Assembly (NCBI RefSeq): GCF_002006755.1
Contig: NZ_MVDO01000243.1
Span: 1-35,557 of the forward strand
DNA length: 35,557 nucleotides
Reading direction: 5' to 3'
Source of the DNA: Wohlfahrtiimonas larvae
GTDB lineage: Bacteria; Pseudomonadota; Gammaproteobacteria; Cardiobacteriales; Wohlfahrtiimonadaceae
Part shown: one piece after another, positions 1-35,557 of the stretch
How positions within the stretch are numbered: position 1 is the stretch's first letter
Layout: each line of letters starts with the position of its first letter
Notes under the pieces: model-generated
Databases searched by the model: none
Told to the model about the DNA's origin: nothing
Seen by the model: only the letters and a program-made list of their open reading frames with translations
Made by a program: the position numbers and the translations under genes

Positions 1-969
1 ACCACCGTTAGTTACAGGGAATGTACCACCTGTCATATCTTCTAAACCTAACTTGCCTTCTTTAGCACGGATTGCAAAATCCATGATTGTTTTTTCAATG
101 TCAGCCAAAGATTTTTGGTCAGCATCACGAATCACAGGAACAACTAAACCACGTGGAGAAGAAACTGCCACACCAATATCAAAATAACCATGATAAATCA
201 TGTCATTACCATCAATTGATGCATTAACTGCTGGGTATTTTTTCAATGCTTCAACAGCGGCTTTTACAAAGAAAGACATGAAGCCCAATTTAATACCATG
301 ACGTTTTTCGAATTCGTCTTTGTATTTCTTACGTAATTCGATCACATTTTTCATGTTAACTTCATTAAAAGTTGTCAACATTGCAGTACTATTTTTAGCT
401 TCCAACAAACGATCAGCAATTGTTGCACGTAAACGAGTCATCGGCACACGTTGCTCTGTACGGTTACCCATTGGAATGTTCAATGGTGCAGCTGCTGGTG
501 TAGCTTTTGGTGCTACTGGTGCTGCCGCTTTAGTTGCTGATTGGCCACTTTCTAAGAATTTTAAAATATCTTCTTTAGTGTGACGACCATCTTTGCCTGT
601 TGCAGGAATAACAGATACATCCAACTTATTTTCTTCAACCAACACTTTAACAGCAGGTGATAATTTGTGAGCATCTTCAGATGCTGCAGCTACTGGCGCT
701 TCTTCTTTAGCCGCCTCTACAGGTGCAGCTTCACCCTCAACTAAGACAGCCAAAAGTTCGCCTGCAGTTACATTAGTACCTTCAGGAATTTTGATTGATT
801 GAATTGTTCCGCTAACAGTTGCAGGGACTTCTAACATTACTTTATCGGTTTCTAAGTCAACAAGGTTATCACCTTCATTAACAAAATCACCTTCTTTAAC
901 GTGCCATACAGCCAATAATGCGTCTGCAACTGATTCTGGTAATACCGGAACTTTAATTTCAATACTCAT
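1..969 (-). CDS. sucB: Dihydrolipoyllysine succinyltransferase, E2 of 2-oxoglutarate dehydrogenase (3' part missing)
   Basis: E2 core of the 2-oxoglutarate dehydrogenase complex. It transfers the succinyl group from the lipoyl arm to CoA in the cytoplasm (TCA cycle). The first 323 codons are present and the frame is open to the window edge, so the C-terminal catalytic HxxxDG region is not visible. The N-terminal lipoyl domain (about residues 1-80) carries the lipoylation site ETDKVMLEVPA with Lys43. An Ala/Pro/Glu-rich linker follows, then the peripheral E1/E3-binding domain (LSPAVKVLVEENKLD, about 105-140), a second Ala/Pro linker and the start of the acyltransferase domain. An AAGGAG ribosome site lies 6 bases before the ATG. 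It sits 31 bp downstream of sucA on the same strand, consistent with a sucAB operon. The ETDK signature and sucA linkage favour SucB over AceF. Confidence 0.95.
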   Translation of the reverse strand, partial: MSIEIKVPVLPESVADALLAVWHVKEGDFVNEGDNLVDLETDKVMLEVPATVSGTIQSIKIPEGTNVTAGELLAVLVEGEAAPVEAAKEEAPVAAASEDAHKLSPAVKVLVEENKLDVSVIPATGKDGRHTKEDILKFLESGQSATKAAAPVAPKATPAAAPLNIPMGNRTEQRVPMTRLRATIADRLLEAKNSTAMLTTFNEVNMKNVIELRKKYKDEFEKRHGIKLGFMSFFVKAAVEALKKYPAVNASIDGNDMIYHGYFDIGVAVSSPRGLVVPVIRDADQKSLADIEKTIMDFAIRAKEGKLGLEDMTGGTFPVTNGG

Positions 970-1000
970 GAGATTCTCCTTAAAAATCTTTGGTGGTTCT

Positions 1001-3835
1001 TTATAAATCAATATTAAATACTTGCTGTAACAATTGGTTTTGTTGTTCAACATGAACACTGTTATAACCAACTGCTGGAGATGCACTTGCTTCTCTTGCT
1101 ACATAGCGAACTGATACTTTCTTAGACTTGTAAACATCTAAATAATCACGAACAAAGAAAGCATAACCTTGATTAATCGGCTCATCCTGAACAAAGACAA
1201 TATCTTTCACATTTGGATAAGTTGCGACAATTTCGGCTAATTTAGCTGCTGGGAATGGATAGATCTCCTCTAAACGCACCAAAGCAAAATTATTCAAGCC
1301 TTTTTCTTCACGCATTTCATATAAATCGTAGTAAATTTTACCCACTGAAACCACTAATGTTTCAACTTTCTTATTCTCAAGTTCTTTCACTTCAGAAATC
1401 ATTGGTTGGAATTCACCATGAGTTAAATCTTCCAAAGTATTAACTGCTAATTTATGACGCAACAAGCTCTTCGGAGAGAAACATACCAATGGTTTACGAT
1501 ATTCTTGTAACACTTGACGACGGAACAAATGGAATGTCTGAGCCGGTGTTGTTGGTGTCACTACAGACATATTATTTTCAGCACACATTTGCAAGAAACG
1601 TTCTGGGCGTGCAGATGAATGCTCAGGACCTTGACCTTCATAACCATGTGGTAGCAATAATACTAATCCACATAAACGCATCCATTTTGTTTCACCTGCA
1701 GAAATGAACTGATCAATAACAACCTGTGCACCGTTTGCGAAGTCACCAAACTGCCCTTCCCAAATGACTAATGAATCAGGTTCTGTAGCAGCATAACCAT
1801 ATTCAAAACCCATTACAGCAGCTTCTGATAAAATTGAGTCAATTACCGTGAAACGAGCATTAACACCCAGATTTTGTAATGGAACATAACTTGAACCATC
1901 CACTTGATTATGAAATACAGCATGACGATGGAAGAATGTACCACGACCAGAATCCTGACCTGAAATACGTACGCCATGGCCTTCTTTTAATAAAGTAGCA
2001 TACGCCATATTTTCAGCAAATCCCCAGTCAATTGGCGCTGCGCCTGCTGCCATTTTAATACGATCTTCATAGATTTTTTGTACACGAGGATGTAATGTAA
2101 AACCTTGAGGTAATACGCTCATTTGCTCAGCTAATGATTTAATTTCATTTGCTGACACCGCAGTTTTTGGATTCTTCTGCTTATCTGTACCAAATTTTGG
2201 AGAATTTTTTAAGTATTTCGCCCACTTCTTAGTATATTCTTCATTAATCGCTGGCAATGCTGGATAACCAACAGGTTCACCTGCTTCTAATGAATCTTTA
2301 TATGCTTTAGTTAGCGCTTTATATTCAGCATCAGTAATTACACCTTCAGCAATTAAGCGCTCAGCGTAAACTGCCGCAGGAGTTTTATGTGCTTTAATTT
2401 TCTTATACATCATTGGCTGTGTTGCGCTTGGCTCATCTGCCTCATTATGACCTAAACGACGATAGGAAACTAAATCTATCACAACATCTTTATTGAATTT
2501 CTGACGATAATTGATAGCCAATTCAGCAATGAATTTCACTGCTTCAGGATCATCACCATTAACATGGAAAATTGGTGCTTGAATTAATTTAGCAACATCC
2601 GAACTATAAGAAGATGAGCGTACATCTAATGGGTTAGATGTTGTAAAGCCAATTTGGTTATTAACAATAACGTGTACAGTACCACCACAACGATAACCAC
2701 GAACTTCTGATAACTGTAGCGTTTCCATCACAACACCTTGTCCTGCAAATGCAGCATCACCATGAATCAATACAGGTAATACTGTATTAAATGGCAATGG
2801 TGATAAGTTTTCAGCACGACGTTCTAAACGCGCACGAACTGACCCCTCAGTAACAGGGTCAACAATTTCTAAGTGAGATGGGTTAAACATCAACGCCAAA
2901 TGCACATCACCATGTTTTGTTTGTACGCTTGAAGAGAAACCCATATGGTATTTAACGTCGCCCGCACCACGTTCTACTGTACGCTTACCTTCAAACTCAT
3001 CAAATAAATCTTTTGGCGCTTTACCTAAAATATTAACCAACATATTCAAGCGACCACGGTGCGCCATACCAATAATAACTTCTTCAGCACCCTCTTCGCT
3101 TGATTCATCTATTAATGTATGCATCAACGGAATTAATGCATCACTACCTTCTAATGAAAATCGTTTCTGACCAACATAGCGAGTATGCAGATAACGCTCT
3201 AATCCTTCAGCTGAAATTAATTCTTTTAACGTTTTAACTTTTTCTTCTGACGAAAACTTAATATTATCTTCAACGCTTTCTAATTGGTTTTGAATCCATG
3301 TACGTTCTTCAGTTTTAGTGATGTGCATGTACTCTGCACCGATAGAACGCGTATAAATTCGACTTAAAATTCTAATGATATCCTTCAACTTCATACGTGC
3401 AACATTTGTCAACGTACTTGTATTGAATTCTGTTTCAAAATCTTGGCTACTCAACCCATGATATTCAGGTGACAATTCAGGAATAATTTGACGATCACGA
3501 ATATGAACAGGACAAAGTTCAGCAGCTTGATGTCCGCGAAGACGATACGATTCAATCAAACGAAGAACAGCAGCTTGTTTTTCAGAGGCGACAGGGTCCA
3601 TCGTGTATTGCACAGCTGAATTATTCTTAATTCTTGCTAACTCTTCAAAAGATTTTTTAACAGCTGAATGAGAAACGTTAATTGTTTCATCATTTTTAAA
3701 GTCTTTAAAAAAAGACACCCACTCTTCTGATACAGAATGTGGGTCAGCTAAATAAGACTCGTACATTTCCTCTACATAGATCGCATTGGCACCATATAAT
3801 GCTGACCACTGTTTAAATCTATCAATCTGTTTCAT
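1001..3835 (-). CDS. sucA: 2-oxoglutarate dehydrogenase E1 component
   Basis: Thiamine-diphosphate-dependent decarboxylase that converts 2-oxoglutarate and succinylates the E2 lipoyl arm. The product is 944 residues, against 933 in E. coli. Recognisable E1o segments are the N-terminal ALYGANAIYVEEMYESYLAD, MAHRGRLNMLVN, the TPP-binding GDAAFAGQGVVMETLQLS with VIVNNQIGFTT, SGQDSGRGTFFHRHAV, EGQFGDFANGAQVVIDQF and LLPHGYEGQGPEHSSARPER. The ATG at 3835 is chosen because GAGGA lies 7 bases upstream and the protein then starts MKQIDRF. The open frame extends 23 codons further, but those residues do not look like E1o. It is first gene of a sucAB unit and divergent from oxyR. A candidate promoter lies at 3876-3904. 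Confidence 0.96.
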   Translation of the reverse strand: MKQIDRFKQWSALYGANAIYVEEMYESYLADPHSVSEEWVSFFKDFKNDETINVSHSAVKKSFEELARIKNNSAVQYTMDPVASEKQAAVLRLIESYRLRGHQAAELCPVHIRDRQIIPELSPEYHGLSSQDFETEFNTSTLTNVARMKLKDIIRILSRIYTRSIGAEYMHITKTEERTWIQNQLESVEDNIKFSSEEKVKTLKELISAEGLERYLHTRYVGQKRFSLEGSDALIPLMHTLIDESSEEGAEEVIIGMAHRGRLNMLVNILGKAPKDLFDEFEGKRTVERGAGDVKYHMGFSSSVQTKHGDVHLALMFNPSHLEIVDPVTEGSVRARLERRAENLSPLPFNTVLPVLIHGDAAFAGQGVVMETLQLSEVRGYRCGGTVHVIVNNQIGFTTSNPLDVRSSSYSSDVAKLIQAPIFHVNGDDPEAVKFIAELAINYRQKFNKDVVIDLVSYRRLGHNEADEPSATQPMMYKKIKAHKTPAAVYAERLIAEGVITDAEYKALTKAYKDSLEAGEPVGYPALPAINEEYTKKWAKYLKNSPKFGTDKQKNPKTAVSANEIKSLAEQMSVLPQGFTLHPRVQKIYEDRIKMAAGAAPIDWGFAENMAYATLLKEGHGVRISGQDSGRGTFFHRHAVFHNQVDGSSYVPLQNLGVNARFTVIDSILSEAAVMGFEYGYAATEPDSLVIWEGQFGDFANGAQVVIDQFISAGETKWMRLCGLVLLLPHGYEGQGPEHSSARPERFLQMCAENNMSVVTPTTPAQTFHLFRRQVLQEYRKPLVCFSPKSLLRHKLAVNTLEDLTHGEFQPMISEVKELENKKVETLVVSVGKIYYDLYEMREEKGLNNFALVRLEEIYPFPAAKLAEIVATYPNVKDIVFVQDEPINQGYAFFVRDYLDVYKSKKVSVRYVAREASASPAVGYNSVHVEQQNQLLQQVFNIDL

Positions 3836-3875
3836 TATTTTCCTCATTTGGTTTGAGCTAGATAAGCCAATGTAA

Positions 3876-3904
3876 ATTTTATCGTTTTTTATACAATAGT
3901 CCAA
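3876..3904 (-). promoter_or_regulatory. Candidate sigma70 promoter of sucAB
   Basis: On the minus strand TTGGAC (3899-3904), a 17-bp spacer and TAAAAT (3876-3881) lie 41 bp before the sucA start. The -10 is close to consensus but the -35 is poor, so this is a suggestion only. Confidence 0.35.
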
Positions 3905-4154
3905 TCTTTTTCATAAAAAAAACACCCCCCCATTGTTTTTTCATAAAAAACTACAAAAACTACAAAATAAAACGCTATTTTTCATACCCCTATGTCATAT
4001 AGAATTTTTATATACTCTAACTACATTTTTATATATAATTATTTCGAACTTGACCAATAAAATAAATAAAAACTGAAAATTAGAACAATCACATCATAAT
4101 CCTGAATTATGGTGGCAAAGATGATATTATTAGACCGATATAATCAATATAACC

Positions 4155-4175
4155 ATCGGGTTTTAATCGGGTTTT
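4155..4175 (+). repeat. 11-bp-spaced tandem repeat ATCGGGTTTT just upstream of oxyR
   Basis: ATCGGGTTTT occurs at 4155-4164 and again at 4166-4175, one helical turn apart, 26 bp before the oxyR start and immediately downstream of the TATAAT hexamer. This could be an operator or a leader element. No matching regulator motif is recognised. Confidence 0.45.
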
Positions 4176-4201
4176 GAATTATCCTTATAGGAGCATCCCA
4201 T

Positions 4202-5077
4202 ATGAAATTGAATGAACTTAGGTATTTTTTAGCTGTTGCAGAAGAAAAACATTTTGGTCGCGCAGCTCAAAAGTGCTTCATCTCACAACCAGCTTTATCA
4301 ATTGGTATTAAAAACCTAGAGTACTCACTTGGTGTTGTTTTGTTTGAGCGCTCAGCGAGCGAAGTATTTTTAACACCAGAGGGGTTAGAAGCTCTACCAA
4401 AAGTAAAACAAATTTTCTCAGTTGTTCAACAACTCAAAGAATTAAGAGTATCTATTAACTCATCTCAAGGTGAATTAAAACTTGGCATTATCTTTACAAT
4501 TGCACCTTATTTATTACCTCGAGTTATTCCTTTACTCAAATCAACTGCACCAGAACTCACTTTAAATATTTATGAAAATACAACAGATAACATCATTCCA
4601 ATGTTAAAAAGTGGAGAAATTGATGCAGCTATTGTGGCATTACCAATTTATGAACCATCATTAGCCGTTGACGAATTATACGATGAAGAATTCTTTGTCA
4701 TCACTCCCAAAAATCATCCTTTAGCAAATGAAACAGCTATTGACGCTTCTACAATCCATGAATATGACCCATTGTTATTAAATATAGGTCATTGCTTCCG
4801 TGATCAAGTTGTCGCACAGTGTCCAGAAATTAGCGCCAACAATAATGCGCACCATTATTCACTAGAAACAATTCGTAATATTGTGGCATCTGGTCAAGGT
4901 ATTTCTGTACTACCTAAATATGCACTGATACAAGATCATTTACAAGAGCTTATCTCTTGTATTCCTTTTAAAGGTCCTGTTCCAAAAAGAAAAATTGGTT
5001 TGATTTATCGAAAAGAGTATACTCAATTAAAGAAATTAGAACTCTTATCGGAATGTGTTAAATCACTCCATTTGTAG
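4202..5077 (+). CDS. oxyR: LysR-type hydrogen peroxide sensor OxyR
   Basis: LysR-family transcription factor of 291 residues. An N-terminal winged helix-turn-helix (about 1-60, with HFGRAAQKCFISQPALSIGI) is followed by a substrate-binding-like sensor domain (about 90-290). The peroxide-sensing segment is intact: GHCFRDQVVAQC holds Cys198 and Cys207, with the same spacing and surroundings as the redox pair Cys199/Cys208 of E. coli OxyR. SLETIRNIVASGQGIS, also typical of OxyR, follows. Ribosome site TAGGAG precedes the ATG. It is divergent from sucA and 18 bp upstream of moaA, so the two are probably co-transcribed. In the family, disulfide formation switches on peroxide-defence genes and often autoregulation. 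No target gene such as katG or ahpC is in view. Confidence 0.88.
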   Translation: MKLNELRYFLAVAEEKHFGRAAQKCFISQPALSIGIKNLEYSLGVVLFERSASEVFLTPEGLEALPKVKQIFSVVQQLKELRVSINSSQGELKLGIIFTIAPYLLPRVIPLLKSTAPELTLNIYENTTDNIIPMLKSGEIDAAIVALPIYEPSLAVDELYDEEFFVITPKNHPLANETAIDASTIHEYDPLLLNIGHCFRDQVVAQCPEISANNNAHHYSLETIRNIVASGQGISVLPKYALIQDHLQELISCIPFKGPVPKRKIGLIYRKEYTQLKKLELLSECVKSLHL

Positions 5078-5095
5078 TTTGCTGTTGAGGTTATT

Positions 5096-6073
5096 ATGTT
5101 AGTTGACCAATTTGGAAGAACCATAGATTATGTCAGAATCTCCGTAACTGATAAATGTGATTTACGTTGCACCTACTGTATTCCAGAAGGATTTCGAGAT
5201 TTTGAGGTTCCGCAGAATTGGTTAACTTTTGATGAGATTGCTCTGATCGCCCGTAATTTTACAGAATTGGGTGTAAAGCGTTTTAGACTAACAGGCGGAG
5301 AACCTTTACTTCGTAAAGATTTACCTCAGCTTGTTGAAATCATCAAAAAAATTCCAGGTGTTGAAGATCTTTCTATGACAACCAATGCCACCCAACTAAG
5401 TAAACATGCGGTAGCATTACGTAATGCAGGATTAGATCGATTAAATATTAGCCTAGATGGTTTAAGCACCTCTGTTATCAAAGAAATTACAGGTTTGAAC
5501 TGCTTTAATAAAGTTTATGATGGCATTATGGCAGCAAAAGATGCAGGCTTTGAACAGATCAAAATCAATATGGTGCCCATGCTAAATATTAATGACAATC
5601 AAATTGAGCCTATGATTCAATTTTGCATTGATAATGACTTTATTCTTCGTATGATTGAAGTCATGCCAATGGGACACACTGGACAACAAACTCAAGGTAA
5701 AAACCTTTCTGACTTTTTAAGACAAATTTATCATAAATATGATTTGATAGAATCCACAGAAGTCCGTGGCGGGGGCCCTGCTCGCTATTGGAAATCTAAA
5801 GATGGTAAATTTACTTTAGGTTTAATTACACCGATTTCTCAACATTTCTGCGAAACTTGCAATCGTGTACGTTTATCTGTCGATGGAACACTATTTATGT
5901 GCTTAGGTCAAAATGATGATTATGCACTGCGTGATTTGATTCGCTCACCCGATTGTACTGATGAGGCGATTAAATCGGCAATCTATGAAGCTATCAATCT
6001 CAAACCTAAAAAACATGAATTCATTGAAGATGATACAAAAATCACTCGTTTCATGTCTATGACTGGCGGTTAG
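5096..6073 (+). CDS. moaA: GTP 3',8-cyclase (molybdenum cofactor biosynthesis protein A)
   Basis: Radical-SAM enzyme for the first step of molybdopterin synthesis, rearranging GTP to 3',8-cyclo-GTP, which MoaC then converts to cPMP. The product is 325 residues, the normal family length. The SAM [4Fe-4S] motif CxxxCxxC is at Cys21, Cys25 and Cys28 (TDKCDLRCTYC). RLTGGEPLLRKDL follows. The C-terminal substrate cluster ligands are Cys252, Cys255 and Cys269 (CETCNRVRLSVDGTLFMC). The essential terminal Gly-Gly is present (SMTGG). GAGG precedes the ATG. It lies 18 bp after oxyR and 33 bp before a small ORF. No other moa, moe or mog gene is in the window. Confidence 0.95.
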   Translation: MLVDQFGRTIDYVRISVTDKCDLRCTYCIPEGFRDFEVPQNWLTFDEIALIARNFTELGVKRFRLTGGEPLLRKDLPQLVEIIKKIPGVEDLSMTTNATQLSKHAVALRNAGLDRLNISLDGLSTSVIKEITGLNCFNKVYDGIMAAKDAGFEQIKINMVPMLNINDNQIEPMIQFCIDNDFILRMIEVMPMGHTGQQTQGKNLSDFLRQIYHKYDLIESTEVRGGGPARYWKSKDGKFTLGLITPISQHFCETCNRVRLSVDGTLFMCLGQNDDYALRDLIRSPDCTDEAIKSAIYEAINLKPKKHEFIEDDTKITRFMSMTGG

Positions 6074-6106
6074 TAATACATTCAATTAATAATCTTAGGA
6101 GTTTAT

Positions 6107-6313
6107 ATGAGTCAAAAATATGGCGTAAAAATGACGCTTCAAGAACATAGCCCATTAAGTGCTGAACATCTGTTAGGTGAAAATTTCGCTGCAGAAAGAT
6201 GGTTTGATACTCAAGAAGAGCGCGCTGAATTTTTAAAATCATATCAAACACCTTTTATCTATTACCGTAGAAGCGACACAGCTACATTAAACTACGAGTT
6301 ATTAGAAAAATAA
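6107..6313 (+). CDS. Small conserved-looking protein of unknown function (68 aa)
   Basis: I do not recognise this family. It encodes 68 residues with a good AGGAG ribosome site 6 bases before the ATG. It sits 33 bp after moaA and ends just before a terminator, so it is the last gene of the oxyR-moaA unit. The product is soluble and charged, without signal peptide, membrane segment or Cys. A Trp/Phe and Glu-rich central part (ERWFDTQEERAEFLKSY) leads to FIYYRRSD. The ribosome site, compact amino-acid make-up and terminator placement support a real gene. The function is not inferable from sequence. Confidence 0.7.
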   Translation: MSQKYGVKMTLQEHSPLSAEHLLGENFAAERWFDTQEERAEFLKSYQTPFIYYRRSDTATLNYELLEK

Positions 6314-6335
6314 ATGTTATTATTAAATCTTCTGA

Positions 6336-6364
6336 GAGGCCCATTCAATATGGGCTTTATTTTT
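6336..6364 (+). terminator. Rho-independent terminator after the oxyR-moaA-ORF unit
   Basis: GCCCAT (6339-6344) and ATGGGC (6350-6355) enclose the loop TCAAT. Wobble and A-T pairs extend the stem outward, and TTTATTTTT follows. The T tract overlaps the end of the convergent prmC. Confidence 0.75.
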
Positions 6365-7202
6365 GCCCAATCGTAATGCGATCGTTTTTACCCAAATCTT
6401 TTAAGGTTGCTACATTCTGATAACCTTGCTTCGTGAACTCAGTGCGTAATTTTTCACCTTGCTCAAAACCATGCTCCATCATCAACCAGCCATCTTCTTT
6501 TAATAATGGCCAAGATGTTTTAATTAAATGGAATAGATCAGAATAACCATTATCACCTGCGACCAAAGCGGTGATTGGTTCATATCTTACGCCATCCTCC
6601 ACTAAATGCTCATCATGCTCTTCTATATAAGGCGGATTCGATACGATTAAATCAAAATCATGACCCTTAACATTACTGAACCAATCACTTTGTATAAACT
6701 CCACATCCAAAGATAATCGCTCACCATTGTCTTGCGCAACGGATAAAGCTTCCAAGGATTGATCCACTGCAATCACTTTAGCATTAGGACGATGCTTTTT
6801 AAGCGTTAAAGCAATTGCACCACTACCTGTCCCCATATCAATCACTTTATATGAATCATCACCCTGCATTTTTGATAATGCAGTTTCCACCAACAACTCA
6901 GTATCTGCTCTTGGAACCAAAGTTGCAGGTGTAACTTTTAAAGTTAAATCATAAAACTCTTTTTCCCCAGTTAAATAGGCAAATGGCATACCTGAAGCTC
7001 TTTGCTTGACCAAATTTGCATATTGAACATACTGGTCATGTTCTATTTTTTTCTCTGGAAAAGCAATGATTCGACTACGATTACACTGTAAAACAAATGC
7101 TAATAATGATTCAGCTTCAAATTTCGGATTCTCTAAATGAGATAACTCCATAACAGATTCACCAATAATATTTTGATACGTTTTCACAATAAATTTAGCC
7201 AT
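6357..7202 (-). CDS. prmC: Peptide chain release factor N5-glutamine methyltransferase
   Basis: SAM-dependent enzyme that methylates the GGQ glutamine of release factors RF1 and RF2, improving translation termination. The product is 281 residues, against 277 in E. coli. An N-terminal helical recognition domain (about 1-90) leads to TPATLVPRADTELLVE (91-105). The SAM-binding motif MGTGSGAIAL (123-132) and the catalytic NPPY (189-192) follow, then VRYEPITALVAGDNG, all as in E. coli PrmC. The ATG at 7202 has no strong ribosome site, and a downstream ATG at codon 18 would lose the family's first helix. In many gammaproteobacteria prmC follows prfA, but here it stands alone, convergent with the moaA unit and divergent from the exporter gene. 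Confidence 0.95.
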   Translation of the reverse strand: MAKFIVKTYQNIIGESVMELSHLENPKFEAESLLAFVLQCNRSRIIAFPEKKIEHDQYVQYANLVKQRASGMPFAYLTGEKEFYDLTLKVTPATLVPRADTELLVETALSKMQGDDSYKVIDMGTGSGAIALTLKKHRPNAKVIAVDQSLEALSVAQDNGERLSLDVEFIQSDWFSNVKGHDFDLIVSNPPYIEEHDEHLVEDGVRYEPITALVAGDNGYSDLFHLIKTSWPLLKEDGWLMMEHGFEQGEKLRTEFTKQGYQNVATLKDLGKNDRITIGQK

Positions 7203-7241
7203 TCAAAAAAATCACACATTACCATTTTTATACCAAATTTG

Positions 7242-7271
7242 CAGACAAGATCTTCCCAAGTTTGTTATGCT
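7242..7271 (+). promoter_or_regulatory. Candidate promoter of the TauE/SafE gene
   Basis: An extended -10, TG at 7263-7264 plus TATGCT (7266-7271), is preceded at 18 bp by CAGACA (7242-7247), which keeps the GACA of the -35 consensus. It lies 50 bp before the gene start. Confidence 0.35.
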
Positions 7272-7321
7272 CAAGAATTCATCATTATTATTTTATGTAG
7301 TGCCCCATCTTGGAGTTTTTC

Positions 7322-8131
7322 ATGTTGATTTTTCTATTCGCATTCATTGTTGTTGGCGCCTTAATTGGCTTTATGGCTGGTTTATTAGGTATTGGAGGTG
7401 GGACAGTAATTGTGCCCGTCATGCACTATATGGCAGAACAAATGAATGTACCTACAGCATTAATTATGAAAATGTCGTTAGGAACATCTTTTGCCATCAT
7501 CATTATGTCAACAGCATCTTCCGCTTGGTCCCACAATAAACGTGGCACTATTTTGTGGGAACATATACCTTATTTAGGAATAGGCAGCGCATTGGGTGTT
7601 ATCTTAGGTAGTTTGATTGTGAATCTTTTATCTAATACATTTTTACAAATTATCTTCTGTATATTCTTAGCTTATACTATTTATTCAATGGTTAAACCAA
7701 AGAAAAAACAGTCCACAACCATTACAACACCCAATTTCCCTCAATACATATTCATATTACTAGGATTATTAATTGGCTTTTTAGCTAGCTTCATTGGTAT
7801 TGCCGGTGGTGCCATTGCTGTGCCATTACTTGTCTATATTGGTTATGAAATGCATAAAGCCATTGCGACATCAGCAATGATTGGCGTTATCTTATCTACC
7901 TTTGGTGCTATCAGTTATATATATAATGGTTGGGGCGCCGAGGGTTTACCTGCCTATTCTCTTGGCTATGTATATCTACCTGCATTTATTTGTATTGCAT
8001 TGATGAGTATTCTAACTGCACCTCTTGGTGTTAAATTGAGTTATAAACTCCCTGTTCCACGAATTCGTCAAATTTTTGCACTCTTTTTATTAGTGATATT
8101 AATTCGCATGCTCAGCAGCTTTATCCTTTAA
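7322..8131 (+). CDS. TauE/SafE-family membrane transporter (putative sulfite/organosulfonate exporter)
   Basis: Integral inner-membrane protein of 269 residues with about eight hydrophobic segments. The family hallmark is an internal duplication, and both half-motifs are visible: LIGFMAGLLGIGGGTVIVPV near the N-terminus and LIGFLASFIGIAGGAIAVPL in the second half. The ATG at 7322 is preferred over an in-frame TTG at 7310 because GGAG at 7312-7315 gives correct spacing. Members export sulfite, sulfoacetate or related anions, but substrates are rarely predictable. No sulfur-metabolism gene is adjacent, so the substrate is open. It is divergent from prmC and followed by the sdh promoter region. 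Confidence 0.85.
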   Translation: MLIFLFAFIVVGALIGFMAGLLGIGGGTVIVPVMHYMAEQMNVPTALIMKMSLGTSFAIIIMSTASSAWSHNKRGTILWEHIPYLGIGSALGVILGSLIVNLLSNTFLQIIFCIFLAYTIYSMVKPKKKQSTTITTPNFPQYIFILLGLLIGFLASFIGIAGGAIAVPLLVYIGYEMHKAIATSAMIGVILSTFGAISYIYNGWGAEGLPAYSLGYVYLPAFICIALMSILTAPLGVKLSYKLPVPRIRQIFALFLLVILIRMLSSFIL

Positions 8132-8251
8132 CGCCCACAGTTATCGACCTCCCCCCCTTTAAAATTCTAAAAAATTGTAATAAAGATGTAACCACTATTT
8201 TTAATATTTACTATGGTTGGTCAAGATTCCTTGAAGCAATCAATATTGAAG

Positions 8252-8280
8252 TTGAGTAAACGCGCGAAGTTATTTAGAAT
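8252..8280 (+). promoter_or_regulatory. Probable sigma70 promoter of sdhCDAB
   Basis: TTGAGT (8252-8257), exactly 17 bp, then TAGAAT (8275-8280). The sdhC ATG is 74 bp further on. The 120-bp stretch before it (8132-8251) holds no gene. It contains a run of seven C at 8151-8157 and AT-rich sequence. Confidence 0.6.
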
Positions 8281-8353
8281 AATGTGTGTTTTTGTTCACA
8301 GGTTGAACAATTGTTTAATAATTTTTACCACCAAAGTCTTACCAAGGAGTCGT

Positions 8354-8743
8354 ATGGAAAAGCATCAACGGCCACTATCACCTTTCATGCTAGGTTCAGG
8401 CTACAAATTTCAACAAACATCTATCATGAGCTTTCTACACCGTTTAACGGGTATAGCATCTCTTTTCGTTATATTAGCAATCGGTTTATGGATCATTGCC
8501 ATACCATTTAGTAAATCCTTAGCGCTCAGCATTCAAGCACTATTTACACACTTTGCATTCTTCCCATTCTTAGCGTTAGGTGTGGCATCAACGGTTTATC
8601 ACTTTTGTAATGGTATTCGCCATTTATTTTGGGACGCAGGTATCGGCATCAGCAATGAAGAAGCTGTAAAATCTGGTATGTGGGTTATCGTTGCAACAGC
8701 AGTGATTACAGTTGCTTTACTTGCTGTCGGTATTTTGGCATAG
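8354..8743 (+). CDS. sdhC: Succinate dehydrogenase cytochrome b556 subunit
   Basis: Membrane anchor of complex II, 129 residues as in E. coli, with three transmembrane helices. RPLSP near the N-terminus is typical. SFLHRLTG (26-33) holds the ubiquinone-site Ser26 and Arg30, equivalent to Ser27 and Arg31 of E. coli. YHFCNGIRH holds the probable axial heme ligand His83, equivalent to His84. The ATG at 8354 is chosen because AAGGAG lies 5 bases upstream. The upstream open frame of 47 codons overlaps the promoter and is not SdhC-like. First gene of sdhCDAB. Confidence 0.95.
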   Translation: MEKHQRPLSPFMLGSGYKFQQTSIMSFLHRLTGIASLFVILAIGLWIIAIPFSKSLALSIQALFTHFAFFPFLALGVASTVYHFCNGIRHLFWDAGIGISNEEAVKSGMWVIVATAVITVALLAVGILA

Positions 8744-8752
8744 GAGAAAATA

Positions 8753-9169
8753 ATGAACTATCGTACACCTCTAGGCCGAGTTAAAGGATTAGGATCATCT
8801 CATTCAGGCGCAAAAGAATGGTTATTGATGAAAGTTTCTTCGGTCATTTTAGCTGTCTTATTTCTTTGGTTTGCATTTTCCTTTGCTTTTTTAATCAAGG
8901 CTGACTATGCCCAAGTTTTATTATGGATTGATGCACCCTTAAATACAGCTTTATTAATTTTATTTATTACTGTAGGTTTACATCATGCAGCTATGGGAAT
9001 TCAGACAATCATTGAGGATTACATTCCTAAAACAGCTAAACGTATTTTCTACATTTATTTGATCAAAACATTCTTAGCAATTATGTGGTTATTAATGATC
9101 ATCGCAATTATCCATGTTGCCACAAATCTTGAGCTGATGCTTTCAAATATGGATACACTTTTTTTCTAA
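8753..9169 (+). CDS. sdhD: Succinate dehydrogenase hydrophobic membrane anchor subunit
   Basis: Second membrane anchor of complex II, 138 residues with three predicted helices. It helps bind heme b and ubiquinone in the inner membrane. VGLHHAAMGIQTIIEDY (74-90) carries the conserved His pair (77/78) and the terminal Asp-Tyr (89/90) of the quinone pocket. The N-terminus NYRTPLGRVKGLGSSHSGA resembles the longer SdhD form found in many proteobacteria rather than the shorter E. coli one. AGGAGA lies just before the ATG. It is separated from sdhC by 9 bp and from sdhA by 32 bp. Confidence 0.94.
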   Translation: MNYRTPLGRVKGLGSSHSGAKEWLLMKVSSVILAVLFLWFAFSFAFLIKADYAQVLLWIDAPLNTALLILFITVGLHHAAMGIQTIIEDYIPKTAKRIFYIYLIKTFLAIMWLLMIIAIIHVATNLELMLSNMDTLFF

Positions 9170-9201
9170 AGCTCGATGAACATTATTGAGGACTTAAATT
9201 A

Positions 9202-11004
9202 ATGAACTTAAATAAATATAAAGACTACAACATTGTTGAACACGTTTATGACGTTGTAGTAGTGGGTGCTGGCGGTGCAGGTTTGCGAGCAACTTTGGGG
9301 ATGGCTGAAAAAGGTTTCAAAACAGCTTGTGTCACTAAAGTATTCCCAACTCGTTCACATACTGTTGCTGCTCAAGGTGGCGTCTCTGCTGCATTGGGTA
9401 ACATGGGTGAGGATGATTGGCGCTGGCACATGTACGATACAGTAAAAGGTTCTGACTGGTTAGGTGACCAAGATGCAATCGAATACATGTGTCGTGAAGC
9501 AATCCCTTCAATCTTAGAATTAGAACATTATGGTTTGCCTTTCTCTCGTACGAAAGAAGGTAAAATCTACCAGCGTCCTTTCGGTGGTATGACCACGCAT
9601 TACGGTGAAGCACAAGCTCAACGTACATGTGCTGCTGCTGACCGTACTGGCCACGCAATGCTGCATACTTTGTATCAACAATCATTGAAGCATCATGCTG
9701 AATTCTACATCGAATATTTTGCATTAGACTTAATCATGGAAAATGATGAGTGTCGTGGCGTAGTTGCTTGGAACTTGGCAGATGGCACAATTCATGTATT
9801 CCGTGCACAAATGGTTGTATTGGCAACAGGTGGTTATGGCCGTGCTTACTTCTCTGCAACTTCAGCACATACTTGTACTGGTGATGGTGGTGGTATGGCA
9901 GCTCGTGCTGGCGTTCCATTACAAGATATGGAATTCGTACAATTCCACCCTACAGGTATCTATGGCGCAGGTTGCTTGATCACAGAAGGTGTACGTGGTG
10001 AAGGTGGTTACTTAACCAACTCAAATGGCGAGCGTTTCATGGAACGTTATGCACCTAACGCAAAAGACTTGGCATCTCGTGATGTTGTTTCACGCTCTAT
10101 CTTATTAGAAATTCGTGAAGGTCGTGGTGTTGGTCCTAAGAAAGATTACATCAACTTGCATCTTGAACATTTAGGTCCAGAAGTTATCAATGAACGTTTA
10201 CCTAGTATCGCAGAAAGTGCGAAAATCTTCGCTAACGTCGATGTAACTAAAGAACCTATTCCAATCATCCCAACAGTTCACTACAACATGGGTGGTATCC
10301 CAACGAACTATCATGCTGAAGTTGTAACATTGAAAGATGGTAATCCTGATCATGTAGTACCAGGCTTAATGGCTATTGGTGAAGCTTCATGTGTATCCGT
10401 TCATGGTGCTAACCGTTTAGGCTCTAACTCATTGTTAGATTTAGTTGTATTTGGCCGTGCTGCTGCAAATCGTGCTGCTGAAATCTTAAAACCAGGTGCT
10501 TCACAAAAAGATTTACCTGAAGATAAGATCTTAGCAATCTTGGATCGCTTTGATAAAATTCGTCATGCTGATGGCTCTATCTCTACAGCCCAATTACGTA
10601 GCAAAATGCAAGATGCAATGCAGGCAGATGTTTCAGTATTCCGTATGGAAGAAACATTGAAAGATGGCGTAGATGCAATTACAGAAGCATATAACGAGTT
10701 CAAAAATATCAAAGTTCATGATCGCAGCTTGATTTGGAACTCAGACTTAGTAGAAACATTGGAATTATCTAACTTATTAGCTAATGCAATGACAACTGTT
10801 GTGTCTGCATACAATCGTAAAGAATCTCGCGGTGCACATGCTCGTGAAGACTTCCCAAGTCGTGATGATGAAAACTGGATGAAGCATACTTTAGCGTGGT
10901 TGGATGAAGACAGTGGTGAAGTAACAATTGATTACCGCCCTGTTCATACTTACACATTGACTGACGATGTGGAATACATCCCACCTAAAGAAAGAACATA
11001 CTAA
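9202..11004 (+). CDS. sdhA: Succinate dehydrogenase flavoprotein subunit
   Basis: Catalytic FAD subunit of complex II on the cytoplasmic face, oxidising succinate to fumarate. The product is 600 residues. The Rossmann dinucleotide motif [13 protein letters not shown] (18-30) and the covalent-FAD histidine in [10 protein letters not shown] (His53) are present. The capping and catalytic segments [17 protein letters not shown] and [18 protein letters not shown] are intact. GAGGA lies 9 bases before the ATG. It ends 12 bp before sdhB. Codon use is more regular than in the neighbouring hypothetical genes, consistent with high expression. Confidence 0.97.
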
Positions 11005-11016
11005 AGGATATTGGTT

Positions 11017-11796
11017 ATGGCTGAGTTTAAATTACCTGCAAATTCTATTGTCAAAGAAAATGGACAATATTTTAAAGCAGAAGGCGCTAATAAGCGTGTA
11101 TTTAAAATCTATCGTTGGAATCCTGATACAGGTGAAAATCCACGTTTTGATCGTTATGAAGTAAATATGGACGAATGTGGTCCAATGGTTTTAGATGCAT
11201 TGTTGAAGATCAAAAATGAAATTGATCCAACTTTGACATTACGCCGTTCATGTCGTGAAGGTGTTTGTGGTTCATGTGCAATGAACATTGATGGTACGAA
11301 TACTTTGGCTTGTACAAAAGCAATCGAATCCATTGATGGCAACGAAGTACGCATTGCACCATTACCGCACATGCCAGTTATTAAGGACTTAGTGCCTGAC
11401 TTAACGCATTTCTATGCACAGCACGCATCTGTTCAACCTTGGTTGCAATCAGATACACCCAATCCACCACGTGAACGCTTACAATCTATCGAAGAGCGCC
11501 GCAAGTTGGATGGTTCTTATGAATGTATCTTATGTGCAAGCTGCTCTACATCTTGCCCAAGCTACTGGTGGAACTCTGATAAATACTTAGGCCCTGCTGT
11601 TTTACTACAAGCATATCGTTTCATCATGGATTCACGTGATGAATACCAAGGCGAGCGTTTAGCTGAATTGGAAGACCCATTCAAACTATATCGTTGCCAC
11701 ACGATCATGAACTGTACTAAAACTTGCCCTAAAGGTTTGAACCCTGCTAAAGCAATCGCAGAGATCAAAAAATTGATGGTCGCAAGACACAACTAA
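11017..11796 (+). CDS. sdhB: Succinate dehydrogenase iron-sulfur subunit
   Basis: Electron-transfer subunit of complex II, 259 residues. The [2Fe-2S] ligands are Cys79, Cys84, Cys87 and Cys99 ([10 protein letters not shown]). The [4Fe-4S] ligands are Cys170, Cys173 and Cys176 with Cys237. The [3Fe-4S] ligands are Cys180, Cys227 and Cys233. Trp184 and Trp185 follow CPSY at the quinone side. The ATG at 11017 follows AAGGA by 8 bases and is preferred over an in-frame TTG two codons earlier. Last gene of sdhCDAB, followed by a strong terminator. sucAB is not joined to this operon as in E. coli but lies about 4.5 kb away on the other strand. Confidence 0.97.
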
Positions 11797-11817
11797 GATT
11801 CATTTCTTAGATCAATC

Positions 11818-11850
11818 AAAAAAGGAAGCTTTAAGCTTCCTTTTTTATTT
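11818..11850 (+). terminator. Rho-independent terminator of sdhCDAB
   Basis: GGAAGC (11824-11829) and GCTTCC (11835-11840) enclose TTTAA. The stem is extended by six A/T pairs (AAAAAA against TTTTTT) and followed by ATTT. Confidence 0.9.
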
Positions 11851-11870
11851 CATGATGCTTCTTTATTCAG

Positions 11871-11889
11871 TTGCACTATAATAGTGCAA
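11871..11889. promoter_or_regulatory. Perfect 19-bp palindrome containing TATAAT, putative operator
   Basis: TTGCACTATAATAGTGCAA has 9-bp perfect arms around a single central A, and its centre contains the -10-like TATAAT (11877-11882). It lies 26 bp before the start of the DUF1287 gene and just after the sdh terminator. A repressor dimer bound here would cover the promoter. No cognate regulator is adjacent. Confidence 0.55.
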
Positions 11890-11915
11890 TCATAATTATC
11901 AGAATGCTCACTATC

Positions 11916-12488
11916 ATGATCAAACAAATATCACTTGCTGTTTTACTTGCATCCGCTTCTTTCAGCTTCGCCAATGATGTTTCTGATGCTGCCAAATCCA
12001 TTGTTAATCGCTTAGTGATCTACGATGGCCGTTATGAAAAAATTGATTATCCTAATGGTGATGTTTCGCCTAATCGTGGTGTTTGCACTGATGTTGTAAT
12101 CCGTGCTTATCGCAAGCTAGATATTGATCTTCAAAAGCTTGTGCATGAAGATATGAAACAAAATTTCAACCAATATCCTAGCCAAAGAATGTGGGGATTA
12201 AAATCTACTGATCGTAATATTGATCATCGCCGTGTGCCTAATTTAGAGAAATTCTTTGAACGTAATGGTAAATCGCTATCCTTATCTAAAAATGCAGAAG
12301 ATTATAAAGCTGGTGATATTGTTTCATGGCGCTTAGATAATGGCTTGCCACATATTGGCATTGTGATTGATCAAAAATCTAAAGATGGCAAACGACCTTT
12401 AGTGGTTCACAATATTGGCTTTGGGCAAGTCCCCGAAGATGTTCTATTTAATTGGAAAATGACTGGGCATTATCGTTATCAACCATAA
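11916..12488 (+). CDS. DUF1287 family secreted protein (YijF-like)
   Basis: Predicted periplasmic protein of 190 residues with signal peptide MIKQISLAVLLASASFSFA. The mature part matches the DUF1287 family: NRGVCTDVVIRAYRKLDIDL with Cys57, VHEDMKQNFNQYP, then GDIVSWRLDNGLPHIGIVID with an invariant-looking His. The Cys and His arrangement resembles NlpC/P60-like papain-fold hydrolases, so a cell-wall amide substrate is conceivable, but the family's function is not established. The start at 11916 is chosen for the signal peptide. In-frame ATGs upstream (11904 and within the palindrome) lack ribosome sites. The next gene, also secreted, begins 17 bp downstream. Confidence 0.8.
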   Translation: MIKQISLAVLLASASFSFANDVSDAAKSIVNRLVIYDGRYEKIDYPNGDVSPNRGVCTDVVIRAYRKLDIDLQKLVHEDMKQNFNQYPSQRMWGLKSTDRNIDHRRVPNLEKFFERNGKSLSLSKNAEDYKAGDIVSWRLDNGLPHIGIVIDQKSKDGKRPLVVHNIGFGQVPEDVLFNWKMTGHYRYQP

Positions 12489-12505
12489 AATAAAGCGCAA
12501 TATCA

Positions 12506-13330
12506 ATGAAAATAATAACTATATTAAGTCTTTGTTTAACTGCATCATTATCATTTGCCCACACCACAAGATTAAATAAAATCATCGATGATACTTTTAC
12601 TTATGATAATTCAGGATTGTATGCTAATGCTCTCAATGACCAGCCAATCAGTAAAAATCTCCCAAAAATTTTGCAAAAAAGCTCAATATCTAAACGCATT
12701 AAAACAACAGCAACAATACATAATGCATCACAGGAAACACTCAATTTTATTACTATAGGAATAGATGACAAACCTATTTGGATCTCTCATGGCGAAATAG
12801 ATGATGATAGTTATCAACGTTATTTTGCTTTAGGTTTTGGTTTTCCATCAGAAGCAAGTGCCAATGCTTATTTTAATCTTCATATTTTGAATAATACATC
12901 TAACAATCAACTTGGTTATTTACATTGGATAACTTATAAATTTAACGATTCTATTAAAAGCTATATAATAAATTTTGGCGCAACAATAACGGAACACCTA
13001 GCACCACCATTATTCCCACTTTATAAAACGTTCAATGATACAACTGACAATACCTTCGCTTATAAATATTTATGGCTATGTAATGATGCTATAAACTGCC
13101 AGTTTCTTAAACACTCTGACATATGTGACAGATCTTCTCACATAGTTAGCAGTTATGATCTTCATACTGCATTTTCAGAAAAATGTAAGCCCTATAAACC
13201 ATACCTTCCAATTGAACTTCTAGGTTTTTCATCAGAATCTGATGCTAGTATTAACATTCAGCTTTTTGATTCACCTGCTGTTCTAAAAGATAAACAAAAT
13301 CATCCTACCAAGATTAAACATGATTTTTAA
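12506..13330 (+). CDS. Secreted protein of unknown function (274 aa)
   Basis: Not recognised. The N-terminus MKIITILSLCLTASLSFA is a signal peptide with a likely cleavage before His19, so the product is probably periplasmic or outer-membrane associated. The mature part is rich in Asn, Ser, Thr and aromatic residues and holds four clustered Cys in its last third (WLCNDAINCQ, SDICDRSSH, SEKCKPY), possibly disulfide-bonded. Two segments resemble each other loosely, LGFGFPSEASANAYFNL and LGFSSESDASINIQLFD, hinting at an internal repeat. It lies 17 bp after the DUF1287 gene on the same strand, probably co-transcribed. No strong ribosome site is seen. The base composition is more AT-rich than the housekeeping neighbours. 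Confidence 0.65.
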   Translation: MKIITILSLCLTASLSFAHTTRLNKIIDDTFTYDNSGLYANALNDQPISKNLPKILQKSSISKRIKTTATIHNASQETLNFITIGIDDKPIWISHGEIDDDSYQRYFALGFGFPSEASANAYFNLHILNNTSNNQLGYLHWITYKFNDSIKSYIINFGATITEHLAPPLFPLYKTFNDTTDNTFAYKYLWLCNDAINCQFLKHSDICDRSSHIVSSYDLHTAFSEKCKPYKPYLPIELLGFSSESDASINIQLFDSPAVLKDKQNHPTKIKHDF

Positions 13331-13357
13331 TAGTCATGAATCATGGAATATTAACCA

Positions 13358-13711
13358 ATGATCCAATGTAAAAGAGTTTATGAAGCCACAACAGAAAGCG
13401 ATGGCTATCGAGTTTTAGTCGATCGTTTATGGCCGAGAGGCGTTAAAAAGGCTGATTTAATCATGGATGAATGGAATAAAACCATTACGCCATCCACAGA
13501 ATTACGAAAATGGTATCATGCTAATCGTGACCAATTTTCAGTATTTAAGGGAATGTATTTAGCCGAATTAGAAGCAAATCGAGAGGCTTGGCTACCATTA
13601 ATTCCTAAAATACAAAATGAAACAGTGACATTATTAACTGCCGAGAAAGATCCTGAAAATCAACATGCAGGTATTTTACAAGCCTTTTTAATTCAAAAGG
13701 CTCAGAAATAA
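13358..13711 (+). CDS. yeaO: DUF488 family protein (YeaO-like)
   Basis: Small cytoplasmic protein of 117 residues, the usual family length. The signature VLVDRLWPRGVKK is at residues 20-32. It is followed by WNKTITPSTELRKWYHAN and, near the C-terminus, VTLLTAEKDPENQHA, all typical of DUF488. The biochemical role of the family is not established. It lies 27 bp after the unknown secreted gene and converges with the outer-membrane protein gene, with only 5 bp between the two stop codons and no clear terminator. Confidence 0.85.
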   Translation: MIQCKRVYEATTESDGYRVLVDRLWPRGVKKADLIMDEWNKTITPSTELRKWYHANRDQFSVFKGMYLAELEANREAWLPLIPKIQNETVTLLTAEKDPENQHAGILQAFLIQKAQK

Positions 13712-13716
13712 TTACT

Positions 13717-14481
13717 CTAGAATTTAAAAGTTAAACCAATCATTGGGCCTTGCTGGACAATATCGTACACATAGCCATTTTTACGATAATCCACACCAAT
13801 TGCACGATAACCTGCCGTTATAGTCAGATCTTTATTAATCGCCCAATTGCCTAACAAAGCTAAATCCCAATCAGATTTGGCTTGCCCGCCACCTGCTAAG
13901 CTCCAATATGTGACAGATAAATCATCATTGAATCGATATAAGCCACGAAGCCCGGCTGTGACATCCATCCAATTCTTTTTGGTTGTAGCAGAAATACCAT
14001 TCAATGGCCCACCACGCAAACCTAAATCAACATCAGCATGCCAACCACGTAAACCTAAGACAGTATCTAATCTCACTGTATCTGTTGAATAAATGGTATA
14101 GCCTGCCCCTACAAATCCGCTCATAACCTTACCTTTAGCCAAAATATGTGATGCTGGTATATTGACTGGTAATCTCTGCGTAACTTTTCCATGAATATAC
14201 ATAAAATCCATCAATATACTATAACGTCCCTTGCGGGCTGATCCCATAACCATCGCAGCTAAATCAACATCATTTACAATATCTGAAAAACTTGATTTTA
14301 CAAAATGCGTACCAACTCTTGGATGCCCAGCATCCCCACGCACACTTGCAGCCCAAATATATGGCGCAAGGCTGAGTCGCCACTCATTATCGTTATCTAT
14401 CATCTCATCCGAATGAGCAACAGAAGCCAAACCAAGGCTTAATAGCACTACTAAAGGGATTATTTGATACTTTTGTAACAT
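13717..14481 (-). CDS. Putative outer-membrane beta-barrel protein
   Basis: Predicted outer-membrane protein of 254 residues. A signal peptide (about 1-25, ending VAHS) is followed by alternating hydrophobic strands such as WRLSLAPYIWAASVRGD, YSILMDFMYIHG, SGFVGAGYTIY, VTAGLRGLYRF, LTITAGYRAIGVDY and a final strand ending in Phe (PMIGLTFKF), the C-terminal signal for barrel insertion. The strand count suggests a small 8-10-stranded barrel. A strong GGAGG precedes the ATG. It lies 24 bp downstream of an Slp-like lipoprotein gene, so the two are probably one envelope operon. The specific function is unknown. Confidence 0.7.
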   Translation of the reverse strand: MLQKYQIIPLVVLLSLGLASVAHSDEMIDNDNEWRLSLAPYIWAASVRGDAGHPRVGTHFVKSSFSDIVNDVDLAAMVMGSARKGRYSILMDFMYIHGKVTQRLPVNIPASHILAKGKVMSGFVGAGYTIYSTDTVRLDTVLGLRGWHADVDLGLRGGPLNGISATTKKNWMDVTAGLRGLYRFNDDLSVTYWSLAGGGQAKSDWDLALLGNWAINKDLTITAGYRAIGVDYRKNGYVYDIVQQGPMIGLTFKF

Positions 14482-14505
14482 GAGTTACCTCCAATATAGA
14501 ATAGT

Positions 14506-15021
14506 TTACTCAGCACTGTCTGTTGTTCGACGTGGATAGAGATAACGCCCAGAACTAAATTCCCAACGATTATTATCATATTTATTTGGGAATTGGCTTG
14601 TCCAAGCACGGTAATCATTTGCCTTCACCTTTAAGATTATCATGTCATTGCCCGCAATATTTTCTTTACTCAAGCTTTCAACATTGCCTAAAACCACAAC
14701 ACGATCACCAATCACTGTGCCATCAAAATCAAAACGCACTTCTGGTGTAAAGGTAACAACAATACGTTCATTCAGTATGTTCGTACCTTGCACAGGATAA
14801 CCTGAACTATTGATTGTGCGTTTAATCAGTTCCATCTGCTTTTGATTCACATCAATAATCACAATTTCACCACCAACATAAACACGCTGCCCGATAGCTT
14901 CTTTGACAGGCATACTTACCACATCATCAAACCTTGCCACTCCTTCTGCCTGATGTACGAGAAAATTCCCCATACATCCTTGCAAAAATAATATTGCAAT
15001 CACTACTATCCATTTTTTCAT
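14506..15021 (-). CDS. Slp-like outer-membrane lipoprotein
   Basis: Lipoprotein of 171 residues. The lipobox LQGC places the acylated Cys at residue 16, and +2 Met does not suggest inner-membrane retention. The mature part (QRVYVGGEIVIIDVNQKQ, RIVVTFTPEVRFD, VIGDRVVVLGNVES) follows the pattern of the Slp (starvation lipoprotein) family, where a YVGxxVxxGGxI-type strand and a late VxVxGxI strand are conserved. The length is about that of Slp. The assignment is by pattern, not strong identity. It is first gene of a two-gene unit with the barrel protein, and the two may interact in the outer membrane (inference). Confidence 0.6.
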   Translation of the reverse strand: MKKWIVVIAILFLQGCMGNFLVHQAEGVARFDDVVSMPVKEAIGQRVYVGGEIVIIDVNQKQMELIKRTINSSGYPVQGTNILNERIVVTFTPEVRFDFDGTVIGDRVVVLGNVESLSKENIAGNDMIILKVKANDYRAWTSQFPNKYDNNRWEFSSGRYLYPRRTTDSAE

Positions 15022-15123
15022 GTTATATCCATCATTGATTCAAATAACTGTAACGACATCAAATATCTTTCTAAATTATCCTACAATTAACTTATACTAT
15101 GAATTAAAAATATTGGAACTTTT

Positions 15124-15975
15124 ATGCAATCTTTAAATTATTATTGGATCAATGTTTTTACTACTGAACAAGATAAAGGCAATCCGCTGCCTGTTTTTGT
15201 TTTAAAAAAAACATTATCACAAACTGCGATGCAAAAAATAGCAACAATGATGAATCAATCTGAAACTGTTTTCATTGAAAATTTGAATAATGATTCTCCT
15301 AAATTGCATATCTATACTCCGATGCAAGAATTACCATTTGCAGGCCATCCTATCATTGGTGCTTTACAAATTATCAAAAAATTAAAAAACTCATCCTGTA
15401 CCGATAGCCTAGAAACATTAGCAGGTACTGTTAATGTTCAAATCGATCAACATCAACAAATTTATTGGATCAAAGCCCCTATCACACCTAAACAACGTGC
15501 AAGCACTTTAGATATTCCATTAACAAGCCAAATGCTAAATATTCCTGAATCACAAATTGTTAGCGCACCTCAATGGTTGAATACAGGCAGTGAACAGCTG
15601 ATTGTAGAACTGAGCGATGCAAATGCCGTAGATTCTATTCAAATTAATCTTGATCTCTTTCAAAAGCATGCAACATTGTATGCAGGTAGAACAATGATCT
15701 ATCTTTGGGCGAGAGATCATGACAATGTTTATACACGTTACTTATACTTTAAAAATGGGGCATTGGGTGAAGATAGCGGTACAGGCTCAGCATGCTCTAA
15801 TTTGGGTGGTTTACAAGTTTTAGAAGGTAACAATAACTTTGAATGGACAATTCGCCAAGGCTGTTTATTAGGCCGTGAAAATGTCTTATTCTTAAAAGTC
15901 ACAGCCAACCAAGAGATCTGGATTGGCGGACAAAACCGTTTTATGGGCAAAGGTGAATTGCTCTGGGCTGATTAA
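15124..15975 (+). CDS. PhzF family isomerase/epimerase
   Basis: Cytoplasmic protein of 283 residues with the two-lobed diaminopimelate-epimerase-like fold of the PhzF family. Motifs in order are the N-terminal YYWINVFTT and GNPLPVFVL, NQSETVFIE with the candidate catalytic Glu47, PFAGHPIIGA, GALGEDSGTGSACSNLGG (the family's GEDxATGSA loop) and QGCLLGRENV. PhzF itself isomerises a phenazine precursor, but most members act on unknown substrates, and no phenazine genes are present here. The ATG at 15124 is used. It is divergent from the Slp-like gene and convergent with the MORN gene, with a short hairpin across its stop codon. Confidence 0.85.
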   Translation: MQSLNYYWINVFTTEQDKGNPLPVFVLKKTLSQTAMQKIATMMNQSETVFIENLNNDSPKLHIYTPMQELPFAGHPIIGALQIIKKLKNSSCTDSLETLAGTVNVQIDQHQQIYWIKAPITPKQRASTLDIPLTSQMLNIPESQIVSAPQWLNTGSEQLIVELSDANAVDSIQINLDLFQKHATLYAGRTMIYLWARDHDNVYTRYLYFKNGALGEDSGTGSACSNLGGLQVLEGNNNFEWTIRQGCLLGRENVLFLKVTANQEIWIGGQNRFMGKGELLWAD

Positions 15976-15997
15976 TTCAGCCACAATATTCTATTTC

Positions 15998-16417
15998 TTA
16001 AATAATTGGCATCGTGCGGCCATCTGTGAAATGCATTGTGCCTTTATAAACTTTGTTATGCTTCATGGTACCGATAAAGAAAGAACCATCACTTAATGTG
16101 AGTTTACCACGACCATGTAACTCACCATTCACATGCTCACCATCATAAATCGCCCCATCATTTGTCACTGTTTGACCAAATCCGTGGGGCTTACCATTTT
16201 TTACAGCGCCTGTATAAACAGCATCTTTTGACTTAACTGTACCAAAACCAGTAGCTTGTGAATCTTTGATTTCCCCTGAATAAACTGAACCATCTGCCAA
16301 CGTGATCGAACCATAACCATTGTCAGGCATAATTTGTGCAACTGGTTTTGCATCACCATAAGTTGAACAACCCGTCACAATACTTAAAATACCCACTAAT
16401 AATAAAATCTTTTTCAT
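15998..16417 (-). CDS. MORN-repeat lipoprotein
   Basis: Predicted lipoprotein of 139 residues: MKKILLLVGILSIVTGC gives an acylated Cys17. About four MORN-type repeats follow: YSGEIKDSQATGFG, YTGAVKNGKPHGFG, YDGEHVNGELHGRG and FIGTMKHNKVYKG, spaced roughly 23 residues. MORN repeats form beta-hairpin stacks that mediate protein or lipid contacts. No enzyme domain is attached. The start overlaps the stop of the upstream rquA-like gene (TGATG), indicating translational coupling. An ATG three bases earlier (16420) would give an ATGA overlap and is equally possible. GGAAG precedes both. Confidence 0.8.
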   Translation of the reverse strand: MKKILLLVGILSIVTGCSTYGDAKPVAQIMPDNGYGSITLADGSVYSGEIKDSQATGFGTVKSKDAVYTGAVKNGKPHGFGQTVTNDGAIYDGEHVNGELHGRGKLTLSDGSFFIGTMKHNKVYKGTMHFTDGRTMPII

Positions 16418-17142
16418 CATTTCTTCCGAGTTGCAATCACACATTGATAAACACCACCAAAAATTGTCTCTTTTTGCCAATCAAATTCATCTTTTCGGCT
16501 AGCATAACTTTGAATCTCATTTTCCCACAATGCTTTAGAAAATGGTTCTAAATAATGGTTCACTAACTGTAAAATTGTACGAAAGGGCTGCCAATATTTC
16601 TTAGGTTGATGATAATCCACAAAAACTACTTTGCCATTTTCAGCAACATTATCCAACATACGATCCACAATTTTATGTTTCATATCTTCAGGCACTTCGT
16701 GGAGCAACATAAAACTACAGACTAAATCAAAAGGCTGATCTGCTTGATACAAAGCAGCATCAGAAGCAATCACCTTAGCTTGGCTAAAACTATTTAACTT
16801 TCTATGCGCTTGCTCTAGTTGCACTGGCGTACAATCTGTTAAATGAAACTCGCCATCCTTCCCTACTTTATTGGCAACATCCACAACCAACGATCCATAA
16901 ACGTGTGCCACTTGCCAAACGCGCATACCAGGTTCAATTAAATCCAAATAACGATTCATCAATCGCCCTGCATTTAAAAACAATAAACTCCAAACTGTAG
17001 CATCATGATCTAAAAAACGAACATATTTAGGATTCACATAAGCCCAATCGTAAACTTCTTTTAAATATTCAGGAATATTTTCCTCTGCACATTCAACTTT
17101 CACCAATTCTCGATCAGTTTCATTCTTATAATGTTCTATCAT
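16417..17142 (-). CDS. rquA: Probable rhodoquinone biosynthesis methyltransferase-like protein RquA
   Basis: Class-I methyltransferase-fold protein of 241 residues that I assign to RquA from its pattern. Features are YDWAYVNP (31-38), QVAHVYGSL (77-85) in place of the usual SAM-binding GxGxG, DCTPVQLEQAHRKL (103-116), LLHEVPED (146-153), VDYHQPKKYWQPFR (175-188) and LEPFSKALW (198-206). In the family RquA converts ubiquinone to rhodoquinone by replacing a ring methoxy group with an amino group drawn from SAM. Rhodoquinone then lets complex II work as a fumarate reductase. TAGGA precedes the ATG. It lies 90 bp downstream of recG and is coupled to a MORN lipoprotein gene. It could instead be a diverged quinone methyltransferase. 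The lost GxGxG motif argues for RquA. Confidence 0.72.
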   Translation of the reverse strand: MIEHYKNETDRELVKVECAEENIPEYLKEVYDWAYVNPKYVRFLDHDATVWSLLFLNAGRLMNRYLDLIEPGMRVWQVAHVYGSLVVDVANKVGKDGEFHLTDCTPVQLEQAHRKLNSFSQAKVIASDAALYQADQPFDLVCSFMLLHEVPEDMKHKIVDRMLDNVAENGKVVFVDYHQPKKYWQPFRTILQLVNHYLEPFSKALWENEIQSYASRKDEFDWQKETIFGGVYQCVIATRKK

Positions 17143-17186
17143 TATTTTTCCTAAATTAACTGTGACATTAATTTTTACCTAGGATG

Positions 17187-17192
17187 ATTATA
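17187..17192 (-). promoter_or_regulatory. Possible -10 element for the rquA-MORN pair
   Basis: TATAAT on the minus strand, 45 bp before the rquA start, in the 90-bp gap after recG. The sequence at -35 is a poor match, so this is only a candidate. Confidence 0.3.
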
Positions 17193-17232
17193 ACGAATAA
17201 TTTTAATGCTTATGATTTATCTATATTTTCTC

Positions 17233-19269
17233 TTACACATGAATAAACTGCGTACGATGATTTAACCAGCGCTTGATCAAGCCATTCACAATTTCATCGT
17301 TATCCAATAGCTTTGGTACCATTTTTTGTGCTTTTTCAATGATGTCTTTATGTTGGAAAATATTCGCAACTTTAAATGTCACTTCTCCCGTTTGTTTCGT
17401 ACCAATGATTTCGCCTGTGCCACGCAATTCTAGATCTTTTTCTGCGATCACAAAGCCATCTTCTGTTTGTTGTAATATTCGTAAGCGTTCTTGTGCCACT
17501 TGGGATAATGGCGGCTCATACATCAACAAACAGAATGATGCTTTACTACCGCGCCCAACTCGCCCACGCAATTGATGCAATTGGAATAAACCTAAGCGCT
17601 CCGCATTTTCAATGATCATGATAGAGGCATTTGGCACATCCACGCCAACTTCGATCACCGTTGTTGCCACCAATACATCCAACTCATGATTTTTAAAGGA
17701 TTGCATGATGGATTCTTTATCTTTAGGCTTCATCTTGCCATGCAATAAACCAATGCGTAAATCAGGCAAAGATTCCTCCAATAAATGATGGCTTTCTTCT
17801 GCCGCTTGCGCTGTTAATGTTTCATTGGATTCAATCAGGGTACAAACCCAATAAGCTTGCACGCCTTCAGCACATTGCAATGCCAAACGCGAAATTAATT
17901 GATCACGCTTTTGATGATTCACCAATGTTGTTGTAATAGGAATTCGGTTTGCAGGTTTTTCATCAATAATGGAATGCTTCAAATCCGCATAAGCGATCAT
18001 TGCCAATGTTCGTGGAATCGGCGTTGCTGTCATCATCAAAAAGTGCGGTTGTTGTAATTGGTTTTTCTCTTGCAACGCTAAGCGCTGTTCTACACCAAAG
18101 CGATGCTGTTCATCCACAATCACTAATGCTAAAGATGAATATTCCACGCTTTCTTGGAAAGTTGCGTGCGTGCCGACAATCACTTGCGCCTCACCATTTT
18201 TAATGGCTTCACCGCGAATACGTTTCTCTTTCGCTGTTAATCCACCTGATAAAAATGTCACTGAAATTCCCAAGGGCGTTAATAGCTTGCTGATTGTCAG
18301 ATAATGTTGCTCTGCCAATAATTCTGTGGGCGCTATCATGATCGCTTGCTGCTTCATCATCGCAACATGCAATAATGCAACCGTTGCAACGATCGTTTTA
18401 CCTGAACCTACATCGCCCTGCACTAAGCGCATCATTGGTTTATCCTGCATTAAATCTTCTTTGATTTCTGCAATCACACGATTTTGTGCATTCGTTAATT
18501 TATATGGCAATGCGGATAACAATGTTTTCTCTGCATCAAATGATAATTTAATGGGAATGCTCTCTTTTTGTGATTCTTGCTCTCTTGCTCTGCTCAATGC
18601 CAATTGATACGCCAATATTTCTTCCAAAGCTAACGCCTTTTGCCAAGGATGCAAACCTTCTGATAATTGAAAAAGATCCGCATCAGGTGGTGGATTGTGC
18701 AGATAATGGAGCGCTTCTGATAGCGAATATTTTTGGCTCACAAAACTTGGGAAAGAATCAGGTGTAATTAATTTCATGGCAGAAGCCATAATGGAACGAA
18801 TCTGCTTTTGTGTTAAACCTGCCGTTAAAGGATAAATAGGCGTTAATCGCTCTTCCACAGGAATATTTTCATGCAAGGCTTTAAATTCAGGATGCACCAT
18901 CTCCAAGTAAGGATAGCCTTTTTTCACTTCACCAAAAGCTCGAATCAAACCATCATCATCAAAGGTTTTCAACATGCCTGAATTAAAGTTGAAAAACTTC
19001 AACATCATCAATCCCGTGCCATCTTTGATCCACACCGTTAAATATTTGCGTTTGCCTTGCGATAACTCTTTTTTCACAACGCGCGCTTCTACAATGGCCG
19101 TATCGCCGATGCGAAGGGCTTCGATCGGTACCAAACGTGTACGATCCTGATAACGATATGGTAAATGAAAAATCAGATCTTGGATCGTATGAATATGCAA
19201 TTTTTCCAAAGTTTTGGCCATTTTTGGCCCAACCCCAGGCAATTGTGTGATGTTTTGCTCAAGAATCAC
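17233..19269 (-). CDS. recG: ATP-dependent DNA helicase RecG
   Basis: Double-strand DNA translocase that remodels stalled forks and Holliday junctions. The product is 678 residues, against 693 in E. coli. An N-terminal wedge (OB-fold) domain includes ITQLPGVGPKMAKTLEKL and YRYQDRT. The SF2 motor domains follow, with Walker A GDVGSGKT, the DEQH box VDEQHRFG, motif III MTATPIPRTLA, and motifs V/VI spanning VIEVGVDVPNAS and LHQLRGRVGRG. The C-terminus LRGTGEIIGTKQTGE is the RecG-specific hook. The start codon is GTG at 19269, with GGAAGAG about 8 bases upstream. It is divergent from ispB. Confidence 0.96.
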   Translation of the reverse strand: MILEQNITQLPGVGPKMAKTLEKLHIHTIQDLIFHLPYRYQDRTRLVPIEALRIGDTAIVEARVVKKELSQGKRKYLTVWIKDGTGLMMLKFFNFNSGMLKTFDDDGLIRAFGEVKKGYPYLEMVHPEFKALHENIPVEERLTPIYPLTAGLTQKQIRSIMASAMKLITPDSFPSFVSQKYSLSEALHYLHNPPPDADLFQLSEGLHPWQKALALEEILAYQLALSRAREQESQKESIPIKLSFDAEKTLLSALPYKLTNAQNRVIAEIKEDLMQDKPMMRLVQGDVGSGKTIVATVALLHVAMMKQQAIMIAPTELLAEQHYLTISKLLTPLGISVTFLSGGLTAKEKRIRGEAIKNGEAQVIVGTHATFQESVEYSSLALVIVDEQHRFGVEQRLALQEKNQLQQPHFLMMTATPIPRTLAMIAYADLKHSIIDEKPANRIPITTTLVNHQKRDQLISRLALQCAEGVQAYWVCTLIESNETLTAQAAEESHHLLEESLPDLRIGLLHGKMKPKDKESIMQSFKNHELDVLVATTVIEVGVDVPNASIMIIENAERLGLFQLHQLRGRVGRGSKASFCLLMYEPPLSQVAQERLRILQQTEDGFVIAEKDLELRGTGEIIGTKQTGEVTFKVANIFQHKDIIEKAQKMVPKLLDNDEIVNGLIKRWLNHRTQFIHV

Positions 19270-19297
19270 AAATTATCTCTTCCGTTATGAATACTTT

Positions 19298-19318
19298 TTG
19301 ACAAACACCCCTTATAAT
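19298..19318 (+). promoter_or_regulatory. Promoter-like elements upstream of ispB
   Basis: TTGACA (19298-19303) and TATAAT (19313-19318) are both perfect hexamers but only 9 bp apart, so they cannot pair with each other. TATAAT is the likelier -10 for ispB, 40 bp before its start. TTGACA may serve another start or be chance. Confidence 0.35.
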
Positions 19319-19357
19319 ACATGAATTCATTGTAAAAAGAGAAACCGAGGCGACTGG

Positions 19358-20338
19358 ATGTCAATCAAAAATGTTCAAGCGTTAATTGCTGAAGATTTCA
19401 ATAAAGTTAACGAATCAATCATGGCAGCATTATCTTCTGATGTTGCATTAATTAATGAATTGGGTGCTTATATCATTATGTCAGGCGGTAAACGCTTACG
19501 TCCAATGATGACTGTATTATGTGCAAAAGCAGCGCAATATACAGGTGACAAACATATTTCAGCAGCAGCTTTAATCGAATTCATTCATACAGCAACATTG
19601 TTGCATGATGATGTTGTGGATCACTCAGATATGCGCCGTGGCAAAGAAACTGCCAATGCCATTTGGGGAAATGAAGCAAGCGTTTTAGTGGGTGACTTTT
19701 TATACACGCGCGCTTTCCAAATGATGGTGGATTTAGATTCAATGCAAGTGATGCGCGTATTAGCGCAAGCAACTAATCGCATTGCAGAAGGTGAGGTTCT
19801 ACAGTTATTAAATATCAAAGAACCTGACATTACAGAAGAAAACTACTTCAACGTGATCTATTCTAAAACTGCAAAATTATTTGAAGCAGCCGCAGAAGTT
19901 GCAGGCATCATGGCTTATGAAACATCAGGCCAGCCTGAATATCAAATCGAAGCATTCCGTGAATATGGAAAATTTGTGGGCACTGCATTTCAATTGATTG
20001 ATGATATTTTGGATTACACTGCAACAGCCGAAGAAATGGGTAAAAATACAGGTGATGACTTAGCTGAAGGTAAACCAACACTGCCATTGATTCGTGCGAT
20101 TCAAGTAGGTACGCCTGAAGAAGCTGAATTGGTGCGTAATGCATTATTGAATGCAGATGTAAGCCAATTGGATGAAATCTTAAAAATCATCGAGCGTACA
20201 GAATCTTTAACTTACACATATCAAAAAGCATGTGAGCAAGTGGAAATGGCAATCAAAGCCATCGACCCCATTGCAGATACGCCGTACAAAGAAGCATTGA
20301 TCGAACTTGCAAAATACTCAATTGCACGTAAGTTTTAA
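19358..20338 (+). CDS. ispB: Octaprenyl (polyprenyl) diphosphate synthase
   Basis: Trans-prenyltransferase that builds the long isoprenoid side chain of ubiquinone and menaquinone from farnesyl and isopentenyl diphosphates. The product is 326 residues, close to E. coli IspB (323). GGKRLRPM (43-50), the first aspartate-rich motif LLHDDVVD (Asp84, Asp85, Asp88), GDFLYTRAF and the second aspartate-rich motif LIDDILD (Asp215, Asp216, Asp219) are intact. GAGG precedes the ATG. A terminator follows within 12 bp, so it is monocistronic. The chain length it makes cannot be read from sequence alone. It would supply the tail for any rhodoquinone made by the RquA-like protein. Confidence 0.93.
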   Translation: MSIKNVQALIAEDFNKVNESIMAALSSDVALINELGAYIIMSGGKRLRPMMTVLCAKAAQYTGDKHISAAALIEFIHTATLLHDDVVDHSDMRRGKETANAIWGNEASVLVGDFLYTRAFQMMVDLDSMQVMRVLAQATNRIAEGEVLQLLNIKEPDITEENYFNVIYSKTAKLFEAAAEVAGIMAYETSGQPEYQIEAFREYGKFVGTAFQLIDDILDYTATAEEMGKNTGDDLAEGKPTLPLIRAIQVGTPEEAELVRNALLNADVSQLDEILKIIERTESLTYTYQKACEQVEMAIKAIDPIADTPYKEALIELAKYSIARKF

Positions 20339-20350
20339 TATTCGTTATCC

Positions 20351-20377
20351 AAACCCTTCTTTGAAGGGTTTTCTTTT
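20351..20377 (+). terminator. Rho-independent terminator of ispB
   Basis: AAACCCTTC (20351-20359) and GAAGGGTTT (20363-20371) enclose TTT, followed by TCTTTTC. It lies between ispB and glnE. Confidence 0.85.
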
Positions 20378-20392
20378 CTGTAGGAAATGATC

Positions 20393-23179
20393 ATGTTGAA
20401 TTATTGGTTACAATTTGAAGAGCGCCATCCTGAGCTTTATCAATCACTCAAAGCCCATCATCATTTCCTTGCGCTCAATTTATTTATTGAAGCTTCACCT
20501 TGGGCTGGTCGTTTAATTCTCAATCGCCCTGCTTTGTATCTGAACCATTTTTTGGATGGCATTTGGGATTCACCTTTGGATCTATCCATTTATCCCATCA
20601 ATACTGAAAATGAAGATAAAGCTTCCGTTTGTCTTCGCCAAGTACGCAATCAATTACTTCTTAAAATGGGCTATCGCGATATTAATCATCGTGATGACAT
20701 TATGGTCATCAATCGTGATTTAACATTGATTGCTGATTTCTTCTGTGAGCAAGCCCTCAACATTGCTTATGAAATCACGAGCCGAAACAATGAAGTGCCT
20801 CTGGATGAATCAGGCAAAGCCATTCAGCCCTATATCATCGGTATGGGGAAAATGGGCGGTTACGAGCTCAACTTCTCATCCGACATTGACCTCATTTTTG
20901 GTTATGCGGGCGATGATGCTCACTTTTTCCATAAAGTCGCCCGCAGATTCATTCATCTATTGCACAACAGCACAGAAGATGGTTTTGTTTATCGTGTAGA
21001 TTTACGCTTGCGCCCATTTGGCAGTAGCGGGCCGATTGCCTTATCCACACAAGCGATGGTGAATTATTACTTCCAATATGGCAGAGATTGGGAACGTTAT
21101 GCACTCATCAAAGCACGAGTTGTGGCAGGTAACTTTGAAGAAGGCAATGCATTTTTAGCAGAACTTATACCTTTCATTTATCGTAAATCCATTGATTATG
21201 AATTAGTGGATGCGCTCAAAAATATCAAAGAGATGATCCAAAAAGAAGTGATTCTTAAAGATAATCACAACAATATTAAACTCGGTGATGGCGGTATTCG
21301 TGAAATCGAATTCATTGCGCAGATCTTCCAGCTGATTCACGGTGGCAAGCAAACAGATCTACAAACCACTGAGATCATGAAAGCACTTGATATCATCGCT
21401 GTGCGTTATTTACCGCCAGAAACTGTAGCTGCATTAAAAGATGCTTATCTATTTTATCGTACCATCGAAAATCGATTACAAATGGTACATGATGAGCAAA
21501 CACATACATTACCAACCATACAACACGATCAGCAGCGTTTGATCAAAATGCTAAGTATTGCCCATTGGGAACATTTTGAAAAAATGCTCATGTTTCATCA
21601 AGGTATTGTGCATGAACAATTTGAAAATATTTTTGGTGCTGTCACCGTTCAAGAAAATGAAAATCACTTCTCTTCCCTATTAAAATTACTGCGTGAACCA
21701 CAAGAAGCCATTGATTTCAAAAAATGGTGTGATCAACAAAATATCCCTGAAAGCGAACAAAAATCCTATTTATTATGGGCATTTCAAAAGGAAACGTTCT
21801 TAAAACTAGATGAAAATGACCAAAAAGAGATGACGCTAATTTTACTCCATGCATTTCATTATTTGGAAACCAAGCAACAGCAAACTTCGCACACTTTAAA
21901 TCTTTTTTTGGATATTTTATCTAGCATTGCTTATGAAAAACGCTTCATTCATTGGCTATATGAATATAATAATGCGTTGATGCGCATTTTGGATCTATGT
22001 TGTAACACAACATGGCTCAGTCGATATTTAGCGCGTTATCCTGTGTTGTTTGAAGATTTAATGGAAAGTTTGGAAGCAACAAAGCCCATTAATCATAAAA
22101 CTCTAAGTAAATCCCTTAATACATTACTAGAACAACCTAAAACCACAGAAGAACAACGATTAAACCTTCTTCGCGATTTCTTGCATAAAAATATCCTAAA
22201 AATTGCAATGGCAGACTTTTCAGGCAAAGTGCCATTGATGATTGTCAGTGACTATTTATCTGAATTGGCGGATACTTTGCTCAATAAAATTTTGCGATTG
22301 GCTTGGCACGAACTCAACTTAAAGCACGGGCAGCCCACTTCTGATTATCATAAAAATGGCCGCCCTGATTTTATCATTGTGGCTTATGGCAAACTGGGTG
22401 GATTAGAATTAGGTTATCAATCAGATTTAGATATTATCTTCTTACATGATGCCAATGAAGAACAAATGACAGATGGTGCTAATCCTATTTTAAATAGTGA
22501 TTTCTTCATTAAATTGGCACAAAAAATCATCCATTATTTAACAGCACAAACGGCCGCTGGCCGATTATATGAAGTAGATATGCGCCTTCGCCCAAGTGGA
22601 GCATCGGGTTTATTGGTTTCAAGCTTTGAACGCTTTAAAAATTACCAAGCCAATGATGCTTGGATTTGGGAGCACCAAGCATTGATTCGCGCTCGCCCTG
22701 TGACAGGCAGTCAAACTTTAACCAATGCATTCAACCAGTTCCGCAAAGAGATTTTAACACGCCAGCGCAGTATTCCGCATTTGAAACAAGAGATCGTCAA
22801 GATGCGCCAAAAGTTGGATAAGCAGTTTTTAGCTAAACAATCAGATCTTTCCCGAAAATTAAAATATGGCGATGGCGGAATGGTGGATATTGAGTTCTTA
22901 GTGCAATATCTTGTGTTATCCCACGCGCATCATGAGCCTTTGCTTGTGCGTTTTACGGATAATATTCGTCAACTCGCAGCCTTAGAAGCTTTAGGACGCT
23001 TAAATTCTTGGGAAGCTATGATTCTACGTGATACTTATCGTTCAATCCGGAAAATTCAACATTATGCGAAATTATCCGACCAAGAAACCTTGGAAAAACC
23101 ACAAGAGTTAGTGGAATCCATGCAACTAGCTAAAGAAATTCATGATAAAATTTTTGGACAGACGTCATATAAAAAATAA
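20393..23179 (+). CDS. glnE: Bifunctional glutamine synthetase adenylyltransferase/adenylyl-removing enzyme
   Basis: Regulates glutamine synthetase by adenylylation and deadenylylation in response to PII. The product is 928 residues, against 946 in E. coli. It contains two nucleotidyltransferase-like halves. The N-terminal adenylyl-removing half carries MGKMGGYELNFSSDIDLIFG, with the DxD pair. The C-terminal adenylyltransferase half carries YGKLGGLELGYQSDLDIIF. Each half has a VDLRLRPFG or VDMRLRPSG segment and a GDGGIREIEF or GDGGMVDIEF motif. The ATG at 20393 is chosen because AGGA lies 7 bases upstream. The ATG at 20387 would be too close. Confidence 0.96.
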   Translation: MLNYWLQFEERHPELYQSLKAHHHFLALNLFIEASPWAGRLILNRPALYLNHFLDGIWDSPLDLSIYPINTENEDKASVCLRQVRNQLLLKMGYRDINHRDDIMVINRDLTLIADFFCEQALNIAYEITSRNNEVPLDESGKAIQPYIIGMGKMGGYELNFSSDIDLIFGYAGDDAHFFHKVARRFIHLLHNSTEDGFVYRVDLRLRPFGSSGPIALSTQAMVNYYFQYGRDWERYALIKARVVAGNFEEGNAFLAELIPFIYRKSIDYELVDALKNIKEMIQKEVILKDNHNNIKLGDGGIREIEFIAQIFQLIHGGKQTDLQTTEIMKALDIIAVRYLPPETVAALKDAYLFYRTIENRLQMVHDEQTHTLPTIQHDQQRLIKMLSIAHWEHFEKMLMFHQGIVHEQFENIFGAVTVQENENHFSSLLKLLREPQEAIDFKKWCDQQNIPESEQKSYLLWAFQKETFLKLDENDQKEMTLILLHAFHYLETKQQQTSHTLNLFLDILSSIAYEKRFIHWLYEYNNALMRILDLCCNTTWLSRYLARYPVLFEDLMESLEATKPINHKTLSKSLNTLLEQPKTTEEQRLNLLRDFLHKNILKIAMADFSGKVPLMIVSDYLSELADTLLNKILRLAWHELNLKHGQPTSDYHKNGRPDFIIVAYGKLGGLELGYQSDLDIIFLHDANEEQMTDGANPILNSDFFIKLAQKIIHYLTAQTAAGRLYEVDMRLRPSGASGLLVSSFERFKNYQANDAWIWEHQALIRARPVTGSQTLTNAFNQFRKEILTRQRSIPHLKQEIVKMRQKLDKQFLAKQSDLSRKLKYGDGGMVDIEFLVQYLVLSHAHHEPLLVRFTDNIRQLAALEALGRLNSWEAMILRDTYRSIRKIQHYAKLSDQETLEKPQELVESMQLAKEIHDKIFGQTSYKK

Positions 23180-23264
23180 AGCGATCATAACCAATAATTA
23201 AGCAATTATTTCGTTTATAATTATTCATCATAAATATACACAATGATTAACTGGTTATTTGATA

Positions 23265-24068
23265 ATGAAAATATTAGATAAAACATTGATATATTCACTT
23301 ATATCTATTTACCTCGCTTTGTTTACGAATCAAGCATATGCGCTTACACTCAAAACATCAGAGAATCATTACTTGGTATCCCCAAAGGATGAACATGATG
23401 TACAAAGAGCTATTTATGATGCTTCACCTATGTTGATGAATCAACATGATGCAAACAGTCATAAATATGTCGGTATGCATGAAGCACGATATAGCTCACC
23501 TAGCTATGAACTTAAATATCGTCCTGGCAAGTTATGCTTCATTCATTCAATAAATATACAGTTTTACTCCAATATTTATATGCCTAAGTTAGATATGGCC
23601 ATCGGACGATACTCAGATAAAACTCTAATGAAATTTGATTCTGAATTGTATGAAATTAGAACTCATGAATTACAGCATAGAAATATCTATATTTCTCATC
23701 TACAAAATGTCTTAGATAATTTACGCACCATCAATCAAAAAAATTCTACATTCAAGGATTGCGCACCATTACAAAGATACATTGAACAGAGCTTCAAAAA
23801 TACACAAACAACTATTAAACAAAAGAATTTAGACTTAGACTGCTATGAATATGGTAATAAACTTAATTTAACAATTTGTAAAAATGCTCGCATACAACAC
23901 CAAAAAGTTGAACAGGGTTCATTTTCATCCTTAGTTCAAAACGATAATGCTAAAAAAGTTGTAAGCTATGAAGATGAATCTCAACATACAGAATGTGAAG
24001 GAAAACTTATAGAGCCTTTCAAAGGGAAATTTTATTGCGTGCCTGAAGATAGTTACTCTGAATGGTAA
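23265..24068 (+). CDS. DUF922-like secreted protein with HExxH motif
   Basis: Predicted secreted protein of 267 residues. The N-terminus is a signal peptide ending QAYA (residue 26). The middle resembles the DUF922 family of putative zinc proteases: RPGKLCFIHSINIQFYSNIYMPKL, then FDSELYEIRTHELQHRNIYI with HELQH at 134-138, the metal-binding HExxH pattern with Glu135. The C-terminal third has several Cys (DLDCYEYG, LTICKNAR, HTECEGK, FYCVPED). Peptidase activity is inference. The start is the ATG at 23265, with no clear ribosome site. Coding sequence is noticeably AT-richer than glnE. It lies 77 bp before a coiled-coil gene and near the DnaA-box region. Confidence 0.6.
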   Translation: MKILDKTLIYSLISIYLALFTNQAYALTLKTSENHYLVSPKDEHDVQRAIYDASPMLMNQHDANSHKYVGMHEARYSSPSYELKYRPGKLCFIHSINIQFYSNIYMPKLDMAIGRYSDKTLMKFDSELYEIRTHELQHRNIYISHLQNVLDNLRTINQKNSTFKDCAPLQRYIEQSFKNTQTTIKQKNLDLDCYEYGNKLNLTICKNARIQHQKVEQGSFSSLVQNDNAKKVVSYEDESQHTECEGKLIEPFKGKFYCVPEDSYSEW

Positions 24069-24145
24069 TTCAGCTTCTGAGAATCAAAACATTAATTAAA
24101 ATTAACAATACAAAAATAATAAGTTATTGGAGAAGAAATTAAACT

Positions 24146-24649
24146 ATGAAAAACACTAATTTTTTAATAACCACACCCAAATTACAAAAAGAAATCAATC
24201 AGATTGAAAAAAATATTGAACAGGAAAAATTTACGCATCCTATAGAAGACTATCAATTTTGCGACATACAACTACCTGATAATTGTCAGCTACCTCCTGA
24301 TATACAATCTTTAATCACTACTCAAATGAATAATATTCTGTCTAATATTCACACTATTATTCAAAGTATGAATCAATCACAAACCCATCTTATTGAAGAA
24401 AATTATAAAACAGAGCAAAATAGGCTCATGCAATTAGTTGAACAATATAGCCAAGAGTTATCAGATACTAAAAGTGAACTTCATAGGCTTCAACAAAGTA
24501 TCTCTATCTATAAAAGTGAAATTAATAAACTAATGCAGTTAATTTATGCTAGAAACTGTTTAATCCAAAAATTATCCGAAGATAACGAAGCTCTTCAAAA
24601 AAGACAACATGTATACACAACACCAATATCGTCAAAAATTCTATTTTAA
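24146..24649 (+). CDS. Coiled-coil protein of unknown function (167 aa)
   Basis: No family recognised. The product has 167 residues and no signal peptide or membrane segment. A Gln/Asn/Glu/Lys-rich sequence includes a long predicted coiled coil over about residues 75-155 (EENYKTEQNRLMQLVEQY, SDTKSELHRLQQSISIYK), with heptad-like Leu and Ile. A short helical stretch near residues 10-30 (KLQKEINQIEKNIEQEK) may form another. A Pro/Cys-containing segment (FCDIQLPDNCQLPPD) lies between. GGAGAAG lies upstream of the ATG at somewhat long spacing. It is AT-rich and ends 28 bp before the first DnaA box. The same strand as the DUF922-like gene suggests a pair. Confidence 0.6.
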   Translation: MKNTNFLITTPKLQKEINQIEKNIEQEKFTHPIEDYQFCDIQLPDNCQLPPDIQSLITTQMNNILSNIHTIIQSMNQSQTHLIEENYKTEQNRLMQLVEQYSQELSDTKSELHRLQQSISIYKSEINKLMQLIYARNCLIQKLSEDNEALQKRQHVYTTPISSKILF

Positions 24650-24676
24650 CTTTGGATTAATTGGTCTGAGGTTAAG

Positions 24677-24699
24677 CTGTGGATAACTTTGTGAATAAT
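24677..24699 (+). repeat. 23-bp direct repeat, copy 1 (paired DnaA boxes)
   Basis: Identical over 23 bases to 24856-24878. It contains TGTGGATAA and TGTGAATAA with starts 12 bp apart. The two copies are 179 bp apart, about 17 helical turns. Confidence 0.85.
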
Positions 24700-24799
24700 C
24701 ATCACAGCATCGTTAAGATTTTGGTATATAGCTCATTATCCAAAGTCAGATCAAAGATTAATCAGCATTTGTAAAGCTGATAATTTCAGGCAGTTTCAA

Positions 24800-24833
24800 A
24801 ACTTATTTATAACTTATGAGTTTTAAATAAGTT
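24800..24833. repeat. AT-rich inverted repeat inside the DnaA-box region
   Basis: AACTTATTTA (24800-24809) and TAAATAAGTT (24824-24833) form 10-bp inverted arms separated by 14 bases. It abuts the perfect DnaA box at 24832. Such AT-rich sequence beside DnaA boxes is where an origin's unwinding element would be expected (inference). Confidence 0.6.
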
Positions 24834-24855
24834 ATCCACACTATTACATATCAAA

Positions 24856-24878
24856 CTGTGGATAACTTTGTGAATAAT
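24856..24878 (+). repeat. 23-bp direct repeat, copy 2 (paired DnaA boxes)
   Basis: Identical over 23 bases to 24677-24699, ending 1 base before the trkH stop codon. With the plus-strand box at 24832 it also forms a 12-bp inverted repeat: AAGTTATCCACA (24829-24840) against TGTGGATAACTT (24857-24868). Confidence 0.85.
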
Positions 24879-24879
24879 A

Positions 24880-26337
24880 TTAACTTCTCCAAAAACTTGG
24901 TGTGAGTAATACAAATATTGTAAAGATCTCTAAACGCCCTAACAACATTGTAAAACTTAAAACAGAGAGCCCCATATCACTGATGGAAGAATAATTATTC
25001 GCGATAGAACCTAATGCTGGCCCTGTAATATTCAAACACCCAGCAACAGCAGAAAAGGCATCTAAAGGACTTAACCCACATGCGATCATAACCAGTGTCA
25101 GTACTACTGTAGACAAACAATATAATACAATGAATGCCCATACACTCGCTAATATGGATAAAGGAATAACTTTCCCATCCACACGAACAGGTAACTCTGC
25201 ACGCGGATGAATTAAGTGCTTCACTTCACTATATGCCTGCTTGCACACCAAAATGATACGAATCATCTTCATACCACCTGTTGTTGACCCTGCACACGCC
25301 CCCATAAATGATAAAAAGATTAACAACAATGGTAAAAATGTGGGCCAATCACTGAATGGATTAATCAAAAAACCTGTTGTGGTGATCATTGCAATAACAG
25401 TAAAGAATGCATTGACAATAGCATCATACCAACCATTGAACACAGAAAAATAATGCAATGTTAAGGCTACAATGATAGAAGCGCCAACAGACACAAAAAA
25501 GAATGTTCTTAATTCAAAATTCTGAAAATAACGTTTAACACTTTTTTCTCTAAAAACTAAAAAATGTAGTGTAAAGTTAATCCCACCCATGAACATAAAA
25601 AAGATCGCAATCCAATTAATTACTTCGCTTTGGAAGTAACCAATACTATCATCATAGTTTGCAAAGCCTGCCGTTGCTACAGTGGAGAAACCATGCGTAA
25701 TTGCATCAAATAGATCCATCCCTGCAAAATAATAACTAGTGATACATGCTAACATTAATGAGATATAGACAAACCATAAGTTACGTGCTGTTTGTGCAAT
25801 TCTTGGTGTTAATTTTTCCTCTTTCATAGGGCCTGGTACTTCTGCCTTAAAGAGCGCCATTCCGCCCATGCCCAATAATGGCATAATGGCCACCGCCAAG
25901 ATGATGATCCCCATACCACCAAAGAAGTGTAATTGCGTGCGATACCATAAAATAGATTTCGGCAAAGTTTCTAGATGATTTAAGACTGTTGCACCCGTCG
26001 TAGTAAACCCTGAAGTTGCTTCAAAAAATGCATGAATAAATGAAATATCCAACTCTTTTGACATTGCAAGTGGCAAAGCACCAATTAAACTTAAAACACT
26101 CCAGAATAGTGCAACAATAATAAAACCATGCCGTGTTTTAAGTTCATAATCTACTTTTCTAAATGGAAACCACCACAGAGCCCCCAAAACTAACGTAATG
26201 AGAAAGGCACTGATAAAATATTGCGTTTGTCCATCTGAGTAAATCAATGAAATCCCAACAGGGATTAAAAAAGTAAAGCTAAAAGCCATCATCAACATTC
26301 CCATTATCTTGAAAATAATGGCAAGCTGCTTATCCAT
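24880..26337 (-). CDS. trkH: Trk system potassium uptake protein TrkH
   Basis: Inner-membrane pore subunit of the Trk K+ uptake system, which works with the cytoplasmic regulator TrkA. The product is 485 residues, against 483 in E. coli. Four pore-loop repeats carry the selectivity-filter glycines: TSGFTTTGATVL, STVATAGFANYDD, AMITTTGFL and LNITGPALGS. The C-terminus LEIFTIFVLLTPSFWR is characteristic. The ATG at 26337 is chosen (AGGA 9 bases upstream) over an in-frame TTG six codons earlier. It lies downstream of tRNA-Arg and glmM on the same strand, with a weak terminator between. trkA is not in view. Confidence 0.94.
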   Translation of the reverse strand: MDKQLAIIFKIMGMLMMAFSFTFLIPVGISLIYSDGQTQYFISAFLITLVLGALWWFPFRKVDYELKTRHGFIIVALFWSVLSLIGALPLAMSKELDISFIHAFFEATSGFTTTGATVLNHLETLPKSILWYRTQLHFFGGMGIIILAVAIMPLLGMGGMALFKAEVPGPMKEEKLTPRIAQTARNLWFVYISLMLACITSYYFAGMDLFDAITHGFSTVATAGFANYDDSIGYFQSEVINWIAIFFMFMGGINFTLHFLVFREKSVKRYFQNFELRTFFFVSVGASIIVALTLHYFSVFNGWYDAIVNAFFTVIAMITTTGFLINPFSDWPTFLPLLLIFLSFMGACAGSTTGGMKMIRIILVCKQAYSEVKHLIHPRAELPVRVDGKVIPLSILASVWAFIVLYCLSTVVLTLVMIACGLSPLDAFSAVAGCLNITGPALGSIANNYSSISDMGLSVLSFTMLLGRLEIFTIFVLLTPSFWRS

Positions 26338-26353
26338 GGACAGATTTCCTAAC

Positions 26354-26377
26354 AAAAAGAGAGCTATTTTACGCTCT
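26354..26377 (-). terminator. Weak rho-independent terminator between tRNA-Arg and trkH
   Basis: Read on the minus strand, AGAGC (26377-26373) and GCTCT (26364-26360) enclose an 8-base loop, followed by C and TTTTT. The stem is only 5 bp. It ends about 17 bases before the trkH ATG, so it may attenuate read-through into trkH. Confidence 0.45.
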
Positions 26378-26420
26378 TATTAATCAATTGTGTAGTTTAT
26401 CTAATAGATATGATGATATG

Positions 26421-26494
26421 TGCCCCGAACACGATTCGAACGTGTGACCTTTCCCTTAGGAGGGGAATGCTCTATCCTGCTGAGCTACCGAGGC
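26421..26494 (-). tRNA. tRNA-Arg (anticodon CCT)
   Basis: A complete 74-nt cloverleaf on the minus strand. The acceptor stem is GCCTCGG against TCGGGGC, the D arm is GCTC-GAGC, the anticodon arm is TTCCC-CTCCTAA-GGGAA with anticodon CCT (reads AGG), and the T arm is ACACG-TTCGAAT-CGTGT, with discriminator A. The CCA tail is not encoded: CAT follows the discriminator. It lies 9 bp after glmM, probably in the same transcript. Confidence 0.93.
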
Positions 26495-26503
26495 ATTATT
26501 CTA

Positions 26504-27811
26504 TTATTTCTGATTTTCGATCAATTTTGCAAGTGTTTCTGCATATTCTCGTGATGCTTTCACATCAAAACTTTCTACCATGACTCGAACTACCGGCTCA
26601 GTGCCTGAAGGGCGAATCAATACCCGACCTTTATCTCCTAGCTGTTGCTCAACAATTGCAATCGCATTTGTCACAGCATCTGTTTCCCAGCCATCACGAT
26701 CAGATATTTTAACATTGATTAAGGTCTGCGTAGATTTAGGAATATGCTGTAAAGCTTCCTGAATTGTCATATTTTTGGCTAAAATTGCTTGTAAAACTTG
26801 CAAGGCAGCAATGATACCATCACCCGTTGTATGCTTATCCATACAAATGATATGCCCTGAATTTTCACCGCCTAGAGTTAAACCATGATGTTTTAACTGT
26901 TCCAATACATAACGATCACCTACTTTTGCACGGATCAAATCAATGCCTTCTTGCTTTAAAGCATATTCAAAACCCAAGTTACTCATAATTGTTGCAACAA
27001 TTGCTTTTTCTTTACGGTGCGTTGCGATCAAATATAAAATTGCATCACCGTCATAAACAATGCCTTTAGAATCTACGATGACTAAGCGATCACCGTCACC
27101 ATCAAAGCCAATGCCACAATCTGCTTTTTCTTCTAACACTTTCTTCTGAAGTGCTGCAGGCTGTGTTGAGCCAACTTGATCATTAATATTAAAGCCATTA
27201 GGCTGATTGCCAATCACAACAACTTTTGCGCCCAACTCAGTGAATACATGCGGTGCAATGTGATAAGTTGCACCATTAGCGCAATCTAAAACTATTTTCA
27301 TACCGCGTAAATTCAAATCACGTGCGGAGCTCTTACAAAATTCAATATAACGCCCTGCGGCATCTGTAATACGACGCACACGGCCAAACTTATCAGGATC
27401 TACAGAAATCAATGGTTCATCTAGTTGTCGTTCAATTTCAAACTCAATACTATCATCCAATTTCTGTCCATCTTCACCAAAGAATTTTACGCCATTATCA
27501 AAATATGGATTATGTGAAGCTGAAACCATACAGCCTGCTGATGTATCTAAGGTTTTTGTTAAATATGCAATGGCTGGTGTTGGCATAGGGCCTGTTAAAG
27601 CAACATCTACGCCTGCATACGTTAAACCTGCTTCCAATGCTGATTCAAACATATAGCCAGAAATTCGTGTGTCCTTTCCAATTAACACTCGAGCACCTTC
27701 ACGCGCTAAAGTTTTTCCTGCAGCATAACCCAGTTTTAAAATAAACTCTGGTGTCATTGGAGTTTGTCCTGTTAAGCCACGAACTCCATCTGTACCAAAA
27801 TAACGACGCAT
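26504..27811 (-). CDS. glmM: Phosphoglucosamine mutase
   Basis: Interconverts glucosamine-6-phosphate and glucosamine-1-phosphate for UDP-GlcNAc, peptidoglycan and lipopolysaccharide synthesis. The product is 435 residues, close to E. coli GlmM (445). The N-terminal FGTDGVRG, the active-site phosphoserine loop MVSASHNPYFDNGVKFF (phosphorylated Ser99), the metal-binding DGDGDR and the C-terminal phosphate-binding RPSGTEPVVRVMVE are all intact. AAGGAG precedes the ATG. In E. coli glmM follows folP and ftsH. Here it is the first gene before tRNA-Arg and trkH, and is divergent from an NDUFA9-like gene. Confidence 0.96.
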   Translation of the reverse strand: MRRYFGTDGVRGLTGQTPMTPEFILKLGYAAGKTLAREGARVLIGKDTRISGYMFESALEAGLTYAGVDVALTGPMPTPAIAYLTKTLDTSAGCMVSASHNPYFDNGVKFFGEDGQKLDDSIEFEIERQLDEPLISVDPDKFGRVRRITDAAGRYIEFCKSSARDLNLRGMKIVLDCANGATYHIAPHVFTELGAKVVVIGNQPNGFNINDQVGSTQPAALQKKVLEEKADCGIGFDGDGDRLVIVDSKGIVYDGDAILYLIATHRKEKAIVATIMSNLGFEYALKQEGIDLIRAKVGDRYVLEQLKHHGLTLGGENSGHIICMDKHTTGDGIIAALQVLQAILAKNMTIQEALQHIPKSTQTLINVKISDRDGWETDAVTNAIAIVEQQLGDKGRVLIRPSGTEPVVRVMVESFDVKASREYAETLAKLIENQK

Positions 27812-27890
27812 GCAGACTCCTTATATTGTATTAGTTTTCTTAATGGCGCTGATTTTATACTGTTTTGCTAAAAATTGATATTCTGATCAT

Positions 27891-27920
27891 TTGTCAAAAT
27901 ATATAGAGATATCTATATAT
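27891..27920 (+). promoter_or_regulatory. Candidate promoter with overlapping inverted repeat, upstream of the NDUFA9-like gene
   Basis: TTGTCA (27891-27896), 17 bp, TATATA (27914-27919). The -10 lies in the right arm of an inverted repeat: ATATATAG (27899-27906) and CTATATAT (27913-27920), with a 6-bp spacer. The gene starts 72 bp further on. Confidence 0.45.
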
Positions 27921-27991
27921 GCAGTTTACGACCCTAATCCCATTAGTTAGAATGGATCGGTTATTCTTCCTACTTTTTAGAGGAGTTGTCT

Positions 27992-28945
27992 ATGTCAAAA
28001 ATCATCATTCTCGGTGGTAGCGGTTACGTAGGTAGCCATATTATCAGCCGTTTAGCAAGAGATAAAAACAATTCGATCATCGTATTCTCACGCAACAAAA
28101 ATCCACAGGTGGATACTAAACAATGTCAGTTTGTGAAGTTCAAAACTTATCCAAAAACTGATGCAGAAATGCTCTATCACATCCATGATGCTGACATTAT
28201 GATTAACTTAATGGGCACAATGGATGGTAATCGTAAGCGCGCAACCAAAGCTCATGTTGAATTAGTCAAACATTATGCTGAATTAGCAAAGCAGACAAAT
28301 ATCAAGCACTTTGTACACATGAGTGCATTAGGTGTTTCAGAAAAAGGTGGCAGTGTTTATTTTGATACTAAATGGCAAGGTGAAGTTACACTAAAAGAAA
28401 CATTAAAAGACAGCGACATTAAAGTATCAATTCTTCGCCCTTCATTCATGTTTGGTCATCGTGCGCCAAGCATTGATAATTTGGTACGCTTAATCAATAA
28501 GTGCCCAATATTTATGTTGCCAGGTGCATTCACAAAATTTCAACCTGTTTATATTGATGATGTGACACACGCTGTTGTAAACATCTTACAAACACAAGAA
28601 ACTCATGAACAAACTTATGATTTAGTTGGTCCAGAAGTTATGACATTTTTAGAGATGATTCGTGATGTTATGCGTTATTCTCAGCTATGTCGTAAGAAAG
28701 TTATCGCAATGCCAGGCTTTTTTGCATACATGTTAGCATTGACCACAGGATGGTTCCCAAAAGCACCATTTACAATGAATCAATATAACAGCTTGAAAGT
28801 CGACAGCATTTCAGATACAAATAATCTACCGCAATTAAATATTGAACCTCAATCATTCCAATCCGTCATGAGCTTTGAGTACAAATATGGTCTACAAGAT
28901 CGCTATGAAAATGACAGAATGACTGCAGGCAGAAATATTATTTAA
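27992..28945 (+). CDS. NAD(P)-binding epimerase-like protein, NDUFA9 type (atypical SDR)
   Basis: Protein of 317 residues with an N-terminal Rossmann fold: [16 protein letters not shown] carries the GxxGxxG motif. INLMGTM, then [27 protein letters not shown] (read as two segments around residues 106-132), [12 protein letters not shown] and FQPVYIDDV follow the pattern of atypical SDRs related to the complex I accessory subunit NDUFA9. The classical YxxxK is replaced by the FDTKWQGE-type arrangement. The ATG at 27992 is chosen because GAGGAG lies 6 bases upstream. An in-frame TTG two codons earlier sits in the ribosome site. The role is unknown, and in bacteria such proteins may bind quinone or nucleotide cofactors. 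It lies 10 bp before dut. Confidence 0.8.
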
Positions 28946-28955
28946 AGGATTTACA

Positions 28956-29411
28956 GTGTTATTAGTTGATTACAAGATTTTAGACAAACGTTTAGGCAAT
29001 GAGTTTCCACTGCCAAGTTATGCAACTGCAGGCTCTGCAGGTTTAGACTTGCGTGCGATGCTCGATGAACCTTTAACGTTACAACCAGGCGAAAGTGCTT
29101 TTGTAAAAACAGGTATGGCAATCTATATTAAAGACCCTGCATATGCTGCAATGGTATTACCTCGCTCTGGTTTAGGGACAAAACACGGGATTGTACTTGG
29201 TAATCTTGTGGGCTTAATTGATGCAGATTATCAAGGTGAATTAATGGTTTCAGCTTGGAATCGCAGCAATAAAGCTTTTACAATCGAAGTGGGTGAACGC
29301 TTAGCACAGATGATTATCGTGCCAGTGATCCAAGCGAATTTCCAAGAGGTAGAAGAATTTGAAGCATCGGAACGCGGCGCCGGTGGCTTTGGTCATACAG
29401 GCCGCAATTAA
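28956..29411 (+). CDS. dut: Deoxyuridine 5'-triphosphate nucleotidohydrolase
   Basis: Hydrolyses dUTP to dUMP, keeping uracil out of DNA and supplying thymidylate synthesis. The product is 151 residues, identical in length to E. coli Dut. The five dUTPase motifs are visible: [52 protein letters not shown] and the C-terminal P-loop-like [10 protein letters not shown]. The start codon is GTG at 28956, with AAAGGA upstream. It is 10 bp after the NDUFA9-like gene and 16 bp before leuB, so likely one transcript. Confidence 0.96.
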
Positions 29412-29427
29412 ACAATAAGGATGAGGA

Positions 29428-30498
29428 ATGAAAGTATTAGTATTACCAGGTGATGGTATTGGTCCAGAAATCACAGAACAAGCAGTTCGTGTATTAAATG
29501 TTATGAATGACAAGTACAACCTTGGCATTGAAACAGAAACCGCACTCATTGGCGGTATTGCATACGATAAAACGGGCAAACCACTACCAGATGAAACCTT
29601 AACCAAAGCAATTGCAGCTGATGCTGTCTTACTTGGTGCAGTGGGTGATACTAAATACGATACATTACCTCGTGAAGTTCGCCCAGAACAAGGTTTATTG
29701 GCAATTCGTAAAGGTTTAAACTTATTTGCTAATCTACGCCCTGCCCATGTTTTCAAAGAATTGGCACATGCTTCTTCTTTAAAAGAAGAGTTAGTTTCTG
29801 GGTTAGATATTTTAATCGTGCGTGAATTAACAGGCGATATCTATTTCGGTCATCCTCGTGGGATCGAAATCCGCAATGGTGAAAAAGTTGGGTTCAATAC
29901 TATGTTGTATTCAGAATCTGAAATCCGTCGCATTGCACATGTTGCATTCAAAGCAGCGCAAGCACGCAATAAACAAGTTTGTTCTATCGATAAAATGAAT
30001 GTGTTGGAAACAACACAATTATGGCGCGATGTTGTAACAGAAGTTGCCAAAGAATATCCTGATGTAAAACTATCACACATGTTAGTAGACAATGCTGCAA
30101 TGCAGTTAGTTCGTCAACCAAAACAGTTTGATGTAATGCTAACAGGCAATATCTTTGGTGATATTTTATCTGATGAAGCAGCGATGTTAACAGGCTCTAT
30201 CGGCATGTTACCTTCCGCATCTTTAGATGAAAATAACAAAGGTTTATATGAGCCAAGCCATGGTTCAGCACCTGACATTGCAGGTCAAAACAAAGCCAAT
30301 CCTTTAGCAACCATTATGTCTGTCAGCATGATGTTTAAATACACATTCAATCGCCCTGACATTGCAAAAGAAATTGATGATGCCATTGAAACTGTCTTGA
30401 GCAAAGGCATTCGCACAGGTGATATTGCACAAGCAAACAGCACAGTAGTTGGTTGTAAAGAAATGGGTGATGCAGTGATTGCAGAGCTTCAAGCATAA
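29428..30498 (+). CDS. leuB: 3-isopropylmalate dehydrogenase
   Basis: NAD-dependent oxidative decarboxylation of 3-isopropylmalate in leucine synthesis. The product is 356 residues. [13 protein letters not shown] near the N-terminus, [10 protein letters not shown], the LeuB-specific [31 protein letters not shown] and [19 protein letters not shown] are present. GAGGA precedes the ATG. leuA, leuC and leuD are not in the window, but the leuB-asd adjacency found in pseudomonads (leuCD-leuB-asd) is partly kept, with asd next. Confidence 0.95.
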
Positions 30499-30520
30499 TC
30501 AATTTAAACAAATATTGATC

Positions 30521-30544
30521 TGATCTTGCCTCAAGGCAGGATCA
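30521..30544 (+). other. Hairpin in the leuB-asd gap without a T tract
   Basis: TGATCTTGCC (30521-30530) and GGCAGGATCA (30535-30544) enclose TCAA, with one G-T pair. The sequence after it is TGGATTTGC, so it is not a standard terminator. It lies 27 bp before the asd start and could be a processing or attenuation structure. Confidence 0.5.
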
Positions 30545-30571
30545 TGGATTTGCATTATTAAGGATACAAAA

Positions 30572-31681
30572 ATGAAAAAGGTTGGTTTAGTTGGCTGGCG
30601 CGGAATGGTTGGCTCTGTGCTGATGGAAAGAATGGTTGAAGAAGGTGATTTTAAACACATTCATGCAACTTTCTTCTCAACATCCAATGCTGGTGGTACA
30701 GCTCCTAATATGGGCGGCGCACAAGAAAGCACATTAGAAGATGCTTACAACATTGAAGCATTGATGGCTCAAGACATTATTTTGACATGCCAAGGCGGTG
30801 ATTATACAAAAGCTGTTTATGAGAAATTACAGCTCGCAGGTTGGCAAGGTTATTGGATTGATGCAGCATCTACATTGAGAATGGAAGAAAATGCGATCAT
30901 CGTATTAGATCCAATCAATCGTAACAACATTGATCAAGGCTTAAATAATGGTATTAAAACATTCGTGGGTGGTAACTGTACAGTTAGCTTGATGTTAATG
31001 GCATTGGGTAGTTTATTCAAAGAAGGTTTGGTTGAATGGACAACATCTATGACTTATCAATCAGCTTCAGGTGCTGGCGCACAAAACATGCGTGAATTGC
31101 TCCAACAAATGCAATTCATCGGTAATGAAATGGCTGAAGATTTAATCTCACCTGCAAAAGCAATTTTAGAGATCGATCGTCGTGTTTCACATTTATTGAA
31201 GCAAGATCAATTCCCTAAAGATAACTTCACAGTACCTTTAGCAGGTAACTTAATTCCTTGGATTGATAGCGAATTAGCTGATGGTCAAAGCCGTGAAGAA
31301 TGGAAAGGCATGGTGGAAACTAATAAGATCTTAGCTTCTACGCATGATGTTCCTGTGGATGGCATTTGTGTTCGTGTTGGCGCAATGCGCTGCCATTCAC
31401 AAGCGTTGACATTAAAACTCACAAAAGACGTACCTTTAAATGATATTGAAACAATGATTCGTGAATCTAATGATTGGGTACGTGTGATTCCTAATCATCG
31501 TGAAGAAACAATGAAGTTATTAACACCTGCAGCTGTTTCTGGCACATTAGAAGTTCCTGTTGGCCGTTTACGTAAAATGAAAATGGGTAATGAATACTTA
31601 TCTGCTTTCACAGTTGGCGACCAATTACTTTGGGGTGCTGCTGAACCTGTGCGTAGAATGTTAATGATTTTGGTACACTAA
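30572..31681 (+). CDS. asd: Aspartate-semialdehyde dehydrogenase
   Basis: NADPH-dependent reduction of aspartyl phosphate, the branch-point step to lysine/diaminopimelate, threonine and methionine. The product is 369 residues, against 367 in E. coli. GWRGMVGS (8-15) is the nucleotide-binding loop. Active-site Cys136 lies in [10 protein letters not shown], equivalent to Cys135 of E. coli. [16 protein letters not shown] and the catalytic-region [16 protein letters not shown] follow. AAGGA precedes the ATG. A long terminator follows, closing the NDUFA9-like-dut-leuB-asd unit. Confidence 0.96.
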
Positions 31682-31703
31682 AGCTTACTTTAGACTAAAT
31701 ATT

Positions 31704-31740
31704 AAAATGCCTGTGAAGATTAAATTTCACAGGCATTTTT
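31704..31740 (+). terminator. Rho-independent terminator after asd
   Basis: A 14-bp perfect stem, AAAATGCCTGTGAA (31704-31717) against TTCACAGGCATTTT (31726-31739), with an 8-base loop and a T run that forms the end of the stem. Confidence 0.92.
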
Positions 31741-31829
31741 GATTAATCAAAGATATTAGCTCAAGATTTTCAGATCTTTGATAGAATAAGCCTTTTCATT
31801 TTGCAACTCACAATGATCAACCTACCGAA

Positions 31830-33386
31830 ATGAAGCTAACGCCTGAGCAAGATGCCATTCTTGCAATTGATGCTAATTTAAAAGTGAATGCCGTTGCCGG
31901 TTCCGGTAAAACGACAACGATCGTCGCATATGCAAAATCCCGCCCCAATGATGCAAAAATTCTATATTTAGCGTTTAACCAAACTGTTAAACAAGAAGCT
32001 ATTCTGCGATTTCAACAGGCAGGTTTATACAATGTCACTGTAGAAACAGCCCACTCTTTAGCATTTCGTTACATTGTTAGACGCGGTGGTTATCAACTTA
32101 AGAATAATGGCTATTCCATTCCCGAAACGGTCAATATTTTAGATCTGCAATCATCCATGCCGATTCAGCGTGCTTATTTATTCGCGCATCATATTGATAA
32201 ACTACTTCGATTCTATTGCAATAGCTCTGTCAAAAGTGCTGATGAATTAGATTATTTCAGCTTACTCAGCGATGATAAAGCCAAAGCTTTTGTGAAAATG
32301 AATTATTCGGAAATTGTGGATTATACGAGAACTTTCATTCGCAAAATGAACCAAGCAGAGATTGAAATTACCCATGATTTTTATCTCAAAAAATTCCAAT
32401 TGGTGCGCCCTAACCTACCTTACGATTATATTTTCTTTGATGAAGGACAAGACGCATCTTCCGTGATGCTCGATATTTTCTTAAAGCAATCTGCGAAAAA
32501 GATGATCGTGGGCGATCGCCACCAACAAATTTATAGTTGGCGTCATGCTGTGAATGCTTTGGAAGAAACGGACTTTACAACCTTTCCTTTAACAAAAAGC
32601 TTCCGTTTCCATTCGGATATTGCCCTTTTGGCTGAATCCATTTTGGAATGGAAAAGCTACTTGCACATTAAAGATAATTTAACCATTGAAGGCGTGGGCA
32701 CAACTGATAACAAGCATCAAAAAATTGTTTTAGGACGAACAAATTTAGGTTTACTCCGTGAAGCCATTCGCTATATTCATGATCCATCCTTAACAGGCTC
32801 TATCTATTTTGAAGGTAGTATTCATGCTTACACACATACGGAAGAAGGTACTTCTTTGTATGATGTGGTGAACTTGCATTTGGGTAAAATTGATAAAATT
32901 CATAGCCCAATGATTAAATCTTTCGAGAACTTAGAATCTTTGGAAGAATATGCAGAGGAAACCAACGATACACAACTTAAAATGCTCATAGAATTGGTGC
33001 GTTTATATGGCGCTAAAATCTTTGGTGTGATGAAAAAGTTAAAAGATCGCTTAGTAGCCAAAGAAGATAAAGAAACAGCTGATTTACTCTTTTCCACCGT
33101 GCATCGCAGCAAGGGTTTAGAGTACGATGAAGTTTATCTTGTAGAAGATTTCATCACCGAAGATGAAGTGAAACGTTTATCAAAAAATTCTGATGATTTG
33201 CAAAATCTTAAAATCATCGAAGAAATTAATTTATTATATGTTGCGATTACACGCGCAAAACACACCATTTACATTGCAGAAAATATGTTGCCGAAGGATT
33301 TTCCTCAATTGCCACACATTAAGATCATGAATCCGAAAGTGCGAGTGAATTATCTGCAAGAGTTTTACAATTTGGGAAGGAAATAA
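31830..33386 (+). CDS. UvrD/Rep-type superfamily 1 helicase, compact FBH1-like form
   Basis: ATP-dependent DNA helicase-like protein of 518 residues, clearly shorter than UvrD or Rep (about 670-720). Motifs in order are Q-motif-like LTPEQDAIL, Walker A AVAGSGKTTT (Lys27), motif II FDEGQD (204-208, with Gly replacing the usual Ala of DEAQD), motif III GDRHQQIYSWRHAVNAL, motif IV FRFHSDIA, motif V VHRSKGLEYDEVYL and motif VI LLYVAITRAKHT. The layout and motif III wording resemble FBH1-type helicases, which in eukaryotes limit recombination. The bacterial role is not established. The ATG at 31830 has a weak ribosome site. It is followed 3 bp later by an ArsC-family gene. Confidence 0.85.
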   Translation: MKLTPEQDAILAIDANLKVNAVAGSGKTTTIVAYAKSRPNDAKILYLAFNQTVKQEAILRFQQAGLYNVTVETAHSLAFRYIVRRGGYQLKNNGYSIPETVNILDLQSSMPIQRAYLFAHHIDKLLRFYCNSSVKSADELDYFSLLSDDKAKAFVKMNYSEIVDYTRTFIRKMNQAEIEITHDFYLKKFQLVRPNLPYDYIFFDEGQDASSVMLDIFLKQSAKKMIVGDRHQQIYSWRHAVNALEETDFTTFPLTKSFRFHSDIALLAESILEWKSYLHIKDNLTIEGVGTTDNKHQKIVLGRTNLGLLREAIRYIHDPSLTGSIYFEGSIHAYTHTEEGTSLYDVVNLHLGKIDKIHSPMIKSFENLESLEEYAEETNDTQLKMLIELVRLYGAKIFGVMKKLKDRLVAKEDKETADLLFSTVHRSKGLEYDEVYLVEDFITEDEVKRLSKNSDDLQNLKIIEEINLLYVAITRAKHTIYIAENMLPKDFPQLPHIKIMNPKVRVNYLQEFYNLGRK

Positions 33387-33389
33387 ATC

Positions 33390-33746
33390 ATGTGGACAAT
33401 TTATCACAATAGCAATTGCTCTAAATCCAATGCCGCTTTTGATCTCTTAAAAGATAAAGGCGTTGAATTTCAAATCATCAATTATATTGAGAATCCTCCT
33501 TCTATTGATAAATTACGCATTCTTTGCACGCAGTTAAATAACGATATTGAAGCCATGATCCGTAAAAAAGATGATGGCTTTTTAACGATCAGCGAACAAT
33601 GGAATGCTTGGACATTGGATCAAAAGCTAGAATTTTTATCTCAAAATTCACAATTAATGGAGCGCCCGATTGTAGTTAATGCACACAAACAAGCGAAAAT
33701 TGGCCGCCCTGATCACACTGTATTATTTGAACTATTTGAGGATTAA
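33390..33746 (+). CDS. arsC: ArsC-family arsenate reductase (glutaredoxin-dependent type)
   Basis: Thioredoxin-fold protein of 118 residues. Cys10 in HNSNCSKS is the catalytic cysteine. Arg58 (MIRKKDD), Arg92 (ERPIVV) and Arg106 (IGRPDHT) match the spacing of Cys12, Arg60, Arg94 and Arg107 of the R773 plasmid ArsC. In the family these residues bind and reduce arsenate to arsenite using glutathione and glutaredoxin. No arsR or arsB is adjacent, so a YfgD-like housekeeping role is also possible. AAGGA precedes the ATG. It follows the helicase gene by 3 bp and nearly touches the DUF423 gene. Confidence 0.85.
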   Translation: MWTIYHNSNCSKSNAAFDLLKDKGVEFQIINYIENPPSIDKLRILCTQLNNDIEAMIRKKDDGFLTISEQWNAWTLDQKLEFLSQNSQLMERPIVVNAHKQAKIGRPDHTVLFELFED

Positions 33747-33748
33747 TG

Positions 33749-35517
<1,769 letters not shown>

Positions 35518-35543
35518 TCCGCATTCCTATCAATACAAATATC

Positions 35544-35557
35544 CCGCCTGCAGGCGG
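35544..35557 (+). terminator. Partial hairpin after purB, cut by the window end
   Basis: CCGCCTGCAGGCGG is a perfect 14-bp palindrome 26 bp after the purB stop. It looks like the stem of a terminator, but the expected T run would lie outside the window. Confidence 0.5.

Follow-up and report, generated by a model that had tools for sequence, protein, structure and literature searches.

Which function is served by a dense cluster of DnaA boxes that lies 3′ of trkH and away from dnaA? The cluster was found in a 35,557-nucleotide stretch of DNA (the window), contig C161 of the 2.5-Mb Wohlfahrtiimonas draft genome G000 in 282 contigs. Judged from sequence comparison, the trkH site is probably a DnaA regulatory element resembling DARS2 and not an origin, a reading to which we give a probability of about 0.55.

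DnaA boxes in the gap beside trkH

The initial annotation described five exact DnaA boxes in this gap. Four of them belong to a 23-bp paired unit that is present in two identical copies at a distance of 179 bp. Exact matching recovered the coordinates and strands of all five, and both units were re-found in the window sequence (Table 1). The additional box with one mismatch was also located. The gap at 24650–24879 is indeed gene-free and AT-rich, with 29.6% GC versus 37.2% for the whole window, and it lies between two convergent gene ends. The inverted repeat is real by DNA folding (−8.9 kcal/mol, z −5.8); strong as it is here, alignment shows no conservation in the relatives, and it was dropped as a conserved part of the element.

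Table 1. Features of the trkH gap, in window coordinates
Feature	Position	Strand	Sequence	Remarks
Coiled-coil ORF, 167 aa	24146–24649	+		3′ end convergent with trkH
Place of box I, unit 1	24664–24672	+	GTCTGAGGT	six mismatches; box lost
23-bp unit 1	24677–24699		CTGTGGATAACTTTGTGAATAAT	
DnaA box II, unit 1	24678–24686	−	TTATCCACA	exact; conserved in G001, G002 and G003
DnaA box III, unit 1	24690–24698	−	TTATTCACA	exact; 12 bp after box II
One-mismatch box	24736–24744	+	TTATCCAAA	not conserved
Fis-binding consensus	24749–24763		GATCAAAGATTAATC	consensus match; +71 from box II
Degenerate counterpart of the relatives' +105/106 IHF site	24784–24796	+		by alignment; three mismatches
AT-rich inverted repeat	24800–24833			DNA fold
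DnaA box I′, unit 2	24832–24840	+	TTATCCACA	exact; 25 bp before box II′, spacing as in G002
23-bp unit 2	24856–24878		CTGTGGATAACTTTGTGAATAAT	identical to unit 1
DnaA box II′, unit 2	24857–24865	−	TTATCCACA	exact
DnaA box III′, unit 2	24869–24877	−	TTATTCACA	exact; adjoins trkH stop codon
trkH, stop codon	24880	−		

The window contains six exact TTATNCACA matches, five of which fall inside 200 bp. Two exact boxes per 200-bp stretch was the maximum among 2000 resampled sequences, versus the five observed, so the clustering is far above chance. A box count over the whole draft genome found groups of more than three exact boxes (linking distance 180 bp) only here and on contig C129.

For the 167-aa coiled-coil ORF no relative was found among five further Wohlfahrtiimonas genomes. 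Together with a DUF922 gene it separates glnE from the trkH element, while glnE directly adjoins the element in G002. Elsewhere in the window, nt 31830–33386 encode a short UvrD/Rep-like helicase of 518 residues, which matches only N- and C-terminal helicase.

A layout shared by two loci

The trkH site was compared among the window's genome, W. chitiniclastica DSM 18708 (G001), G002 and Wohlfahrtiimonas sp. G9077 (G003); the contigs of G004 and G005 end near the glmM ortholog and do not show it. Alignment shows that the site 3′ of trkH (225014–226477 on C2 in G001) is kept in all three relatives. Absence of the boxes from related genomes had been named beforehand as an argument against a conserved role; boxes II and III and the layout are present in G001, G002 and G003. 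The gene on the far side of the element varies, being glnE in G002 and another gene in G001.

In these three relatives box I, TTATCCACA or CTATCCACA, lies 14 bp before box II and faces boxes II and III, giving a core with steps 0/14/26; that of G002 reads TTATCCACA-cttcc-TGTGGATAA-ttt-TGTGAACAA. The Fis consensus is located +71, +70, +71 and +71 from box II in G000, G002, G001 and G003. An IHF consensus follows at +105 in G002 (one mismatch) and at +106 in G001 and G003 (no mismatch). Box II and box II′ are 179, 177, 179 and 179 bp apart in the four species. The spacer of G001 and G003 carries a 6-bp deletion and a compensating 7-bp insertion, and spacing of the 179-bp class is still kept. The IHF site is near the midpoint between boxes II and II′, suggesting a loop that would join the core and the distal DnaA. 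The Fis ortholog in G001 is located after dusB, with 51% identity over 73 residues. IHF genes are expected to be present in Wohlfahrtiimonas; they were not located in the sequence stretches examined.

The box cluster 3′ of trkH was not found in other genera, as judged from the plus-strand cases G005, G006, G007, G008, G010 and G011. In sister genera (G007, G008, G010, G012) about 10 kb separate trkH from dnaA; in G001 and G003 the two genes are on different contigs.

The same composite layout is found in the gap between eda and kdsB. There the 0/14/26 core is present in G000 (contig C239), G004, G005, G002 and G001, with a Fis consensus at +70 from box II in 5 of 5 Wohlfahrtiimonas genomes and, in 4 of 5 including G000, a mismatch-free IHF consensus at +104/105. 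At the kdsB site of another genus of the family, Fis is at +71, IHF is at +105 with one mismatch in 3 of 4, and box I has two mismatches. The Fis position at kdsB, +70/71, recurs in ten genomes, and several carry a weaker box of the same orientation at +184 to +186. This DARS-like element (G000:C239:4657–4677, L029), conserved among Wohlfahrtiimonas genomes and also found in a second genus, is intact. No more than roughly 80 kb separate it from the skew-inferred terminus in G001.

A scan of 2.53 Mb for the composite layout returned the trkH and eda-kdsB loci and no third. By resampling, the chance per sequence is about 0.001 for Fis at its offset and about 0.0005 for IHF without mismatch, and below about 1e-4 for both at one locus; these figures are guides and not independent tests, because the same data both yielded the offsets and served to test them, and because the species are relatives of one another. 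The trkH and eda-kdsB sites are not homologous, and their equal offsets therefore point to a single nucleoprotein architecture. In a set of 72 distinct paired units, the upstream facing box is by far most often at offset 14 (12 times), followed by 26 and 25.

Other paired units, conserved pairs of which some have facing boxes, do not display the Fis +70/IHF +105 layout. They precede a guaA-like gene and adk, clpB or pssA, or lie inside lolC/E-like and other coding sequence. Upstream of the GMP-synthase-like gene and adk lies a four-box array with steps 0/14/26/38, one box facing three (G000:C6:12715–12761, L195). It is conserved in G000, G002, G004 and G005, without the Fis/IHF layout. The gene at L195:3078–4370 encodes a 430-aa protein with a GMP synthase C-terminal domain and no Pfam match to the glutaminase domain. 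The unit by pssA (G000:C96:3638, L232) is nearly identical to the G001 trkH core (TGTGGATAATTATGTGCAT) and is conserved in G002, G004 and G005, again without Fis +70/IHF +105.

The window copy departs from this pattern. The strict 0/14/26 core is absent, as unit 1 has no box I and unit 2 runs 0/25/37, and the IHF counterpart has three mismatches; the window copy is not classed as a DARS member on these grounds. With box I gone from unit 1 and the IHF match largely lost, this copy is perhaps remodelled or weakened. The Fis consensus expected of a DARS2-type element near the core is in place. Box I′ stands 25 bp out, as in unit 2 of G002, and unit 2 is a strong group of three boxes whose box I is displaced outward by one helical turn. 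The window copy is a homolog of a DARS2-like element; it would act as such an element today or have done so in the past, and it may still be active.

Origin, promoter or DnaA sink

The initial annotation proposed a replication origin or a DnaA sink. Literature search found nothing on the replication origin of Wohlfahrtiimonas. The GC skew suggested as a check was run in the relative G001, on contigs C1, C2 and C4. On C2 the skew is positive on either side of the trkH locus at 226 kb. On C1 its sign passes from plus to minus in the interval of about 620–650 kb, which is likely the terminus, and there is no switch at dnaA (85 kb). On C4 it is negative to about 110 kb and then positive, with one near-zero bin. 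The switch, at C4:111 kb, coincides with a box cluster beside a gene for a 255-aa amino-acid-binding protein. Its G000 ortholog is the gap at C129:6455–7143 (L030), with 78% AT and six exact boxes (6664–7083), flanked by a 104-aa ORF and the amino-acid-binding protein gene. This cluster is conserved and denser in G001, G002 and G003, and the C129 gap is likely the true oriC. No exact boxes were found around dnaA in the whole 11-kb contig C210. In G001 the oriC-candidate ortholog and dnaA are on different contigs (C4 and C1:85 kb), at least about 150 kb apart.

Thus the origin half of the proposal falls. DnaA boxes within AT-rich DNA would suit an oriC; however, the sign of the skew changes at the C4 cluster and not at trkH, and the better, conserved cluster is that of the C129 ortholog, leaving almost no chance that the trkH site initiates replication. 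The part of the proposal that stands is a DnaA-binding locus remote from dnaA. Promoters are often regulated through DnaA boxes, and a DnaA-controlled promoter of a neighbouring gene might be considered. The gap, however, lies between convergent 3′ ends in the window and G002, and in G001 and G003 as read from sequence, which makes such a promoter very improbable. The trkH element could also be a relic, a decayed second copy whose work is done by the eda-kdsB element; the latter is intact in the same genome, and box I and the IHF site lost here are kept in relatives. Neutral decay would hardly leave five exact boxes, two units identical over 23 bp, the Fis site and the 179-bp spacing, so that we consider plain decay unlikely.

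The sink half of the proposal deserves more weight. An IHF-organised DnaA cluster like datA would promote hydrolysis of DnaA-ATP or simply titrate DnaA. Apart from oriC, no other site in the draft genome groups more than three exact boxes, five lie within 200 bp here, and the DnaA groups on both sides of an IHF-type site recall datA. Canonical Hda is unrecognised at the curated cut-off, so another negative control would be useful; nothing scored above this cut-off in any of the 21 genomes (0/21), yet only one control exceeded it, so that absence of Hda cannot be claimed. On the other side, the boxes of E. coli datA lack the 0/14/26 facing core seen at trkH in relatives, and the Fis position is conserved, Fis being a partner of DARS2 (PMC4245941). 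The box geometry in relatives and the common Fis and IHF positions appear to fit the DARS class better than datA, and a datA-like sink is a possible but rather doubtful explanation.

A probable DARS2-like element and its known counterparts

In E. coli, boxes I and II face each other, bind ADP-DnaA molecules head to head and stimulate the release of ADP, and DARS2 is activated by IHF and Fis (PMC8682772, PMC4245941). The intact form of the present element, as found at trkH in the sister species and at eda-kdsB in G000, consists of a three-box core, with box I facing II and III at 14- and 12-bp steps. The core is followed by sites for Fis (+70) and IHF (+105) and, at about +180, by a second one for DnaA. 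Bending of the spacer by IHF and Fis would bring the distal DnaA site back onto the core. The ADP-DnaA molecules that face each other on the core would then give up their ADP, and DnaA would regain the ATP form ahead of initiation. Protein binding, looping and ADP release at the site are what we infer from this arrangement; the boxes, their conserved spacing and the layout common to two loci, outside the origin, are read directly from the sequence.

DARS elements have been described as conserved among E. coli-related gamma-proteobacteria (PMC4245941), in eight species reaching Vibrio and Shewanella (PMC8682772). We tentatively suggest, at somewhat less than even odds, that Wohlfahrtiimonas and the second genus control DnaA by a distinct two-locus DARS-like module outside the published range of DARS2. 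This module would combine a core of facing DnaA boxes with sites for Fis (+70) and IHF (+105) and, at about +180, a distal one for DnaA, which at trkH would have grown into a second core. If so, the same core with another Fis/IHF order in another gamma-proteobacterial order would make timed recharging of DnaA older or more flexible than thought. The natural spacing variants would also offer a means of testing how bending by IHF and Fis brings about the release of ADP.

Several features set the trkH site apart from the known systems. The oriC of Wohlfahrtiimonas (G000:C129) likewise has DnaA boxes, including 12-bp-spaced pairs, but it has a skew switch and a longer AT-rich gap and lacks the composite layout. 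E. coli datA (glyVXY-queG) also places several DnaA boxes round an IHF site in an intergenic gap. Its boxes are far apart and without the facing 14/12 core. In the relatives a DnaA group lies on either side of the IHF position, but with boxes in another arrangement than in datA.

The E. coli DARS1 core, TTATCCACT-attcc-TGTGGATAA-cca-TGTGTATTA, and the DARS2 core, TTATTCACC-ttttc-TGTGGATAG-agt-TGTGAAGAA, both have the 0/14/26 steps of the relatives' trkH cores. DARS1 (bioD-uvrB) shares this geometry and the CCTGTGGATAA centre; it differs from the present element in that the scan found neither an IHF match there nor a Fis match close by. DARS2 (rppH-mutH region) is alike in having IHF and Fis consensus sequences on the box III side of the core and more DnaA boxes distal to them. 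Against the DARS2 reading stand the missing strict core and the three IHF mismatches of the window copy, as well as a different gene neighbourhood, beside trkH, and the order core-Fis-IHF in place of core-IHF-Fis. In DARS2 the IHF-type sites are at +79 and +95 and the strict Fis match at +131, whereas here Fis (+70) comes before IHF (+105), and the distal site for DnaA comprises a complete paired unit at constant phase.
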